Of a stretch of DNA of 64,000 nt, positions 1 to 64,000 are shown piece after piece (positions within the stretch are counted from its first letter, which is position 1; each line of letters opens with the position of its first letter). The notes beneath the pieces were generated by a model. The model did not search any database, was not told the origin of the DNA, and was given only the letters and a program-made list of their open reading frames with translations. The DNA lies in the NCBI RefSeq assembly GCF_003852495.1, contig NZ_QAJI01000004.1:4124-68123 (forward strand), given 5' to 3'. The translations under genes were made by a program, and so were the position numbers. This DNA comes from Taibaiella sp. KBW10 (GTDB lineage Bacteria > Bacteroidota > Bacteroidia > Chitinophagales > Chitinophagaceae).

Positions 1-1511
1 TTACAGGAACCTGGTCACCGGCTTTGAATAATACCGCTACGACGACCTATACCTTCACGCCAACGGTTGGACAATGCGCGAATACGGCTACCATGACGAT
101 TACGGTGAATCCCAGTATCACCCCAACGTTTACACAAGTCGCTGCAATCTGTTCCGGTGCTACTTTAGCTGCTTTACCAACGACTTCTAATAACAGTATA
201 ACGGGAACTTGGTCGCCTGCATTGAACAACACCGCAACGACTACTTATACGTTTACCCCAACAGCCGGTCAATGTGCTAATACAACAACGATGACGATTA
301 CGGTGAATCCTAGTATCACCCCGACATTTACGCAAGTTGCAGCTATTTGTCCCGGAGCTAGCTTTACTGCTTTACCCGCGACGTCTACTAATAATATTAC
401 GGGTACCTGGTCTCCTGCCTTAAATAATACAACGACGACCACGTATACCTTTACGCCAACAGCCGGTCAGTGTGCTGTAAATGCAACCATGACGCTTACC
501 GTAAATTCTTATTTATCGGGTTTGAGAACAGTGACAATTTGTGCTGGTAGTAGTTATACGTTTAACGGGATTACCTATACAACGTCAAATAATACCGCAA
601 AAGATACTCTGGCTAATGCGAATAGTTGTGATAGTATCCTTACCCTGAACCTTACTGTACTGCCTTTGAATGCACACACGCAAACCGTTACGGAATCGGG
701 TTGTGGGGTAGTGGTACATAATGGAACAACCTATAATAACAGTACAGTACTGCGAGATACGCTGTATAGTCAATACGGATGTGATAGTATTTATCGTGTG
801 ACCAATATTGCTGTATATCCACAAAATGGTTTGGCAGTCTCTAAAGATACTTTTGGTTGTAACAAATTGGTTTATGGTGGCAAAACCTATCTCAGAGACA
901 CGGTATTGATAGATACACTTCGCTCCACAATCGGTTGTGACAGTATTTACAACACGGTACGCATTCATATTCAGAAGATATATCTTAACCTTAGCTTAAA
1001 TCCGGAAATGCCTTATGAAGGAGAATATTTTATGATCCATACGGAAAATACGGAATCTGATCCTTATACTATTGTATCATGGAGTTCGGCCAGCCTGTTT
1101 GCTGATCAAACACTAAAAAGCCAACAGTTGGCGCTGCAACAAAATACGACAGTTTCTGTGATCGGTATAACCGCGGCCGGTTGCCGGGATACTGCAACGC
1201 TTCCTATTGTGGTCAGGCCATACCGTAAGGACGTTATGATTCCAAATGCTTTCTCGCCAAACGGAGATGGCAGGAACGATGTCTTTAAACCGGTACTGGC
1301 TATTGACAGAGCCTATAACCTAACTGATTTTAAAATCTTTAACCGATGGGGACAGGTGGTGTATACGACTTCTAATATCAATGCGGGTTGGGATGGTACT
1401 TCTTTTAATGGAAGTTTGCAGCCGCAAGATGTCTATTACTATACTTTGATGATCATATTTATGGATGGCACTAAGCAAGTATTTAAAGGGGATGTAACCC
1501 TGATTCGATAA
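1..1511 (+). CDS. Large repeat-containing surface protein, T9SS type-B sorted (5' end outside window)
   Basis: The reading frame is open at base 3 and continues upstream, so only the C-terminal ~503 residues are visible. The visible part begins with two and a half copies of a 66-residue module (cores TFTQVAAIC..., TGTWSPALNN, TYTFTPTAGQC), followed by three Cys-rich modules each ending in a GCDSI-like motif, and ends in a gliding-motility-associated (CHU_C, type-B T9SS) sorting domain: PNAFSPNGDGRNDVF, then FKIFNRWGQVVY, GWDG and a terminal VTLIR. In known systems this domain directs export through the type IX machinery to the cell surface. The same architecture recurs in the next gene, so the two are tandem paralogues. 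A hairpin terminator follows. Function is probably adhesion, by architecture only. Confidence 0.9.
   Translation, partial: TGTWSPALNNTATTTYTFTPTVGQCANTATMTITVNPSITPTFTQVAAICSGATLAALPTTSNNSITGTWSPALNNTATTTYTFTPTAGQCANTTTMTITVNPSITPTFTQVAAICPGASFTALPATSTNNITGTWSPALNNTTTTTYTFTPTAGQCAVNATMTLTVNSYLSGLRTVTICAGSSYTFNGITYTTSNNTAKDTLANANSCDSILTLNLTVLPLNAHTQTVTESGCGVVVHNGTTYNNSTVLRDTLYSQYGCDSIYRVTNIAVYPQNGLAVSKDTFGCNKLVYGGKTYLRDTVLIDTLRSTIGCDSIYNTVRIHIQKIYLNLSLNPEMPYEGEYFMIHTENTESDPYTIVSWSSASLFADQTLKSQQLALQQNTTVSVIGITAAGCRDTATLPIVVRPYRKDVMIPNAFSPNGDGRNDVFKPVLAIDRAYNLTDFKIFNRWGQVVYTTSNINAGWDGTSFNGSLQPQDVYYYTLMIIFMDGTKQVFKGDVTLIR
123..518 (+). repeat. Tandem 198-nt coding repeats in the first adhesin
   Basis: Two complete units begin at 123 and 321, with a partial unit upstream (1-122). 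Each starts at a Pro-Thr-Phe-Thr codon run and is exactly 198 nt (66 codons). The units resemble each other closely and also resemble those at 3441-4229. Confidence 0.85.
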
Positions 1512-1536
1512 TAAGATTTCTTAATTTCTTTTAGAT

Positions 1537-1577
1537 AAAATGCCCGTCTGGTTTATACACCGGACGGGCATTTTATT
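1537..1577 (+). terminator. Intrinsic terminator after first adhesin
   Basis: An 11-bp stem TGCCCGTCTGG / CCGGACGGGCA (one G-U pair) is flanked by AAAA on the left and TTTTATTT on the right. It lies 26 nt after the stop codon. Confidence 0.85.
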
Positions 1578-1714
1578 TGTCATCATTTTCTTTAAGTGGA
1601 TAGGCTAATGTGGCTTGCTTTTTAGGGGATAAAAGCAATGATTACGAATGGATTTGGTATAGATTATTTTTTAATAAAAGTGGGTAAATATTCTTTCTTT
1701 TGTTTTTCAAATAT

Positions 1715-1722
1715 TATATTTG
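1715..1722 (+). promoter_or_regulatory. -7 box (TATATTTG) of second adhesin
   Basis: An exact TAnnTTTG Bacteroidota -7 element lies 20 nt before the ATG at 1743. No well-spaced -33 TTG was found. It favours the start at 1743 over the in-frame ATG at 1638, which lies upstream of this box. Confidence 0.45.
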
Positions 1723-1742
1723 AGTATATAAACCCTGTTGAT

Positions 1743-4700
1743 ATGATAAAATTTATACATTCCAGAAGGCTAATATTGGCTATTTGGGCCATGTTGCTTT
1801 CCCCTTATACTTTTGCTCAAAAAGAAGCTGCAGAAGGGATGCATTCTGTTGAAGGCAATTACACTTCTTTTAAGGAGCGGAAAAAAAGCGACCATATATA
1901 CTGGCAACAAATGAACGATGCGCGTTATTACAATCATCCTGAATTTGGCCGTCTGCCCGAGGGAGCTCCTTGTACTGATTGTATCGAGATCTATGGTAAG
2001 CGGAACACAGATGAACGCTACTTTGTAGATATAAAGGATACGCATAAATATTACCTGCAAAAAGCTTTAGGGGAAATTAATGAGCAGATCAATGGGACCT
2101 GGAGGAGTATAGAACATGATTTGCAGCCTGCAGGTGCTGGGATATATCGCTCAAAATTCAGGTCTGAACCGGTAAGTATTAATGTACATACCAAACAAGT
2201 GACTATAGAAACGGCTTTGGGCGCCATGAACTTTAGTAACTGGAGTTTATGGCTGAAACGTAATAATCAGCTCGTACAGGTTGCTCAACCGGACTGGAGT
2301 GATGTGAGCTTAGGGGCAGACGGTATGTATATCAAAAATGTATTTGAGGGGATAGATGCTGAAGTGAAGGTATATCGCGGTGCTACTAAAACCAATTTTA
2401 TTATAAAATCCAATCAGTATGGACAATATGAGCAGCTCATCTTTAGAGATGCTTTTAATGAAGCGACAAATACCAAATTGAGTTTTGAAGAGCATCCTAA
2501 CGCGACGATGGGTGTGGGTAAGCTTAAAGTATGGTATCAAGGAAAAGATGCCTTAACAATCAATGAAGGTATTGCTTATGCCAAAGGTGGTGGTAAAGAA
2601 CTGGTGATTAATCTGCCGTATGTTATTGCAGACAATCAAATGGATGTGCTGGTAGACGGGCAGTGGATCAGGGATCATATTGGTCAATACACTTTGGTCG
2701 TAGATCCTTTGGTGACCGGATCTGGTACTCTGGCTCAGGCGGCCATTACCGGATCGATGTATAACGGTTCCTGTAATTTTACGAATTCCTGCAATTATAC
2801 CTTGAATGTTACGCAGCCGGCCAGCAGTACCATAACCAATATACAATGGACCTTTACGTATACTGCAGCCGGCTCCTGCTGGTTGTATGATGGGGCAACC
2901 CGGTTTACAGCAGGCACCTGTGTCAGTCCCGGCACCGCAGGTTACTATTGGTTCTGTAACCAGATTGGTACAGGTACTTGTACCGGAACGAACGTTCCTA
3001 TATATACTGAACTGGCATCTTGCTTGCCTCCTCCTTCCTGCAATACCCAAATAATTCCTTTCGGGATGCAGTTTTTCAGGAGTTGCTGGGGGAGTACCGG
3101 CTGTAACAATACCTGTATCGGAGCAGGATCGCCATGGGTCATGACCCTTACCGGGCAGACGATAGATTTTACCAATCCGACGAATGCAATTACCCTATCC
3201 CCAACCGCTATTTGTACGGGAGAATCGGTAACGGCTACTACTGTTGCTTCGGGCGGGGTTCCGGCCTATACCTATAGCTGGAGCTTAAATGCCTCAGGTA
3301 CTCCGGTAGTGGGTACCGGTGCTACGGCAACCTTCCCGATTAATACTGCAGGCACACAAACCGTTTATGCTAAAGTGACCGATCAGTGTGGCAATAATGT
3401 GCAAGCCAGCAAAAATATTGTGGTCACGCAAAGTGTTGTGCCAGCCTTTAATCAGGTACCACCTATATGTGTTGGTGCGAGTATTGCACCATTACCATCT
3501 ACTTCTACAAACGGGATTAATGGTACCTGGTCGCCGACGCTGAGCAACGCTGCAACAGGAACATATACCTTTACGCCAGCCGCAGGCCAATGTGCAGCGC
3601 CTACAACCATGACCGTTGTGGTGAATCCGATACTGACCCCGACCTTTACCCAAGTGCCTCCGATTTGTATCGGCAGTAACTTAGCGGCATTGCCTACGAC
3701 CTCGGGAAATGGCGTGACGGGCACCTGGTCGCCGGCGATGAATAATACGACCACCACAACCTATACGTTTACACCTGCAGTGGGTCAATGTGCAACCGGC
3801 ACAAGCATGACTATTGTGGTCAATAATAATGCCCTTCCAACCTTTACACAAGTGGCCCCTATTTGTAGTGGAGCACCTTTGGCGGCCTTACCTACTAATT
3901 CCAATAACAGCATCACCGGAAGTTGGGCACCTGCTCTGAATAATACAACGACGACCACTTATACATTTACGCCTACGGCCGGTCAATGTGCCTTACCTAC
4001 TACGATGACCATTGTAGTAAACCCCAACATTACACCGGTATTCAATGCCACCGCACCTATTTGTCAAGGTGATGTCCTAAACTTACCGACGACGGCTACC
4101 AACGGCATTACCGGTACCTGGTCGCCGGCAATGAATAATGCGATAACGACGACTTATACCTTTACGCCTACTGCAGGAATCTGTGCCCCTTCGGTGACTA
4201 AAACAGTTGTGGTTAAGCCCAAAACTTATGGGGTACAGCATGTAATTATCTGTAATGGCGATAGTTATACTTTTAACGGGATCGTATATACAAGCTCTAA
4301 TACCACTGCTTTAGATACCTTCATCAATGCTGCGGGTTGCGATAGTATTGTTCGCTTAGATCTTGATGTGAAACCTGTAAATCCGCAAATTGTACAAGCC
4401 AATATCGGTGGTTGTGTGGAAGTGGTTTATCAGGGAACGACCTATCATACCAGTCAGATTTTGCGGGATACATTATACAGCCAATACGGTTGTGATAGTA
4501 TCTATAATATTACCAATATCATCGTGCATCCTGAATACGGTAACCTGGAAAATACCTATCTTCTTGGTTGTGGTAAACTTACCTTCCAAGGATTTACTCA
4601 TACAAAAGATACCCTTGTAAAAGATACCCTGCGCTCTGTTTACGGCTGTGACAGTATCTATAAGATGACATATATTACGATAGAAAATTTTGACCTGAGG

Positions 4701-5219
4701 GCATTAGTGAATCCGGAAGATCCCTATGAAGGAGAATATTTTCATATCAATACCTATAATGAAGAGGGGATTCCTTATGAAGCCATTTCCTGGACACCGG
4801 TCAACTTATTTACCGATCAGACGCTTGCGGCACAGCAGTTGTCTCTGAACCAACCGGCCAATGTAGTGATCACCGCGAAAAGTGCCAGGGGCTGCCTTGA
4901 TACCGCGAAGGTGAATATTGTTTTGCGTTCGTATAAAAAAGATGTTTTCATGCCGAATGCATTTTCTCCGAACGGAGATGGCCGTAATGATGTGTTTTAT
5001 CCGAATCTGGCCATTGACCGTGCCTATAATCTCATCGATTTCAAAATATTCAATAAGTGGGGACAGGTATTATTTGCAACCGATAATGCACAGAAAGGCT
5101 GGGATGGTACATTCAAAGGGCAAGTGCAAGGGCAGGGAGTATACTTTTATACTTTGGCCATTGTCTTTATGGATGGCAGCCGCAAAGAGTTTAAAGGAGA
5201 CATTACGCTGTTAAGATAG
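1743..5219 (+). CDS. Large repeat-containing surface protein, T9SS type-B sorted
   Basis: This is an 1158-residue secreted protein. The start is placed at 1743 because residues 1-25 then form a clear signal peptide (RRLILAIWAMLL, cleavage after TFAQ) and a -7 box lies just upstream. After the signal comes a ~310-residue N-terminal domain seen in other Bacteroidota repeat proteins, then a Cys-rich stretch. Four 66-residue modules follow from about residue 567 (each ending near TAGQC), then three Cys modules with GCDSI motifs. A CHU_C/type-B sorting domain covers about residues 1066-1158 (MPNAFSPNGDGRNDVFYPN, KIFNKWGQVLF, GWDG). The C-terminal third is closely similar to the preceding gene. It is likely a cell-surface adhesin or filament; the ligand is unknown. 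Confidence 0.9.
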   Translation: MIKFIHSRRLILAIWAMLLSPYTFAQKEAAEGMHSVEGNYTSFKERKKSDHIYWQQMNDARYYNHPEFGRLPEGAPCTDCIEIYGKRNTDERYFVDIKDTHKYYLQKALGEINEQINGTWRSIEHDLQPAGAGIYRSKFRSEPVSINVHTKQVTIETALGAMNFSNWSLWLKRNNQLVQVAQPDWSDVSLGADGMYIKNVFEGIDAEVKVYRGATKTNFIIKSNQYGQYEQLIFRDAFNEATNTKLSFEEHPNATMGVGKLKVWYQGKDALTINEGIAYAKGGGKELVINLPYVIADNQMDVLVDGQWIRDHIGQYTLVVDPLVTGSGTLAQAAITGSMYNGSCNFTNSCNYTLNVTQPASSTITNIQWTFTYTAAGSCWLYDGATRFTAGTCVSPGTAGYYWFCNQIGTGTCTGTNVPIYTELASCLPPPSCNTQIIPFGMQFFRSCWGSTGCNNTCIGAGSPWVMTLTGQTIDFTNPTNAITLSPTAICTGESVTATTVASGGVPAYTYSWSLNASGTPVVGTGATATFPINTAGTQTVYAKVTDQCGNNVQASKNIVVTQSVVPAFNQVPPICVGASIAPLPSTSTNGINGTWSPTLSNAATGTYTFTPAAGQCAAPTTMTVVVNPILTPTFTQVPPICIGSNLAALPTTSGNGVTGTWSPAMNNTTTTTYTFTPAVGQCATGTSMTIVVNNNALPTFTQVAPICSGAPLAALPTNSNNSITGSWAPALNNTTTTTYTFTPTAGQCALPTTMTIVVNPNITPVFNATAPICQGDVLNLPTTATNGITGTWSPAMNNAITTTYTFTPTAGICAPSVTKTVVVKPKTYGVQHVIICNGDSYTFNGIVYTSSNTTALDTFINAAGCDSIVRLDLDVKPVNPQIVQANIGGCVEVVYQGTTYHTSQILRDTLYSQYGCDSIYNITNIIVHPEYGNLENTYLLGCGKLTFQGFTHTKDTLVKDTLRSVYGCDSIYKMTYITIENFDLRALVNPEDPYEGEYFHINTYNEEGIPYEAISWTPVNLFTDQTLAAQQLSLNQPANVVITAKSARGCLDTAKVNIVLRSYKKDVFMPNAFSPNGDGRNDVFYPNLAIDRAYNLIDFKIFNKWGQVLFATDNAQKGWDGTFKGQVQGQGVYFYTLAIVFMDGSRKEFKGDITLLR
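3441..4229 (+). repeat. Four tandem 198-nt coding repeats in the second adhesin
   Basis: Units start at 3441, 3639, 3837 and 4035. The first three are exactly 198 nt and the fourth is about one codon shorter and more divergent. Each encodes a PxFxQVxPIC start, a GTWSPxxNN core and a TYTFTPxxGQC close. Confidence 0.85.
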
Positions 5220-5257
5220 CGCGATGGTATTTATAGGTTTTAATAAATAGTAAAAGA

Positions 5258-5290
5258 AGGCGCTTATGGAGATCATAAGCGCCTTTTATT
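5258..5290. terminator. Bidirectional terminator between convergent genes
   Basis: A perfect 11-bp stem AGGCGCTTATG / CATAAGCGCCT with a 5-nt loop is followed by TTTTATTTTTG. It separates the rightward adhesin from the leftward membrane-protein cluster. Confidence 0.85.
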
Positions 5291-5336
5291 TTTGTCCGTA
5301 TATTTTTTAGTTGGATACCTGTGCATAAATGCCCGG

Positions 5337-5825
5337 TTACAGAAAGCGGATTTCATATTTGGTCTGTCCTTGTTTAGGGTCTTCTTCCCGGACTTTTTCT
5401 TTAGAGATCTGCATTTTTACTGCATTACGCGTGATTTTAATATCCTCTTCCTGCTCTTCGATGACTGTAGCACCCGTTTTGAAATAGGTTTTTATCCTGC
5501 TAAAATCGTTAGGGCTAAATACTGTAAGGTAGCCGCTCAATGTTCCGGCTGGATCGGTATCCACGTTGATATACGTGGCTTTACTATCAGGAGGTAACAT
5601 CAGAACTTTTGCGATAGGTACGGGTAATTTTTCGGTGCCTGAGGTTTCCCGGTAATAATAATTCATGCCCCCTTTATCATTGGCGATGCCATCAAACTGA
5701 GTACTAGTTTCATAAAGCGTCACCACATAAATACTGATGAGGATGATGGGAATGCCTATAGCCAGGCATATCAGAAAAATTTTGATCTTGGGTTTACTAC
5801 TTAGCAAGAAAAATATTGAACTCAT
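5337..5825 (-). CDS. Uncharacterised single-pass membrane protein
   Basis: 162 residues, family not recognised. One strong transmembrane segment lies near residues 15-37 (IFLICLAIGIPIILISIYVV). The remaining ~125 residues are predicted soluble, with YYYRETSG and a run of Lys/Glu-rich strands near the end, and no catalytic signature I can name. It is the last gene of a leftward group of three (93 nt after the previous one), all membrane-anchored, so a shared envelope role is plausible. That is inference from context only. Confidence 0.65.
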   Translation of the reverse strand: MSSIFFLLSSKPKIKIFLICLAIGIPIILISIYVVTLYETSTQFDGIANDKGGMNYYYRETSGTEKLPVPIAKVLMLPPDSKATYINVDTDPAGTLSGYLTVFSPNDFSRIKTYFKTGATVIEEQEEDIKITRNAVKMQISKEKVREEDPKQGQTKYEIRFL

Positions 5826-5918
5826 AAATAATGTATGCTTTGTTTGCGCCTTTAAATTTGATCCTGTTTTGAAAATTGGTTTAGGTATGACTGGCTACTA
5901 TATATGCTCCGTATTAGC

Positions 5919-6542
5919 TTAAAAACTATTGTCAAATATGATCTGTGGATTCTTTTCGTATAGTCGAAGCATAAGATTGCTGTATTCATAGTTATTACCG
6001 GTGATGACTAATGTATGATTGCTGGATAAGGTACCGATACGGATATGCTGTCCGGGGCTTCTCGAAATACTGGATATACGTTTAACGGTCTTAATGTTAT
6101 GGATCGGAATAGATAATGCAGATAGCAATTTAAAAAAAGTTACGGTATCGCCATGAAAGATATAAGTAGGGAGGTATTTATTAAAAATAAAAGTCTGTTC
6201 ATTCTGAATGTGTAATGCCTCCATATCAGCATCGTTCAACGTTCTGATTACGGGTATATACCGTTTGCAAAAATGCAGGAGAACTAAAGCAAAAGGTATC
6301 ATGATCAGCAAACAGAGCGCAAATGTGACCGCTGCATATTGATAACTGTCCATCATTCTTTCTGCATATCGTGCCTGCCCTAACAGCGTGCGCCCGAGAT
6401 TATTGGTTGCTCTTATGGTGACAACCAGCACTACCGCGGGGCCGATGAAAGCGATGAGCAATATTAATAGTAAAAACAACTTCTTTCGGAATCCGATCTG
6501 GCCTACAAATGCTTGCTTTTTTTCTTCAAGATAATCTTCCAT
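5919..6542 (-). CDS. Uncharacterised two-pass membrane protein
   Basis: 207 residues. Two hydrophobic segments are visible, near residues 22-46 (LFLLLILLIAFIGPAVVLVV) and 70-95 (a Leu/Ile/Ala-rich stretch), separated by a short charged loop. A soluble C-terminal half of mostly beta-like composition (HNIKTVKRISSISRSPG, GNNYEYSNLMLRLYEKN) could be a PH-like or similar small fold; this is a guess. It starts 13 nt after the stop of the DUF1266-like gene, so the two are almost certainly co-transcribed. Confidence 0.65.
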   Translation of the reverse strand: MEDYLEEKKQAFVGQIGFRKKLFLLLILLIAFIGPAVVLVVTIRATNNLGRTLLGQARYAERMMDSYQYAAVTFALCLLIMIPFALVLLHFCKRYIPVIRTLNDADMEALHIQNEQTFIFNKYLPTYIFHGDTVTFFKLLSALSIPIHNIKTVKRISSISRSPGQHIRIGTLSSNHTLVITGNNYEYSNLMLRLYEKNPQIIFDNSF

Positions 6543-6555
6543 AAGGGTATTGTGG

Positions 6556-7512
6556 TTATTTGATTTCCTGTAGCTTCTTTTTTAAATTTTCCATACGTTG
6601 TTCCTTAGTGTTATTTTGTTTCTGGCTCCATTTGCTATATATTTTCAGGCCCATACTCAATAAGCCGATCAATAATAAAACCCACCAATATTTTTGAAGG
6701 CCGGTTTTGCGGCTATTATCTACTACCGTCTTATCTCCGGTCTTCGCCTCAGTGGGTGGCTCCGGTATGGTGTAGTCTTTACGAATATCAAAAACAGTCC
6801 AGGGGCTTAATTCATGATGCAGCAGTACCGCCACGTTCTCCTCTATGTGTTTATTATCTTCGTTAAAAGCCGCTTCCATATCCTCATCAGCCTGTTCTTC
6901 CAGCAAGGATACCTGCCAGATCAGATTGCCCAGTTTGTAGTCGGCAACATAGGATTGCCAGCTGGCATAACGGCCAGCGATCATAGGATATATTTGATCC
7001 AGCTTTTGCGTCATCTCTTCTTCAGAAATATAACCCAGAATCAGGCTTCTTTTTAATACATTAATAAAACGGGCCATATCCCAGGCCAATATTTTGTTTT
7101 CCTCAAATGTCGTTATAGAAAATTCCGGCAAAAGCTCCGGAGATGCATCAAACAATTCCTTTGCATCTTTGCGATGGCCTTCCGTTTGTAACCATTCAAG
7201 AATTTTCAGTGCGTCCTGCCGGTTATGAATGTCATAATCCTCGCTTAGCTCCAATGCCTGCTTCGTTTCCTTACTGGCTTTTTGTGTGATTTGATAAATC
7301 CAGAAATCACCCGTAAATTCTTCCTTCTCTTTCTGTTCCTCCGCCGGATCGGGTTGGTCGCCGAATAGTTTATCAATCTTCTGAAGCCGTTTGATATGTT
7401 TTTGCCATAAAGGAACACTCATATCTAAAACAGAAGCTAGGTCATGTTTCCACATCATGATATCCAATAACAATAAGAAGCGGTATTTAGGTTGATGCAG
7501 GTTTTTAGCCAT
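6556..7512 (-). CDS. DUF1266-like protein with C-terminal membrane anchor
   Basis: 318 residues. The central part carries a pattern I recognise from DUF1266 (YbeR/YbeU-type) proteins: WDMARFINVLKRSLILGYIS, then EEEMTQKLDQIYPMIA and SWQSYVADYKLGNLIW, roughly residues 145-205. A single transmembrane helix (WWVLLLIGLLSMGLKIYS) near residues 275-295 is followed by a basic tail. DUF1266 has no established biochemical role. It is first in a three-gene leftward run with two small membrane proteins, with a 13-nt gap to the next gene. Confidence 0.6.
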   Translation of the reverse strand: MAKNLHQPKYRFLLLLDIMMWKHDLASVLDMSVPLWQKHIKRLQKIDKLFGDQPDPAEEQKEKEEFTGDFWIYQITQKASKETKQALELSEDYDIHNRQDALKILEWLQTEGHRKDAKELFDASPELLPEFSITTFEENKILAWDMARFINVLKRSLILGYISEEEMTQKLDQIYPMIAGRYASWQSYVADYKLGNLIWQVSLLEEQADEDMEAAFNEDNKHIEENVAVLLHHELSPWTVFDIRKDYTIPEPPTEAKTGDKTVVDNSRKTGLQKYWWVLLLIGLLSMGLKIYSKWSQKQNNTKEQRMENLKKKLQEIK

Positions 7513-7671
7513 AAGTGTATTGTTTTGTGCGATAAAAATACAGGTTTATAAAGGTACTTTTTGTTTTGCTTTGTTAAATTAGCTGGGTTGTAAAACCTTG
7601 TTTATAAGCTATAATGCAAAAAATATAGTTATAAATATTTTCCTTACTTGTGAGATACCGTTTTTTGTGTC

Positions 7672-7704
7672 AAAAAAAAGCGCAACACATTGTTGCGCTT
7701 TTTG
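7672..7704 (-). terminator. Terminator of the TerC-like gene
   Basis: The stem AAAAAGCGCAACA / TGTTGCGCTTTTT has a 3-nt loop. It lies just past the stop of the leftward TerC gene and is symmetric enough to work both ways. Confidence 0.85.
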
Positions 7705-7744
7705 TCATTATGATTAAATCTTCTTTATTTGAAAATAAGATAGA

Positions 7745-8776
7745 TTAGTCCTCGCTTTCGGGATTAAGCGTTTTCTTTTCGCCCGGAAACATTACGGAAA
7801 CCAATACCGAAATAATTAAAACACCGCCTACAATAGCCAGCGAAACCGGCGAGGAAATGTGAAACCAGGGAGCTACCAGCATCTTAATCCCGATAAAGGT
7901 CAGGATAATCGATAGGCCATAAGATAGCTTACTGAACATATGGATAAAATTGGATAGTAAAAAGTATAAAGACCTTAAACCCAAAATCGCAAAAATGTTA
8001 GAGGTATACAAAATGAACGGATCTTTTGAAATCGCAAAAATCGCGGGAATAGAATCTACCGCAAACAGTACATCGGTAAACTCGATTACGGCCACCACCA
8101 CCAATAAAGGCGTGGCGATTTTAATGCCATTTTGTATCGTGAAAAATTTGTCTCCGTCATATTTATCGCTAACCTTATAGAGTTTTTTAACCAGTTTTGC
8201 GCCTACAGAATCACTGAAATCCTGATCATCTTTATGATCGTTTCCGCCCCAGGATTTGATACCGGCAATAGCCAGGAAGATCCCGAATAAAGTCAGGACA
8301 ATATTTATTTTTACGGCCTGCCCAAAGATTTCCATTTCAGGAAGGAACGTAAGGTTAATGATGCCGACACCGGCAAAAATGAAGATCGCTCTAAAGATAA
8401 GGGCACCAATAATACCCCAGAAGAGTACTTTATGGTGTAGGAATTTAGGCACTTTGAAATAGCCAAAGACCAGGATGAATACGAACAAGTTATCGACAGA
8501 CAATGCTTTCTCTATCCAATAAGCGGCCTGAAACTCTGTAAATTTATCCAATGCCACTTTATGTCCGCCGGCATCATGGTTAAATACCCAGTAAACAACA
8601 CCGGAAAAAATCATGGAGAGTGATATCCAGACAACACTCCAGATCGTGGCTTCTTTTGAAGAAACCTCATGGCTTTTTTTGTTAAAAATTCCTAAGTCCA
8701 GAAGTAGCATAATTACTACTACGATAGCGAATCCCCATACAAGTCCGGGATGTCGTGCTAAAATGTTTGTTTCCAT
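7745..8776 (-). CDS. TerC/Alx family integral membrane protein
   Basis: 343 residues with about nine hydrophobic segments. Both hallmark acidic motifs of the TerC/Alx family are present: WIEKALSVDNLFVFILVF near residue 90 and VIEFTDVLFAVDSIPAIFAI near residue 230. Characterised relatives (E. coli Alx, B. subtilis TerC homologues) export manganese or help metal-dependent exoenzymes fold; the tellurite name is historical. The gene is monocistronic, with its own terminator downstream. I looked for the upstream alx-type pH-responsive leader and saw no room for it: only 42 nt separate this start from the previous leftward stop. Confidence 0.9.
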   Translation of the reverse strand: METNILARHPGLVWGFAIVVVIMLLLDLGIFNKKSHEVSSKEATIWSVVWISLSMIFSGVVYWVFNHDAGGHKVALDKFTEFQAAYWIEKALSVDNLFVFILVFGYFKVPKFLHHKVLFWGIIGALIFRAIFIFAGVGIINLTFLPEMEIFGQAVKINIVLTLFGIFLAIAGIKSWGGNDHKDDQDFSDSVGAKLVKKLYKVSDKYDGDKFFTIQNGIKIATPLLVVVAVIEFTDVLFAVDSIPAIFAISKDPFILYTSNIFAILGLRSLYFLLSNFIHMFSKLSYGLSIILTFIGIKMLVAPWFHISSPVSLAIVGGVLIISVLVSVMFPGEKKTLNPESED

Positions 8777-8818
8777 TATATTGTGTTGTTACGAATTGAT
8801 GATATCCTGTCTGTTATG

Positions 8819-10540
8819 CTAAAATGCCGTATAGTCTTTCCGGTTAAGGTTCAGCCGGATGCCTGAGTAGAAGTAAGTGGATTTTTGTTCGGGTAAAATA
8901 TTATGCTCGAGCGCATAGGAACGGTGTGTACCACCGAGGTCAAAATTAAGATTAGGTGCAATTTCGTAACTGATGTTCAGGCTTAGGGAAAGACCAGTTG
9001 CTTTAGCACCATGAATCATTTTAACTCCGAAGATGCCCGGTATGTTCTGGCTGTATGATTTGGATAGATCGTTCCCGAAATTAAGGTTACCGGTATCGAC
9101 ACCTTGCTGATAATACAAGGCCTTGGCATTGATCTGTAAACGGGCCGTAGGCCGATAATTGGCTATAAATACCAGTTCCCGGAAACCGGCGCCCAGAGGA
9201 TGTGCCAGGGGCAGATTGTTATTCGTAAAATTGGATGCGATATAGCCACTATTATCCTTTTCCAGGTGTTGGAAGGTATAAGGGCGTACCACATTGCCCT
9301 CAACTTGCAGGTCAAGATTGTCGACCGTAAAAGCATCATAATATTTCAGACCCAGTTGAGCACCCCATTTATTATGCATATAGCCATTGTTGGCAAAAAA
9401 TTCTTTTGCTGTAAACTCATTGAGTAGAAACTGTCCATATATTCCCAGTCCTCTTACCGGTATCGCCTTGGCATTGATACCTAAGGCTACCTTATCGGGG
9501 CTGCCGAGGCTACGCTCAATGGCACGATAAAAGATCAACGGATTCATATATCCGGCTTCAAAATGATTGGTTCTGTTAAAGACGACCATTTCGTATAAAC
9601 CGATATTGAGCCATCGGGTCACATTTGTACTTAAGTGATGGGCAGTTGCATATTTATAGCCGCCACTATAATTCGTCAGGTTATTGCCCGGAATATGATG
9701 ATCGGCGCTGAGCCGCATATAGAGATTGTCGTATTGGAATTTCCATACTTTGGTACTCAGTTTTGCATACCATACCGGTCCGGAAAAGTCGGATAGGATC
9801 AGGCTTCTGTAGCCATCTCCGATTTTTTGATAATCGTAACCCACGCTGGCACTAATATAATTGCGCAAGACACTGGCATTTATGGCGCCTGTTGGTAAGA
9901 TATAATCGTACGATCCGTTTGCCTGCTGCTTATAGTCATGCACACCAATCAGGGTATTACGGTTTTGATTGTAAGCGGCATAATAACTTACCGGCTCTTC
10001 ATGCACATACCTGAAATTAAGGTCTGCACCGATAATATCTTTATATTTTACACGGATGCGTGCGCCGGCGGCATACTGATTCCGGAATACCTTTTCCTGT
10101 GGTGTCGTTTCATAAATACCCTGATAACCCAGTACAGGGTTTGCACTCAGGAAAAAATTACGACTGTTATGATATATAAAATCTGTTTTCTTTTTATAAA
10201 AAGTCCCCATGACCGGGTTTCTGGAATCCAGTGCCCCATCTCCATCTTCCGATGCCCATTCCCCGTTTTGGCTCAGGTAACGGCTCATCAAAGCATTATC
10301 CACATTACTCCATCCTCTTTTTAAATTGATGCGTTGGGCATCTTTAATATACAAGGCTACATCTTTTCTGGATAAGGCTTGTGTGCTCAGGTGCAGATAA
10401 TCGGAGAAGCTGCCCGACAGTGTTTCGATACGGTTTAAAAAACCATAGGTGCCGTCGTTGATGTCCACATGGGCACTTTGCGCATACGTAGAAACGCCGC
10501 TGGCAAGGCCGAGGCAAGTCAAAAGTAAAGTGTTTCTCAA
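8819..10540 (-). CDS. Outer-membrane beta-barrel, RemB / capsule-assembly Wzi-like
   Basis: 573 residues starting at a TTG codon; the codon before it is a stop, and the product then begins with a good signal peptide (residues 1-20, LLLTCLGLASGVSTYAQ). The rest is a beta-barrel-like alternation of aromatic and polar residues, with GYMNPLIFYRAIERSLGSPDK and LRLSADHHIPGNN resembling the Wzi/RemB family of Bacteroidota. Family members are outer-membrane proteins linked to capsule anchoring or, for Flavobacterium RemB, gliding. Assignment is from remembered family features, not a search. It lies 42 nt upstream of the TerC gene on the same strand. Confidence 0.75.
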   Translation of the reverse strand: MRNTLLLTCLGLASGVSTYAQSAHVDINDGTYGFLNRIETLSGSFSDYLHLSTQALSRKDVALYIKDAQRINLKRGWSNVDNALMSRYLSQNGEWASEDGDGALDSRNPVMGTFYKKKTDFIYHNSRNFFLSANPVLGYQGIYETTPQEKVFRNQYAAGARIRVKYKDIIGADLNFRYVHEEPVSYYAAYNQNRNTLIGVHDYKQQANGSYDYILPTGAINASVLRNYISASVGYDYQKIGDGYRSLILSDFSGPVWYAKLSTKVWKFQYDNLYMRLSADHHIPGNNLTNYSGGYKYATAHHLSTNVTRWLNIGLYEMVVFNRTNHFEAGYMNPLIFYRAIERSLGSPDKVALGINAKAIPVRGLGIYGQFLLNEFTAKEFFANNGYMHNKWGAQLGLKYYDAFTVDNLDLQVEGNVVRPYTFQHLEKDNSGYIASNFTNNNLPLAHPLGAGFRELVFIANYRPTARLQINAKALYYQQGVDTGNLNFGNDLSKSYSQNIPGIFGVKMIHGAKATGLSLSLNISYEIAPNLNFDLGGTHRSYALEHNILPEQKSTYFYSGIRLNLNRKDYTAF

Positions 10541-10596
10541 TTATATCCGGTTTTGAATGATTGTCGTGGTCTGCAAATTACAAAATAAAAAGGATG

Positions 10597-11841
10597 CTAC
10601 AGCAGAAGATGTACAATCGTATAAATCACTAAACCCACCAGGCCTCCAACAAGCGTTCCGTTTACGCGGATAAACTGCAGGTCTTTACCTACTTCCAGTT
10701 CCAGCTTCTCGCTCAGGTCTCTTCCCTGCCAGGTACCTACTGTATTGCTAATCAGTTCTCCCGCTTTAGATTTGTTTTTAAGAATAGCTTTATAGGCATT
10801 ATACCGTATCCATTTATTCGTATTGCTGCTAAAGGTTTCGTCCGTACTAAATGTTTCGGAAAGATCCTGTATGGCTTTGGCGATGTATTGCTTCAATCCC
10901 GATTGCTCCGCATTTAAGCCTTCGAGCAGACTCGATTTTATATTGCTCCAGATATCTTTGGCCATATCATCTGTTTTCTCCGAAGCCAAAAGATCCTGTT
11001 TCAGCGCGTTCAAATCCTGCTCCCAATTCGGTTTTACCTTTATATCATTAGCCAGTTGCAAGAGCTGGTTTATAATGTCCTGCCTTACCTTATGCTGTTT
11101 ATTTAGCTCGATCTCTTCAAAATAGCGCGACAGGCCATTAGTGATCTTCTTCGCAATCAGATTGTCTACAAATCCCGGAATCAAGGCAGAACTTTCTTGT
11201 TTTACCCTTTCCCGTACCATAGGTTCGTTTTCGGTGATATATACTTTTAGCTTTTCTGCAATAAAGCTGATGATTTTTTCCTGCGCACCTTTGTCGATCA
11301 AATACACAATACCATTAGCGAGGAGTGTATTTACATTGATTGTATTCAGGAATTCCTTTCCTTTTTTGGCGATCATCTCCGAAATAAACCGGTCATCCAG
11401 CTGACTAACGATTTTATGTAAAAAACCGGAAGATTCCTTTAGCAGCAAGGTTTTGTTTTGTTCCTTTTGCAACCATTCTGCGATATACCTGGCGATATCC
11501 AGCTTTAGGATATAGGGCTTAATGTTTTCCGGGGTCAGGAAGTTGTCTACGACAAAACTGCCCAGATTATCCCCGATCCTTTGCTTACTGTTTTCGATTA
11601 AGTTAGTATGCGGGATGCGCAATCCCATAGGGTAGTGGAACAGCGCCGTCACGGCAAACCAATCAGCCAGTGCACCCACCATAGCGGCTTCTGCAAACGC
11701 TTTTACATAACCCATCCATTCCTGCGCATATTGTTTTTGCAAGACCGTCATCCCGATGAAGATCACCATCATCAGCAGGAAGAGGCCGGTAGCGAAAAAT
11801 TTATATTTCCGGAGTTGAACTTTTTTTGCAGCATTCGTCAT
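10597..11841 (-). CDS. DUF445 family membrane protein (YjiN-like)
   Basis: 414 residues. The start is set at 11841 (MTNAAKKVQLRKYK); a longer in-frame reading would overlap the upstream gene and adds no recognisable sequence. One hydrophobic segment lies near residues 14-34, then the DUF445 signature EAAMVGALADWFAVTALF around residues 50-67, a long helical middle and a C-terminal hydrophobic tail (VNGTLVGGLVGLVIYTIVHLLL is the closing segment). The biochemical function of DUF445 is unknown. It is the last of three leftward genes with alanine dehydrogenase and the TerB-like gene. Confidence 0.85.
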   Translation of the reverse strand: MTNAAKKVQLRKYKFFATGLFLLMMVIFIGMTVLQKQYAQEWMGYVKAFAEAAMVGALADWFAVTALFHYPMGLRIPHTNLIENSKQRIGDNLGSFVVDNFLTPENIKPYILKLDIARYIAEWLQKEQNKTLLLKESSGFLHKIVSQLDDRFISEMIAKKGKEFLNTINVNTLLANGIVYLIDKGAQEKIISFIAEKLKVYITENEPMVRERVKQESSALIPGFVDNLIAKKITNGLSRYFEEIELNKQHKVRQDIINQLLQLANDIKVKPNWEQDLNALKQDLLASEKTDDMAKDIWSNIKSSLLEGLNAEQSGLKQYIAKAIQDLSETFSTDETFSSNTNKWIRYNAYKAILKNKSKAGELISNTVGTWQGRDLSEKLELEVGKDLQFIRVNGTLVGGLVGLVIYTIVHLLL

Positions 11842-11947
11842 AAAACGGTGGTGTTGTATATTGGTAAAAATAGCGTAATTCTTTTTGATTCCGGACTTAG
11901 TATAAATGTAAAAACCAAAAGATATACGTCTTTTGGTTTGAAATGTT

Positions 11948-12313
11948 CTAATATTCTTTGCTTTCGATATTCCAGTGATCAAACAGCAAATTGAGGTAAT
12001 AATTTTCTTTTTTTGTGATGATCTTGTCTGCTTTGATCAGTTTGATGGCAAATTCAATGAAATCCAGGCGTTCTTTTTCTGTAGCATCGTCATAGAAGTC
12101 ATCCATGTATCTTAAAAAGTGTGCTTCCCAGTCTTCGGGTTCCAGAGAACTGATTTTTTCCATCTCTTTATCCAGGCTGATGTGGAAAGGAAACTCCTGT
12201 ACAAGGTATTCCCTAATAATAAGGTCTCCGTCAGGATTGAACTTAAAATCAATGGCAGAGAGGATCATGAGTAGGTGGTACCCCGCAATAGTTTTATTCG
12301 TTCGTCGGTGCAT
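11948..12313 (-). CDS. Small TerB-like helical protein
   Basis: 121 residues, predicted nearly all helical. The pattern LLMILSAIDFKFNPDGDLIIREYL followed later by IEFAIKLIKADKIITKKENYYLNLLF resembles the acidic, metal-binding TerB / DjlA N-terminal fold: two helix pairs, each with an Asp-containing turn before the 'G' or 'I' position. The match is weaker than for canonical TerB. It follows alanine dehydrogenase by 17 nt, which points to one transcript. A TerC-like gene sits 3 kb away on the same strand, but other genes intervene and no TerD or TerE gene is seen, so this is not a ter operon. Confidence 0.55.
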   Translation of the reverse strand: MHRRTNKTIAGYHLLMILSAIDFKFNPDGDLIIREYLVQEFPFHISLDKEMEKISSLEPEDWEAHFLRYMDDFYDDATEKERLDFIEFAIKLIKADKIITKKENYYLNLLFDHWNIESKEY

Positions 12314-12330
12314 ATATGTGTGGTGTTATT

Positions 12331-13542
12331 TTAAATAAAATTATTCATAATGAGGTTGAGGTCGGTATATTTCAGGTCAAATCTTTTCGCAATATGAGGA
12401 TTAGTCACCATTCCTTTATACAGATATACGCCATTGCGGATACCGGATTTGGTTTTGAGTAGATAGTCTACGCCACCTTTCCCGGCAATGTCCAGAACAA
12501 TGGGCATCAATACATTACTGATGGCCTTTGAAGCAGTACGGGCTACTCCCGAAGCAATGTTGGGTACACAATAATGAATCACATCATATTTGGTAAAGAC
12601 CGGATTGTCATGTGAAGTAGGCCGGGAAGTCTCTACACAGCCTCCACGATCAATACTTACATCGATGATCACAGAACCGGGCTTCATAGAGGCCACCATT
12701 TCTTCTGTAATCACCAGAGGCGTTACCCCGTTTACCGGTTTTAAGGCGCCGATCACCACATCGGCTTTGATCAATACCTTTTTTAATTCGTTGGGATCAA
12801 TTACAGAAGTATACAGCCTTTGGCCTACATTATTTTGCAGCCGCATCAACCGGTAGATAGAATTGTCGAAGACCATTACGGAAGCACCCATGCCCAAAGC
12901 AGTACGCGCAGCCGATTCCCCTACAATCCCTGCACCGATAATCACCACCTGAGCAGGAGGGACGCCCGAAATGCCGCCTAATAAGACCCCGACACCATTG
13001 TGTGGGTTACTTAAATATTTGGCCGCCTGGATGATGGCAGAGCTTCCCGCGATTTCGCTCATAGAGCGCACAATAGGGTAGGTGCCGCTATCATCTTTGA
13101 TAGAGTCAAAGGCAATAGCGATTATTTTCTTATTCACCAGTTGTTGCATCATACTGGCTTTCAGGAACGGAAGATGAATAGGAGAGATAACCACCTTACC
13201 CGCTTGCAGCAGGCAGATTTCTTCCTGCGAGATCGGCGCTGATTTAATCACGATGTCCGACTGGAAAACCTCGGCCTTATCATAAGTGATCTTGGCCCCG
13301 GCTTCGCTAAAGTCCTTATCGGAATAATAAGCGTGCTCTCCCGCATTATGCTCTACAATTACTTCATGTCCGTTCTGGATCAAAACAGAAACCGCATCTG
13401 GTGTAAGGGCGATTCGGTTTTCTGAAAAAGTATCTTCTTTCGGTATCCCAATAAACAACTGTTTTTTTCTTGGAATAATCTCTATCGTCTCTTCCAAAGG
13501 GATGTACGAAAAGGAAGAAGAAATTTTTACCCTGGTCGACAT
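12331..13542 (-). CDS. ald: Alanine dehydrogenase
   Basis: 403 residues. It catalyses the NAD-dependent interconversion of alanine with pyruvate and ammonium in the cytoplasm. Visible features are the N-terminal substrate-domain start IGIPKEDTFSENRIALTP (about residues 32-49), a Rossmann motif VVIIGAGIVGESAARTALGMGASV (about residues 199-222), and SVIIDVSIDRGGCVETSRPT plus HYCVPNIASGVARTAS near the end, which are diagnostic of the alanine dehydrogenase/transhydrogenase-alpha fold. The ~30-residue N-terminal extension before IGIPKE is usual in Bacteroidota versions. It heads a leftward group and is divergent from rpoN. Confidence 0.9.
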   Translation of the reverse strand: MSTRVKISSSFSYIPLEETIEIIPRKKQLFIGIPKEDTFSENRIALTPDAVSVLIQNGHEVIVEHNAGEHAYYSDKDFSEAGAKITYDKAEVFQSDIVIKSAPISQEEICLLQAGKVVISPIHLPFLKASMMQQLVNKKIIAIAFDSIKDDSGTYPIVRSMSEIAGSSAIIQAAKYLSNPHNGVGVLLGGISGVPPAQVVIIGAGIVGESAARTALGMGASVMVFDNSIYRLMRLQNNVGQRLYTSVIDPNELKKVLIKADVVIGALKPVNGVTPLVITEEMVASMKPGSVIIDVSIDRGGCVETSRPTSHDNPVFTKYDVIHYCVPNIASGVARTASKAISNVLMPIVLDIAGKGGVDYLLKTKSGIRNGVYLYKGMVTNPHIAKRFDLKYTDLNLIMNNFI

Positions 13543-13630
13543 AATGTTGTAAGTATATTAGGGATTAAAAGTAATGTTCTCCCTGAAATATAGCAAATAT
13601 TTTATGGAATTTTAAAATAATTGCAACATT

Positions 13631-13657
13631 TTGTTTCTCATTAAAATAATACCTTCG
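13631..13657 (+). promoter_or_regulatory. Promoter of rpoN
   Basis: TTG at 13631-13633 is followed after 16 nt by TACCTTCG (13650-13657), a one-mismatch version of TAnnTTTG. The start codon lies 25 nt further on. Confidence 0.5.
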
Positions 13658-13682
13658 CAGGGTACAAAAATGACCTATTCCT

Positions 13683-15161
13683 TTGCTTAAATTAACCCAA
13701 AGTCAAAAACTACTCCAGAAGCTATCGCCGCAACAAATACAATTCATTAAATTGTTGCAGGTACCTACGGCCAATTTAGACGAAAAGATAAAAGAAGAAC
13801 TGGAAGCAAACCCTGCACTTGATGTAGGTGCAGAGCCCCAGGAAGAAGATCCTTATCATTTATCGGATAACTACGATAGTGAAGGAGCGCCTGTAGTGAA
13901 AGAGGAATCAGATACAGATCATAATACAGAAGATATCTCTGATTATTTAATGGATGAGTCGGATAACCTGTCGGATTATCATGTCCGGGAGCATAATGAT
14001 GATGAGGAAGATAGCCGCGAAGCGCCGATCCGCGAAGAGTCTACTTTTCACGAATACCTGCTGAGCCAGGTTGGCTTACTAGACCTGGAGCTTCAGGATA
14101 CCCAGATTGCAGAACAGATTATTGGCAGCATTGATGATGATGGTTATTTGCGCAGAGATGTGATGAGTATTGTAGATGACCTGGCCTTTAACCGGAATAT
14201 CTATGTGTCAGAGGCTGATGTATATCGTATATTGAAGTTGATCCGTGAATTTGATCCTGCCGGTGTGGCCGCTTCTGATTTGCAGGAATGTTTACTCTTA
14301 CAGCTGGACAAAATTGTTTTGTCTAATCCGGCGGCCAAACATGCCAAGGCGATCCTTACCGATTATTTCGACGAATTTACCCGTAAACATTATGATAAAA
14401 TAAGACAACAATTGTCTTTAAGTGCCGAGGCATTTAAGGAAGCGATTGGTGTAATTTTGAAACTGACACCCCGCCCGGGTATTGCCTTTTCAAACGGGGC
14501 AAAGGAAAATGGATATATCATTCCGGATTTCTTTATCCATAATAATAACGGCGTATTGGAACTAACCCTGAATGCCCGCAATGCACCTGAATTAAGGGTT
14601 TCGGAAGAGTATAAAGATATGCTTAAGATCTATGATGCCGGTACGGCAAAGGATCGTAAACAGAAAGATGCGGTAGTGTTTATCAAACAGAAAATTGATG
14701 CGGCTAAGTGGTTTATCGATGCCATCCGTCAGCGCCAGCATACGCTCTTATATACCATGAAAGCCATTATGGAGTATCAGTCGGCTTATTTTCTCTCGGG
14801 TAATGAATCTTCTTTGCGCCCGATGATATTGAAGGATATTGCCGATAAGATCGCTATGGATATCTCCACCGTAAGCCGTGTGGCCAATAGCAAGTATGTG
14901 CAGACCGAATACGGGACCTTCCTGTTGAAATATTTTTTCTCAGAGGCCATTACAACTGATTCGGGAGAAGAGGTTTCGACTTATGAAGTGAAGAACCTGA
15001 TCCAGGATTTTGTGAGCCAGGAAGATAAGCATGCACCGCTTTCGGATGAGAAACTCATGGAAATGCTTTCTGAGAAAGGATTTCAGGTGGCCCGCAGAAC
15101 GGTGGCCAAATACCGGGAACAATTGCATATCCCTGTGGCACGCTTACGGAAGCTGGCGTAA
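13683..15161 (+). CDS. rpoN: RNA polymerase sigma-54 factor
   Basis: 492 residues. Region I is the Gln/Leu-rich start LTQSQKLLQKLSPQQIQFIKLLQ-type segment, which contacts enhancer-binding proteins. An unusually acidic linker covers about residues 40-120 (EEDPYH, DESDNLSDYH, DDEEDS). The core-binding domain and helix-turn-helix follow, and the RpoN box ARRTVAKYREQL lies close to the C-terminus. The start is a TTG: the nearby upstream ATG at 13670 is in another frame and stops after six codons. Sigma-54 needs an AAA+ activator; none is encoded in the window. The gene converges with the following lipoprotein gene across a perfect hairpin. Confidence 0.95.
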   Translation: MLKLTQSQKLLQKLSPQQIQFIKLLQVPTANLDEKIKEELEANPALDVGAEPQEEDPYHLSDNYDSEGAPVVKEESDTDHNTEDISDYLMDESDNLSDYHVREHNDDEEDSREAPIREESTFHEYLLSQVGLLDLELQDTQIAEQIIGSIDDDGYLRRDVMSIVDDLAFNRNIYVSEADVYRILKLIREFDPAGVAASDLQECLLLQLDKIVLSNPAAKHAKAILTDYFDEFTRKHYDKIRQQLSLSAEAFKEAIGVILKLTPRPGIAFSNGAKENGYIIPDFFIHNNNGVLELTLNARNAPELRVSEEYKDMLKIYDAGTAKDRKQKDAVVFIKQKIDAAKWFIDAIRQRQHTLLYTMKAIMEYQSAYFLSGNESSLRPMILKDIADKIAMDISTVSRVANSKYVQTEYGTFLLKYFFSEAITTDSGEEVSTYEVKNLIQDFVSQEDKHAPLSDEKLMEMLSEKGFQVARRTVAKYREQLHIPVARLRKLA

Positions 15162-15302
15162 CAAAGTGGTTAAAGTGTATCGTTTTTTAAGCAATAAAGG
15201 ATTCTTTCTTCGACCGGGAGACAATCTGAGCTAAGCTAAAATATATCCTTTCATTTTGAATAGAGTACAAACACAGGAGCAATCTGAAAATAATAATATA
15301 TC

Positions 15303-15345
15303 AATAAAGAGGCAAAAATGGGTATTCTGTTTTTGCCTCTTTATT
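15303..15345. terminator. Bidirectional terminator after rpoN
   Basis: A perfect 16-bp stem (AATAAAGAGGCAAAAA / TTTTTGCCTCTTTATT) with an 11-nt loop lies between the convergent rpoN and lipoprotein genes. It has A-rich and T-rich flanks on the two sides. Confidence 0.85.
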
Positions 15346-15393
15346 TGATGGTCACAATCATCAAACATTAATCTTAGCTTATTTTGATCCGGG

Positions 15394-16098
15394 CTATTCC
15401 CTGACCCATTGCTGAAGCCTTGCTGTATTTGCCGTAAGGCTACCGATCATAAAAGATTTATTGTCGCGTAAGGCCTTTGCATCTTCAATACGCTCTTTTA
15501 CTACGCCTACCCTGCCAATGTAATTGGCATGCATAAAATAACTGCCCGATGCATCTTTCAGGATATACCCGGTGTGGAAGTCCAGCCCGATGATATAAAC
15601 AGAATTGTCCGGCTGCTGTGCCAAATAAGTCCTGAGTTGATCAAATTGCGCAAACCTCCTGATCCCGACACAAAGTGTTTTGATCATTTCTGAAGACACC
15701 ACCTGGGCTAGTTTGATACGTTGTATGTTAAACCCCAAATCGCTTAGGGTATTGGTTACGAAATAACCGCAGGCAATAGTACCCACTCCCGGTTGCCGGC
15801 TGGTGCCGTTAAAATCCCAGGGTGTTCCTTTCCAGTACGCATAAATATCTTTATTTAACCTTGTGTACAGATAGTTGGAAATACTATCCGGGGTATTTTC
15901 TTTCAGCTTGTTTTTGTCAGCCTGGACGGCCTGCTTAAACGTGGTGTAAGTTGTATAACTGGTATCGTCAGGTAGTGGAAGGCCCTCTTTTGAGGAAGCG
16001 GGGAGTGCTGCCGAAGCTCCCTTTTGACGGGTTGCGTGGCCTTCTTTGTGATTACAGGCAATCAAAAGAAATAGGAAATAAAGAAAGACATTTTTCAT
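15394..16098 (-). CDS. Lipoprotein with possible NlpC/P60-like cysteine-hydrolase core
   Basis: 234 residues. The start is set at 16098 because it gives a lipoprotein signal peptide: KNVFLYFLFLLIAC, with lipid-modified Cys at residue 15. The mature part contains WKGTPWDFNGTSRQPGVGTIACGYFVT, where Cys110 sits as the nucleophile does in NlpC/P60 amidases. Later GLDFHTGYIL places His175 where the catalytic His would be. I could not recognise a named family, so the enzyme assignment is inference from this Cys/His geometry. Cell-wall peptide cleavage would be the obvious role. It stands alone between convergent rpoN and leftward nadD. Confidence 0.7.
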   Translation of the reverse strand: MKNVFLYFLFLLIACNHKEGHATRQKGASAALPASSKEGLPLPDDTSYTTYTTFKQAVQADKNKLKENTPDSISNYLYTRLNKDIYAYWKGTPWDFNGTSRQPGVGTIACGYFVTNTLSDLGFNIQRIKLAQVVSSEMIKTLCVGIRRFAQFDQLRTYLAQQPDNSVYIIGLDFHTGYILKDASGSYFMHANYIGRVGVVKERIEDAKALRDNKSFMIGSLTANTARLQQWVRE

Positions 16099-16238
16099 CG
16101 GTACCTTTTTTTGCGTAAAAATGACCTTAAGGTAGGCTATATCGGGGACAAAACCGACCACGTTATTGTTTTCAGCCATGCTTAAACTCACTTGGGCTTA
16201 TCACTATATGCGGTTCCTCTTCCAATACTATTCCTCTT

Positions 16239-16808
16239 TTACAGATAATACCGACTATCTTTTATATAGGCGATTACCTCATCTTTCACCAGGTATTTAA
16301 TGCTTTTATTTTCCTTGATCTGCTGGCGGATGAAGGTCGAAGAGATATCCAGCATAGGTGCTTGCAGCACGACTGTCTGTTCCGATAGTTTGTTGCTGAC
16401 CGGATATTGCGGCCGTTCGTAGACCAAAATGCGGTATTGTTTCAGCAATTGTTCATAATTCTTCCAGCGGGGCAGGTTTTGATAACTATCGCTACCCATA
16501 ATTACCGAAAATTTCTCTAAAGGAAATTTTTCCTGCAGATAAGTAAGCGTATCTATCGTATAAGAGGGCTTTGGTAGGTTAAACTCAATATTGCTGGCAC
16601 GGAACTTAGGATTGTCCTGTATGGCCAATTCCACCAAATGTAAGCGGTTATATTCATTCAACAAGGAACTTGCCGGTTTCAGGGGATTATGCGGCGACAC
16701 CACAAACCAGATCTTGTCCAGGTCGCTGTGTTCTATAATATGGTTTGCAATAATTAAATGCCCTACATGTATGGGGTTGAAACTTCCGAAGTAAAGACCG
16801 ATATTCAC
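16239..16808 (-). CDS. nadD: Nicotinate-nucleotide adenylyltransferase
   Basis: 189 residues. It converts nicotinate mononucleotide and ATP to deamido-NAD in NAD synthesis, in the cytoplasm. The nucleotidyltransferase signature GLYFGSFNPIHVGHL is at residues 4-18 (including the HxGH-type turn), VVSPHNPLK near residue 37, and the C-terminal ISSTFIRQQI, the ISxTxIR motif. The start codon is GTG (16808), giving the usual MxIGLYFG family N-terminus; no ATG is available in a better place. It follows feoA by 23 nt on the same strand and probably shares its transcript. Confidence 0.95.
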   Translation of the reverse strand: MNIGLYFGSFNPIHVGHLIIANHIIEHSDLDKIWFVVSPHNPLKPASSLLNEYNRLHLVELAIQDNPKFRASNIEFNLPKPSYTIDTLTYLQEKFPLEKFSVIMGSDSYQNLPRWKNYEQLLKQYRILVYERPQYPVSNKLSEQTVVLQAPMLDISSTFIRQQIKENKSIKYLVKDEVIAYIKDSRYYL

Positions 16809-16831
16809 TGGATCCGATATTGTTTTTAAGG

Positions 16832-17065
16832 TTATTGTGAAGAGACTTCTACCCAGATGGTCGCAGCATCTGCTTTTCTGATACTCAGGACATAGCCCGA
16901 TACATTGATCGCCATCGGGTCGCCCATTGGAGCAATATGATCCACGATAACCGAGTGGCCTTCTAAAAATCCCATTTCCATCAATTGTACCAGTGTATCG
17001 CTGGCTTCTATCTTCTTAATGGTCGCAACCTGACCTTTCTGAACCTGGGAAAGTAGTATCATCAT
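16832..17065 (-). CDS. feoA: FeoA-domain protein
   Basis: 77 residues from the ATG at 17065. This is a small SH3-like beta-barrel domain of the FeoA family: LSQVQKGQVATIKKIE at the start, MGFLEGHSVIVDHIAPMGDPM in the middle (the usual 'MGF..G..V.....P.GDP' pattern), then VSGYVLSIRKADAATIWVE. FeoA normally modulates the ferrous-iron permease FeoB, but no feoB is nearby; here it pairs with nadD. A possible -7 box on the minus strand (TAATTTCG, 17091-17084) lies about 20 nt upstream. Confidence 0.85.
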   Translation of the reverse strand: MMILLSQVQKGQVATIKKIEASDTLVQLMEMGFLEGHSVIVDHIAPMGDPMAINVSGYVLSIRKADAATIWVEVSSQ

Positions 17066-17187
17066 ACCGCACAAATTATTTTCGCGAAATTAAGGCTATT
17101 TGGTCTGACCGCCAATCTTAAATTTTAAATAATGTTCGTAAAAATGGTTACTTTCGCAGCTGATAACACACACTAACGTTTACCTTA

Positions 17188-18273
17188 ATGAGTATTCATA
17201 ATAATTATGTAGCCATAATGGCGGGCGGCATCGGAAGCCGTTTCTGGCCGGAGAGCAGGCAGCATTTGCCGAAGCAGTTTTTGGATATTTTAGGTACCGG
17301 ACGCACATTTATTCAGGATACATACCAGCGCTTTAAAGACATTTGTCCCAAAGAGAATATTTATATTGTTACCCATCATTCTTACGAAGACCTGGTTAAG
17401 GAACAAATTCCTGAAATAGACCCGGCCAATATTATTAAAGAACCTTATCGTAAGAATACCGCACCTGCAGCGGCTTATGTAAGTTATAAATTACAGGCAC
17501 TTAATCCTAAAGCTAATATTATATTAGCGCCTGCCGATCACCTGATCCTGGATCAGAGGACTTTTGAAAGGACTGCTTTTCAAGGTTTGGATTTTGCCTC
17601 AAAAAACGATGCCATTCTTACTTTTGGCATTCAACCCACCAGAGCCGATACGGGTTATGGGTATATTCAATATCAAAAAGACGATTTACAAGACGGTGTG
17701 AGTAAGGTAAAAGTATTTACAGAAAAGCCCGATATAGAACTGGCAAGGGTATTCCTGAAGTCCGGCGATTTTGTATGGAATTCCGGTATTTTTGTATGGA
17801 ATGTAAAAACCTTTACCGATGCCTTTAAAATACATCAGCCCGAAATGGCCGAAGTATTCGAGCAGGCAGCCTCTTCGTATAATGTACCTAAGGAATATGC
17901 AGTGATGGAGCGTTTGTATACACAATGTACCAATCTGTCGATCGATTATGGTTTGATGGAGAAGGCTTCCAATGTATATGTTATTCCTTCTAATTTTGGT
18001 TGGAGCGACTTAGGCACTTGGGAATCCGCTTATGAGCATTCGGATAAAGATTATTTGGGCAATGCAGCCGGTAGCGGCAACATTATGGTCGTGGATGCGG
18101 CAGAATGTATGATAAAATCTGATAAAGATAAATTGGTCGTGGTGCAGGGATTGCAAAATTTTATCGTTATCGATACGAAAGATGTCTTATTGATTTGTGA
18201 GCGTTCTAAGGAACAGCAGATCAAAGATTATGTAGCAGAAGTAAAACGTAACCTCGGAGAAAAATATCTTTAA
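17188..18273 (+). CDS. manC: Mannose-1-phosphate guanylyltransferase
   Basis: 361 residues. It makes GDP-mannose from mannose-1-phosphate and GTP for surface polysaccharides and glycosylation. The nucleotidyltransferase pyrophosphorylase signature MAGGIGSRFWPESRQHLPKQ covers residues 11-30, with IILAPADHLI near residue 111 and the mannose-binding region FTEKPDIE and WNSGIFVWN near residues 175-205. The protein has the single-domain length and lacks the phosphomannose-isomerase fusion of proteobacterial ManC. A TACTTTCG -7-like box sits at 17149-17156. It is divergent from feoA-nadD and followed by pyrH after 74 nt. Confidence 0.9.
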   Translation: MSIHNNYVAIMAGGIGSRFWPESRQHLPKQFLDILGTGRTFIQDTYQRFKDICPKENIYIVTHHSYEDLVKEQIPEIDPANIIKEPYRKNTAPAAAYVSYKLQALNPKANIILAPADHLILDQRTFERTAFQGLDFASKNDAILTFGIQPTRADTGYGYIQYQKDDLQDGVSKVKVFTEKPDIELARVFLKSGDFVWNSGIFVWNVKTFTDAFKIHQPEMAEVFEQAASSYNVPKEYAVMERLYTQCTNLSIDYGLMEKASNVYVIPSNFGWSDLGTWESAYEHSDKDYLGNAAGSGNIMVVDAAECMIKSDKDKLVVVQGLQNFIVIDTKDVLLICERSKEQQIKDYVAEVKRNLGEKYL

Positions 18274-18347
18274 GTAGTGCAGGGTACATTATCCTGACCA
18301 TAAGATATCAAAACCATTAAAAAAGAAAAAAATAAACAACATATACA

Positions 18348-19064
18348 ATGCTTCCTAAATTCAAAAGAGTTCTTGTAAAACTTTCCGGAGAATCGCTGAT
18401 GGGCGATAAAAACTATGGATTAGATTCCACCATGCTGAGCAATTACGCACAGGATATTAAAGAAGTGGTAGAATTGGGCGTAGAGGTAGCAATCGTTATT
18501 GGTGGTGGTAATATCTATCGTGGAATGAACGAGAAGGAAACCGGAATCGAGCGGGCACATGGCGACTACATGGGTATGCTGGCTACGGTGATCAATGGCA
18601 TGGCTTTGCAGGCCTCTTTAGAAAAAATCGGTGTGAAAACCCGCTTACAATCTGCTCTGGTTATGGATCAGGTAGCTGAACCCTATATTAGACGCAAGGC
18701 CATCAGACACCTGGAAAAAGGGCGTGTGGTTATTTTTGGTGCCGGTACCGGTAATCCATATTTTACAACAGACACTGCAGGTTCTTTAAGAGCTATTGAG
18801 ATCAATGCAGATGTGATCTTAAAGGGAACAAGGGTAGATGGTATTTATACCGAAGATCCGGAGAAAAATCCTGATGCCGTACGGTACGAAAGAATCTCTT
18901 TTGATGATGTGATTGCCAAAAACCTGGCGGTAATGGATTTAACAGCCTTTACTTTATGTAAAGAAAATAACCTGCCGATCATTGTATTTGATATGAATAA
19001 AAGAGGTAATTTGTCTGAGGTAGTATCCGGTAAAAACGTGGGTACGATCGTTAATAAAGGCTAA
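18348..19064 (+). CDS. pyrH: UMP kinase
   Basis: 238 residues. It phosphorylates UMP to UDP as a hexamer of the amino-acid-kinase fold. Visible motifs are [14 protein letters not shown] at residues 7-20, [11 protein letters not shown] at about 50-60, [19 protein letters not shown] near 70-88, and [20 protein letters not shown] near 136-155, all characteristic of bacterial PyrH. In E. coli the enzyme is activated by GTP and inhibited by UTP. It is followed 23 nt later by nth on the same strand. Confidence 0.95.
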
Positions 19065-19087
19065 TTTATTTTTAGGATATTTATAAT

Positions 19088-19726
19088 ATGACTAAGAAAG
19101 ACCGCTACCAATTTGTAATTGATTATTTTTCAGTACACGCGCCCACTGCGGAGACGGAACTGATCTATGATAATCCATATCAATTATTGGTAGCGGTTAT
19201 TTTATCGGCACAGTGTACCGATAAGCGGGTCAATCTGACCACACCGGCGATATTCCAGCAATATCCGGGCCCTGAAGACTTGTCTAAGACCACTGTTGAA
19301 GAATTGTTTCCCCTCATCAGGAGTATCAGTTACCCCAACAATAAGACCAAACACCTGATCGGTATGGCACAAATGCTGATGCAGGATTTTGGTGGTGAAG
19401 TACCAATGACAGTAAATGAACTGATCAGGCTGCCCGGGGTAGGGCGTAAGACAGCCAATGTAATCACTTCGGTGATCGACAACCAACCCAATATGGCAGT
19501 CGATACCCATGTGTTCCGGGTTTCGGCGCGTATCGGACTCACGACCAATGCAAAGACACCACTACAGACGGAACTGCAATTGATCAAATATCTTCCCAAA
19601 GAGCTGATTCATATAGCCCATCACTGGCTGATTCTGCATGGCCGGTATATCTGCCTGGCACGTACCCCAAAATGTGCTGAATGCGGACTGACATCTGTCT
19701 GTAAATATTATCAGAAATCAGCTTAA
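19088..19726 (+). CDS. nth: Endonuclease III
   Basis: 212 residues. It is a DNA glycosylase / AP lyase for oxidised pyrimidines in base-excision repair. The helix-hairpin-helix LPGVGRKTANVI lies around residues 115-126 and contains the catalytic Lys; the catalytic Asp follows in VDTHVFRVSARIGLT. The C-terminal four-Cys iron-sulphur cluster is complete (CLARTPKCAECGLTSVC). It follows pyrH by 23 nt and precedes the GyrI-like gene by 31 nt, so the three may form one transcript. Confidence 0.95.
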   Translation: MTKKDRYQFVIDYFSVHAPTAETELIYDNPYQLLVAVILSAQCTDKRVNLTTPAIFQQYPGPEDLSKTTVEELFPLIRSISYPNNKTKHLIGMAQMLMQDFGGEVPMTVNELIRLPGVGRKTANVITSVIDNQPNMAVDTHVFRVSARIGLTTNAKTPLQTELQLIKYLPKELIHIAHHWLILHGRYICLARTPKCAECGLTSVCKYYQKSA

Positions 19727-19757
19727 ATTTGTGGTCCGATAACCTAATCGTCCCGAT

Positions 19758-20378
19758 ATGGAAAAACTAGACCTGAGCAAAGAATACAAACCCTATTATA
19801 CTGCCAAAACCCAACCGGAGATCAAAACTTTTGAAAAGGTATTTTACCTTTCAATACCGGGTCAGGGCGATCCTTCCAGTGCCGCATTTGCAGCAGATAT
19901 ACAAGCATTGTATACGACTGCTTATGCCCTTAAATTTAAATACAAAGCAGAGGGTAGGGATTATGTAGTGGCGAAGTTGGAGGGTTTATGGTGGTATGAT
20001 GAAGAGCAATATCCCAACCTGTCCATAAAAGATACAGCAATTGTCCCCCGTTCGGAGTGGCGTTATCGCTTGCTCCTTCGCCTGCCCGATTATGTGGACG
20101 GAGCGTTTGTGGAGCAAATGAAACATGGACTGGCAGCGGAAAAAGCAAATCCACGGATCATAGATGTCGCGTATTTTACCCTTACCGAAGGTAAATGTGT
20201 ACAAATGATGCACATCGGTCCTTTTGATAAAGAGCCCGAAATATTAGCAATAATGAAAGGCTTTATGGATGCGGAAAACCTGGGCCGTAATGGATTACAC
20301 CATGAGATCTACCTTTCCGATTTCCGGAAAACAGCTCCCGAAAAGCTAAAAACAATTTTGCGGGAGCCTGTTCGTTAA
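19758..20378 (+). CDS. GyrI-like domain protein
   Basis: 206 residues. It resembles stand-alone GyrI-like / SOUL-heme-like small-molecule binding proteins of Bacteroidota: an N-terminal LDLSKEYKPYYTAKTQPEI, then KLEGLWWYDEE, PRSEWRYRLLLRLPD, and a close with GKCVQMMHIGPFDKEPE and HEIYLSDFRKTAPEKLKT. The final HEIYLSDxRKxxPEKLKT motif is typical of this family. No DNA-binding domain is present, so it is not a BmrR-type regulator. Role unknown; family members bind or hydrolyse diverse small molecules. Confidence 0.85.
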   Translation: MEKLDLSKEYKPYYTAKTQPEIKTFEKVFYLSIPGQGDPSSAAFAADIQALYTTAYALKFKYKAEGRDYVVAKLEGLWWYDEEQYPNLSIKDTAIVPRSEWRYRLLLRLPDYVDGAFVEQMKHGLAAEKANPRIIDVAYFTLTEGKCVQMMHIGPFDKEPEILAIMKGFMDAENLGRNGLHHEIYLSDFRKTAPEKLKTILREPVR

Positions 20379-20462
20379 TATGCCGATTTATTTACGAAAG
20401 ATAAGCATTTCGAAATAAATTTATTTCAGATGATTGTTCATTTTGTAAACCATTTTCTTAAT

Positions 20463-20990
20463 AGCTTCTGTCCTTTTGTTCTCACAAAAAGATGAACAAA
20501 AGGGTTGCCGATATGCGGATCGTCATATTATTTTAATTGAGTATCCTCTATTTGGAAATAAAGAGCTAATTATTCTTTTGGTTTCTATTTATCGCTATGC
20601 TACCTTTTGCCTTGATGCAAAAGGTACCGCCAAAAAATCAAGGCTGTATAAATCCATGGCTAAAAATCAATGTGTCGGTCGGTCGTAAACCAAACTCGCT
20701 GCGCTCAAACAGTGGTTTACGCCTTTATCGACCGAGCCAATGATTTTCTTAACGCCGGATTTATAAGGCCAGTCCTAAACGATCTTTACAGAACGGATCG
20801 CTTATTGTTTTCATCACAGCGATAGCAATTTTGTAAGTGTCGTTGCGATTTTTGAGTAATGGATACTCCCTCTAATACTCAAAAATCAATGCACGGAACG
20901 CAACAAAATTGTGGTGCGGAGCAATCGCCTTGATGAAAACAGGCATTTTTGGTCCTTTTGTTGCCACAAAAGGACGAACAAAAGGGCTTG
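20463..20990 (+). repeat. Interspersed intergenic repeat, copy A (structured)
   Basis: This fills most of a 640-nt gap with no believable gene. Its core (about 20590-20845) is repeated in inverted orientation at 41999-42335, with roughly a dozen differences in about 190 bp by eye. It is packed with inverted repeats: a 10-bp hairpin TACCTTTTGC/GCAAAAGGTA (20601-20626), a long imperfect palindrome from 20642 to 20770 (outer GGCTGTATAAATCC / GGATTTATAAGGCC, inner CGGTCG / CGACCG and GTAAAC / GTTTAC around CTCGCTGCGCTC), and matching CCTTTTGTT...AACAAAAGG hairpins at both ends (20472-20503 and 20954-20985). A 75-nt segment near 20850-20920 is absent from copy B. The architecture recalls REP/BIME-type elements; no RAYT transposase is in the window. 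Confidence 0.8.
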
Positions 20991-21018
20991 TCTACTGCAG
21001 ATAACCACATTGCTTTAT

Positions 21019-21975
21019 TTAAAATACCGCTTGGGCAATCGTTTTAATATTGTCACTTTTTCCCATAGAATAGAAGTGCAAAGCCGGTACCCCTTGTGCT
21101 TTCAGGCTTTTGCATTGCTCAATACACCATTCTACACCCACCTGCTTTACTGCGGCGTTATCTTTACATTTAATAATATCAACCACAAGATCATCAGGCA
21201 GGTCTACCTTAAACCGGTGCGGGATCATGCTCAACTGGCTCTTGGTGGCAATCGGTTTCAAACCGGGAATGATCGGTACATTGATCCCGGCAGTACGACA
21301 TTTGTCCACAAACTGGAAATACTTATCATTATCGAAAAACATCTGTGTGACGATATAGTCCGCACCCGCATCCACCTTTTGTTTCAGGTATAAAATATCC
21401 TGCTGTAAACTGGCGGCTTCCATATGCTTTTCCGGGTAGGCGGCAACACCAATATCAAAATTGGTCGGATTGTTCGTTTCCATATACTCGTCAATATAAG
21501 TGCCTGCATTCATGGCCTCAATTTGTGCGACCAAATCATGTGCATAGTGGTGCCCGTTTCGCTCAGGTTTAAAATAGATCTCGCTTTTGATCGCATCACC
21601 TCTTAAAGCCAGTACATTGCTGATGCCCAGAAAATCCAGATCAATCAGGAAATTTTCTGTATCCTCCTTGTCAAATCCCCCGCAAAGGATATGGGGAATA
21701 GCATCTACTTTATACTTACTCTGGATGGCCGCACAGATACCCACTGTTCCGGGTCGCTTACGCACCACCTTTTTTTCCAGCAGACCGTTTTCTTTTTCCA
21801 GATACACATATTCTTCCCGATGATACGTTACATCTATAAAAGCAGGATTAAACTCAATCAGGTTATCAATCGTATTATAGATACATTGTACATTTTCGCC
21901 CTTTAAAGGGGGCAATATTTCAAAGGAAAACAGGGTATTGCCCTGTGCTTTTTGTATATGTTCGGTTACTTTCAT
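21019..21975 (-). CDS. metF: 5,10-methylenetetrahydrofolate reductase
   Basis: 318 residues. This flavoenzyme makes 5-methyltetrahydrofolate, the methyl donor for MetH. Family motifs are FSFEILPPLKG (residues 17-27, with the catalytic Glu), FIDVTYHRE, VLALRGD (around residue 125), the FDIGVAAYPEKH motif around 174-185 and TQMFFDNDKYFQFVDKCR near 210-227. It is the third gene of the SAM-riboswitch operon, 36 nt after the metH C-terminal gene, consistent with joint control of methyl donor and methionine synthesis. Confidence 0.95.
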   Translation of the reverse strand: MKVTEHIQKAQGNTLFSFEILPPLKGENVQCIYNTIDNLIEFNPAFIDVTYHREEYVYLEKENGLLEKKVVRKRPGTVGICAAIQSKYKVDAIPHILCGGFDKEDTENFLIDLDFLGISNVLALRGDAIKSEIYFKPERNGHHYAHDLVAQIEAMNAGTYIDEYMETNNPTNFDIGVAAYPEKHMEAASLQQDILYLKQKVDAGADYIVTQMFFDNDKYFQFVDKCRTAGINVPIIPGLKPIATKSQLSMIPHRFKVDLPDDLVVDIIKCKDNAAVKQVGVEWCIEQCKSLKAQGVPALHFYSMGKSDNIKTIAQAVF

Positions 21976-22011
21976 CTTGTTGTTTTAAAAAGAGTCCATA
22001 AGGGTAAATTG

Positions 22012-24669
22012 TTACGCAAGGTTAGGCGCCAACCACTTTTCAGCCAGGGCATAGTCCATATTTTTTCGTTCCGCATAGTCTTTCAGCTGGTCAGTTTTGA
22101 TCCTGCCCAATCCAAAATATTTGCTGTCTTCATGGGCAAAATAATACCCGCTTACACTGGAGGCCGGCCACATAGCCAGGCTTTCGGTAAGGGTAACCCC
22201 AATGTTTTGTTCCACATTCAAGAGGGCCCAGATGGTTTCTTTCTCCAAATGGTCTGGGCAGGCCGGATAGCCCGGTGCAGGGCGCACGCCTTTATACTTT
22301 TCTTTAATCAGTTCTTCATTCGACAATACTTCATTGGCGGCATAGGCCCAATATTTTTTACGTACTTCCGTATGTAAATGCTCTGCAAAAGCCTCCGCCA
22401 AACGATCAGCCAATGCTTTTACCATAATGGAATTATAGTCATCATGATTTTTTTCATAAGATTCTGCAAGCGCTTCGGTACCAAAACCGGCCGTCACACA
22501 AAAACAACCCACATAATCCTGTATACCCGCATCCTTCGGTGCAATAAAATCGGACAAAGCAATATTGGGAATCTTAGCGGCTTTTTTACTTTGCTGCCGT
22601 AGCGTATAAAATTTGGCCAAAGGCTCATATTCAGGGCTCAACACTTCAATATCGTCTACTATCGAATTAGCAGGGAAAATACCGAATACTGCTTTTGCTT
22701 TTAAGAGTTTCTTGTCGACAATGTCTTTGAGCATGGCCTTCGCATCTATAAATAAATCAGTGGCCTGTTTGCCCACGACCTCGTCTGTAAGGATGTCCGG
22801 AAACTTACCATACAGATCCCAGCTTCTGAAGAAAGGAGACCAGTCAATAGTAGCGACCAGGGCATCTAAAGGCTGATTTTCGATCACCTTAATACCTAGA
22901 AACTGCGGTTTGATAATCGTTTCTTCATTAAAATTCAGTTGAAGTTTATTGGCCCTTGCCGCCTCAATACCCAAATACTCTTTTTGTGTATTATGGTTCA
23001 GGTAGGTATGGCGTATGCGTTCATTTTCGGCTTTGGTTTCTTTAAAATAATTGTCCTGTTGGCTCTCGCTTAAAATGCTGCTTACCACATTCACAGCTCG
23101 GGAGGCATCATTTACATGCACCACAATATTATTATATTTCGCATCGATCTTTACCGCTGTATGCACTTTAGAGGTAGTGGCACCACCAATCATCAGCGGA
23201 AAGTGTAAGCCTTGTCTTTCCAACTCAGAAGCCACATGTACCATTTCATCCAGGCTGGGGGTGATCAGGCCGCTGAGGCCGATAATATCTGCATTTACCT
23301 CTTTGGCCATTTCAATAATCCGTTCGGCCGGCACCATAATGCCCAGGTCTACAATCTCATAATTATTACAGGCCAGAACCACACTCACGATGTTTTTACC
23401 GATATCATGTACATCTCCCTTTACCGTGGCCATCAATACTTTGCCGGCACTCGGGCGGGAACGGTCTTTTTCTTTTTCGATAAAAGGCTGCAGATAGGCG
23501 ACGGCTTTTTTCATCACCCGCGCCGATTTTACAACCTGGGGTAAAAACATCTTACCACTTCCGAACAAATCTCCGACAACATTCATCCCCGTCATGAGGT
23601 AGATTTCAATCACTTCCAAAGGCCTTGCGCTTTGTAAACGGGCTTCTTCCGCATCTTCCTCCACAAATTTATCAATACCATTTACCAAAGAGTGGGTAAT
23701 GCGTTCTTGTAGTGGTAGGTGACGCCAGGCAATATCTTCAATTTTATCTTTTTTGACGGCCTTGTTATGCTCGGCATATTCGATGAGTTTTTCGGTTGCA
23801 TCTTCATCGCGGTCCAGCATCACATCTTCAATGAGAGCTAAGAGGTCTTTCGGTATTTTATCATATACGACCAGTAAGCTGGGGTTCACGATCCCCATGT
23901 TCATTCCTGCCTGAATGGCATGGTAGAGGAACACCGAATGCATCGCTTCCCTCACGGTATCATTACCGCGAAACGAAAAGGATACGTTACTGACCCCGCC
24001 ACTGACCCCCACACTGGGATAATGTGCTTTGACCCATTTGGTGGCTTCAAAGAAATCGATGGCATTGCGACGATGTTCTTCCAAACCCGTGGCTACGGGG
24101 AAGATATTGAGGTCAAAAATAATATCAGTCTCTTTGAACTTGACTACCTGCGTCAGGATATCGTAAGAACGTTTTACAATTTCCAGTCTTCTTTCATAAT
24201 TATCGGCCTGTCCCTTCTCATCGAAGGCCATCACGATAACCGCCGCGCCATAGCGCTTGACCAGTTTGGCCTGACGGATAAAGGTGGCTTCTCCTTCTTT
24301 AAGGCTAATTGAATTGACGATTGGTTTGCCTTGTAGAACCTGAAGACCCGCTTCGAGTATTTCCCATTTAGAGCTGTCGATCATGACCGGAATCCGGGCA
24401 ATATCCGGTTCGGCTGCAATCAGGTTCAGAAAGTTGACCATGGCGGTTTTGCCATCAAGCAAACCGTCATCCATATTCACGTCTAAGACCTGTGCTCCGC
24501 CTTCTACCTGGTCTCTGGCGATTTCCAGTGCTTCATTATAATGGCCGTCCTTGATCAGCCGCAGGAATTTTTTGGAGCCGGCTACATTCGTCCGTTCTCC
24601 TATATTGATAAAATTACTTTCCGGTGTAATGACTAAGGCTTCAAGCCCACTTAATTTCAGATGCTTCAT
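22012..24669 (-). CDS. metH: Methionine synthase, folate/B12/activation subunit (split MetH)
   Basis: 885 residues, starting at the ATG at 24669 ([14 protein letters not shown]); a longer in-frame reading would run into the previous gene's end. Domains in order: pterin-binding ([16 protein letters not shown], residues ~19-34, and [14 protein letters not shown]), cobalamin cap, B12-binding with GDVHDIGKN (the Asp-x-His-x-x-Gly cobalt ligand motif) and [13 protein letters not shown], and an AdoMet-binding reactivation domain with [11 protein letters not shown] and [14 protein letters not shown]. The homocysteine domain is missing here and is encoded by the preceding gene, 17 nt upstream, so the enzyme must be assembled from two chains. 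Splitting at this junction is common in Bacteroidota. Confidence 0.95.
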
Positions 24670-24686
24670 TTTTTGTGTTGATGTGT

Positions 24687-25697
24687 TTAAAGACCTACCG
24701 CGATTTTGCGGGGTGCATACTGCCGGGCCAAAGCCGCAATAGCACTGATATGGTCTGGTGTGGTACCGCAGCAACCACCGATAATATTAATCATGCCCTT
24801 GTCTAAATATTCTTTTACCTGTGCTGCCATCAGTTCTGCCGTTTCATCGTATTGGCCAAAGGCATTAGGCAAACCTGCATTGGGATAAGCCGAAATGGCG
24901 ATATCAGTATTGTTGGATAAAATTTCTAAATAGGGAGCCAGTTGTTTCGCGCCCAATGCACAGTTGAAGCCGATGCTTAATAAAGGAAAATGTTCGATCG
25001 ATACCAAAAAGGCTTCCGGGGTTTGTCCCGAAAGGGTTCTGCCCGAAGCATCGGTAATCGTACCGCTCACCATAATAGGGATCTCAATGCCTCTTTTTTC
25101 TTTGACTTCCTCTATGGCGAATAAAGCAGCTTTGGCATTTAGTGTATCGAATACGGTTTCGACCAAAAGCAAGTCGGCACCGCCATCGATTAATCCTTCT
25201 ACCTGTTCGGTATAGGCTTCTTTGAGCTCATTAAAGGTAATGGCACGGAAGGCTGGGTTATTGATGTCGGGAGACATGCTGGTGGTTTTATTGGTCGGGC
25301 CTATGGCACCGGCTACAAATTTTGGTTCGCCCGGATGCGCCTGCATATAAGTCTCGCAGGCCGATTTAGCCAATTTGGCACCTGCTACATTTAATTCATA
25401 GGCCAGCGATTGCATGTTATAATCGGCCATCGCTACGGTCGTAGAAGAGAAGGTGTTGGTTTCTATAATATCGGCTCCCGCTGCTAAATATTTCAGGTGG
25501 ATGGTTTCGATTGCTTCGGGTTGGGTAAGGGACAACAGATCGTTATTGCCTTTCAGTGGGCTGGGCCAGTCTTTGAAGCGTTCGCCCCGAAAAGCGGCTT
25601 CGTCAAATTCATATTGTTGTAACATGGTGCCCATGGCCCCGTCCAGAATAAGAATGCGCTCCTGTAATAAGGACTGTATGCTTTTATGATGATTCAT
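24687..25697 (-). CDS. metH: Methionine synthase, homocysteine-binding subunit (split MetH N-domain)
   Basis: 336 residues from the ATG at 25697; the longer reading would begin inside the riboswitch terminator. It is a homocysteine S-methyltransferase barrel: [15 protein letters not shown] (residues ~17-31), [14 protein letters not shown], and the zinc-binding cysteines in GFNCALGAK (~232-240) and [13 protein letters not shown] (~301-313). It passes the methyl group from the cobalamin subunit to homocysteine. It is first gene after the SAM-I riboswitch and its intrinsic terminator, so excess SAM should shut down this gene and the two downstream. Confidence 0.95.
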
Positions 25698-25729
25698 TTT
25701 TAAAAATGGTTTTGTCCTGATCAGGATAT

Positions 25730-25760
25730 AAAAAAAGCCCATGCATACGCATCCGGCAGC
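25730..25760 (-). terminator. Riboswitch-controlled intrinsic terminator
   Basis: Read leftward, GCC-GG-ATGC / GTAT / GCAT-G-GGC forms an interrupted stem followed by seven T residues (complement of 25736-25730). It lies between the SAM-I aptamer and the metH start, the normal position for an S-box expression platform. Confidence 0.65.
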
Positions 25761-25831
25761 TTTACAGCCTGAAAAAGAATTTATACTATCGTTGAAAATG
25801 AAAAGAAATCGGGAGGGAAATGAATACTGTA

Positions 25832-25937
25832 TTATCTATCCGTATACGGTAGAATGTAGCACCTTCTTTATTTTCGATCGAAAATAAAGGGTTGCTAAGG
25901 CTTCAGCGGGTCTAATCCCTCTGCCTTTCTTGATAAC
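25832..25937 (-). ncRNA. SAM-I (S-box) riboswitch
   Basis: On the minus strand the conserved core is easy to read: TTATCAAGAAAGGCAGAGGG, then ATTAGACCCGCTGAAGCC, TTAGCAACC, and AAGGTGCTACATTC. P1 is TTATC (25936-25932) with GATAA (25836-25832). P3 is a perfect long hairpin, CTTTATTTTCGA / TCGAAAATAAAG (25866-25889), and P4 is CCGTATACGG. The kink-turn and pseudoknot-loop sequences match the S-box family. It sits 135 nt upstream of metH with a terminator in between, so it should act by transcription termination when SAM binds. Confidence 0.95.
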
Positions 25938-25959
25938 ACTTTCAAACAAAGAACTGCTG

Positions 25960-25990
25960 CAAATATATCATATAGTTTTAGAACCGCAAA
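25960..25990 (-). promoter_or_regulatory. Promoter of the metH-metF operon
   Basis: Read leftward, TTTG (25990-25987), 19 nt, TATATTTG (25967-25960). This is a full match to the Bacteroidota TTTG-N19-TAnnTTTG promoter. Transcription would begin about 10-20 nt before the riboswitch P1 helix. Confidence 0.8.
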
Positions 25991-26117
25991 TATTATTTAA
26001 TATCAGGTGCTTTTATAAAATTCTTTTATAGCATAATTGTAAAACAATTTTTGAAGATTTAAGGATTAATGATACATTGTATTAAGTTTTTATCTGCAAT
26101 TTTATAAAACGATTATT

Positions 26118-26348
26118 ATGGAAACAAAAGAATACAGTAATGGAGAAATTACGGTGCTTTGGCAGGCGGAGAAATGTATCCACTCCGGTATTTGTGTCAA
26201 GACCTTACCCAAGGTATACACACCCAAAGAGAAGCCCTGGGTGCATCCTCACGAAGCGGATGCCGCAGCTTTAAAGGATCAGATTGAACATTGCCCTTCG
26301 GGTGCCCTGACCTATAGAATGGATAAACCCGCAGACAATGAGCATTAA
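26118..26348 (+). CDS. Divergent 4Fe-4S mono-cluster protein (YjdI-like)
   Basis: 76 residues. It has the Fer4_19 / YjdI pattern: LWQAEKCIHSGICVKTLPKVY near residues 12-32 and IEHCPSGALTY near 56-66, three cysteines arranged as CxxxxxC...CP. YjdI-type proteins are small predicted iron-sulphur proteins of unknown partner, often with a C-terminal CPSGAL motif as here. Its last 11 nt overlap the start of the OsmC gene, implying translational coupling. It is divergent from the SAM-controlled operon. Confidence 0.85.
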   Translation: METKEYSNGEITVLWQAEKCIHSGICVKTLPKVYTPKEKPWVHPHEADAAALKDQIEHCPSGALTYRMDKPADNEH

Positions 26349-26730
26349 GGTTGCTGCAGTTATTGGTACGGACTTGTACCTGACTGAAATTAGTTCTGGC
26401 GAAAAAAGGATTATAGGAGATGAACCTGTAGATCAGGGTGGCCAGGATAAAGGTTTTAATCCTTATGAATTGTTGGCGGCCAGCCTGGCTTCCTGTACTT
26501 GTGCTACGCTCAGGATGTACGTGAACCGAAAGCAATGGGCGGTGTCACAAATAGCAACGGAGGTGACGCTGGAGCGGGATCCCGATACCCAAAGTACACA
26601 CTTTGAACGGATTATTAGCTTTGAAGGGGCGCTGAGCGAAGAACAGCTACAGCGCTTACTAACGATTGCCAATGCTTGCCCTATTCATAAAATACTGAGT
26701 GGAACGATTGAGATTAAGACAAGGTTATAA
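26338..26730 (+). CDS. OsmC family protein (organic peroxide / redox)
   Basis: 130 residues. It shows OsmC/Ohr family features: DEPVDQGGQDKGFNPYELLAASLASCTCATLRMY at residues ~24-57 with the first redox Cys, and LLTIANACPIHKIL near 107-120 with the second. Characterised relatives reduce organic hydroperoxides; this YhfA-like form, lacking the full Ohr active-site context, may do something else. It overlaps the upstream iron-sulphur gene by 11 nt. A very stable terminator hairpin begins at its stop codon. Confidence 0.85.
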   Translation: MSIKVAAVIGTDLYLTEISSGEKRIIGDEPVDQGGQDKGFNPYELLAASLASCTCATLRMYVNRKQWAVSQIATEVTLERDPDTQSTHFERIISFEGALSEEQLQRLLTIANACPIHKILSGTIEIKTRL

Positions 26731-26770
26731 TAAATGAAGCCGCGCCTGAAAGGCGCGGCTTCATTTATTA
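26730..26770. terminator. Strong bidirectional terminator
   Basis: A perfect 18-bp stem (ATAAATGAAGCCGCGCCT / its complement, 26751-26768) with a GAA loop overlaps the osmC stop codon. It sits between osmC and the convergent DPP-IV gene. Confidence 0.9.
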
Positions 26771-26782
26771 TTTTGTGTTTAT

Positions 26783-28975
26783 TTATAAATTTTTCAACAA
26801 ATAGGCTGTCATCTTTTTGTACAGATTATAACGTGTATAACCGCCATAAATACCATGATTCTTATTGGTATAATAAAACGCCTCGAAATCTTTATTGGCA
26901 TTCACCAGGGCATTGGACATTTCCGTAGCATTTTGAAGATGTACATTGTCATCGGCCGTACCGTGAATTAAAAGGTAGTTTCCTTTCAGGTTTTTCGCCA
27001 TACTCAAAGGGGCATTGTCGTCGTAGCCTTTTTCATTTTCTTTCGGGGTGCGCATATAGCGTTCGGTATAGATATTGTCATAATAACGCCAATTCGTAAC
27101 CGGTGCTACTGCAATCGCCATCTTAAATACTTCCGGTGCTTTTAACAGGCAGGTCGTGCTCATAAAACCACCATAACTCCAACCCCAAATACCGATACGT
27201 GCTGCATCTACATAGGATTGTTGCGCCAGGTATTTTGCGACTGCGATCTGGTCTTCACTTTCATATTTTCCTAATTGCAGGTAGGTCTTCTTTTTGAAGG
27301 CTTCTCCTCTGCCACCCGTACCCGTACCATCTGCCACTACAACGATATAGCCTTTCTGAGCCAATAACTGATGCCACCAGAAATTGTCCATAGGGAAGTG
27401 GTTGATTACTTGCTGTGAACCGGGACCGGAATACTGGTACATCAACACCGGGTATTTTTTTGAGGCATCAAAATTTGCCGGCTTGATCATATAAGCATTT
27501 AAACTTATGCCTTCTGCATTAGGTATGGTCATAAAATCCACTTTGCCCAGTTGATACTCCGCTAGTGTTTTTTGCAGTTTGTTATTGTCTTCCAATACGC
27601 GTACCGTTTTTCCTTTATGATTAATCAAGGTGAAAATCGGTACCTGATTTGCTGTATGGTATTTGTCTACGAAATACTTAAATCCATTACATACCGTTAC
27701 ATCATGCGAACCTGTATAAAGTGATAATACTTTACCATTTTTACCATTAAGGTCTACCACATTAAAAGTATTATTGATGGTTTGATCCGTAGCGGTATAA
27801 TAAATTTTATTGCCCGACAGGTCTACGCCCAATAGCTCTTTTACTTCATTAGTTCCGGTGGTGATTGGTATCAGTTGTTTGGTATGCCAGTTCCATTTAT
27901 AGAGTTGGTTATACCCGCTCTTTTCAGAATTAAATATAAAAGACTGGTTGTCGTTCAGGAAAGTCAGGTTATCGTTAATCTCTAAATAATATTGGTTTGA
28001 TTCATTGTATATAACACTGCTCTGTCCTGTTTGGGCATTGGTCAACAAGAGGTCCAGTTGGTTTTGCAAACGGTTTAGCCGGTAGATACACAATTCATCA
28101 TCCTTATTGCTCCATTTGATGCGGGGAATATATTGATCACTTTCCGTACCCAGGTCTGCGGCAACGGTGTTCCTGCTTTGCAGTGCATAGGTATGAATAC
28201 TTACCAGGGAATTTGCTTCACCGGCTTTTGGGTATTTATAGGTATAGTTTCTGGGATAATCCTTTCCTTCATAATAAGGAATTGTGTATTCTTTTACCCG
28301 GCTTTCGTCGAAGGTATAATAAGCTATGTAATTGCCTTTTGGCGACCATTGGTAGGCCTGTGTAAATTCAAATTCCTCTTCATATACCCAATCACAATTT
28401 CCGTTGATGATTTTGTTTTGAGCACCGGAAGTCGTTACCGTCACGAGTTGTCCGGTAGCAAGGTCTTTATAGAAAATATTATTATTTTTCACAAAAGCTA
28501 CTTTAGTGCCGTCCGGTGAGAAGGAAGCGTGCAGTACCTTTTCGGCATCTAATTGCTGCAGGCTTTTTGTCGCGATATCAAAGATATACACCTTGTATAA
28601 TACAGAACGTCTGTAGATATTTTCGGCGTCGGTTCGTAACAATAATTTTTTTTCATCTGCACTAAAGGAAAAATCAGCGGCCTCAATAGCAGTGCCTTCA
28701 AAGGTGTTGTTCTTCTTGTCAAAGATGATGCGCAATGGCTTATTGCTTTTCAGGTCATACACGGCGATGTCGCCATTCGTTTCCTGTTTTACATAACTGC
28801 TGCCATTATTCAGCACATTGAATCCCGGAACCGAAGCGGCACGGAACGTACCTTTCAGCGAGATATCTTCCAGGGTAATCTCTTTTTGCGCAGAAGCGGT
28901 ACTGTTGAGTGATAAGGTACAAACGAAAAAGCAAATCATTGCTTTGCAAAAATGTGCGATACTTCTTTGGGTCAT
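26783..28975 (-). CDS. Dipeptidyl peptidase IV (S9 family)
   Basis: 730 residues with a signal peptide (residues 1-29, MICFFVCTLSLNSTASAQ). The N-terminal part is a DPP-IV beta-propeller with the double-Glu motif NCDWVYEEEFEF near residue 195, which anchors the substrate amino terminus. The C-terminal alpha/beta-hydrolase has the catalytic triad Ser600 in GWSYGGF, Asp675/676 in GTADDNVH and His707 in NHGIYGG. It removes X-Pro or X-Ala dipeptides from peptides in the periplasm. Monocistronic, with a terminator right after the stop. Confidence 0.95.
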   Translation of the reverse strand: MTQRSIAHFCKAMICFFVCTLSLNSTASAQKEITLEDISLKGTFRAASVPGFNVLNNGSSYVKQETNGDIAVYDLKSNKPLRIIFDKKNNTFEGTAIEAADFSFSADEKKLLLRTDAENIYRRSVLYKVYIFDIATKSLQQLDAEKVLHASFSPDGTKVAFVKNNNIFYKDLATGQLVTVTTSGAQNKIINGNCDWVYEEEFEFTQAYQWSPKGNYIAYYTFDESRVKEYTIPYYEGKDYPRNYTYKYPKAGEANSLVSIHTYALQSRNTVAADLGTESDQYIPRIKWSNKDDELCIYRLNRLQNQLDLLLTNAQTGQSSVIYNESNQYYLEINDNLTFLNDNQSFIFNSEKSGYNQLYKWNWHTKQLIPITTGTNEVKELLGVDLSGNKIYYTATDQTINNTFNVVDLNGKNGKVLSLYTGSHDVTVCNGFKYFVDKYHTANQVPIFTLINHKGKTVRVLEDNNKLQKTLAEYQLGKVDFMTIPNAEGISLNAYMIKPANFDASKKYPVLMYQYSGPGSQQVINHFPMDNFWWHQLLAQKGYIVVVADGTGTGGRGEAFKKKTYLQLGKYESEDQIAVAKYLAQQSYVDAARIGIWGWSYGGFMSTTCLLKAPEVFKMAIAVAPVTNWRYYDNIYTERYMRTPKENEKGYDDNAPLSMAKNLKGNYLLIHGTADDNVHLQNATEMSNALVNANKDFEAFYYTNKNHGIYGGYTRYNLYKKMTAYLLKNL

Positions 28976-28986
28976 AAAAAATAGGA

Positions 28987-29601
28987 TTATATCGTTTCTT
29001 CTTTTGATTTAGGTTCGCTAAGCCCGCCGGTCACGCCTCCGCTTACGGCAAACTTCATGGCCTCTGCGGCATTCATGCCTTGTACGGTTTTTATATTGCC
29101 GGCATCGGTAATGATGACCCAGCCTGAAATAGCGTAAGAGTGGGGGAGGTATACCGATACCTTATCCTCCAGTGCTACAAAATTCATATCGGGTTGTGTC
29201 AGGAAGCCAATACGCCAGATCTCGGGATCGGATTGTGTTTTGACCCAAACAGGATTGTTGAATTTCTTTTTATCCCCTACAAAGGATACCATTACCTCCT
29301 TGATAGCGGTATAAATAAATTTAATCCCGGGCGTGTTTTCCATGATATGGCTGAACAGGTCGACTAAAAAACGACCCACAAAAAACCGGGTGCCTAAAAT
29401 GCCGATCAGGATGGTCACCACGATGATCAGTACAAATACCAGACCAGGCATCTCCTGCGATAAACTCGGGATCAGATTGTCAATACTCGTAAATACATAC
29501 CAAATGACCGCTACCGTAACACTAATAGGCCCTAAGATGACCAAGCCTTGTAAAAAGGCTTTTAATAAGTATTTGCCGATATTTTTATTAGGTTCCGACA
29601 T
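28987..29601 (-). CDS. DUF502 family membrane protein
   Basis: 204 residues with two transmembrane segments, near residues 12-32 and 50-72 (LVFVLIIVVTILIGILGTRF). DUF502 features follow: PGIKFIYTAIKEV around residue 90, then GFLTQPD and VSVYLPHSYAISGWVIIT. Plant relatives (LCV-like, CONTINUOUS VASCULAR RING) are membrane proteins; the bacterial role is unknown. It starts 9 nt after the ytxJ stop and is followed closely by the DPP-IV gene, all leftward. Confidence 0.9.
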   Translation of the reverse strand: MSEPNKNIGKYLLKAFLQGLVILGPISVTVAVIWYVFTSIDNLIPSLSQEMPGLVFVLIIVVTILIGILGTRFFVGRFLVDLFSHIMENTPGIKFIYTAIKEVMVSFVGDKKKFNNPVWVKTQSDPEIWRIGFLTQPDMNFVALEDKVSVYLPHSYAISGWVIITDAGNIKTVQGMNAAEAMKFAVSGGVTGGLSEPKSKEETI

Positions 29602-29610
29602 AGGTGTTTT

Positions 29611-29934
29611 TTAACCGTTTTGTAATTGCTCCAGTACCTTCGGTGTTTTAATACGCCAATGTGATTCATGATATACACATGCTCCATTGGCAATGATCAA
29701 AACCTGTGGCGATTGATGGGTTACACCATAACGACGTGCAATTTCATCAGAAATATTCCGGTGGGCCAAGAGGTCCAGATAATAGGCATCCACAGAACCC
29801 TTGTTGAGTTCTTCCTCTGCATCCGCACTGATATTACACTGTGTGCTGTGCTTAAAGATCAGCTGTGGCTGCGTTTTTGATTGTTCCTCTATCAGATCCA
29901 GTTCCTGAATATTCGTCAGCGGTTTCCAGTTCAT
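29611..29934 (-). CDS. ytxJ: YtxJ-like monothiol redox protein
   Basis: 107 residues, thioredoxin-like. It has the family motif LIFKHSTQCNISADAEEEL (residues ~26-44), where a single Cys replaces the CxxC of thioredoxins, and later HQSPQVLIIANGACVYHESHWRI with the cis-Pro region. YtxJ is assigned to the bacillithiol system, where it may remove bacillithiol from proteins. It begins 5 nt after the rimO stop and precedes DUF502 by 9 nt, forming a tight leftward operon rimO-ytxJ-DUF502. Confidence 0.9.
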   Translation of the reverse strand: MNWKPLTNIQELDLIEEQSKTQPQLIFKHSTQCNISADAEEELNKGSVDAYYLDLLAHRNISDEIARRYGVTHQSPQVLIIANGACVYHESHWRIKTPKVLEQLQNG

Positions 29935-29939
29935 AAAAC

Positions 29940-31247
29940 TTAAATTAATTCAGCTTCTAAATCGTAATCGTAGGCTTTGGTAATGCGTACTTTTACAAAA
30001 TCTCCAATAGGCAAGTCTTCGTCTGTATTAATGATTACTTCATTGTCTACCTCTACACTGTCAAATTCGGTACGGGCAATATAACGGCCTGCTTCTATTT
30101 TATCGATCAGCACATTCAGTTCTTTGCCGATAAAGTCCTGGTTTTTGGTATAAGAGATTTCCTGCTGCACTTCCATGATCTCCTGTGCGCGGCGTTCTTT
30201 TTCTTCGCTGCTTAAGGTATCTTCGAGTTCGTATGCCGTTGTATTTTCTTCATGTGAATAAGTGAAAATGCCGACACGCTCAAATTGCATTTCTTCTAAA
30301 AATGCCTTCATTTCTTCCACATCTTCTAAAGTCTCGCCCGGAAATCCGGTGATCATCGTAGTACGAATCGCGATGCCTGGTACCGCTTCACGGATATTAT
30401 GAATCAGCTCTACCATTTCTTTTTTAGTGATCTGGCGTTTCATCGCTTTCAGCATCTTATCGCTGCAATGTTGTAACGGAATATCTAAATAATTACAAAT
30501 GTTGTCATACTTTTTCACTACCTCCAGTATTTCCAATGGAAATTTAGTGGGATAGGCATAGTGCAAGCGAATCCACTTCAGGCCTTCGACCTGTGCTAAT
30601 TGCTCCAGCAACTCGGATAAGGCACGCTTTTTGTACAGGTCAAGACCATAATAAGTCAATTCCTGTGCAATCAGCATCACTTCCTTCACCCCGTTTTTAA
30701 CCAGGTGTTTCGCCTCCGTAATAATCTCTTCGATTGGTTTGGAAATATGCGTTCCCCTCATCAGCGGGATGGCACAAAACGAACAGGTTCTGTTACAACC
30801 TTCGGAGATCTTTAGATAAGCATAGTGCTTTGGCGTGCTGAGCAAACGCTCGCCCAGTAGCTCTTTCTTAAAATCAGCTTCCAGTTCTTTTAAAATGAAG
30901 GGAAGTTCCAGCGTACCGAACCAGGCATCTACCTCGGGTATTTCTTTAGCCAGGTCCTGGCGGTACCGTTCGCTAAGGCAGCCGGTCACCAGTACTTTAT
31001 CCAGTTTTCCTTCTTCTTTTAAAGCGACCTGTTCCAAAATGGTATTGACAGACTCTTCTTTAGCTTTGTCAATAAAGCCACAGGTGTTTACCACTACGAT
31101 ATTATGATCCATCTTTTCATTTTCATGAATCACATTAATGTCATTGGCCTTGAGCTGGCCACTCAATACTTCACTGTCTACCAGGTTCTTCGAACAACCC
31201 AGGGTAATGATGTTTACTTTATTCTGTTTAAGCGTTTTGCTTTTCAT
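29940..31247 (-). CDS. rimO: Ribosomal protein S12 methylthiotransferase
   Basis: 435 residues. This radical-SAM enzyme adds a methylthio group to an aspartate of ribosomal protein S12. Domains: N-terminal UPF0004 with TLGCSKNLVDSEVLSGQL (residues ~16-33) and NTCGFIDKAKEESV near 54, a radical-SAM CxxxCxxC in SEGCNRTCSFCAIPLMRG near residue 149, and a C-terminal TRAM domain. NTCGFI and the IPLMRG context favour RimO over MiaB. A -7 box lies just upstream. Confidence 0.95.
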   Translation of the reverse strand: MKSKTLKQNKVNIITLGCSKNLVDSEVLSGQLKANDINVIHENEKMDHNIVVVNTCGFIDKAKEESVNTILEQVALKEEGKLDKVLVTGCLSERYRQDLAKEIPEVDAWFGTLELPFILKELEADFKKELLGERLLSTPKHYAYLKISEGCNRTCSFCAIPLMRGTHISKPIEEIITEAKHLVKNGVKEVMLIAQELTYYGLDLYKKRALSELLEQLAQVEGLKWIRLHYAYPTKFPLEILEVVKKYDNICNYLDIPLQHCSDKMLKAMKRQITKKEMVELIHNIREAVPGIAIRTTMITGFPGETLEDVEEMKAFLEEMQFERVGIFTYSHEENTTAYELEDTLSSEEKERRAQEIMEVQQEISYTKNQDFIGKELNVLIDKIEAGRYIARTEFDSVEVDNEVIINTDEDLPIGDFVKVRITKAYDYDLEAELI

Positions 31248-31267
31248 TTGTACTATTGTTCAGCCTG

Positions 31268-31275
31268 CAAAGGTA
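31268..31275 (-). promoter_or_regulatory. -7 box of rimO operon (TACCTTTG)
   Basis: An exact TAnnTTTG on the minus strand lies 20 nt before the rimO ATG. No well-placed -33 TTG was seen. Confidence 0.45.
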
Positions 31276-31323
31276 CAATATTATCCTTAACACTATTTAT
31301 AGTGAAAATATGAGTATAATGCT

Positions 31324-31331
31324 TATTTTTG
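31324..31331 (+). promoter_or_regulatory. -7 box of ahcY (TATTTTTG)
   Basis: An exact TAnnTTTG lies 36 nt before the ahcY ATG, divergent from the rimO box. The -33 element is not recognisable. Confidence 0.45.
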
Positions 31332-31367
31332 CCAAAATTTTAAAACAAATAAATACAATATATCATT

Positions 31368-32696
31368 ATGAGTGTTGCATCTAAAACGCATATAGATTTT
31401 ACATTGCCTTACAAAGTAGCCGATATCTCTTTGGCAGAATGGGGTAGAAAAGAAATTAAACTGGCCGAAGCAGAAATGCCCGGTTTGATGAGCCTTAGAG
31501 TGGAATATGGCGCCAGCCAGCCTTTAAAAGGTGCGCGTATTGCCGGTTGTCTGCACATGACCATCCAAACAGCTGTGTTAATCGAAACCCTGACTGCTTT
31601 AGGAGCTGAAGTACGTTGGAGTTCTTGTAACATTTTCTCTACACAAGACCACGCTGCTGCTGCAATCGCCGCTACAGGTGTTCCGGTATTTGCCTGGAAA
31701 GGAGAAACATTGGAAGAAGCAGACTGGTGTATTGAACAAACATTATTTTTCGGTAGCGAAGACCGTCCTTTGAATATGATCCTGGATGATGGTGGTGATT
31801 TAACCAATATCGTGCTGGATAAATATCCGGAACTGGTTGCCGCTATTAAAGGTTTATCTGAAGAGACCACAACAGGTGTACACCGTTTATATGAAAGAAT
31901 GGCTAATGGTACCTTACCAATGCCGGCAATCAATGTAAATGACTCCGTAACCAAATCCAAATTTGATAACAAATACGGTTGTAAAGAATCTTTGGTAGAT
32001 GCTATTCGTCGTGCTACAGATATCATGATGGCAGGTAAAGTAGCTGTAGTAGCCGGTTATGGCGATGTGGGTAAAGGTTCTGCAGAATCCTTAAGAGGTG
32101 CAGGCGCCCGCGTTATTGTTACTGAGATTGATCCAATCTGTGCCCTACAAGCGGCAATGGATGGTTTTGAAGTTGCCAGAATGGAGAAAGCAGTTAAAGA
32201 AGCTGATATCCTGGTGACCACTACCGGTTGTCGCGACATTATTACGGAAAAAGAATTCCGTGCGATGAAAGATAAAGCAATCGTTTGTAATATCGGCCAC
32301 TTCGATATCGAAATCGATATGGAATGGTTAAACAACACATACGGACAAACAAAAGATACCATCAAACCTCAGGTAGATATGTATACTATCGACGGTAAAG
32401 ATGTAATCGTACTGGCAGAAGGTCGTTTGGTAAACTTAGGTTGTGCTACAGGTCACCCATCATTTGTAATGAGTAACTCTTTCACTAACCAAACATTAGC
32501 TCAGTTGGAGTTGTGGACGAATACCGCCGCATACGAAAACAAAGTATATGTATTGCCTAAACAACTGGATGAGAAAGTAGCCCGTTTGCACCTGTCTAAA
32601 ATTGGTGTGGAACTGGATATCCTTAGCGATGCACAGGCTAGCTATTTAGGTCTTCCAAAAGAAGGTCCATACAAGCCGGAACACTACAGATATTAA
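31368..32696 (+). CDS. ahcY: Adenosylhomocysteinase
   Basis: 442 residues. It hydrolyses S-adenosylhomocysteine to adenosine and homocysteine, using a tightly bound NAD. Motifs: [16 protein letters not shown] near residue 60, [23 protein letters not shown] near 89-111, DDGGDLTN near 140, the NAD fold [20 protein letters not shown] near 226-245, and the C-terminal [10 protein letters not shown] in which Lys and Tyr complete the NAD site. Codon use is very regular, as in a highly expressed gene. It completes the methyl cycle with the metH/metF operon but has its own promoter; no riboswitch was seen upstream. Confidence 0.97.
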
Positions 32697-32725
32697 ATTT
32701 TTATATTGCTCCGCTTTGGAGTGCT

Positions 32726-32785
32726 GATATTATACCATCTTTCTTGTTGGCAGCAGCGGAGGGGTGGTGTAATATTGTTTTTTTT
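32726..32785 (+). terminator. ahcY terminator with possible pseudoknot
   Basis: GATATTATACCATC (32726-32739) pairs with GGTGGTGTAATATT (32763-32776; three G-U pairs) and is followed by GTTTTTTTTT. The 23-nt loop contains AGCGGAG (32755-32761), which is complementary to CTCCGCT upstream (32709-32715), so an H-type pseudoknot or an alternative hairpin is possible. Confidence 0.6.
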
Positions 32786-32811
32786 ACCATGATTTATTAT
32801 TTATATTTGTA

Positions 32812-32819
32812 TATACACA
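32812..32819 (+). promoter_or_regulatory. -7 box (TATATTTG) of DUF4251 gene
   Basis: An exact TAnnTTTG lies 15 nt before the ATG at 32835, after the ahcY terminator. It gives the gene its own start of transcription. Confidence 0.45.
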
Positions 32820-32834
32820 ATAAATCCTGATATT

Positions 32835-33353
32835 ATGAAGTACTTAATAACCCTAATGATCGTTTGCGGCGTATTGACCGCCCAGGCGCGGGAACCTAGA
32901 AGTGTAATATCCAAAGGTTCTCAGAGTTTAGTTGTTCATGCGGTAAATAATCATCTGTTTACTTTCAAGGCGCTTGTAGTGCAACCGTCTGAGGATGTTA
33001 ATAGTTTATTGCGTGGAATGTACCCGAATGTTGAAAATATAGTACAGCTTACCGGTAACCAGTATGCGATAAAGATAGCGCCCGGAAAACTGGAGGTTTA
33101 CCTTCCCTATTTTGGAAGTGCATACAGCCCTGTTTCAGGAACTAACGATGCCGGATTCAAGTTTACGTCTACTCAATATGAGTATAGTACGAATATGAAG
33201 AATGCCAGGAATGGATATGATATCCAGATCAAGCCTTTGGATCATAAAGACATTAACCGTATCAATATTACCGTTTTTGAAAATGGCCGTGCAACAGTAC
33301 GTATTTCCAGCAATAATCGTAGTGCAATTAGCTATCAGGGGGTGTTAAGATAA
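32835..33353 (+). CDS. DUF4251 secreted protein
   Basis: 172 residues with an N-terminal signal peptide (residues 1-18, LITLMIVCGVLTAQA). The mature part shows the DUF4251 pattern: VYLPYFGSAY near residue 97, FKFTSTQYEYST near 116, YDIQIKPLDHKD, then a C-terminal FENGRATVRISSNNRSAISYQGVL. This family is Bacteroidota-specific, small, beta-rich and periplasmic or surface-located, with no known function. The protein ends right after the domain. Confidence 0.85.
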   Translation: MKYLITLMIVCGVLTAQAREPRSVISKGSQSLVVHAVNNHLFTFKALVVQPSEDVNSLLRGMYPNVENIVQLTGNQYAIKIAPGKLEVYLPYFGSAYSPVSGTNDAGFKFTSTQYEYSTNMKNARNGYDIQIKPLDHKDINRINITVFENGRATVRISSNNRSAISYQGVLR

Positions 33354-33413
33354 ATACACACTTACGAAAACCGGTTTCATATATTCCGGTATCTATAGCA
33401 GATAACAACTATA

Positions 33414-34118
33414 ATGGGACAAAAGAAATTAATAAGATTTAATGAAATAAAGACATTCGATAATGTATTGGAATTTCCTCAAGACGTGCAGGGGAAATGG
33501 CATACGTTTTTTAAGAATGATCATCCAATTACCTTAGAATTGGCCTGTGGGAAAGGAGAATATGCGGTGGGTCTGGGTAAACTATACCCTGAAAGAAATT
33601 TTATCGGTATCGATATTAAGGGAAACCGCATCTGGCGTGGTGCCAAGACCGCCCTGGAAAACGGAATGGAAAATGTAGGCTTTATCAGATCCCATATTGA
33701 TAAAATAACCGATTACTTCGCAGCAGAAGAGATCAGCGAGATTTGGATCACCTTTCCCGATCCGCAACTCAAAGGGGCAAGAATGAAAAAACGCCTTACC
33801 TATCCTCGTTTCTTAAAATTGTACCAACAGATTGTTACACCCGGTGCAACCATCAATCTGAAAACAGATAGCCCCGACTTATACCAGTTTACCAAAGCCG
33901 TTATCGAGCTGTATGAGCTGGAAGTATTGGTCGATGATGATGATATTTATACCAAAGGAGCAGTATCTCCGGAATTGAGCATTAAGACCCATTATGAAGG
34001 GCTTGATATTGCGGGAAGTAACCGAATCCACTACCTGAAATTTAAGATTAATAAAGATTTACCGGTAGAAAAAGAGGCGATTTTAAAACAAATGTTTGTG
34101 CATCAGGAAGAAGCCTGA
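33414..34118 (+). CDS. trmB: tRNA (guanine46-N7)-methyltransferase
   Basis: 234 residues. It methylates N7 of G46 in the tRNA variable loop using SAM. Motifs: LELACGKGEYAVGLG near residue 41 (SAM site), RNFIGIDIKGNRIWRG near 60-75, SEIWITFPDPQLKGARMKKRLTYPRFL near 104-130 (the TFPDPQ and catalytic region), and the ending KFKINKDLPVEKEA. It is followed by a DUF5522 gene after 40 nt and then an SGNH hydrolase, all rightward. Confidence 0.95.
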   Translation: MGQKKLIRFNEIKTFDNVLEFPQDVQGKWHTFFKNDHPITLELACGKGEYAVGLGKLYPERNFIGIDIKGNRIWRGAKTALENGMENVGFIRSHIDKITDYFAAEEISEIWITFPDPQLKGARMKKRLTYPRFLKLYQQIVTPGATINLKTDSPDLYQFTKAVIELYELEVLVDDDDIYTKGAVSPELSIKTHYEGLDIAGSNRIHYLKFKINKDLPVEKEAILKQMFVHQEEA

Positions 34119-34158
34119 TCCTATTGGTTTTAATCTTTAAATTGGCTATTGTATTATC

Positions 34159-34344
34159 ATGTTGCAGGAAGGAGTCGATTTCTATTTTAATGAACAGGGT
34201 TTAATGGTATTGACCGCAGCGTATCATCTCAAAAGAGGGAAATGTTGCGGAAATGGCTGTTTGCATTGTCCTTATGATTACGAGCGGGTACAAGAACCCA
34301 GAAGGACAGAACTGCTTCAATTACGGGCACAAAAAAAATCTTAA
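34159..34344 (+). CDS. DUF5522 small Cys-rich protein
   Basis: 61 residues. It matches the DUF5522 pattern: YFNEQGLMVLTAAYHLKRG followed by the cysteine cluster CCGNGCLHCPYDY. The CCxxxCxxCPY arrangement suggests a bound metal, possibly zinc or an iron-sulphur cluster; this is inference. Function unknown. It lies between trmB and an SGNH hydrolase, 8 nt before the latter. Confidence 0.85.
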   Translation: MLQEGVDFYFNEQGLMVLTAAYHLKRGKCCGNGCLHCPYDYERVQEPRRTELLQLRAQKKS

Positions 34345-34352
34345 TATTCTTT

Positions 34353-34958
34353 ATGCAGACTTATTTAGCCTTAGGCGATTCTTATACAATTGGAGAAGGT
34401 GTGGAAACTGCCGGCAATTTCCCTAATCAATTAGTTCAAATACTGAAAGAGCAATACCAGCTGGCTTTTGCGGCACCGGAAATCATTGCGGTTACCGGAT
34501 GGACGACCGATGAGTTACTGGACGGTATTGCCGCGCGTAACCTGGAGCAAACCTTTGATCTGGTCACCTTATTAATCGGTGTGAATAACCAATACCGCGG
34601 TAGGGATCTCGATAATTATACACTAGAGTTTACCCGTCTTTTAGAACAAGCTATTGCTTTTGCCAAGGGGGATAAACAAAAAGTTTGTGTGGTTTCTATT
34701 CCAGATTGGGGACATACCCCTTTTGCAGTGGAGAAAGGTGTTGATACCCCAAAAGTAACTCGCGAAATCGCGGCGTTCAATGCTTGCCAAAAAGCAATTG
34801 CGCTGCAATACGGCGTCACTTTTGTAGACATTACGGGTTTGACCGACCAGTATAAAGATGAAGGAGCTTACCTCGTTGAGGATCAGTTACATTACAGTAG
34901 TAACATGTATGCGCTCTGGGCAGCTAAGATTGCTGCAGAGATGCACCATAATCTGTAA
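34353..34958 (+). CDS. SGNH/GDSL hydrolase
   Basis: 201 residues without a signal peptide, so probably cytoplasmic. Block I is LALGDSYTIGEGV with the nucleophile Ser near residue 8. Block III is LIGVNNQYRGRDL near residue 75, and the C-terminal block V is DQLHYSSNMYALWA with the Asp-x-x-His pair. The enzyme should be an esterase or lipase-like hydrolase; the substrate is unknown. It starts 8 nt after the DUF5522 gene. Confidence 0.9.
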   Translation: MQTYLALGDSYTIGEGVETAGNFPNQLVQILKEQYQLAFAAPEIIAVTGWTTDELLDGIAARNLEQTFDLVTLLIGVNNQYRGRDLDNYTLEFTRLLEQAIAFAKGDKQKVCVVSIPDWGHTPFAVEKGVDTPKVTREIAAFNACQKAIALQYGVTFVDITGLTDQYKDEGAYLVEDQLHYSSNMYALWAAKIAAEMHHNL

Positions 34959-35019
34959 CCTACCTTAGGCGAATAGATCATCTATCAGGCCATTTTATCA
35001 TAATGAAAATCTTGTAAGA

Positions 35020-35721
35020 ATGATGCTTAATTATGCTTCCTTATATCGGGGATTCTTTCTCCTGTTAGGTAGTATAACGGTATTAACGGGTAATCAAAAA
35101 ACGATCGCTCAGATACCACTGGTCCTACAGGATACTACCCTGCAGCAAGGGGCTTCCTTTAATTACTGTATGGATGCCGGATGGCAGCACATGGATAGTG
35201 CTTTAATATTGGATGATTTTTTCTCAGATACCGTCGATATTGGATTTGCCTTTTCGTTTTTTGGAAATTCCTACACGCAATGCGCCCTCTCGGGTAATGT
35301 ATTTTTAAGTTTTAACCTGAGCAACACGGATAATGTAAGCCCTTTTGCCTGGAGCAATACGAACACTATATTTCATAATGCTATATTTCCCGCTTTTCTG
35401 GATGCAAATATGAATACTTCCGGCAGTGTGAAATACCAGACACAAGGTGCATCCGGCTCCCGTATATTCATTGCCGAATGGTGCGGTGTGCCTAAGTATG
35501 GCATTCCATGTGCCGGTGAAAAAGTGACCACCCAGATCGTTTTACATGAAGGAACGAATAGAATTGAACTCAATACCTTGTCTTTTCCCGGTTCGGTAAC
35601 GTGCCCAACCACCAATGCCAATGGTAAAGGAATACAGGGATTGATCAATAGTAACAATACCGCATCCGTTTTACACCAGGGCGTGGTATTGCCGATATGT
35701 GGGGTAATACCGGGGCGGTAA
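35020..35721 (+). CDS. N-terminal part of a frameshifted T9SS cargo protein
   Basis: 233 residues in this frame, with a signal peptide (residues ~1-31, LLLGSITVLTGNQKTIAQ) and a domain typical of Bacteroidota secreted proteins (IGFAFSFFGNSYTQCALSGNVFLSF, then IFIAEWCGVP and GTNRIELNTL). It ends abruptly in PICGVIPGR after HQGVVL. The next reading frame, overlapping by 25 nt, continues with WGNTGAVNDAVLY and a complete C-terminus, so this is half of a broken gene. One inserted base near 35690-35697 would restore a single 416-residue protein. Confidence 0.7.
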   Translation: MMLNYASLYRGFFLLLGSITVLTGNQKTIAQIPLVLQDTTLQQGASFNYCMDAGWQHMDSALILDDFFSDTVDIGFAFSFFGNSYTQCALSGNVFLSFNLSNTDNVSPFAWSNTNTIFHNAIFPAFLDANMNTSGSVKYQTQGASGSRIFIAEWCGVPKYGIPCAGEKVTTQIVLHEGTNRIELNTLSFPGSVTCPTTNANGKGIQGLINSNNTASVLHQGVVLPICGVIPGR

Positions 35722-36269
35722 ATGACGCGGTTTTATATATTCCCTCGGGCAGCTCCTATGTCGTTGATCAGACCAGGCCTTTTCAGTACAAATACATCTT
35801 TACCCCGCAGGAGCTGAATGCCATCAAATGGTATAAATCTGGCAATAATGCCGTATATGCCACCGGGCCTTGCCTTAATATTCCGTATGATACAGCAGTT
35901 GATTATTATGTAGCACGCTACGATAACTATGTAAACTGTGCTGCCACCTCACTGAACTTTTCAGATACCCTCTTTGTGACCTCCGAACGGGGTACGGTCG
36001 TGGGTTTGCCTTATTTACAAGAAGGACGGGGTATAAATGTAAAAGCATATCCAAACCCGGCACAGAATAAGGTACAGCTTGAAGCAAAAGAAACCGCTAT
36101 CCGGTCTTTAATAATGGTGGACCGTTTAGGAAGAACAATATTAAGCCGGCGGCAAGAGGGCAATAGCAGCGCTCTTACTATAGATATTAAGGGTATCCAA
36201 AGTGGCTTATATATCTTAATTATAGAGACGGATAAAGGAAGGGTGCTCAGAAGGATTGTAAAATCCTAG
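35697..36269 (+). CDS. C-terminal part of the frameshifted T9SS cargo protein (type-A sorting signal)
   Basis: 190 residues, read one frame away from the preceding half. The start codon given (35697) is only the first ATG and probably not a true start, since no signal peptide or promoter is present. It continues the surface domain (YIPSGSSYVVDQTRPFQYKY, IKWYKSGNNAVYATG) and ends in a T9SS type-A sorting domain: VKAYPNPAQNKVQLE, MVDRLGRTILS, GLYILIIETDKGRVLRRIV. The two halves together make a normal secreted T9SS protein. Confidence 0.7.
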   Translation: MWGNTGAVNDAVLYIPSGSSYVVDQTRPFQYKYIFTPQELNAIKWYKSGNNAVYATGPCLNIPYDTAVDYYVARYDNYVNCAATSLNFSDTLFVTSERGTVVGLPYLQEGRGINVKAYPNPAQNKVQLEAKETAIRSLIMVDRLGRTILSRRQEGNSSALTIDIKGIQSGLYILIIETDKGRVLRRIVKS

Positions 36270-36323
36270 GTGTAGTATAAGCATCCGGCATGGTGAACAG
36301 CCTTTTAAATGATAGCTACCATA

Positions 36324-36366
36324 AAAGAATCCGCCACTTCAATAAATGAAGTGGCGGATTCTTTAT
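36324..36366. terminator. Bidirectional terminator
   Basis: A perfect 18-bp stem (AAAGAATCCGCCACTTCA / TGAAGTGGCGGATTCTTT) with an ATAAA loop separates the T9SS gene from the convergent cytochrome gene. Confidence 0.9.
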
Positions 36367-36401
36367 ATAATAAAGTAGCGCGAATATTCTTAAAACTAGA
36401 A

Positions 36402-36722
36402 CTACTTAGCATTCGCAATCAAATATGCTCTGACCAATTTTCCTTGCTCATCGCTCAATTTGGCTCTTGGAATCATTCTTTTTACGGTTTTGTTCCATTG
36501 CTCCGGTGTTTTCGATTCCGGATCTTTCAGCTTATGACATTTAGCACAGTTGCTGATAAACAGTTGCTGGCCCTGTGCCAGCTGCCCTTGGTCATACTGC
36601 GCTTTTATCTGCGCTTTGCTTTCTACAGGTAAAGAGCGAATCACCTGGCTTGCTTTGGGATAACAGCTGGCCATAAACGTAGCCATCACCACACCGAGTA
36701 TTATCAGATATTTTGTTTTCAT
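36402..36722 (-). CDS. Small monohaem cytochrome c lipoprotein
   Basis: 106 residues. A lipoprotein signal peptide is clear (LIILGVVMATFMASC, lipid Cys at residue 20). The haem-binding motif is CAKCH near residues 59-63, and the axial Met is probably in VKRMIPRAKLSD near residue 83. It should be an envelope-anchored electron carrier with covalent haem. A reading frame on the opposite strand spans the same bases but encodes no recognisable protein. It stands alone; no oxidase genes adjoin it. Confidence 0.85.
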   Translation of the reverse strand: MKTKYLIILGVVMATFMASCYPKASQVIRSLPVESKAQIKAQYDQGQLAQGQQLFISNCAKCHKLKDPESKTPEQWNKTVKRMIPRAKLSDEQGKLVRAYLIANAK

Positions 36723-36971
36723 AATTACAAGATTTTACGACTTAAATATACACTTTGTCACAGAATTGTCAAAATGTATTATCGAAACTTAACAAATATT
36801 TGATACGTAATGATGAAAAAGACCAATCGCTCAATGCGACTAATATATTCGAATGCTCCGGGAATGATGGGGCTAAATGCGCTGACTGAGTAGAATCTTG
36901 CTATTTGTTTGTCGGGTATAACCAGGCTTTTTGCAAAACCCCTAATCTTTACCTTTCTCCTTTCGTTTTTA

Positions 36972-37568
36972 TTACAACTTCACCACAATCTTTTGGTCAA
37001 AATGTATCGGTATCGTCTTCTTGTTATAATTTAAAGTATTCAGCAAGTCTAATAGCTTTTCTTCCCATTCCACCTGTTTTGGCCTGATCAGGGAATGATT
37101 TGTTTCCGCATCGTAAGTGGCACTTAACTGTGCGGCACGGGCCTCCACACCTTTGCAGACTTCCCGTATTTCGACTTTGAAACGACCGGTAAAATGCGCA
37201 CTGAGTAGCGCTTCCTGAAGCCATAAATTTTTAATCAGTGCGATGATATAATGCCCCTGTTCATGACGCAGCAATTTGTCCTTCTGTTCTGTATCGGCCG
37301 TCTTCATAAAGGTAGCCAATACGAAATTTTTAGACCTATCTGAGGTTACGGATGAAGTAAAATTAATAGTAGCGATACCATTTTGTGTACTGCTTTCCCA
37401 CTGGTATGCTGTATTCACATTAATTGCGGCCGTTCCGTTTTCACGGGTTAGTACCTTTTGCGTAGGGCTAAAATCTTTCCAGCTAATGGGAATGTCCTGA
37501 AACCTTAATTGCGCCGAAGCCATTTTTGTCATCAGGAATAGCACAATCGTTATTACATAAAATTTCAT
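36972..37568 (-). CDS. Secreted protein with HExxH-like motif (DUF922-like)
   Basis: 198 residues from the ATG at 37568, which gives a clean signal peptide (residues 1-19, FYVITIVLFLMTKMASAQ). The mature part has LRHEQGHYIIALI near residue 102, with HEQGH as the likely zinc-binding HExxH, and RAAQLSATYDAETNHSLIRPKQVEWEEKL later, which resembles the DUF922 family of predicted zinc proteases. A downstream His in AETNH could be the third ligand. Substrate unknown. It is flanked by gaps of about 100-250 nt, so it is probably monocistronic. Confidence 0.75.
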   Translation of the reverse strand: MKFYVITIVLFLMTKMASAQLRFQDIPISWKDFSPTQKVLTRENGTAAINVNTAYQWESSTQNGIATINFTSSVTSDRSKNFVLATFMKTADTEQKDKLLRHEQGHYIIALIKNLWLQEALLSAHFTGRFKVEIREVCKGVEARAAQLSATYDAETNHSLIRPKQVEWEEKLLDLLNTLNYNKKTIPIHFDQKIVVKL

Positions 37569-37681
37569 TGTAAATTGCATGGAGAAAGGGGAATGTATTT
37601 CCTATAAAATTAGGCAAAGTATCGTTAAGCATTTGTTTAAGTATCCGGTACCCTAAGAGGCTTTAATTAGATAAAATTACT

Positions 37682-38893
37682 ATGCGCATATTACATACGG
37701 CAGATTGGCATCTGGGAAAAAAGCTAGGCACTTTTAGCAGGATAGAAGAGCAGGTTAAGGTAATGGAAGAGATCATTAATATTGCCGAGGATAATGCCGT
37801 TGATGCCATTCTCATTGCCGGAGATGTATTTGATGCGGCAAACCCGCCCACAGAGGCTTTAGAATTATTTTACAGTACCGTGAAGCGATTGTCTAAAGAG
37901 GGTAGTAGGCTTGTTGTGGTCATTGCCGGCAATCATGATAGCCCGGATAAAATAGATGCACCCGATCCGCTGGCCAGAGCCAGTGGGATTATATTTGTCG
38001 GTTATCCCAATGCCTTGGTAAAGCCTATGCAATTGCCCTCAGGAATGGCCATTACCATTGCCGATAAAGGATTTATAGAGGCCCGTTTGCCCGGAGTAGA
38101 CTATCCTTTACGCCTGCTTTTAACCCCTTATGCCAATGAGCAACGCTTAAAGCAATTCTTAGGTATAGAAGATAAGGAAGCCCTGCTGAATGAAACATTG
38201 CAACAACAATGGCAATCGATCGCTGATCAGTATATGGATACAAAAGGAGTGAATGTCCTTATGGCACATTTGTTCGTGATGCAGCGGGGAGGGACCATTC
38301 CTGAAGAACCCGATGGTGAAAAACCGATCAAAATCGGTAATGCCGATCTGGTATACACGGATATTATTCCCGCACAGATACAATATACAGCCCTGGGTCA
38401 TTTACATCGTCATCATCAGGTGGCAGGCCATCAGCAGCCCGTAGCCTATTCCAGTAGTCCGCTGGCTTATAGTTTTAGTGAGGCCGGACAAAGTAAATAT
38501 GTATGTCTTGTTACCTTGGAACCGGGGCAGGATGCACATGTCGAAAAGATTGCCTTACAAAGCGGCAGAAGCCTCTACCGGAAAACATTTGACGATATCG
38601 ATATTGCGGTAGACTGGTTGGCCGCGCATCCGTACAGTTTGGTAGAGCTGACCATAAAAAGTGATACCTATTTACAGTCCGAAGATTTGCGGCGCTTGCA
38701 GCAGGCACACGATGGTATTATCCAGATTATCCCTCAGGTGCGCCTCCATAAGCTGCAGGACAAAACGATAAAACATATAGATATAGAACAGGATATCAGC
38801 AGCTTGTTTGCAGACTATTTCAGATCGAAACATAAACAAGAACCCAATAAAGCCCTGATGGCTTTATTTCAGGAAATACTACAGGAAAAATAA
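37682..38893 (+). CDS. sbcD: DNA repair exonuclease subunit D
   Basis: 403 residues. It is the Mre11-like nuclease of the SbcCD complex, which cuts hairpins and DNA ends with blocked termini. The metallophosphatase motifs are complete: HTADWHLGKKLG (residues 5-16), IAGDVFDAANPP near 45, VIAGNHDSPDK near 80, LMAHLFV near 197 and ALGHLHRHHQV near 238. The C-terminal capping region follows. The stop lies 9 nt before sbcC, so the two are co-transcribed. Confidence 0.95.
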   Translation: MRILHTADWHLGKKLGTFSRIEEQVKVMEEIINIAEDNAVDAILIAGDVFDAANPPTEALELFYSTVKRLSKEGSRLVVVIAGNHDSPDKIDAPDPLARASGIIFVGYPNALVKPMQLPSGMAITIADKGFIEARLPGVDYPLRLLLTPYANEQRLKQFLGIEDKEALLNETLQQQWQSIADQYMDTKGVNVLMAHLFVMQRGGTIPEEPDGEKPIKIGNADLVYTDIIPAQIQYTALGHLHRHHQVAGHQQPVAYSSSPLAYSFSEAGQSKYVCLVTLEPGQDAHVEKIALQSGRSLYRKTFDDIDIAVDWLAAHPYSLVELTIKSDTYLQSEDLRRLQQAHDGIIQIIPQVRLHKLQDKTIKHIDIEQDISSLFADYFRSKHKQEPNKALMALFQEILQEK

Positions 38894-38902
38894 GCGGAAG
38901 CC

Positions 38903-41900
38903 ATGTTGCCATTACGATTGAGTATAGAAGGATTTTACTCCTACCAGGAAAAACAGACTATAGATTTTGAAGCCCTTACCGAAGCCGGTTTATTTGGGAT
39001 TTTCGGTGCCGTCGGTTCCGGAAAATCCAGTATTCTGGAAGCCATCAGTTTTGTATTGTATGGTGCTACAGAACGCCTGGATTCGGGCGATAGGAGGGCC
39101 TATAATATGCTCAACCTGAAATCGGATAAGGCGCTGATCGATTTTGAATTCAAGATTACCGCCAAAGATCTTTATCGGTTTACGGCTACCTGGAAACGCC
39201 GTAAAAAGGATTATGCCGCGACGTCTACCATAGAACGCACGGCCTACAAATGGGAAGAAGGTACCTGGGTACCCTTGCCCACTGCCAATGCGGAACCGAT
39301 TTTGGGTTTGAAATACGATAATTTTAAACGTACCATCATCATTCCCCAAGGTAAGTTTAAAGAGTTTTTGGAATTGACCAAAACACCGAGAATGGAGATG
39401 CTAAAAGAGATCTTCAATCTGTATCAATACGATTTTGCGCTACCCGTTAAACAGTTAAGCAACCGGAATAATGAGGCAATGCAAAGAAATGAAGGGATAT
39501 TGAGTCAGTATACGAGTTATACCCGGGAGGTGCTGGAGACTAAAGAAATCGCTTTAGCATCCTTATCGGTTTTAGTTCGCGAAAGCACCGCAAGGGCCAC
39601 CGAAGCGCAAAAAACATTTGATCAGCTCCACGCTTTAAAGTCGCTGCAGGAGCAGCTGGAACAGGCAAGACAAGATGTTGATTCCTTAGCCATGAAGCAA
39701 GCTTCTTTTGCCCAACGGAATCATTTTTTGAATCAGTATCATACCGCATTAATACAATTCAAAGGTTTATTGAATCAAAATACCCACTACCAGACGCAAC
39801 TTGCACAACTGGAGCAGCAATTACAGCAATATACCCGGGAGCGGCAGCAAGCCACACTTGCCTTAACGCAACAAGAGGCACAGCTGGCCGATATTACAAA
39901 GGAATATCATAAAATAGAAACCTCAAGAGTACAACTGCAGCTATTGAAAAATCTGATGGCTTTAGCATTGTATGAGCAGGAATATGCTGCCGTGCAGCAA
40001 AGAGTTGCCAATGGCCAGCAGTTTGTTGATAAAGAACAAACTTTATACGCACAGCTGAGCCAGGACATACTCCAAACGGAGCAACAAGTAGCACAGTTAA
40101 AGTCGGCAAAACCCGATACGGAAATACTCTTAGCAGCCACGGAATGGTATCGCAGGCAAGAGCAACTCGAAACAGAATATAAAAATACCCTTTCTTTACT
40201 GGCGCAAAACCGTATCGCACAAAAAAATATAGAAGCTCATTTATCGGAAAGTGGTATTCCGCTGAAAGGATGGGAAGACTTTTTTGAAGCAGGCGTACAA
40301 CCCTTAAAACAGGCGATTGCAGCAGATACAAAACGGGTTACAGCCCTGCAACTGCAGGTAGAATTGTCAAAATACAGACAGGAAATCGTGGATGGAAAAC
40401 CGTGTCCGCTTTGCGGATCGGAGGTACATCACGAATTGGCACATGCAGTAGAGGTGCAGCCGTCTTTAGAGGAAGCCCAATCGGCATTGTCTCAATCGGA
40501 ACAAGCCTTGGCGGACTGGAATGCCCGGCAATTCGAGGTTGCACATATACAGGGGCAGCGCACACAATATGCGGCAGAAGAAATGAATTATGCCCAATTG
40601 CAGACGACTCAGGAAGCGCAATTAGCAGAACAAGATCGTTTGTTTATCTGGCCGCATTTATTTGATAAAACGGATACCCGAAAACTGGAACAATATAAAT
40701 TAAATATTCTTCAGACAGAGACGGATATGGAGCAGGCAGCGTCTGTATTGCAGGAGCAGAGAGCGCAGCAGCAGCTTTGCCTGGAAAAAATTAATACCTT
40801 CCGGCAAAAGGTTCTGGATCTGTCCGGAACCGCACAACAGAAAAAAGGCGCTATCGATATACTGCTTAAACAAATGGAAGGTATGGATTCCTCGGCCTGG
40901 AAAGGGCAAAGTCAATCCCAGCTGGAGGAGTTGTCTGTAGGCATTGTAAGCCATATTGCAGCTACAGAAAAGCAGTATGAGCAAATCAATCATGCCGTTC
41001 AGGAGCAGAAAGAACGTTTGGCCCGGTTGGACACTGCAAGCACCTTACAACAGCAGCAGGTTGCGAAAGTAAAGGAACAATTGGGCTTAATAGAAAAGGA
41101 GCTCAAAGAAAAACTGGATCATTCCGCTTTTGAGACATTGGAAGAAATACAGCAATTGTTGCAGGCCGACATAAACCCGGAGCAAGAAAAAGCAGCCATT
41201 GATACTTTCTATAAAAACCTGCATTCGGCAGAATTGACTTTACAAAACTTAAAGACGGCCATTGGAGCCGCTGTTTTTGATGCAGCTGCCTATCAGCAGG
41301 CCGTAGAAGTCCTTAAGTCTGCCGTAGAAACAATACAGCAACAATCAAATGAGCACTTACTCTTAACAAACGAAATATCGGAATTAAAGAACAAAATAAA
41401 TGAAAAAGAAACATACGAAAAGACCCGGGAAGCCTTACTGTTAAGGGCTGCAGATCTAAAAGTCATGACCAATATGTTTCAGGCCAATGGTTTTGTTGAA
41501 TATATATCTGAGGTGTATTTGCAAAATTTATGCAGTGTTGCTAATGAACGTTTTCACCGGCTGACCGGCAACCAGTTGAGCCTGATCTATGAAGCGGAAA
41601 AAGGTTTTGAGATTATGGATTACCTGAATGGAGGCAAAGCCAGAAGCGTTAAGACCTTGTCCGGAGGACAATCTTTCCAGGCTTCTCTTTGTCTTGCCCT
41701 TGCCTTGGCAGAAAGCATTCATAGCCTCAATCGATTTGAGAAGAATTTTTTCTTTATCGATGAGGGCTTTGGTACCTTGGATAAAGAAGCTATTGAAACC
41801 GTTTTTCAAACCCTGGAGCAGTTATACAAAGAACACCGTGTAGTAGGCATCATCTCACATGTGGAAGAATTGCAGGAACGTATTCCACGCTATTTAAAAG

Positions 41901-41944
41901 TGATTAAAGATCCGGAGCGGGGTAGTTTGGTTACTTTGGATTGA
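38903..41944 (+). CDS. sbcC: DNA repair ATPase subunit C
   Basis: 1013 residues; the Rad50-like ATPase partner of SbcD. The Walker A is IFGAVGSGKSSI near residue 33. Two long Gln/Glu-rich coiled coils enclose a zinc hook, PCPLCGSEVHHE near residue 501. The ABC signature is TLSGGQSFQASLCLALALAE near residue 918 and Walker B is FFFIDEGFGTLDKE near 950. It follows sbcD by 9 nt. The 3' end is followed 55 nt later by an interspersed repeat. Confidence 0.95.
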   Translation: MLPLRLSIEGFYSYQEKQTIDFEALTEAGLFGIFGAVGSGKSSILEAISFVLYGATERLDSGDRRAYNMLNLKSDKALIDFEFKITAKDLYRFTATWKRRKKDYAATSTIERTAYKWEEGTWVPLPTANAEPILGLKYDNFKRTIIIPQGKFKEFLELTKTPRMEMLKEIFNLYQYDFALPVKQLSNRNNEAMQRNEGILSQYTSYTREVLETKEIALASLSVLVRESTARATEAQKTFDQLHALKSLQEQLEQARQDVDSLAMKQASFAQRNHFLNQYHTALIQFKGLLNQNTHYQTQLAQLEQQLQQYTRERQQATLALTQQEAQLADITKEYHKIETSRVQLQLLKNLMALALYEQEYAAVQQRVANGQQFVDKEQTLYAQLSQDILQTEQQVAQLKSAKPDTEILLAATEWYRRQEQLETEYKNTLSLLAQNRIAQKNIEAHLSESGIPLKGWEDFFEAGVQPLKQAIAADTKRVTALQLQVELSKYRQEIVDGKPCPLCGSEVHHELAHAVEVQPSLEEAQSALSQSEQALADWNARQFEVAHIQGQRTQYAAEEMNYAQLQTTQEAQLAEQDRLFIWPHLFDKTDTRKLEQYKLNILQTETDMEQAASVLQEQRAQQQLCLEKINTFRQKVLDLSGTAQQKKGAIDILLKQMEGMDSSAWKGQSQSQLEELSVGIVSHIAATEKQYEQINHAVQEQKERLARLDTASTLQQQQVAKVKEQLGLIEKELKEKLDHSAFETLEEIQQLLQADINPEQEKAAIDTFYKNLHSAELTLQNLKTAIGAAVFDAAAYQQAVEVLKSAVETIQQQSNEHLLLTNEISELKNKINEKETYEKTREALLLRAADLKVMTNMFQANGFVEYISEVYLQNLCSVANERFHRLTGNQLSLIYEAEKGFEIMDYLNGGKARSVKTLSGGQSFQASLCLALALAESIHSLNRFEKNFFFIDEGFGTLDKEAIETVFQTLEQLYKEHRVVGIISHVEELQERIPRYLKVIKDPERGSLVTLD

Positions 41945-41998
41945 AGTACGGCAATAGTATAATGCTTTGGGTAGATTTTACTTAATCTTAAAGCCCGG

Positions 41999-42335
41999 GA
42001 ACAAAGGTAGCGACCTTTGTTCATCAAGGCGATTGCTCTGCATCGCAACGCCAATACAAAATTGCTATTGCTGTGATTAAAACAATAAGCGATCTGTACC
42101 GAACAGATCCTTAGGACCGGCCTTATAAATCCGGCATTAAGAAAAATCACTGGCTCGGTCGATAAAGGCGCAAACAATTGTCTGAGCGCAGCGAGTTTGG
42201 TTTGCGACCGACCGACACATTGATTTTTAGCCAGGGATTTATAAAGCCTTGATTTTTTGGCGGTACCTTTTGCATCAAGGCAAAAGGTAGCAATAGCTAT
42301 AAGTGACAATCGCTAAAAATAGAAACCAAAAGAAT
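41999..42335 (-). repeat. Interspersed intergenic repeat, copy B (structured)
   Basis: This is the same element as at 20463-20990, in opposite orientation. It keeps the TACCTTTTGC/GCAAAAGGTA hairpin (about 42262-42288), the palindromic core around CTCGCTGCGCTC (about 42117-42250) and the CGGTCG/CGACCG arms. One inner stem differs from copy A by a paired change: GTAAAC/GTTTAC in A is GCAAAC/GTTTGC here (42170-42175 with 42200-42205). It lacks the ~75-nt insertion of copy A and ends in a perfect GAACAAAGGT/ACCTTTGTTC hairpin (41999-42022). It fills the space after sbcC. Confidence 0.8.
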
Positions 42336-42438
42336 AAGGTAAGCCCTGTTTCCTAAAAGCGGATACGCAATAAATATTATTTCACAAAAATGAAAATTAA
42401 CATTAATTAACCTTGCCGATGTTTAAATATGCCATTTA

Positions 42439-42468
42439 TTTGTTTCTTGTAAATGTATTGTATTTTTT
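42439..42468 (+). promoter_or_regulatory. Possible promoter in the sbcC-purE gap
   Basis: TTTG (42439-42442), 18 nt, TATTTTTT (42461-42468), followed about 25 nt later by a terminator-like hairpin. The -7 box misses the final TTTG consensus. If active it would make a very short RNA. Confidence 0.25.
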
Positions 42469-42493
42469 CATAGGCAATAGTATGACTATAGCG

Positions 42494-42525
42494 AGAGGGC
42501 TCTTTTTTAAGAGCTCTTTATTTTA
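42494..42525 (+). terminator. Hairpin with U-rich tail (gap between sbcC and purE)
   Basis: An 11-bp stem AGAGGGCTCTT / AAGAGCTCTTT (two G-U pairs) with a TTTT loop is followed by ATTTTA. No gene ends just before it, so it terminates either read-through from sbcC or a short RNA. Confidence 0.6.
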
Positions 42526-42534
42526 TACAAACTT

Positions 42535-42581
42535 CTATAAATACAAATGACCACCAGTATGGTGGTCATTTGTATTTATAG
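42535..42581. terminator. Perfect 21-bp inverted repeat before purE 3' end
   Basis: CTATAAATACAAATGACCACC pairs perfectly with its complement at 42561-42581 around an AGTAT loop. It lies between convergent sbcC and purE. It is probably a bidirectional terminator, though it has no run of Ts. Confidence 0.6.
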
Positions 42582-42709
42582 TTTAGCCTAATACTAAGCT
42601 TTATATTCAAATGTATCTATTCTGGTTTATCCCCTAACATTTAGAAGCCATGTACTGCTATGCCTTTAAGGTTAAAATGTGTGCAGATAAATGACGGATG
42701 TAAAGGGTT

Positions 42710-43222
42710 TTATTTTACCTGAAAAGTAAAGGGTAGTGCGTCAAAGTCCTTAAGCGTATCCATTACCTTTTCCGTCAATCCATTCTGGAAAACCTGTAAT
42801 TTATCGGCGATGCCCTTATCTGCAGCACCTAAAATTTTTGCGGCTAAGATACCGGCGTTCTTGGCACCATTTAAAGCTACGGTAGCAACCGGAATACCAC
42901 TCGGCATTTGCAGGATAGACAGAATAGAATCCCATCCATCTATAGAATTACTCGACTTTACCGGTACGCCGATAACGGGTAGGGTAGTCATGGAAGCCAC
43001 CATTCCGGGTAAGTGTGCGGCACCACCGGCACCGGCAATAATCGTTTGTATCCCACGGCCGGCTGCATTTTTTGCATAGTCGAACATGCGCTCAGGGGTA
43101 CGGTGTGCTGAAACAACGGTGATCTCAAAAGGGATTTCCATTTCTTCTAAGAAGGCTGCCGCTTCCTGCATTACCGGCAAATCGCTTTTACTGCCCATGA
43201 TGATGCCTACTCTTGGTGTCAT
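42710..43222 (-). CDS. purE: N5-carboxyaminoimidazole ribonucleotide mutase
   Basis: 170 residues. It rearranges N5-CAIR to CAIR in purine synthesis, working with PurK. Motifs: VGIIMGSKSDLPVMQEA (residues 5-21), VVSAHRTPERMFDYA near 37-51 (with the catalytic His and Arg), IAGAGGAAHLPGMVAS near 62-77 and ILSILQMPSGIPVATVALN near 101-119. Class I PurE length. It begins 4 nt after the purK stop; the pair is one leftward operon. Confidence 0.97.
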   Translation of the reverse strand: MTPRVGIIMGSKSDLPVMQEAAAFLEEMEIPFEITVVSAHRTPERMFDYAKNAAGRGIQTIIAGAGGAAHLPGMVASMTTLPVIGVPVKSSNSIDGWDSILSILQMPSGIPVATVALNGAKNAGILAAKILGAADKGIADKLQVFQNGLTEKVMDTLKDFDALPFTFQVK

Positions 43223-43226
43223 ATAT

Positions 43227-44366
43227 TTATGCTTTTACTTTTATGGTTGCTAATATTTTATTTGCTTTGTCTTTTACCGCTTGTGCCTCTGAGCCTACAA
43301 CCGTAATATGTCCCATTTTACGGAACGATTTGGTTTTGGCTTTTCCATACAGATGTACAAAAGCACCGGTGGTAGATAGAACCTCCTCTATGCCTTCATA
43401 GACCGGTGTGCCCTCATAGCCCTTCTCTCCTAGCAGATTTACCATGGCCCCATAATGCAGGGCATCGGTATTGCCGGGTGTCAGGTTTAAGATGGCGCGT
43501 AAGTGTTGTTCATACTGGGAGCAAAGATTCGCTTCTATGGTATGATGGCCGCTATTGTGCGGACGAGGCGCAACCTCATTTACCCAAATGCTGCCATCTT
43601 TGTTGTAGAACATTTCTACGGCAAGGATACCCACCATATTTAACTTTGTAATCACGGTGAGCGCCAGTTCGGTCGCTTGTGTAGCAATATTTTCGTCGAT
43701 TTGTGCCGGTGCAAACAGGTATTGCACCATATTGCTTTCCGGGTTGAATTCCATCTCTACTACCGGAAAAGCCGCTGTTTCGCCTTTGCTGTTGCGGGAT
43801 ACAATCACAGACAGCTCTTTTTCCATATCGGCCATCGCTTCAATAACAGCGGGCTGATCAAAGCTAGTGGCTAAATCGGCCTCTGTAGCTATTTTCTTTA
43901 CCCCATAGCCATCATAGCCCGAGGTTCTGAGTTTCTGGAAAAAAGGCAGGGCAATACCACAGCCGGCAATCTCGCTTTTTTGAGCGACTAAGGCAAATGG
44001 TGCAGTAGGGATATTATGGTCTTGATAGAATTGTTTTTGTAGCCCCTTGTCTTGTATGATTTTTAATACAGAAGGTTGTGGAAAGACCTGTACCCCTTCT
44101 TTTTCCAATTGTGCCAGGGCATCGCTATTCACATCTTCAAACTCTATGGTGATGATGTCTTTGTCCTTGCCAAACTGGTATACAGTATCATAATCTTTGA
44201 AATCGCCCGTTGTGAAATCGGGTACTAAATGAGCGCAGGGTGCATCTTTTGAAGGTTCCAGAATTGCAATATTCAGGTTCCAGTTCAGCGCTTCCTGGAG
44301 CAGCATTCTGCCGAGCTGTCCGCCGCCCAATAGGCCAATGCTTACATCGGTAATTTGTTTTGACAT
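43227..44366 (-). CDS. purK: N5-carboxyaminoimidazole ribonucleotide synthase
   Basis: 379 residues from the ATG at 44366 (MSKQITDVSIGLLGGGQLGRM). It is an ATP-grasp enzyme that carboxylates AIR at the expense of ATP and bicarbonate. Visible motifs: IGLLGGGQLGRMLLQEA near residue 10, ITIEFEDVNSDAL near 74, SGYDGYGVKKI near 147, AVEMFYNKDGSIWVNEVAPRPHNSGHHTIE near 250-280. A longer in-frame reading adds 11 residues without support. It precedes purE with a 4-nt gap. Confidence 0.95.
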   Translation of the reverse strand: MSKQITDVSIGLLGGGQLGRMLLQEALNWNLNIAILEPSKDAPCAHLVPDFTTGDFKDYDTVYQFGKDKDIITIEFEDVNSDALAQLEKEGVQVFPQPSVLKIIQDKGLQKQFYQDHNIPTAPFALVAQKSEIAGCGIALPFFQKLRTSGYDGYGVKKIATEADLATSFDQPAVIEAMADMEKELSVIVSRNSKGETAAFPVVEMEFNPESNMVQYLFAPAQIDENIATQATELALTVITKLNMVGILAVEMFYNKDGSIWVNEVAPRPHNSGHHTIEANLCSQYEQHLRAILNLTPGNTDALHYGAMVNLLGEKGYEGTPVYEGIEEVLSTTGAFVHLYGKAKTKSFRKMGHITVVGSEAQAVKDKANKILATIKVKA

Positions 44367-44449
44367 AAATAGATTGTTCAATGAAAAAACAAAAGCCAAA
44401 ATTTAACCTGCGTTTCTATTTTGACTTTTGATAATATATTGGGATGATT

Positions 44450-45841
44450 TTATTTCTTTCCAAAAAGATTATTTGGCATGCCACCCGGAGGCATACCCAT
44501 TCCGGCTCCGCCACCGCCCAGGGGATTCATACCACCCATACCCGGCATTCCTTTAAATTTATTCATTTGCTTCATCATCTGACGCATCTGATCAAATTGT
44601 TTCATAAAAGCATTCATCTCGGCTACATCTTTTCCGGCACCTTTTGCAATACGGTTTCTTCTGGAAGGATTGATGAGATCCGGATTCGCTCTTTCAGCAG
44701 CCGTCATAGAATCGATCATTGCTTCAATACCTTTAAAAGCATCGTCACTGATGTCGATATCTTTAATCGCTTTACCTACACCCGGAATCATGGCCAGCAG
44801 ATCTTTGATGCTACCCATTTTCTTGATTTGCATCAGCTGGGTTTTAAAATCGTCAAAGTCAAATTTATTGGCCCTGATTTTTTTCTCTATTTTCTTTGCT
44901 TGTTCTTCGTCAAACTGATCTTGTGCACGCTCTACGAGGGAGATGATATCACCCATGCCCAAAATACGCTGTGCCATACGCTCAGGGTAGAAGACATCAA
45001 GGGTATCGAGTTTCTCACCCATGCTCACAAACTTGATAGGCTTCTCTACCGTATACTTGATCGATAAAGCAGCACCACCGCGGGTGTCCCCATCCAATTT
45101 GGTCAGCACCACACCGGTAAAGTCCAGGCGCTCATTAAAGGCTTTTGCCGTATTCACGGCATCCTGTCCCGTCATAGAATCCACTACGAATAAAATCTCT
45201 TGTGGATTTACTGCCTTTTTAATATTGGCCACTTCGGTCATCATGACTTCATCAACCGCTAAACGGCCTGCAGTATCGATAATGACTACCTGGTTGCCAT
45301 CTTGTTTTGCTTTGGCAATAGCAGCCAGGGCAATGCTTACCGCATCTTTGTTTTCCGGATCGCTGTACACCGGTACTTTGATCTGCTCTCCTAAGATCTG
45401 TAATTGATTGATTGCCGCAGGACGATAAATATCGGCCGCTACTAACAAAGGTTTTTTGTGTTTTTTGCTATTCAGGTAGTTCGCCAGTTTTCCGGAGAAG
45501 GTGGTTTTACCCGAACCTTGCAAACCAGCGATCAGAATAACTGTTGGCTTACCCGACAGATCCAGTTCTACTGCATCGCCGCCCATAAGGTCGGCTAATT
45601 CGTCTTTTACGATCTTTACCATCAGCTGACCAGGAGATACGGCTGTCAGTACTTTATCGCCTAAGGCTTTATCCTTTACCCTGTCGGTAAATTCTTTCGC
45701 AATTTTATAGTTCACATCGGCATCTACAAGTGCGCGACGTATTTCTTTAATCGTTGTGGCGACGTTAATTTCGGTAATTCTACCTTCCCCTTTAAGTTGC
45801 TTAAAGGCAGAGTCTAACCTTTCACTGAGATTATCAAACAT
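44450..45841 (-). CDS. ffh: Signal recognition particle protein
   Basis: 463 residues. It binds nascent signal sequences and SRP RNA and delivers ribosomes to FtsY. N domain, then G domain with the P-loop AGLQGSGKTTFSGKLA near residue 104, VAADIYRPAAI near 135, DTAGRLAVDEVMM near 187 and TKLDGDTRGGAALS near 245. The Met-rich M domain ends in a Gly/Met/Pro-rich tail (GMPGMGGMNPLGGGG). A -7 box lies just upstream. The SRP RNA gene is not in this window. Confidence 0.97.
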   Translation of the reverse strand: MFDNLSERLDSAFKQLKGEGRITEINVATTIKEIRRALVDADVNYKIAKEFTDRVKDKALGDKVLTAVSPGQLMVKIVKDELADLMGGDAVELDLSGKPTVILIAGLQGSGKTTFSGKLANYLNSKKHKKPLLVAADIYRPAAINQLQILGEQIKVPVYSDPENKDAVSIALAAIAKAKQDGNQVVIIDTAGRLAVDEVMMTEVANIKKAVNPQEILFVVDSMTGQDAVNTAKAFNERLDFTGVVLTKLDGDTRGGAALSIKYTVEKPIKFVSMGEKLDTLDVFYPERMAQRILGMGDIISLVERAQDQFDEEQAKKIEKKIRANKFDFDDFKTQLMQIKKMGSIKDLLAMIPGVGKAIKDIDISDDAFKGIEAMIDSMTAAERANPDLINPSRRNRIAKGAGKDVAEMNAFMKQFDQMRQMMKQMNKFKGMPGMGGMNPLGGGGAGMGMPPGGMPNNLFGKK

Positions 45842-45863
45842 TTTTGTACAAAAATTAAGACTG

Positions 45864-45871
45864 CAAAGTTA
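45864..45871 (-). promoter_or_regulatory. -7 box (TAACTTTG) of ffh
   Basis: An exact TAnnTTTG on the minus strand lies 22 nt before the ffh ATG. No clear -33 TTG. Confidence 0.45.
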
Positions 45872-45930
45872 ATTTTTTTAATTTAATTCCCGAAATGCTA
45901 TTGTAGATTTTAAGAATGGGGCGTCTGATC

Positions 45931-45968
45931 AAAAAATAGCCCGTTTGCTGTACAACAGAAAACGGGCT
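45931..45968 (-). terminator. Terminator of the MliC/DUF4377 lipoprotein gene
   Basis: Read leftward, AGCCCGTTT pairs with AAACGGGCT (45960-45968 with 45946-45938), with an inner CTGT/ACAG stem, followed by ATTTTTT. Confidence 0.8.
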
Positions 45969-45999
45969 GTGACATAATATTCCGGATTTCCGGCAATAT

Positions 46000-46620
46000 T
46001 TATTTTGTCGCTTTTGTTTTAGAAACCTCTTTGATCAGGCGGTATTTTATGCTCGACCCATCTGCAGGAGGATTGTCTACACGCTCATCCAATACAATTA
46101 GCTCATAATTATATCCTTTTTCATATTGGAAGCCCTCGATGGTATCGTAAAAAAGTTCCCAGTTTTTTTGATCTTTATCATATTTGACTTGCAAACAATC
46201 TTTTTTCATCACCCCGGCACTGCAGTTTTGGGTTTCTGCAGCGACAAACAGGTGCTTTTCTCCATATATAATACTGGATACCGATTCAAAAATGACCTTT
46301 CCGTCTTTTTTGAGCGCAACCTGTGCTCCTTTTCCGCTCAGTTCGTAATTGTTATTTTTATATAGAATGCCCGATGCAGGCTTTTGTCCTGACAACTCAA
46401 TTTTTTCGCCGTTTAAGGCCACTAAAGCAATGTCTTTTGTATTGTTAAAAGTCATTTCCAGACGCTTGCCATTTTTGTCGATTGCGGTACTGGTTACGAT
46501 TTGGTCTGCGGCTACTGCTTCCGGTTTGCTGATGACTTCCGCTTTTTTATCCTCGCTTGTGCCGCAAGAAAAAAGTCCCAGGCTTGCTACTGCAAATAGT
46601 GTAATGATATTTTTTGTCAT
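46000..46620 (-). CDS. Two-domain lipoprotein: MliC-like plus DUF4377
   Basis: 206 residues. Lipoprotein signal (TLFAVASLGLFSC, lipid Cys at residue 19). Residues ~50-115 look like the MliC lysozyme-inhibitor fold: LEMTFNNTKDIALVALNG, ASGILYKNNNYELSGKGAQVALKKDG. Residues ~130-200 match DUF4377: CLQVKYDKDQKNWELFYDTIEGFQYEKGYNYEL then NPPADGSSIKYRLIKEV. MliC relatives inhibit C-type lysozyme at the outer membrane. The fusion implies an envelope-stress or host-defence role, but this is inference. Monocistronic with its own terminator. Confidence 0.75.
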   Translation of the reverse strand: MTKNIITLFAVASLGLFSCGTSEDKKAEVISKPEAVAADQIVTSTAIDKNGKRLEMTFNNTKDIALVALNGEKIELSGQKPASGILYKNNNYELSGKGAQVALKKDGKVIFESVSSIIYGEKHLFVAAETQNCSAGVMKKDCLQVKYDKDQKNWELFYDTIEGFQYEKGYNYELIVLDERVDNPPADGSSIKYRLIKEVSKTKATK

Positions 46621-46730
46621 GTTTGTCGATTTATTGGTTATATATAAAGATATGATAAATAATATAAAACATCACTTTTGTACTTACTTAGCTTCTTTCT
46701 GATCATTCAATATATCTATCTCATTCCATG

Positions 46731-46758
46731 CAAAAGCCCCGTCATGACGGGGCTTTTG
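46731..46758 (-). terminator. Terminator of pirin gene
   Basis: CAAAAGCCCCGTCATGACGGGGCTTTTG is a perfect 28-bp palindrome just after the pirin stop. Confidence 0.85.
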
Positions 46759-46776
46759 TGGTTTTTTTATCTATTC

Positions 46777-47652
46777 TTATACCACCATCGGGACTTCCAT
46801 GAGCAGGATTTCTGCATCGGAAGATTGCGCGGTAATACTCAACTGGTCGGTGTCCCAAATGCCCATACCATCTCTCGTGTCTAAGGCTTGTCCGTTAAGG
46901 GTAAAAGCACCCTTCAAGATAAAGGCATAGATACCATTACCTTTTTTCCGGAGCGTGTAGTCCGCTGTTTTGCCTTGTTCAAAAGTGCCCATATGAAACC
47001 AGGCATCCTGGTGTGCCCATACGCCCTCATCATCGGCATTTGGAGACAATACCTGCTGTAGTTTATTATGCCGGTCTTGCGGATTCAGGCTCAGTTGATC
47101 ATATCGTGGTGTTACGTTCTCTTTGTTCGGGAATAGCCATATCTGTAGAAACTTGGTTTCCTGGTCTTTATTCTTATTATATTCACTATGCTGAATGCCG
47201 GTACCGGCACTCATAACCTGTATATCTCCTTTGCGGATAACGGATACATTGCCCATACTGTCTTTATGTTCCAAATCGCCCTCAAGCGGTATTGAAATGA
47301 TTTCCATATTATCATGCGGGTGGGTGCCGAAACCATTTCCTGCGGCTACGGTGTCATCATTTAACACGCGCAGGGCACCGAAATGCATGCGTTCGGGATT
47401 ATAATAGCCTGCAAAACTAAAACTGTGGAATGAATTAAGCCAACCGTGATTGGCATGTCCCCGGGTACTTGCTTTATGTATGATCATATGATTTGTTTTT
47501 ATGGTTTCTGGATAGGGCAGATGGTTAAAACCCATAGGTTCTAATTCCTTTAATTCATCAATGTCGTTTTTGATGATATTTGCGAAACTTCCGGTAGCCA
47601 TAAAGATACCCGTTCCGAATAAACCCTTTCTGATGAAATCTTTCCTATCCAT
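46777..47652 (-). CDS. Pirin family protein with Tat-like N-terminus
   Basis: 291 residues from the ATG at 47652. The bicupin pirin fold is clear: HASTRGHANHGW-like start near residue 57, FHSFSFAGYYNPERMHFGALRVLNDD near 70-95, the metal-binding GFGTHPHDNMEIISIPLEGDLEHKDSMG (His-x-His) near 102-129 and GTGIQHSEYN near 147. Some pirins are iron-dependent quercetinases. The first 30 residues (MDRKDFIRKGLFGTGIFMATG) look like a Tat export signal except that the twin arginine is replaced by RK, so export is uncertain. A minus-strand -7 box (TACTTTTG) lies at 47688-47681. Confidence 0.85.
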   Translation of the reverse strand: MDRKDFIRKGLFGTGIFMATGSFANIIKNDIDELKELEPMGFNHLPYPETIKTNHMIIHKASTRGHANHGWLNSFHSFSFAGYYNPERMHFGALRVLNDDTVAAGNGFGTHPHDNMEIISIPLEGDLEHKDSMGNVSVIRKGDIQVMSAGTGIQHSEYNKNKDQETKFLQIWLFPNKENVTPRYDQLSLNPQDRHNKLQQVLSPNADDEGVWAHQDAWFHMGTFEQGKTADYTLRKKGNGIYAFILKGAFTLNGQALDTRDGMGIWDTDQLSITAQSSDAEILLMEVPMVV

Positions 47653-47680
47653 TAATTTGCGTTTGATTATTTTGATAACA

Positions 47681-47688
47681 CAAAAGTA
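47681..47688 (-). promoter_or_regulatory. -7 box (TACTTTTG) of pirin gene
   Basis: An exact TAnnTTTG on the minus strand lies 28 nt before the start at 47652, supporting that start over the longer reading. No -33 TTG at the right distance. Confidence 0.4.
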
Positions 47689-47740
47689 CAATCTCGGGGC
47701 AGGCAGAACCATTGATCTATGATAAGAAGTATAGGAGGGC

Positions 47741-48181
47741 TTATGTTTCCGAAGATTCTGCTCTTTCTTTTAGTGCCTGGTTCATCAGCTCAAATCCTTT
47801 TTCTGTTTGTTTTAATTGCCCTTTTAGGAAAGGGACCAGTATGCCTTTGAAGGTTTCACTGTGTACAAAGGTGGTACTGCCGTCGCGGTTGTCGGTCAGC
47901 TCAAAACGATGCGCGCCGTCGAAAAGGCCACCCAACCATAAAGTGCCCAGCCAGGACAATAATTGATTGGGCACTACAGCCGTTATTTTTGGGCGGAAAT
48001 GCATGCCTTTACTGTCGGGCGGAAGGATGTGTACCTTGATGTGTTGTCCCGGATTTAAGATGCCTTGTATAGACCGGATAAAGGGATTCCATTTAGAATA
48101 GCGGTCAAGATCGGTGAGTATCTCCCATATGCGTTCCGGACGGGTCTTGATTGTGATCTTTGTGCTGATTGTTGTGGCCAT
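47741..48181 (-). CDS. SRPBCC-domain protein
   Basis: 146 residues from the ATG at 48181 (MATTISTKITI). Polyketide-cyclase/START-like fold: PERIWEILTDLDRYSKWNPFIRS at residues ~13-35, LSWLGTLWLGGLFDGAHRFEL near 80-100, FVHSETFKGILVPFLK near 108-123. Such domains bind hydrophobic ligands; the ligand here is unknown. It sits 74 nt after the Crp/Fnr-type regulator gene on the same strand, so it may be a target of it or co-transcribed. Confidence 0.85.
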   Translation of the reverse strand: MATTISTKITIKTRPERIWEILTDLDRYSKWNPFIRSIQGILNPGQHIKVHILPPDSKGMHFRPKITAVVPNQLLSWLGTLWLGGLFDGAHRFELTDNRDGSTTFVHSETFKGILVPFLKGQLKQTEKGFELMNQALKERAESSET

Positions 48182-48255
48182 AAAGGATGTGTTTATAATT
48201 ATAGCACAAAGTTCAGGGATACAAAGAAGAGGTTGCTTGACAAAAATCAAGAAAT

Positions 48256-48828
48256 TTAAAGCATTTGTTTTTTCCGGATGCGGCTAAATGTTTCCGGGGT
48301 CATACCCAGCATGGAAGCAATATACTGGAGCGGTACCTGGTGAAATAAGGCTTTATGTTGTTCAAAAAAGCTGATATACCGTTCTTCTGCACTCATAGAC
48401 AGGTGCTGGAACATCCGGTTTTCCAACATCGTGAAACATTTGGCAATAAACTGTTTCTCCAATGTATGCCACTTTTCGACCAGTGTGCCCAGCTTTTGAT
48501 AATCGGTCTGGCTAATGGTATATAAGCTTACCTCAGTTAGTGCCTGTATGTTCCATCGGGAGGGGGTCTGAAACAGGAAACCTGATAAGTCGGTGAGGAA
48601 GCTTCCTTCTGCGGAAATCCATTGTGTGACTTCTTTATCCTCCACGCTGCGGTAGATCCTTAATAAACCCGATTTTACAAAGCTCAACTGGCGGCAATAT
48701 TGGTCCGTCTTGAGCCAATAGTCGCCTTTCTTCAAAGTCACGGTTTTAAAAAGCCCGCTGATCTGTTGCAAATCATCGGGCGCAGTAATGTCAAAATGAG
48801 ATTCCAAGTATTGTACTAAAGGTGTCAT
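48256..48828 (-). CDS. Crp/Fnr family transcriptional regulator
   Basis: 190 residues. N-terminal cyclic-nucleotide-binding-type jelly roll (KKGDYWLKTDQYCRQLSFVKSGLLRIYRS near residues 33-61) and a short C-terminal helix-turn-helix, VPLQYIASMLGMTPETFSRIRKK at residues ~165-187. Key cAMP-contacting residues of Crp are not evident, as is usual for Bacteroidota members. It begins 14 nt after the EVE gene's stop and is followed by the SRPBCC gene, suggesting local regulation. Confidence 0.9.
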   Translation of the reverse strand: MTPLVQYLESHFDITAPDDLQQISGLFKTVTLKKGDYWLKTDQYCRQLSFVKSGLLRIYRSVEDKEVTQWISAEGSFLTDLSGFLFQTPSRWNIQALTEVSLYTISQTDYQKLGTLVEKWHTLEKQFIAKCFTMLENRMFQHLSMSAEERYISFFEQHKALFHQVPLQYIASMLGMTPETFSRIRKKQML

Positions 48829-48842
48829 GAAATTTGGGATAT

Positions 48843-49247
48843 TTATTTTCCTAGATTCACGATGAGCTCATACTCTTCCTTTTTTAAGTCACATACGGAG
48901 AGACGCCCCTGGCGAATCAGCGACAGCTCCTGCAGACCGGGCTGTTCCTTCATTTCCTTTAAGGTGACCGCTGTTTTAAAAGGCTTGCCGGCTTTTAGGT
49001 TTACCACAACCCAACGTTCATCTTCTGTTGTGGGGTCCTGGTATGCTTCCTTTGCCACAGTGGCATTGCCTACAACAGCCATGCCTTCATTGCTATGGTA
49101 AAACAAGACCTTATCCCCTTTTTTCATGGTTTTAAGGTTATTGCGAGCCTGGTAGTTACGCACACCATCCCAAAATGTTTCCCCGTCCTGTACAAATTGC
49201 GCCCAGCTATATTTAAAGGGTTCCGATTTTACGAGCCAATAATTCAT
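48843..49247 (-). CDS. EVE domain protein
   Basis: 134 residues, a stand-alone EVE (PUA/YTH-like) domain. It has the family's opening MNYWLVKSEPFKYSWAQF, then FWDGVRNYQARNNLKTMKKGDKVLFYHS near residues 25-52, and EAYQDPTTEDERWVVVNLKA. EVE domains bind modified bases in DNA or RNA and are frequent in restriction and toxin-antitoxin contexts, but here the neighbours are dapF and a Crp/Fnr gene and no defence genes are seen. It starts 20 nt after the dapF stop. Confidence 0.95.
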   Translation of the reverse strand: MNYWLVKSEPFKYSWAQFVQDGETFWDGVRNYQARNNLKTMKKGDKVLFYHSNEGMAVVGNATVAKEAYQDPTTEDERWVVVNLKAGKPFKTAVTLKEMKEQPGLQELSLIRQGRLSVCDLKKEEYELIVNLGK

Positions 49248-49267
49248 GATATCTCTTTTTGCTTTCT

Positions 49268-50044
49268 TTATATAGTAATGTTTCCTTCAAATACCATCTT
49301 TGCTGGCCCCGTAAGCCATACATTGCGCACGGTGGTTTTATCTGTTTTGTCGAAGCTGACTTGCAGCTTTCCTCCTTTGGCGGCAACAGCCACCTCAAAA
49401 TGGCCGGTTTGGCCACATACAGAGGCAATGGCAGCGGCCGTAACGCCTGTGCCACAGGCAAGGGTTTCGTCTTCTACACCACGCTCGTACGTTCGGATTG
49501 TCAACCCTTCAGGAACAACGGCTACAAAATTCACATTAATCCCTTTTGGCTGGAAGCGTTCCTGATTACGGATGCGCTTTCCTTCTGCATATACATTTAT
49601 TTGGTCAATGTCTTGTTGAAAAGAGACATAATGCGGAGAGCCGGTGTTCAGGATCGTTTCTGCGGCACCAAATTCAATATGGTCAATATCCTGCATTTGC
49701 AAGGATACCTGTCCGTCTGCTTTGATAAATGCTTTATGTGCCCCGTCTACCGCGATAAAAAAGTGTTCTGTCTCGCCAATGCCGATTTGTCGCGCAAAAG
49801 CAGTAATACACCTGCCACCATTGCCACACATGCTACTCTCATTGCCATCGGCATTATAATAGACCATTTTGAAATCATAGCCATCTGCTTGTTCCAGAAG
49901 CATCAGGCCATCGGCACCAATGCCAAATCGCCGGTCACATAGAAAATTGATCTGTGCCCTTGTTAAGGCATAAGTTTGGTTCCGGTTGTCCAGGATCACA
50001 AAATCGTTTCCGGCACCTTGGTATTTATAAAAATGGAGGGTCAT
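49268..50044 (-). CDS. dapF: Diaminopimelate epimerase
   Basis: 258 residues from the ATG at 50044 (MTLHFYKYQGAGNDFVIL); the longer reading adds an unrelated hydrophobic leader. It makes meso-diaminopimelate for lysine and peptidoglycan. The two catalytic cysteines are in SSMCGNGGRCITAFAR near residue 72 and ETLACGTGVTAAAIA near 200. A minus-strand TAAATTTG box (50057-50050) lies only 6 nt upstream of the ATG, which would give an almost leaderless message. It is divergent from the permease gene. Confidence 0.95.
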   Translation of the reverse strand: MTLHFYKYQGAGNDFVILDNRNQTYALTRAQINFLCDRRFGIGADGLMLLEQADGYDFKMVYYNADGNESSMCGNGGRCITAFARQIGIGETEHFFIAVDGAHKAFIKADGQVSLQMQDIDHIEFGAAETILNTGSPHYVSFQQDIDQINVYAEGKRIRNQERFQPKGINVNFVAVVPEGLTIRTYERGVEDETLACGTGVTAAAIASVCGQTGHFEVAVAAKGGKLQVSFDKTDKTTVRNVWLTGPAKMVFEGNITI

Positions 50045-50079
50045 TGCTGCAAATTTAGGGGATTTAAACACGGGAAATG

Positions 50080-50110
50080 TTGTCTTTTTGAAAAAAAACA
50101 TATAGGTTTG
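50080..50110 (+). promoter_or_regulatory. Promoter of APC permease
   Basis: TTG (50080-50082), 20 nt, TAGGTTTG (50103-50110). A full match to the Bacteroidota promoter, 26 nt before the ATG. Confidence 0.65.
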
Positions 50111-50136
50111 GGGGTTAAATTGTAAACGAAACACAT

Positions 50137-51627
50137 ATGGGTATTTTTATTAAGAAACAATTAAGCCAATTGGTTGCGGAGGCCAATGAGTCGGAAAAGG
50201 GGTTGAAAAAAACCTTAGGTTCCGGTGCTTTGGTTGCTTTAGGAATTGGCGCGATTATCGGAGCAGGATTGTTTTCTTTAACCGGTATTGCTTCTGCCGA
50301 TAATGCAGGTCCTGCGGTAGTATATTCCTTTATTGCAGCAGCCATCGGTTGTGGTTTTGCCGGCTTATGTTATGCAGAATTTGCCTCCATGATTCCGGTA
50401 GCGGGTAGCGCCTATACTTATTCTTACGCAACAATGGGTGAGCTTGTCGCCTGGATAATCGGTTGGGATTTAGTACTCGAATATGCGCTGGGCGCCGCCA
50501 CGGTCGCCGTCAGCTGGTCGCAATACGTCAATAAGTTTCTCCATTCTGTGGGGATCGATCTGCCCAATTATCTCCTGCATGGCCCCTGGGATGAACTCAA
50601 TGGCGTAAATATGGGGGGCATGATCAATCTTCCGGCAATAGTTATTGTATGCTTATTGTCCCTGCTTTTGATTCGGGGCACCAAAGAATCGGCTTCGCTG
50701 AACAATATATTGGTTATTCTGAAAGTAACGGTTGTAATCATCTTTATTGCCTTAGGCTGGGGCTTTATCAATAGCGCTAACCATACGCCTTTCGTACCTG
50801 CTAATGTTGGGGAAGAAATGGTGAAATCGGGAGAAATGAGCTTTTTTAACTTCTTCTCCAGCGACTATTTCGGCCATTACGGGATCAGTGGTATTTTGCG
50901 TGGTGCCGGTGTGGTATTCTTTGCCTTTATTGGTTTTGATGCCGTGAGTACGGCCGCACAGGAAGCGAAAAACCCGCAAAAAGGAATGCCGATTGGGATT
51001 ATTGGATCGCTTGTTGTTTGTACCATTTTGTATGTGTTGTTCTCTTATGTCCTGACCGGATTGGAAAATTATATGAATTTTAAAGGAGATGCAAGCCCGG
51101 TAACAACGGCCTTTGCACATACAGGTTATACCTTCCTTAATTCCTTCCTGACTATGGCTATTATTGCCGGTTATACCTCTGTAATGTTGGTAATGCTGAT
51201 GGGGCAAAGCCGTGTGTTTTATAGCATGAGTGTCGATGGTTTATTACCCAAAATGTTTAGTGATCTGCATGCTAAAAACAGAACACCCTGGAAAACAAAT
51301 ATCGTATTCATGATCTTCGTAAGCATCTTTGCCGGTTTTATTCCGGTATCTGATCTGGGACATATGGTGAGTATCGGTACTTTGTTTGCCTTTGTATTGG
51401 TGTGTATCGGCGTGATCGTGATGCGTAAAACAAACCCGGATGCGCCAAGAGGATTTAAAACACCATTTGTACCTGTATTGCCTATTTTAGGCGTAATTGT
51501 TTGTTTGGTATTGATGGCCGGTTTGCCGGTAGAAAGCTGGGAGCGTTTGGCCATTTGGTTGGCGCTGGGCCTGGTGATTTACTTTACTTATGGTTTGAAA
51601 AATAGTAAGTTGAACAAGAAAAAATAA
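50137..51627 (+). CDS. APC family amino-acid permease
   Basis: 496 residues with about 12-13 transmembrane segments. The first carries the APC substrate-binding unwound helix motif GIGAIIGAGLFSLTG near residue 43; GVVFFAFIGFDAVSTAAQEAKNPQKGMPIGI near 263-293 is the conserved helix 6-7 region of cationic amino-acid transporters (CAT/YfnA-type). C-terminal KNSKLNKKK. It imports or exchanges an amino acid, probably proton-coupled; substrate not determinable. Monocistronic: own promoter, and a 60-bp palindrome follows. Confidence 0.9.
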   Translation: MGIFIKKQLSQLVAEANESEKGLKKTLGSGALVALGIGAIIGAGLFSLTGIASADNAGPAVVYSFIAAAIGCGFAGLCYAEFASMIPVAGSAYTYSYATMGELVAWIIGWDLVLEYALGAATVAVSWSQYVNKFLHSVGIDLPNYLLHGPWDELNGVNMGGMINLPAIVIVCLLSLLLIRGTKESASLNNILVILKVTVVIIFIALGWGFINSANHTPFVPANVGEEMVKSGEMSFFNFFSSDYFGHYGISGILRGAGVVFFAFIGFDAVSTAAQEAKNPQKGMPIGIIGSLVVCTILYVLFSYVLTGLENYMNFKGDASPVTTAFAHTGYTFLNSFLTMAIIAGYTSVMLVMLMGQSRVFYSMSVDGLLPKMFSDLHAKNRTPWKTNIVFMIFVSIFAGFIPVSDLGHMVSIGTLFAFVLVCIGVIVMRKTNPDAPRGFKTPFVPVLPILGVIVCLVLMAGLPVESWERLAIWLALGLVIYFTYGLKNSKLNKKK

Positions 51628-51645
51628 TATTCATTTCTCTTATTT

Positions 51646-51705
51646 AACTGATATAACATAACAAAGCCTGCGCATATGCGCAGGCTTTGTCATGTTATAT
51701 CAGTT
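51646..51705. terminator. Near-perfect 60-bp palindrome between convergent genes
   Basis: Two 30-nt arms with no loop and a single mismatch (51660 A opposite 51691 C). The centre is GCCTGCGCATATGCGCAGGC, the outside AACTGATATAACAT / ATGTTATATCAGTT. It lies between the permease and gpsA, pointing toward each other. A bidirectional terminator is the simplest reading, but the arms are longer than needed. Confidence 0.8.
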
Positions 51706-51719
51706 TGTTTTTGTCCGGA

Positions 51720-52721
51720 TCAGCACAATAAATGCTCTATCTGCTTAAAGGTAGTATTACAAGATTTTTGTTCCCAAAGCATGCCGTAGATGTGTTTCAT
51801 TATAGGCATGTCGATTCCGATGGCGTCAATCACCGTCTTCATACCGACAGAAGCATAATACCCCTCTGCAACCATATTCATTTCGGCCTTTGCGGCGCTC
51901 ACCGAATACCCTTTGCCTAATAAAGCGCCAAAAGTACGGTTGCGGCTGTGTGGAGAATAACAAGTAACCAAAAGGTCGCCCAAATAGGCACTGGTATGAA
52001 AATCGGGTGTGGGTTCCTCCAGGCTTTTTTGTTGGAAATGCAGGGAGAGGAACCGGTACATTTCGCGGTAACAGTTCGTAATATAAACACTCAGGAAATT
52101 ATCACCATAGCCTAAACCATGCGCAATACCTGAGCCGACCGCATAGATATTTTTCAAAACAGCTGCATATTGACTGCCCCAAAGATCATTATTGGTCGTG
52201 GTGCGCAAATAAGGGGTTTCGAATAAAGAGGCGATCTGCAGGCTTTCGGCAGCAATCGTTCCTGAAAAAGTGAGGTAGGAAAGTCTTTCCTGCGCTACCT
52301 CTTCCGCGTGACAAGGGCCTGTGATGGCAAAATACTGATTGATGTCCATATCGAAATGATCAATCAGGTATTCCTGCAACAATTGGTGTTGCTCTGGTAA
52401 AACGCCTTTAATGGCAGAGATGATTTTTTTGTTTTTGAATCCGTCTTTGGGTATCTGTTGTAAGATATCCAGCATATAGGCCGATGGAATACACATCACC
52501 AGAATATCACATTCCTGGATCATGAAATCAAGGTCTGTAGTAGGGTGGATAAGGCTTCGGTCAAAAACGACAGAAGAGAGGTATTGCTCATTATGTCCCT
52601 TTTCGATCAGGTGTTGTACCGCTGCTTCACTGCGCATCCACCAGGAGATTGTGTGTTGATTTTCCGTTAATAATTTTGCTAAAGCCGTAGCCCAGCTCCC
52701 ATTGCCGATTACCCCTATCAT
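51720..52721 (-). CDS. gpsA: Glycerol-3-phosphate dehydrogenase [NAD(P)+]
   Basis: 333 residues from the ATG at 52721. It reduces dihydroxyacetone phosphate for phospholipid synthesis. The start sequence MIGVIGNGSWATALAKLL is the Rossmann GxGxxA motif. Then ISAIKGVLPEQ near residue 105, ITGPCHAEEVA near 135 and NDLWGSQYAAVLKNIYAVGSGIAHGLGYGDN near 177-207 with the catalytic Lys. The longer in-frame reading would cover its promoter. It is divergent from the DUF3817 gene. Confidence 0.95.
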   Translation of the reverse strand: MIGVIGNGSWATALAKLLTENQHTISWWMRSEAAVQHLIEKGHNEQYLSSVVFDRSLIHPTTDLDFMIQECDILVMCIPSAYMLDILQQIPKDGFKNKKIISAIKGVLPEQHQLLQEYLIDHFDMDINQYFAITGPCHAEEVAQERLSYLTFSGTIAAESLQIASLFETPYLRTTTNNDLWGSQYAAVLKNIYAVGSGIAHGLGYGDNFLSVYITNCYREMYRFLSLHFQQKSLEEPTPDFHTSAYLGDLLVTCYSPHSRNRTFGALLGKGYSVSAAKAEMNMVAEGYYASVGMKTVIDAIGIDMPIMKHIYGMLWEQKSCNTTFKQIEHLLC

Positions 52722-52746
52722 GTACCCTGTATTGTTGTTGTCGGGA

Positions 52747-52777
52747 CAAAGATAAAAGTTTTCCCCTTGCTTTGCAA
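52747..52777 (-). promoter_or_regulatory. Promoter of gpsA
   Basis: Read leftward, TTG (52777-52775), 20 nt, TATCTTTG (52754-52747), 25 nt before the gpsA ATG. A complete Bacteroidota promoter. Confidence 0.65.
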
Positions 52778-52807
52778 TTCTCAGAGCCGAATACCAAAAT
52801 TGAGCCT

Positions 52808-52815
52808 TATCTTTG
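52808..52815 (+). promoter_or_regulatory. -7 box (TATCTTTG) of DUF3817 gene
   Basis: An exact TAnnTTTG lies 19 nt before the ATG at 52835; the -33 is unclear. It supports that start rather than the longer reading from 52772. Confidence 0.45.
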
Positions 52816-52834
52816 CGGATCAAAAAAATATAAC

Positions 52835-53158
52835 ATGAAAGACAAAAAAGCATTAGTGCGTTTTGGCTGGGTAGCCATTCTGGAAGGGATTTCTTTTATC
52901 TTATTATTACTGGCTATGCTCATGAAATATGACATCATCGGAGATGTCGAAATGGGCAAAGCATTAGTGAAAAATATTGGTATGGCACATGGGGTCTTAT
53001 TTGTACTCTATACTTTATTGTTGATTCAATGTTGGACACAATACTCCTGGAAAATTGGTAAATCTGCTTTATATTTCATTTTATCTTTCCTGCCATTGGG
53101 CACTTTCTGGGTAGATAAACAAGTGAAAAAAGAGATCAATCGTTTGGCGGTAAACTAA
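52835..53158 (+). CDS. DUF3817 small membrane protein (YdzA-like)
   Basis: 107 residues from the ATG at 52835. Three hydrophobic segments: FGWVAILEGISFILLLLAM, NIGMAHGVLFVLYTLLLI, and ALYFILSFLPLGTFWVDKQ. The GMAHGVLFVLYT and LPLGTFWVD motifs are the hallmarks of DUF3817. The function is unknown. The stop lies 3 nt before truA, so the two are co-transcribed. Confidence 0.9.
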   Translation: MKDKKALVRFGWVAILEGISFILLLLAMLMKYDIIGDVEMGKALVKNIGMAHGVLFVLYTLLLIQCWTQYSWKIGKSALYFILSFLPLGTFWVDKQVKKEINRLAVN

Positions 53159-53161
53159 ACT

Positions 53162-53926
53162 ATGCGTTATTTTTTAGAAGTCAGTTATGACGGATTGTCT
53201 TTTCACGGCTCCCAATTACAGGGCGACCTGCCTACAGTGCAATATGCAGTAAATAAAGCCTTAAGTACCTTATTAAGGGTGCCGATAGAGAGTTTCGGTG
53301 CAAGCCGTACCGATGAAGGGGTACATGCTTTGGGCAATTTTTACCATTTTGATTACGAGGGGGAATTACATCCGCATACGGTGTACAAACTAAATGCTTT
53401 ACTGCCGCTGAAAATAGCGGTGGTGAATCTGTATGAAGCGAAAAATCCGGAAATGAATGCGCGTTTTGATGCCCTCAGCCGGAGATACCGCTACAAAATA
53501 TACAAAGCAAAAAATCCGTTTAAGCAGGGTAGGGCGCTGTTTCATCCTTATCCCCTGGATGTGGCGACACTCAACGAAACGGCTGCCGTTTTGAAAGAAT
53601 ACCTCGATTTTGAAACTTTTTCAAAACGCAACACGCAGACCTTTACGTTTAAGTGTACTATTTTTCAATCTTATTGGGAAGAGAACGACGATGAACTACA
53701 TTATGTTGTAGAAGCCAATCGCTTTTTAAGAGGAATGGTACGTGCTTTGGTGGGTACGCAGATCAAAGTGAATAAACAGCCGGGATCGGTAGCATTATTC
53801 AAATCCATTATTGAATCGAAAGACTGTTGCCGTGCTGATTTCAGTGTGACGGGCAACGGTTTATACCTTGAAGCCGTTAACTTTCCGGAAGATACCCTGA
53901 TCAATATCAGCAACCACCGCATATAA
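53162..53926 (+). CDS. truA: tRNA pseudouridine synthase A
   Basis: 254 residues. It isomerises U38-U40 in the tRNA anticodon arm. Motifs: FLEVSYDGLSFHGSQLQ (residues 4-20), the catalytic Asp in FGASRTDEGVHALGN near 43-57, RFDALSRRYRYKIY near 98-111 and NRFLRGMVRALVGTQIKV near 185-202. It is 3 nt after the DUF3817 gene. Confidence 0.95.
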   Translation: MRYFLEVSYDGLSFHGSQLQGDLPTVQYAVNKALSTLLRVPIESFGASRTDEGVHALGNFYHFDYEGELHPHTVYKLNALLPLKIAVVNLYEAKNPEMNARFDALSRRYRYKIYKAKNPFKQGRALFHPYPLDVATLNETAAVLKEYLDFETFSKRNTQTFTFKCTIFQSYWEENDDELHYVVEANRFLRGMVRALVGTQIKVNKQPGSVALFKSIIESKDCCRADFSVTGNGLYLEAVNFPEDTLINISNHRI

Positions 53927-53948
53927 GACCTGAAACCACGAATTTTAG

Positions 53949-53956
53949 TATCTTTG
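53949..53956 (+). promoter_or_regulatory. -7 box (TATCTTTG) before pRiA4b ORF-3-like gene
   Basis: An exact TAnnTTTG lies 38 nt before the ATG at 53995. No -33 TTG at a good spacing. Confidence 0.4.
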
Positions 53957-53994
53957 TCGCTTTATCAATAAATAATTCTCAGAAATATTGCTTT

Positions 53995-54594
53995 ATGCCT
54001 GTTTTTAAATTTAAAGTTTCCTGGATTGATGATGACAACATTAATCGTAGTATTGCATTGACCAATGGACAATCTTTTTTGCAATTTCATGAAGCGATAT
54101 TAACTGCATTTGAATTTGAAAAAAAGACTGCCAGTGCCGTGTTTTATGAAAGTAATGAAAAGCATATAAAAGGCAGGGCTATCTCCTCCGAGGTATTGGT
54201 CAACAAAAAAGATGCTCCGGCTTTATCGATGCTGAAAACACCTGTTTCTGCCCTGATTGACAATCCGGATAAGAAATTTATTTACGAATTTGATCCTGTA
54301 AAAAACTGGTCTTTCTTTGTGGAACTGATCGGCATTGACAAAGAAGAGAATGCCAAAACGAACTACCCGCATTGTTTCTATAAAGAAGGCATTGCCCCGG
54401 CATTGACGGGTGCGAAGTCTTTGGCAGAAAATCGTATGGTAGAGATGGAAGAGAAGTATGACCTGGGTAAAGAAGAAATGGACGAAGGTTACGGAAGCGA
54501 AGGAGAGGAAGATGGCAATGATGATTCGGACGACAGCAGTTCAGATGAAGAAAGCTTCGGATCAGAATATAATGAGGAAGGAGAACAGTTTTAA
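53995..54594 (+). CDS. pRiA4b ORF-3-like (IS1096 TnpR-like) protein with acidic tail
   Basis: 199 residues. The N-terminal ~145 residues resemble the plasmid pRiA4b ORF-3 fold: FKFKVSWIDDDNINRSIALTN, FLQFHEAILTAFEFEKK, SAVFYESN, KFIYEFDPVKNWSFFVEL, and YPHCFYKEGIAPAL in place of the usual PxxxxGxxxxPPED end. The last ~50 residues are almost all Asp, Glu, Ser and Gly (EGEEDGNDDSDDSS), a disordered acidic tail. Function unknown. Its stop overlaps the miaA start by one base (TAATG), so translation is coupled. Confidence 0.7.
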   Translation: MPVFKFKVSWIDDDNINRSIALTNGQSFLQFHEAILTAFEFEKKTASAVFYESNEKHIKGRAISSEVLVNKKDAPALSMLKTPVSALIDNPDKKFIYEFDPVKNWSFFVELIGIDKEENAKTNYPHCFYKEGIAPALTGAKSLAENRMVEMEEKYDLGKEEMDEGYGSEGEEDGNDDSDDSSSDEESFGSEYNEEGEQF

Positions 54595-55514
54595 TGAAGG
54601 CTGCAAAAACACTTATCGTTATTGCAGGACCTACTGCTGTGGGTAAAACAGCCTTAAGTATTGCGGTCGCACAACATTTTAAGACCGCGATTATTTCGGC
54701 CGACTCCCGGCAATGTTACCAAGAAATGACTATAGGCACCGCTAAACCAAGCCCGGAAGAGCTTTTAGCGGTGCCACATTATTTTATCAATAGCCATTCT
54801 ATTGAGGAGGCGCTCAATGCAGGTACTTATGAGCGTGAAGCTTTAGCGTATTGCGAGGCGATATTTTCCCTTCAGGATGTTGCGGTGCTCTGTGGTGGCA
54901 CGGGTTTATATATAAAAGCCCTGTGTGAAGGAATCGATGAGATGCCTGCAGTAGATAAAGCCATCGAACAACAGATACAAAAATCATATGAAGAGCAAGG
55001 CTTGGCCTGGCTTCAGGAAGCGATAGCCGCAAAAGACCCGGCTTTTTTTGCACAGGCAGAGCAGCAAAACCATAGCAGGCTCATACGGGCTTTAGCGTTT
55101 ATGGAAACCAACGGCGTATCCATCATGAACTATCGGAGCGGCGTAGTGAAAAAACGGCCTTTTAAAATCATTAAAATTGCATTGGATCTGCCTCGCGAAA
55201 CGCTGTATGAACGTATAGATCGCCGGGTAGATATCATGATGGAGCAAGGGCTGATGGCAGAAATAACTGCCTTATACCCTTACCGGGAACTAAAGAACCT
55301 GCAAACGGTAGGTTACAAAGAGTTTTACGAAATGGGAGAATGGCCCCTGTCGGAGGCGCGTATTGCTGATGCATTAGTTAAAGTAAAACAGCATTCCCGC
55401 AACTATGCGAAACGGCAACTGACCTGGTTTCGAAAAGATCCGGAATTCAAATGGTTTAGGCCAGACGATTTAATTGCTATCCTGGACTATATCCAACAAG
55501 AACAACAACAATAA
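54594..55514 (+). CDS. miaA: tRNA dimethylallyltransferase
   Basis: 306 residues. It adds a dimethylallyl group to A37 of tRNAs reading UNN codons. P-loop VIAGPTAVGKTALSIAVA near residues 8-25, the DSRQCYQEMTIGTAKPS motif near 38-54, VLCGGTGLYIKALCEG near 98-113 and LQTVGYKEFYE near 240-250. The start overlaps the upstream stop by one nucleotide, and the glycosyltransferase gene begins 4 nt after its stop. Confidence 0.95.
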   Translation: MKAAKTLIVIAGPTAVGKTALSIAVAQHFKTAIISADSRQCYQEMTIGTAKPSPEELLAVPHYFINSHSIEEALNAGTYEREALAYCEAIFSLQDVAVLCGGTGLYIKALCEGIDEMPAVDKAIEQQIQKSYEEQGLAWLQEAIAAKDPAFFAQAEQQNHSRLIRALAFMETNGVSIMNYRSGVVKKRPFKIIKIALDLPRETLYERIDRRVDIMMEQGLMAEITALYPYRELKNLQTVGYKEFYEMGEWPLSEARIADALVKVKQHSRNYAKRQLTWFRKDPEFKWFRPDDLIAILDYIQQEQQQ

Positions 55515-55518
55515 GCCG

Positions 55519-56664
55519 ATGTTTTACGCTTTTCTATGTGTCGTCTTATTACAATATTTATTCGGGTTTATCTATCAGTATAAACCCGAAAAGCCATTGA
55601 TATGCCCGGAAGATGCAGATTTGCCAAAGGTAAGCGTACTCATCTGCGGTAAGAATGAAGCCGCTAATTTCAAAAAACATTTACCCAAAATACTCGGTCA
55701 GCATTATCCCGCAACTGCTTTTGAAGTACTGGTAGTGGATGATGGTTCTACTGATGCCACGCAACAAGTGCTTCAGGAGTTACAGCAGCAGTATCCGCAG
55801 CTACGCATCCACAGCCTGAAGGAAGCAGAAGAGAAAAAATTTCCGGGTAAAAAGAATGCCCTTTACAAGGGGCTGCAGCATTGTACTTATCCTATTGTAT
55901 TGCTGACCGATGCCGATTGTGTCCCTGCCAGCTCCGATTGGATACGCATCATGGCCGGCCACTACCAGCAGGCTAAAAATAAAAATCCCGAACAAGCATA
56001 TTTTGTCCTGGCTTATGGTGCTTATCAGCAAGTCCCCGGTTTATTAAACAAATTTATCCGTTGGGAGACCGTCCATACCTTTCAGCAATACAGTTCCTGG
56101 GCCAAACTGGGTTTACCCTATATGGGCGTAGGCCGTAACCTGCTGTATGAGCGGGAAGCCGTACTCCGGACCCTGGACAATGATGAGGATTTTGCTCAAA
56201 AGTTTAAACAAACCCCATCCGGAGACGATGATCTGATTGTTGCCTATCTTGCCCATAAAGAGAATACCCTGGTTGTATCACAACCGGAAGCAAAAACGGT
56301 TTCGGAAGTCCATACTTCCTGGGCCGCATGGTGGAAACAAAAGACCCGTCACGTCTCTTCGGGAAAATATTATCCGGAAAAAATAAAAACGGCGCTTGGC
56401 TTATATGCCTTGTCTGCTTTTTTATACTGGATTACGGGACTATACTTATTGATCGCAGCCTTTACGCTGCAAATTAAAATCATTGTTTTACTTTTGATGC
56501 TGGGCAGGATACTGTTGTATGGCTATAATGCCCGTAAATGGTATCGCGCTTTGGATGAAAAAAACATAATATCATTTTATCTTACCGGTGACATCCTCTG
56601 GATGATATACAACATGGTGTTGTCGCCGTTTATTTTTTGGAAAAACAAACAACAATGGAAGTAG
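55519..56664 (+). CDS. Family 2 glycosyltransferase, membrane-bound
   Basis: 381 residues from the ATG at 55519, just after the miaA stop. An N-terminal transmembrane segment (FYAFLCVVLLQYLFGFIY) precedes a GT-A domain: VSVLICGKNEAANF near residue 36, EVLVVDDGSTDATQQVL near 72 (first Asp motif), LLTDADCVPAS near 129 (DxD) and SGDDDLIVAYL near 235, with a WWKQKTRHVSSG motif. Three C-terminal hydrophobic segments follow. It should transfer a sugar from a nucleotide donor at the membrane; acceptor unknown. Its 3' end overlaps the rsmG start. Confidence 0.9.
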   Translation: MFYAFLCVVLLQYLFGFIYQYKPEKPLICPEDADLPKVSVLICGKNEAANFKKHLPKILGQHYPATAFEVLVVDDGSTDATQQVLQELQQQYPQLRIHSLKEAEEKKFPGKKNALYKGLQHCTYPIVLLTDADCVPASSDWIRIMAGHYQQAKNKNPEQAYFVLAYGAYQQVPGLLNKFIRWETVHTFQQYSSWAKLGLPYMGVGRNLLYEREAVLRTLDNDEDFAQKFKQTPSGDDDLIVAYLAHKENTLVVSQPEAKTVSEVHTSWAAWWKQKTRHVSSGKYYPEKIKTALGLYALSAFLYWITGLYLLIAAFTLQIKIIVLLLMLGRILLYGYNARKWYRALDEKNIISFYLTGDILWMIYNMVLSPFIFWKNKQQWK

Positions 56665-57281
56665 TTTTAAAATATTTTGACGATTTTTCGGAAACACAGT
56701 TAGGCCAATTTGCCGCCTTAGGGGATTTATATAAAGAATGGAACGAAAAGATAAATGTCATCTCCAGAAAGGATATTGACCAGTTATATACCAAACATGT
56801 CTTACACTCTTTGGCCATAACCACGATTTGTCCTTTTAATCCGGGGATGCGTGTGGTCGATATCGGTACCGGTGGTGGTTTTCCCGGCATTCCCTTGGCT
56901 ATTTTTTATCCCGAAGTGGAATTTTTGCTGGTCGATTCTATCGGAAAAAAAATTAAAGTAGTACAGGAAGTGGCCGCGGCCATAGGCTTGAAAAATGTAA
57001 CAGCAGTACATTCCCGTATCGAAAATATTCCCGAGAAGGATTTTGATTTTGTAGTGTCCCGTGCAGTGGCTCCCCTTAAAACACTTTGGGAATGGGCAAA
57101 GCCGATCATCAAGAAAGATAAGTCTACAGAACTCGCTAACGGACTGATTTGTTTAAAAGGCGGAGACCTGAACCAGGAAATTGTAGACAGTGATGTGCGT
57201 CCCTCTCTTTGGGAGATGGAAAATATATTTCCTAATGAAGGCTTTGAGGAAAAATTTGTCGTTTGGGTAGGTAAGAAATAA
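56655..57281 (+). CDS. rsmG: 16S rRNA (guanine527-N7)-methyltransferase
   Basis: 208 residues from the ATG at 56655, which lies inside the last codons of the glycosyltransferase gene (10-nt overlap, coupled translation). It methylates G527 of 16S rRNA; loss gives low-level streptomycin resistance in other bacteria. NVISRKDIDQLYTKHVLHSLA near residues 30-50, SAM motif VVDIGTGGGFPGIPLAIFYP near 66-85, and FVVSRAVAPLKTLWEWAKP near 130-148 are diagnostic. Confidence 0.95.
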   Translation: MEVVLKYFDDFSETQLGQFAALGDLYKEWNEKINVISRKDIDQLYTKHVLHSLAITTICPFNPGMRVVDIGTGGGFPGIPLAIFYPEVEFLLVDSIGKKIKVVQEVAAAIGLKNVTAVHSRIENIPEKDFDFVVSRAVAPLKTLWEWAKPIIKKDKSTELANGLICLKGGDLNQEIVDSDVRPSLWEMENIFPNEGFEEKFVVWVGKK

Positions 57282-57416
57282 ACTTGCTTTGGTATGTATA
57301 TACCGATTGTAGCCGCAGACAACATAAGGAAATATCCTGTTTTTTGTTTTCGGATATCTTAACGGTTTTCGTTTCAATTTTCGGCCGTATCATTAGCATT
57401 AATCGGTTGAAAAACC

Positions 57417-57424
57417 TATTTTTG
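57417..57424 (+). promoter_or_regulatory. -7 box (TATTTTTG) of EnvC-like gene
   Basis: An exact TAnnTTTG lies 34 nt before the ATG at 57459. -33 element not clear. Confidence 0.45.
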
Positions 57425-57458
57425 CCACTTACATACAAAAATAAACCCAGCTTTTTTG

Positions 57459-59210
57459 ATGCTCAATAAGATAGTAGGAACCCTTTTACTCGTTACATTA
57501 TTTGCTGCTCCGGTGTGGGCACAGAAAAATGTAACCAGGACCGATCTGCAGTCAAAAAGAGAAGCGATACTTCAGGAAATAAAAGATGCTCAGGCACTCC
57601 TGAACGAAGCGAAGGCAAGTCAGAATGTAACCCTTACCGAGTTAAAAGCGTTAAATCATAAATTAGAACTGCGTCAGCAACTGATCAATAATATTAATTT
57701 AGAGTTGACCAATATCTCTACCGACATCCGTACCACCAATACGGATATTACGGTTTTAAATGCGCAATTGAGCAAATTCAGAACCGATTATGCCCGTTCG
57801 GTACGCTATGCCTACAAGCATCAGGAGTCTCAAAACCTGATGTTATTTGTGTTCTCTGCCAATACGTTTAATGATATGATGCGCCGAATGGAGTACATGA
57901 AAAAGTACCGCCAGTACCGCACCATACAAGCCAATAAAATTCGCGAGATACAGGGAACCTTAAAACAAAAAGTAGGTTTTCTGAACAATAAAAAACTACA
58001 GAGGGGAGAATTGCTGGCTGCAGAGCAAGAACATAAATCTGCCATTCAGGCTGATGCGGATGAAACGCAAAAAGTAGCACAGGAATTAAAAGGCCAGGTT
58101 ACCGATTTGTCGAGCCAGATTGCGAAAAATAAAAAAGCCGCCGCACAACTGGAAAGTGCGATTAAAATTCAAATTCAAAAAGAAATAGAAGAAGCGCGTC
58201 GCTTGGCTTTAGAAGAAGCCCGTCAAAGAGCCCTGGCAGAAGCCAAAGCCAAAGCGGCTGAGGAAACCCGTCGCAGAGCGGAAGAAGCCCAGCGCATGAC
58301 GGAGTTGAACAGGCAAAAAGCGGTAGAGGAAGAACAAAAGCGTGCCGCTGATTTTGCCAGACAAGCGGAGCTTGCCCGTAAGAAAGCAGCCGATGATGCC
58401 GAACGCCAACGCCTTAAGGATATTGAAGACGCTAAAAAACGTAGAGAAGCCGCCGCAGCAGAAGAAAAGCGTATTGCGGATGCACAAGCCCGAGAAGAGC
58501 AACGCAAACGTAATGAAGAGCGTAATAAAGAGATTGACCGTAAGAAAGAAGAAGAACGCCAGAAGGAACTGACGCGCCAGAAAAAGGTAGCTGAAGATTT
58601 GGAAAAACAACGCCAGGCCGCCGCACAACAGGCCACGCAATACAAATCGGGCGGTACTGTGGTTACGATCAATAAAACCCCGACCACACCTTCCTCCGCA
58701 ACGAGTACGCCTCCTGTGGTGAAGACCAATCCGGAAAGTATTTCTTATAAAAATATATTGACGCCTGACGTACAGGCTTTGTCCAATAACTTTGCAGCCA
58801 ATAAAGGTGGATTACCCTGGCCTGTAGACCGTGGATTGATTGTTGCGCCTTATGGTAATTATCAACACCCGATAGAGAAAAGTGTTACCCTCAGTAACTC
58901 CGGTATTGATATCGGTACCAGTGCCAGTGCACCGGTGAAGGTCGTATTCTCCGGTGTTGTCACCAAGATTTTCTCTGTGCCGGGTATGGGCGTCACCGTA
59001 TTGGTTAGCCATGGTCAATACTATACGGTATACAGCAAGTTGTCCAGTGCTACCGTAAGTGTGGGCACCAAATTGACGACCAGACAAACAGTAGGTTTTG
59101 CCGGTAAAAATGATGAAGGCGACAATGTAGTGCACTTTGAAGTATGGAAAGTAGGTGATAATGGCTCTATTTCCAATACCAATCCTATGGGCTGGATTGT
59201 GCCCCGATAA
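57459..59210 (+). CDS. EnvC-like murein hydrolase activator (degenerate LytM/M23)
   Basis: 583 residues from the ATG at 57459; a TTG one codon earlier is possible. Signal peptide residues 1-21 (VGTLLLVTLFAAPVWAQ). A long coiled coil (about 20-240) is followed by an extreme Ala/Arg/Glu/Lys region to ~390, a Thr/Pro-rich linker, and a LytM domain from ~445. In the LytM domain the first zinc ligand is lost: the usual HxGxD reads NSGIDIG. HFEVW near the end is kept. That pattern fits EnvC-type regulators, which activate amidases at the division site and do not cut peptidoglycan themselves. Confidence 0.9.
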   Translation: MLNKIVGTLLLVTLFAAPVWAQKNVTRTDLQSKREAILQEIKDAQALLNEAKASQNVTLTELKALNHKLELRQQLINNINLELTNISTDIRTTNTDITVLNAQLSKFRTDYARSVRYAYKHQESQNLMLFVFSANTFNDMMRRMEYMKKYRQYRTIQANKIREIQGTLKQKVGFLNNKKLQRGELLAAEQEHKSAIQADADETQKVAQELKGQVTDLSSQIAKNKKAAAQLESAIKIQIQKEIEEARRLALEEARQRALAEAKAKAAEETRRRAEEAQRMTELNRQKAVEEEQKRAADFARQAELARKKAADDAERQRLKDIEDAKKRREAAAAEEKRIADAQAREEQRKRNEERNKEIDRKKEEERQKELTRQKKVAEDLEKQRQAAAQQATQYKSGGTVVTINKTPTTPSSATSTPPVVKTNPESISYKNILTPDVQALSNNFAANKGGLPWPVDRGLIVAPYGNYQHPIEKSVTLSNSGIDIGTSASAPVKVVFSGVVTKIFSVPGMGVTVLVSHGQYYTVYSKLSSATVSVGTKLTTRQTVGFAGKNDEGDNVVHFEVWKVGDNGSISNTNPMGWIVPR

Positions 59211-59264
59211 TTATATTAACGTTTAATTTAAAATATTAATTTCACCCATATCGTTTAAGACATT

Positions 59265-60485
59265 ATGAAATTAGCTTTCTGGAAAAAGAAAAAAGATCCG
59301 AATAAACCAAAGAAACCTATATGGCGGGAATGGCTTGATGCTGCCGTATTTGCTATCGTAGCCGCAACCATTATCCGGATGTTCTTTATAGAAGCCTATA
59401 CCATTCCCACCGGGTCTATGGAAGGAACGCTTAAAGTAAATGATTATTTATTCGTCAGTAAAATGGCTTATGGAGCGCGTTTACCCAACACCCCTTTGTC
59501 GGTGCCTTTAGTACATAATACCATGCCTATATTTGGTGGTAAATCCTATAGCGAGGCCGTTAAATGGGGCTACCATCGCTTGCCTGGTTTCGGAAAAGTA
59601 AAACGTAATGATATTGTTGTGTTTAACTTCCCGAATAATGACACGGTTGTACTGGAAGATCCGGCGCAGGATTATTACCAATATGTAAGGGTACAGGGCA
59701 GGGAACAGGTTTGGAATACCAAAACCATCATTACCCGGCCGGTCGATAAAAAAGAAAATTATATCAAAAGATGCGTAGGTATCCCGGGCGATAAAGTTGA
59801 GATTAAAGAAGGCGTATTGTACATCAATGATAAAATAGCGGATTTGCATCCGCATCAGCGCATTGACTATTTAGTAGGCGGAACGGCACAATTATCAGCC
59901 GACTTTATGGAGGAAAACTTTATTGTGTTTAAAGGGTATACACAAAATAAAGAAGCCGTGTACGATATGGAGTATTCTGCAGTGGATAAAGTGAAAAAGG
60001 TGGCGGGTGTTACCGATGTAAAACCGTTTTCCCTGATTCCTGCGGGCAACCCGGGACCGGTGGATTACTGGACATTCCCTTTTGATACGGCAAATTTTAA
60101 ATGGAACCAGGATAATTATGGCAGCATGATCGTACCTGCAAAAGGAACGACAGTGCAGTTGAATCCGCAAAATATTGCTCTGTACCGAAGAATCATCCGC
60201 GTATATGAAAATAACCCTGGCTTTGTCGAGAAGGATAACCAGTTCTTTATGGATGGAAAGGCAATTACTGCTTACACATTCAAGATGGATTACTACTGGA
60301 TGATGGGCGATAACCGCCATGGTTCTGCGGATTCCCGCTTTTGGGGATTTGTACCTGAAGATCATATTGTAGGTAAGGCATCCTTTGTATGGTTGAGTTA
60401 TGGTAACGGAGATGGTAATGTCTATAACAGCAAAGGAATGCGCTGGGGCAGGATTTTTAGAACTGTTGGCAACCTGGAAAACTAA
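59265..60485 (+). CDS. lepB: Signal peptidase I
   Basis: 406 residues. One transmembrane segment (AAVFAIVAATIIRMFFI, residues ~26-42) is followed by the catalytic Ser51 in IPTGSMEGTL. The catalytic Lys is in NYIKRCVGIPGDKVEIKEGVLY near residue 168, and YYWMMGDNRHGSADSRFWGFVP near 344 is box E. It cleaves signal peptides on the outer face of the inner membrane. The ~130-residue insert between boxes D and E makes it longer than E. coli LepB, which is usual for Bacteroidota. Confidence 0.95.
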   Translation: MKLAFWKKKKDPNKPKKPIWREWLDAAVFAIVAATIIRMFFIEAYTIPTGSMEGTLKVNDYLFVSKMAYGARLPNTPLSVPLVHNTMPIFGGKSYSEAVKWGYHRLPGFGKVKRNDIVVFNFPNNDTVVLEDPAQDYYQYVRVQGREQVWNTKTIITRPVDKKENYIKRCVGIPGDKVEIKEGVLYINDKIADLHPHQRIDYLVGGTAQLSADFMEENFIVFKGYTQNKEAVYDMEYSAVDKVKKVAGVTDVKPFSLIPAGNPGPVDYWTFPFDTANFKWNQDNYGSMIVPAKGTTVQLNPQNIALYRRIIRVYENNPGFVEKDNQFFMDGKAITAYTFKMDYYWMMGDNRHGSADSRFWGFVPEDHIVGKASFVWLSYGNGDGNVYNSKGMRWGRIFRTVGNLEN

Positions 60486-60502
60486 AGAAACATAATTTTT
60501 AT

Positions 60503-60545
60503 AAAACGAGAGCAGCCCTTATATCAAGGGCTGCTCTCGTTTTAT
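60503..60545 (+). terminator. Terminator of lepB
   Basis: A perfect 18-bp stem (AAAACGAGAGCAGCCCTT / AAGGGCTGCTCTCGTTTT) with an ATATC loop lies 17 nt after the lepB stop. Confidence 0.9.
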
Positions 60546-60610
60546 GCCTGATGCGCGAAAATAGATGGGACTCCATATTTGAACCGCTTAGCAGATTGCC
60601 GCATAATTAT

Positions 60611-60642
60611 TTTGAGAGGGACATGCTTATTTGATATATTTG
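60611..60642 (+). promoter_or_regulatory. Promoter of SGNH-PKD-T9SS gene
   Basis: TTTG (60611-60614), 20 nt, TATATTTG (60635-60642). A full-consensus Bacteroidota promoter, 31 nt before the ATG. Confidence 0.75.
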
Positions 60643-60673
60643 CCTTCCTATTCATTCATAAATTTTATCAACC

Positions 60674-61921
60674 ATGCGAAAATTGCTTCTTTTATGCAAT
60701 TTCTTTTGTGCCCTTTCCCTGGGTGCACAAGCCAAAACCGTACGTGCCTTATTTATTGGCAACAGCTACACTGCGGTCAACGATTTACCCAATCTGGTCA
60801 ATAAGCTGGCACTAGGTAGCCAGGATGTGCTGACCTATGCGGCCTCTTCTCCCGGAGGCTATACCTTTCAGCAACATTTTACCAATACGGCAACCCTGAA
60901 CCTGATCAACCAGGGCAATTGGGATTATGTCGTATTGCAGGAGCAAAGCCAATTGCCCAGTTTTCCCGACGGGCAGGTCACCTCGAGCGTATATCCCTAT
61001 GCTAAGAAGCTTGATAGCCTCATCCATATACACAGCCCTTGTGCAAAAACCGTATTTTATGTAACCTGGGGACGCAAAAACGGCGATGCCGGCAACTGCT
61101 CTAACTTTCCTCCTGTTTGTACCTATGCCGGTATGGACAGCCTGTTGCAACTGCGTTATACCAATATGGCACAACAAAATGCTGCAGTATTATCGCCCGT
61201 TGCGATGGTTTGGCGCCGTTTGCGCAATAGTGCGCCAGGCATTAATTTATACGATGCAGATGAGAGCCACCCTTCTATGCATGGGTCCTTTGCTGCCGCC
61301 TGTACTTTTTATGCCATCATGTTTCAGAAAAGCCCTCAGTTGAGTACCTATAATGCCACTTTAAGTACTGCTGATGCACAGCTCATCAAAACAGCTGTAG
61401 TGACGACTGTTTATGACAGTCTGGTCTATTGGAATCGCTTTGTACCGGCAGTATCAGCCGACTTTACTGTTGCTGTTTCCGGTGCGACGGCTACGTTTAC
61501 CAATACCTCTCTGCATGCAAGCGTGTATGACTGGAATTTCGGAGACGGACAAACCGCGCAAACCCTAAACCCACAGCATACTTATGCGGCTACCGGTACT
61601 TATTCAGTACGGCTGATCGCCCAATGCACTGATACGATCGTGAAAACGGTTGAAATTGGTAGTCTGAGTATTCGCGATCAGGAAAAAAATAATAAGGTAC
61701 AAGTCTACCCCGTGCCGGCACAGGAGCAGTTATACCTGAATTATGGATCGGATATCCGCATTACCAGTATGTATATGACGGATATGACCGGTAAGAAAAT
61801 CCTTAAAAGTTTTAACCCCGCGTTGAAAAGCCTTTCGGTTAAAGAATTGGCTACAGGTACCTATTGGTTATGCCTCAGTACCAACCAAGGGATGATCACA
61901 AAGAAAATAATCGTTCGCTAA
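60674..61921 (+). CDS. Secreted SGNH-like hydrolase with PKD domain and T9SS type-A signal
   Basis: 415 residues. Signal peptide (residues 1-20, LLLLCNFFCALSLGAQA). The catalytic domain begins VRALFIGNSYTAVNDLPNLV (Ser in GNSYT), has VVLQEQSQLPS near residue 85 and DADESHPSMHGSFAAAC near 193 (Asp-x-x-His). A PKD domain covers ~260-330 (YDWNFGDGQTAQTLNPQHTY). The C-terminal ~75 residues are a type-A sorting signal (VQVYPVPAQEQLYLNYG, TDMTGKKILKS, LATGTYWLCL, ITKKIIVR). It is probably a surface esterase for a polysaccharide or glycolipid. Confidence 0.85.
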   Translation: MRKLLLLCNFFCALSLGAQAKTVRALFIGNSYTAVNDLPNLVNKLALGSQDVLTYAASSPGGYTFQQHFTNTATLNLINQGNWDYVVLQEQSQLPSFPDGQVTSSVYPYAKKLDSLIHIHSPCAKTVFYVTWGRKNGDAGNCSNFPPVCTYAGMDSLLQLRYTNMAQQNAAVLSPVAMVWRRLRNSAPGINLYDADESHPSMHGSFAAACTFYAIMFQKSPQLSTYNATLSTADAQLIKTAVVTTVYDSLVYWNRFVPAVSADFTVAVSGATATFTNTSLHASVYDWNFGDGQTAQTLNPQHTYAATGTYSVRLIAQCTDTIVKTVEIGSLSIRDQEKNNKVQVYPVPAQEQLYLNYGSDIRITSMYMTDMTGKKILKSFNPALKSLSVKELATGTYWLCLSTNQGMITKKIIVR

Positions 61922-61963
61922 TCAAGTTTTGCTTTAAAGCAATAGCAACCCGTATATATCTCA

Positions 61964-62008
61964 GGCTCCGGTTTCTTTACATAGCTAAAGAAACCGGAGC
62001 CTTATTGT
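61964..62008 (+). terminator. Terminator of SGNH-PKD gene
   Basis: A perfect 16-bp stem GGCTCCGGTTTCTTTA / TAAAGAAACCGGAGCC with a 6-nt loop is followed by TTATTGTTT. Confidence 0.85.
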
Positions 62009-62116
62009 TTAGAACGGGGGTAACCTTACCTTAGGAAATCTTACAAATAAAAAACAAAATAGTGTAAGTATGTCGGAAGATGATGAGCGAACTTTGTATC
62101 CTAAACAAAATATATT

Positions 62117-62329
62117 ATGGAACATACGTTCAGATTCAAAACGAATATTAAGTGTAATGGTTGTGTGGCGACAGTACAGCCGACATTAGATGCAGAAAAA
62201 GCAATCACTTCCTGGGCAGTAGCGACAACCGAGCCGGATAAAATATTGACGGTAAACAGCGAAAGTCTTAGCGAAGAAGAGATCATCAATCTTGTTAAAC
62301 TTGCGGGCTTTAAAGCAGAATCCCTGTAA
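62117..62329 (+). CDS. Heavy-metal-associated (HMA) domain protein
   Basis: 70 residues, a lone ferredoxin-like HMA domain. The metal-binding pair is in IKCNGCVATVQPTL, Cys13 and Cys16. The usual MTCxxC Met is replaced by Ile-Lys. The end LVKLAGFKAESL matches the family. Free-standing HMA proteins carry copper(I) or another soft metal to a P-type ATPase, but none is nearby. It begins a close-packed group with a 26-codon ORF, a methyltransferase and an orphan gene. Confidence 0.85.
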   Translation: MEHTFRFKTNIKCNGCVATVQPTLDAEKAITSWAVATTEPDKILTVNSESLSEEEIINLVKLAGFKAESL

Positions 62330-62339
62330 ATTTGTACCT

Positions 62340-62420
62340 ATGCATCAGGCCCTTAATAATATCTTCAAGCCAATCAAATGGATTTTTAAAAAGCTTTTTA
62401 CCAAAAGCTGTTGTCGTTAA
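62340..62420 (+). CDS. Possible 26-residue cationic micropeptide
   Basis: ATG to TAA, encoding a short peptide beginning MHQALNNIFK and ending FTKSCCR. It starts 10 nt after the HMA stop and ends 4 nt before the methyltransferase ATG. It is rich in Lys, Ile and Phe in an amphipathic pattern and ends in Cys-Cys-Arg. The spacing looks like an operon gene, but at this length it could be chance; no homologue is known to me. Confidence 0.25.
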   Translation: MHQALNNIFKPIKWIFKKLFTKSCCR

Positions 62421-62424
62421 ACCT

Positions 62425-63108
62425 ATGTTCCCAATGGAAGCGCAAGAAAATATTCCTGAATTTACTTTAGAAGCCCTGGCCGGGCAGCTCAGAAGCCCCT
62501 CGGGTACTGCTGGTGTTTCGGTTGGACATACCATGCACGAGTCCAATATCGCAATGACGCGAAACGCCTTTACGGCATTGGGTCTTCAGGAAGGCGATCA
62601 TATACTCGAACTGGGTCATGGTAACGGGCATCATTTGAAAGAGATCTTAATGTCGATACCGGAATTGCAGTATTACGGTCTGGATATTTCAGCGCTCATG
62701 CATAAAGAAGCCACCGATTTTTGTGATGCAGTACAGCTACAGGAGCAGGTTTCTTTTGGGTTGTATGATGGGCGAACACTTCCTTTTGAGGACCACGTTT
62801 TTGATAAAATAACGACCGTCAATACGCTGTATTTCTGGGCCGATCCCCTGGCTTTGATGCAGGAACTGTACCGCGTATTAAAGCCGGGAGGCCTATGCAG
62901 TATTGCGTTTGTAGATAAAGCTTCAATGGATCAATTACCTTTTACGGAATTTGGCTTCACTAAATATGATCGTTCTCATTTTGAAGTATTGATGAGCAAT
63001 ACACCATTTATACTGAATAGAATACCGGAGTATACAGAAATGGTGCGCAACAAAATGGGACAGGAAATGACGCGGCGATATTATGTTGCCGTATTACAAA
63101 AACCATAA
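62425..63108 (+). CDS. Class I SAM-dependent methyltransferase
   Basis: 227 residues from the ATG at 62425 (an ATG three codons later is equally possible; a longer reading starts at TTG inside the HMA gene's spacer). The opening region LAGQLRSPSGTAGVSVGHTM resembles the LRxPxGxxG N-terminus of a known small-molecule methyltransferase group. Motif I is ILELGHGNGHHL at residues 60-71. YYGLDISALM is motif II, then LPFEDHVFDKITTVNTLYFWADP and ELYRVLKPGGLCSIAFVD. Substrate not determinable. It is followed 2 nt later by an orphan gene. Confidence 0.85.
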   Translation: MFPMEAQENIPEFTLEALAGQLRSPSGTAGVSVGHTMHESNIAMTRNAFTALGLQEGDHILELGHGNGHHLKEILMSIPELQYYGLDISALMHKEATDFCDAVQLQEQVSFGLYDGRTLPFEDHVFDKITTVNTLYFWADPLALMQELYRVLKPGGLCSIAFVDKASMDQLPFTEFGFTKYDRSHFEVLMSNTPFILNRIPEYTEMVRNKMGQEMTRRYYVAVLQKP

Positions 63109-63110
63109 CA

Positions 63111-63371
63111 ATGAAGGCGGCATTTCTTGGGTTTGCAAAACAAGTGGAACAAAGTACCGGCTTATCATTTTTCGAAAATCCGGGAGTCGACAATTTGTGT
63201 TTTGCTACAAATCCAGAACTGCGTGCGGTGTATAAATCATACTTTACTACAGCAGATTTATGGCATTATATTTTTGCCCTGATGCCCGGGGTAAATGAAG
63301 AGCAGCTTGAGTTCGCAAGTATTCCTTTGCCTGAAAATGCCGATGCTTTTTGGTGTTTTCTGCATGAATAA
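63111..63371 (+). CDS. Small protein of unknown function
   Basis: 86 residues, no family recognised. It starts 2 nt after the methyltransferase stop, so it is co-transcribed and probably translationally coupled. It has a Phe/Trp-rich, mostly acidic composition (STGLSFFENPGVDN, TADLWHYIFALMPGVNEEQLEFA, NADAFWCFLHE) without signal peptide or membrane segment, suggesting a soluble cytoplasmic protein, perhaps a partner of the methyltransferase. That is context only. Confidence 0.7.
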   Translation: MKAAFLGFAKQVEQSTGLSFFENPGVDNLCFATNPELRAVYKSYFTTADLWHYIFALMPGVNEEQLEFASIPLPENADAFWCFLHE

Positions 63372-63392
63372 TTTGGATGTCATATTTGGAAA

Positions 63393-63464
63393 ATGAATAG
63401 AAGAAAAATGTTTACGATAGCAGGATGGTCATATATATTGTTTATGGTAAGCATAGCTTTTTGA
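63393..63464 (+). CDS. Possible 23-residue hydrophobic peptide
   Basis: ATG to TGA, reading MNRRKMFTIAGWSYILFMVS and ending IAF. Three basic residues then one hydrophobic segment is the shape of tiny membrane proteins or type I toxins. A terminator hairpin follows at once (63471). No other support. Confidence 0.25.
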   Translation: MNRRKMFTIAGWSYILFMVSIAF

Positions 63465-63470
63465 ATCACA

Positions 63471-63501
63471 AAAAGCAAGTCCGGTAAAAACTTGCTTTTG
63501 T
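63471..63501. terminator. Bidirectional terminator before cysteine synthase 3' end
   Basis: AAAAGCAAGT / ACTTGCTTTT (63471-63480 with 63490-63499), 10-bp stem, 9-nt loop, T-rich on the right and A-rich on the left. It serves the group ending at 63371 and the convergent cysK. Confidence 0.8.
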
Positions 63502-63520
63502 TTATGGTTCAAAAAGAGGT

Positions 63521-64000
63521 TTAAAATAGACCTTCGGTAGATAGATATCGTTCTCCTGTATCATAGTTGAATGTCAATACCCTGGCCTCTTTAGGCAGGC
63601 TTTCTATTTTCTGAGCAACTGCTGCCAAAGACGCACCGGTAGAAATGCCGACCAAAACACCTTCCTTTTGTGCGATGGCTCTGGCATAGGCAAATGCAGA
63701 TTCTTTGTCTATTCGGATGATCTCATCAATAAGTGCCGATTGGTATATCTGTGGAATGAAACCTGCACCAATACCTTGTATCGGATGTGGCCCCGGAGCA
63801 CCACCGCTCAACACAGGCGATAATTCGGGCTCTACAGCAATAACCTTTAATTGTGGCCATTTTTCTTTTAATACCGAGGCGATGCCGGTAATGTGCCCTC
63901 CTGTACCGACACCCGTAATGAGGTAATCAATACCTTCCGGAAAGTCGTTCAGAATTTCTACAGCAGTCGTTTTTTGATGGATGGCCACATTGGCCGGATT
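63521..64000 (-). CDS. cysK: Cysteine synthase (C-terminal part; 5' end outside window)
   Basis: 160 residues are visible; the frame runs off the right edge. The internal ATG at 63988 is not the start, since [17 protein letters not shown], typical of O-acetylserine sulfhydrylase, spans it. The PLP phosphate-binding loop [10 protein letters not shown] lies near visible residue 31, [12 protein letters not shown] near 58 (usual SPVLSGG), GIGAGFIP near 79 and the PLP-ring Ser in [11 protein letters not shown] near 121. It makes cysteine from O-acetylserine and sulphide using pyridoxal phosphate. Confidence 0.95.

Follow-up and report, generated by a model that had tools for sequence, protein, structure and literature searches.

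Two folding repeats in an Edaphocola genome as probable decaying members of an IS1595-type MITE family that carries a widespread structured module

The window, i.e. the whole 64,000-nt stretch of DNA analysed, contains two copies of a folding repeat, designated here copies A and B, situated in opposite orientation and differing at an apparently compensated base pair: T20686-A20719 is indeed T-A in copy A and C-G in copy B. A sequence-only reading took this pair to argue that a folded form is selected, and proposed either a mobile REP/BIME-like element moved by a RAYT or a terminator or 3′ UTR RNA element. The locus thus raises the question of what these copies are and of whether their fold is maintained by selection. 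The window belongs to a 3.6 Mb genome (G000, 99.84% complete) from a congener of Edaphocola flava, a genus of the family Chitinophagaceae, Bacteroidota (NCBI taxonomy).

Both the relationship of the two copies and their folding were confirmed: they share 91% identity across a 247-nt core, and are far more stably folded than dinucleotide shuffles, whether as RNA (z = -6.6 for copy A and -5.8 for copy B) or as DNA (z = -6.1 and -5.5). Their limits, originally set at 20463-20990 and 41999-42335, had to be corrected, and the sequence immediately preceding copy A is a separate fragment. The features of the two copies are the following:

20470..20520, plus strand: separate right-end fragment ahead of copy A (right-end match G000:C7:24593-24643)
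about 20536..21009, plus strand: copy A, whole MITE, homologous to two-ended copies, with left end ATTGAGTATCC... and a degraded right end
20536..20560, plus strand: left terminal inverted repeat of copy A, ATTGAGTATCCTCTATTTGGAAATA
20605..20644, plus strand: hairpin domain of copy A, TTTTGCCTTGATGCAAAA...ATCAAGGC, whose CTTGAT loop is the complement of an ATCAAG further downstream (pseudoknot-like)
20642..20770, plus strand: long foldback of copy A, with internal motif CTAAAA / TTTTCTTAACG and apical AACTCG..CTCAAACA
20807..20940, plus strand: second long imperfect foldback of copy A, TTTTCATC...GATGAAAA, read by eye from the sequence
20951..21009, plus strand: right end of copy A, with hairpin GTCCTTTTG..CAAAAGGAC and degraded right terminal repeat
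42371 to about 42000, minus strand: copy B, with left end, hairpin domain and foldback, right end lost, from sequence matches

In both copies only the left end is well preserved, the right end is degraded and no 8-bp duplication is visible. The list of open reading frames of the window contains none of at least 100 aa lying wholly within copy A or B. Elsewhere in the window, a SAM riboswitch aptamer (RF00162, 81 bits) was found at 25829-25939 on the minus strand.

The two copies are not an isolated pair. The window genome contains 46 matches to the 247-nt core and, after merging core, left-end and right-end matches, 52 copies and fragments; same-strand matches up to 200 nt apart were joined for this count, copy A and the fragment preceding it counting as one, and 20 weak rows (2, 7 and 11 per match list), mostly opposite-strand self-matches, were omitted. 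Additionally, a 324-nt consensus had 40 matches in E. flava, all of them spanning most of its length, once one opposite-strand self-match was excluded. These results support the proposal of a dispersed, mobile folding element, in the form of a large family.

We then tabulated pairing in 17 aligned copies from the window genome and 30 from E. flava, using 46 pairs from the central foldback of copy A. At the position of T20686-A20719, the window-genome copies showed C-G (9), C-A (6), T-A (1) and A-A (1), and those from E. flava C-C (14), C-G (10), C-A (5) and C-T (1). The 5′ base is thus C in 45 of the 47 copies (15 of 17 and 30 of 30, respectively), and the 3′ base is variable. The T-A pair occurs in copy A alone, and no other change in the 46 pairs of the 47 copies alters both bases to give a standard pair. 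There is virtually no covariation in the foldback within the genus; A-C changes outnumber new G-T changes there, although three of the pairs are usually G-T. The table rules out the single compensatory pair as a sign of selection, since its 3′ base varies opposite a near-constant C, and cautions against inferring selection from one such pair in two copies.

The ends of the elements indicate how they spread. Oriented alignments gave a left-end consensus A(C/T)TGAGTATCCGC and a right end, inverted with respect to the left one, of GCGGATAGTCAGT or GCGGATTTCA(G/T)(T/A); these terminal inverted repeats, summarised as A(C/T)TGA-TATCCGC, are present in the window genome, E. flava, E. aurantiacus, Taibaiella lutea and two Saprospiraceae MAGs. 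Among 58 two-ended copies, kept distinct by their flanks, 8-bp direct repeats were perfect in 35 and matched at 7 or more of the 8 positions in 42, a perfect duplication being missing in 23. When left and right flanks were re-paired randomly (2000 trials, small shifts being permitted in observed and shuffled pairs), the corresponding values were a mean of 0.9 with a maximum of 6, and a mean of 4.5 with a maximum of 11. A looser count, in which some copies were counted twice via overlapping loci, gave perfect duplications in 38 of 63 copies (shuffle maximum 5), distributed among the window genome (4 of 7), E. flava (18 of 33), E. aurantiacus (12 of 18), T. lutea (2 of 3) and the Saprospiraceae MAGs (2 of 2); these perfect duplications are 93% A/T. 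Element length ranges from 127 to 484 bp, being 472-484 bp in 39 of the 58 two-ended copies. Inverted ends together with 8-bp duplications are the signature of a DDE transposase and not of a Y1 enzyme.

At the locus of copy B, E. flava carries a copy (L136) directly after the stop codon of the same gene, with duplication TAAAATAA. Copy B is situated some 340 bp beyond that insertion point, so the two are separate insertions. A search for clean empty sites found none; where E. flava has the insertion L130, a gene is present in the window. The pattern for the terminal repeats matched 0 stretches in viral contigs, and copy A used as a query gave no match in phages.

Insertion sequences of the IS1595 family generate 8-bp target duplications. 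A search for the end sequences with one mismatch allowed matched 4 of 396 genomes of the order, three from Edaphocola and one (G130) from another family of the same order. In G130, identical 22-nt ends in inverted orientation span 2464 bp encoding a 314-aa protein with domains PF12762 DDE_Tnp_IS1595 (1.5e-21) and zinc ribbon PF12760, and the element, as read from the sequence, is flanked on both sides by a ATATCTTA duplication. E. aurantiacus has a 319-aa transposase with 49-50% identity to the G130 protein; near its gene lies ACTGAGTCTCCGCTTTTAGGAAACAAAG, whose tip precedes the start codon by 160 bp and which differs at one base from the left end of an E. flava MITE, and a second end was not found within about 7.5 kb. 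In E. aurantiacus (L273, about 8539-9040), a MITE abuts the transposase-side end of the IS1595-type gene region, with no clear duplication of its own.

No close partner transposase was found in the window genome, where the best IS1595 matches show 20-28% identity, which suggests that its MITE copies are probably fossils. Its four IS1595 loci were rejected as the source of a partner because they contain no matching end except for one site with three mismatches in L270, pointing away from the gene, that we judged to be due to chance. A partner in the same genome is not required of an inactive MITE. Two pairs of ends from E. flava were also discarded: the 3.3-kb pair L148, examined as a possible insertion sequence, proved to be a lone end plus a short element, and the 4.7-kb pair L213 encloses a distant IS1595 transposase and has mismatched flanks, so that it is not a composite transposon.

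With the mobility of the MITE well supported, copies A and B are very probably decaying members of an Edaphocola family of non-autonomous MITEs, moved by an IS1595-type DDE enzyme with an 8-bp staggered cut and having acquired their folded interior. Following this model, the transposase would act on both inverted terminal repeats, the unit would be inserted between genes in A/T-rich DNA via the staggered cut, and the interior would be a separate module picked up by the MITE. We infer that an IS1595-type enzyme most likely moved the copies of the window genome and has since been lost there.

The interior and these ends also occur independently of each other. Edaphocola-type ends enclose other interiors in T. 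lutea and the two Saprospiraceae MAGs and, reciprocally, all 74 module copies inspected in other genera lacked an Edaphocola-type end nearby; ends with other interiors, and the interior without these ends, indicate that the interior is separable from the MITE. In genome G026, module copies L108 and L116, two of the three copies read, are enclosed by another inverted repeat, TATACCAATTG, which suggests that small transposons of at least two types have taken up the module. A further G026 locus, L097, holds the module in degraded form only. The T. lutea elements (L193, L205 and L217) are 265-266 bp long and combine the shared terminal repeats with interior palindromes CCCGTAGGGAT / accccatcggggt, which constitute another type of repeat. 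Those from the Saprospiraceae MAGs (L223, 222 bp, and L190, 133 bp) have the shared ends, other palindromic interiors and a perfect 8-bp duplication each.

In a multi-genus alignment of the module, agreement begins at the foot of the hairpin and ends just past TAGGCC, TAGGTC, TAAGTC, TATGTC or similar. A pattern for the hairpin domain occurred in 50 of 296 Bacteroidota genomes and 23 of 139 sampled genera, and its reversed control had no match among the matches listed. The covariation sought in more copies, absent within the genus, does appear at this larger scale, pairing being kept across genera despite sequence change. Among 48 distinct sequences, the pair closing the hairpin is T-A in 23, C-G in 21, G-C in 2 and mismatched in 2, and a pair between the loop and a downstream base (n-n′) is T-A in 28, A-T in 10, C-G in 7 and mismatched in 3. 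For these two and for three outer stem pairs, the observed pairing was reached in 0 of 5000 shuffles each. Counts were made on columns left free by the search pattern, which fixes five further loop pairs, and the sequences are related, so the counts are not independent. An extension of the helix, between the first loop base and the base after TCAAG, was paired in 21 of 48 sequences, with a shuffle mean of 19.8. The loop pair interleaves with the hairpin, and the resulting structure would be a pseudoknot or a pair of alternative hairpins.

Matching changes could also arise if template switching in replication kept the arms of a palindrome alike, in which case they would need no selection. This would fit copy A, which has T-A where others have C and a variable 3′ base, a context in which one change can restore the pair unselected. 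However, correction between the arms of that hairpin would by itself leave the n-n′ pair unexplained, as this pair is not part of the palindrome, and we regard template switching as an unlikely explanation.

Downstream of the hairpin, the arms of the 33 elements that contain the CTAAAA / TTTTYTTAACG motif paired on average better with each other than with arms exchanged from other loci, both in the outer (14.8 versus 9.5) and in the inner (18.1 versus 12.3) stem, with mean fractions of foreign partners beaten of 0.82 and 0.78, respectively, some of the elements pairing no better than swaps. A looser pattern for this motif was found in 36 of 80 elements versus 0.06% of shuffles, and a pattern for the apical motif, strict enough to overlook the window's own copy, in 16 of the 80. 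In other Bacteroidota loci (L308, L309, L310 and L311), many copies of the module form clusters with a spacing of about 270-460 bp, near neighbours being co-oriented.

No Rfam family matched the module at or above its gathering cut-off, and the six matches from a permissive search were all below gathering scores, so that an Rfam identity was discarded. The module gave no match in plasmids, and no literature on it was found, judging from titles and the opening lines of abstracts; as far as these searches show, it is undescribed. It is conceivable, albeit rather doubtful, that the interior represents a class of mobile element of its own, extending across the Bacteroidota. Such an element would consist of a hairpin covarying from loop to downstream sequence, acting as a single-stranded DNA pseudoknot or two-state switch, and of the CTAAAA/TTTTYTTAACG foldback, with discrete ends, one at the foot of the hairpin and the other close to the TAGGCC-like motif, and would be moved by some enzyme and hitch-hike in unrelated MITEs.

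Gene context, examined for 45 of the 52 copies of the window genome and 30 of the 41 matches of E. flava with genes taken as the longest open reading frame calls and no annotation used, bears on a role as RNA. Gaps between convergent genes hold 33 of the 75 copies (16 of 45 in the window genome and 17 of 30 in E. flava) and those between divergent genes 8 of 75, compared with 25% and 35%, respectively, of the intergenic bases of the window. This preference for gene 3′ ends, the covariation across genera and the antisense bias of co-directional copies in the window genome (16 to 7 sense) could be accounted for by a transcribed terminator, 3′ UTR stabiliser or regulatory RNA, retained for its fold. 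Nevertheless, the 3′-end bias is equally expected from the loss of promoter-disrupting insertions, and co-directional copies have no fixed sense overall (14 sense and 20 antisense), those of E. flava being 7 sense and 4 antisense. Copy A contains no terminator-like site, which discards it as an intrinsic terminator, and no Rfam match links the element to a described RNA. Moreover, the five covarying pairs contain 1 G-T and 5 A-C in 240 cells; RNA would tolerate G-U, and this scarcity of G-T weakly favours pairing as DNA. The placement of the copies thus fits insertion into A/T-rich gaps plus loss of the promoter-disrupting ones and lends little support to a strand-specific RNA, a reading that we consider improbable.

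The proposal that the element is REP/BIME-like and moves as single-stranded DNA through a RAYT (a Y1 HuH transposase) draws on the strong hairpins of copies A and B and on the frequency of Y1 genes, present in 43 of 60 genomes of the family, including one gene in E. flava, and in 15 of the 16 tested among the 50 genomes holding the hairpin. It is also in line with two papers: Bacteroidetes genes of TnpA_REP subclass 2.6 are described as flanked by 'atypical secondary structures' that are copied elsewhere in the genome (PMC6006769), and CGTC repeats are reported in Bacteroidetes (PMC3733652). However, the window genome has no Y1_Tnp match, in a search that matched 5 of 14 control genomes, and among the matches listed, two sets of 30 Y1 loci each had no core hairpin nearby. 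Among 20 weaker, RAYT-sized loci it was near one, about 3.3 kb off in G007, and the E. flava Y1 locus, one of these 20, lacked it. To our knowledge, Y1 enzymes produce no target duplication, and the Edaphocola element has 8-bp duplications. Taken together, the lack of a Y1 match in the window genome, the duplications and Y1 loci nearly free of the hairpin led us to reject a RAYT origin of the Edaphocola element, which is disfavoured to the point of being very improbable.

The preferred reading, an IS1595-type MITE with an acquired module, replaces the puzzle of the covariation by two subjects that can be tested: a MITE family whose class of transposase is identified, and a structured module. 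If the module is mobile or bound by a protein, it would be a common, unrecognised part of the intergenic DNA of Bacteroidota.

Among known systems, REP/BIME elements and their RAYTs (TnpA_REP subclass 2.6), as described in PMC6006769, resemble the Edaphocola element in being dispersed intergenic hairpins of Bacteroidota, but the latter is much longer, has 8-bp duplications and is linked to no Y1 gene in the inspected loci. A MITE with a minisatellite from P. gingivalis (PMC4596501) is, by its description, similarly a Bacteroidota MITE with repeated interior sequence, although from another host. The closest parallel is with MITEs of the IS1595 (ISXO2-like) group, which share terminal inverted repeats, an A/T-rich 8-bp duplication, the absence of genes, a size below 500 bp, dozens of copies and a partner transposase with PF12762 and PF12760. 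The Edaphocola family differs from them in that the window genome yielded no close partner transposase, in that its type of ends encloses other palindromic interiors elsewhere, and in carrying a folded module found across the phylum; it is, then, a family new in itself but belonging to a known type of MITE, and it carries a widespread structured module.
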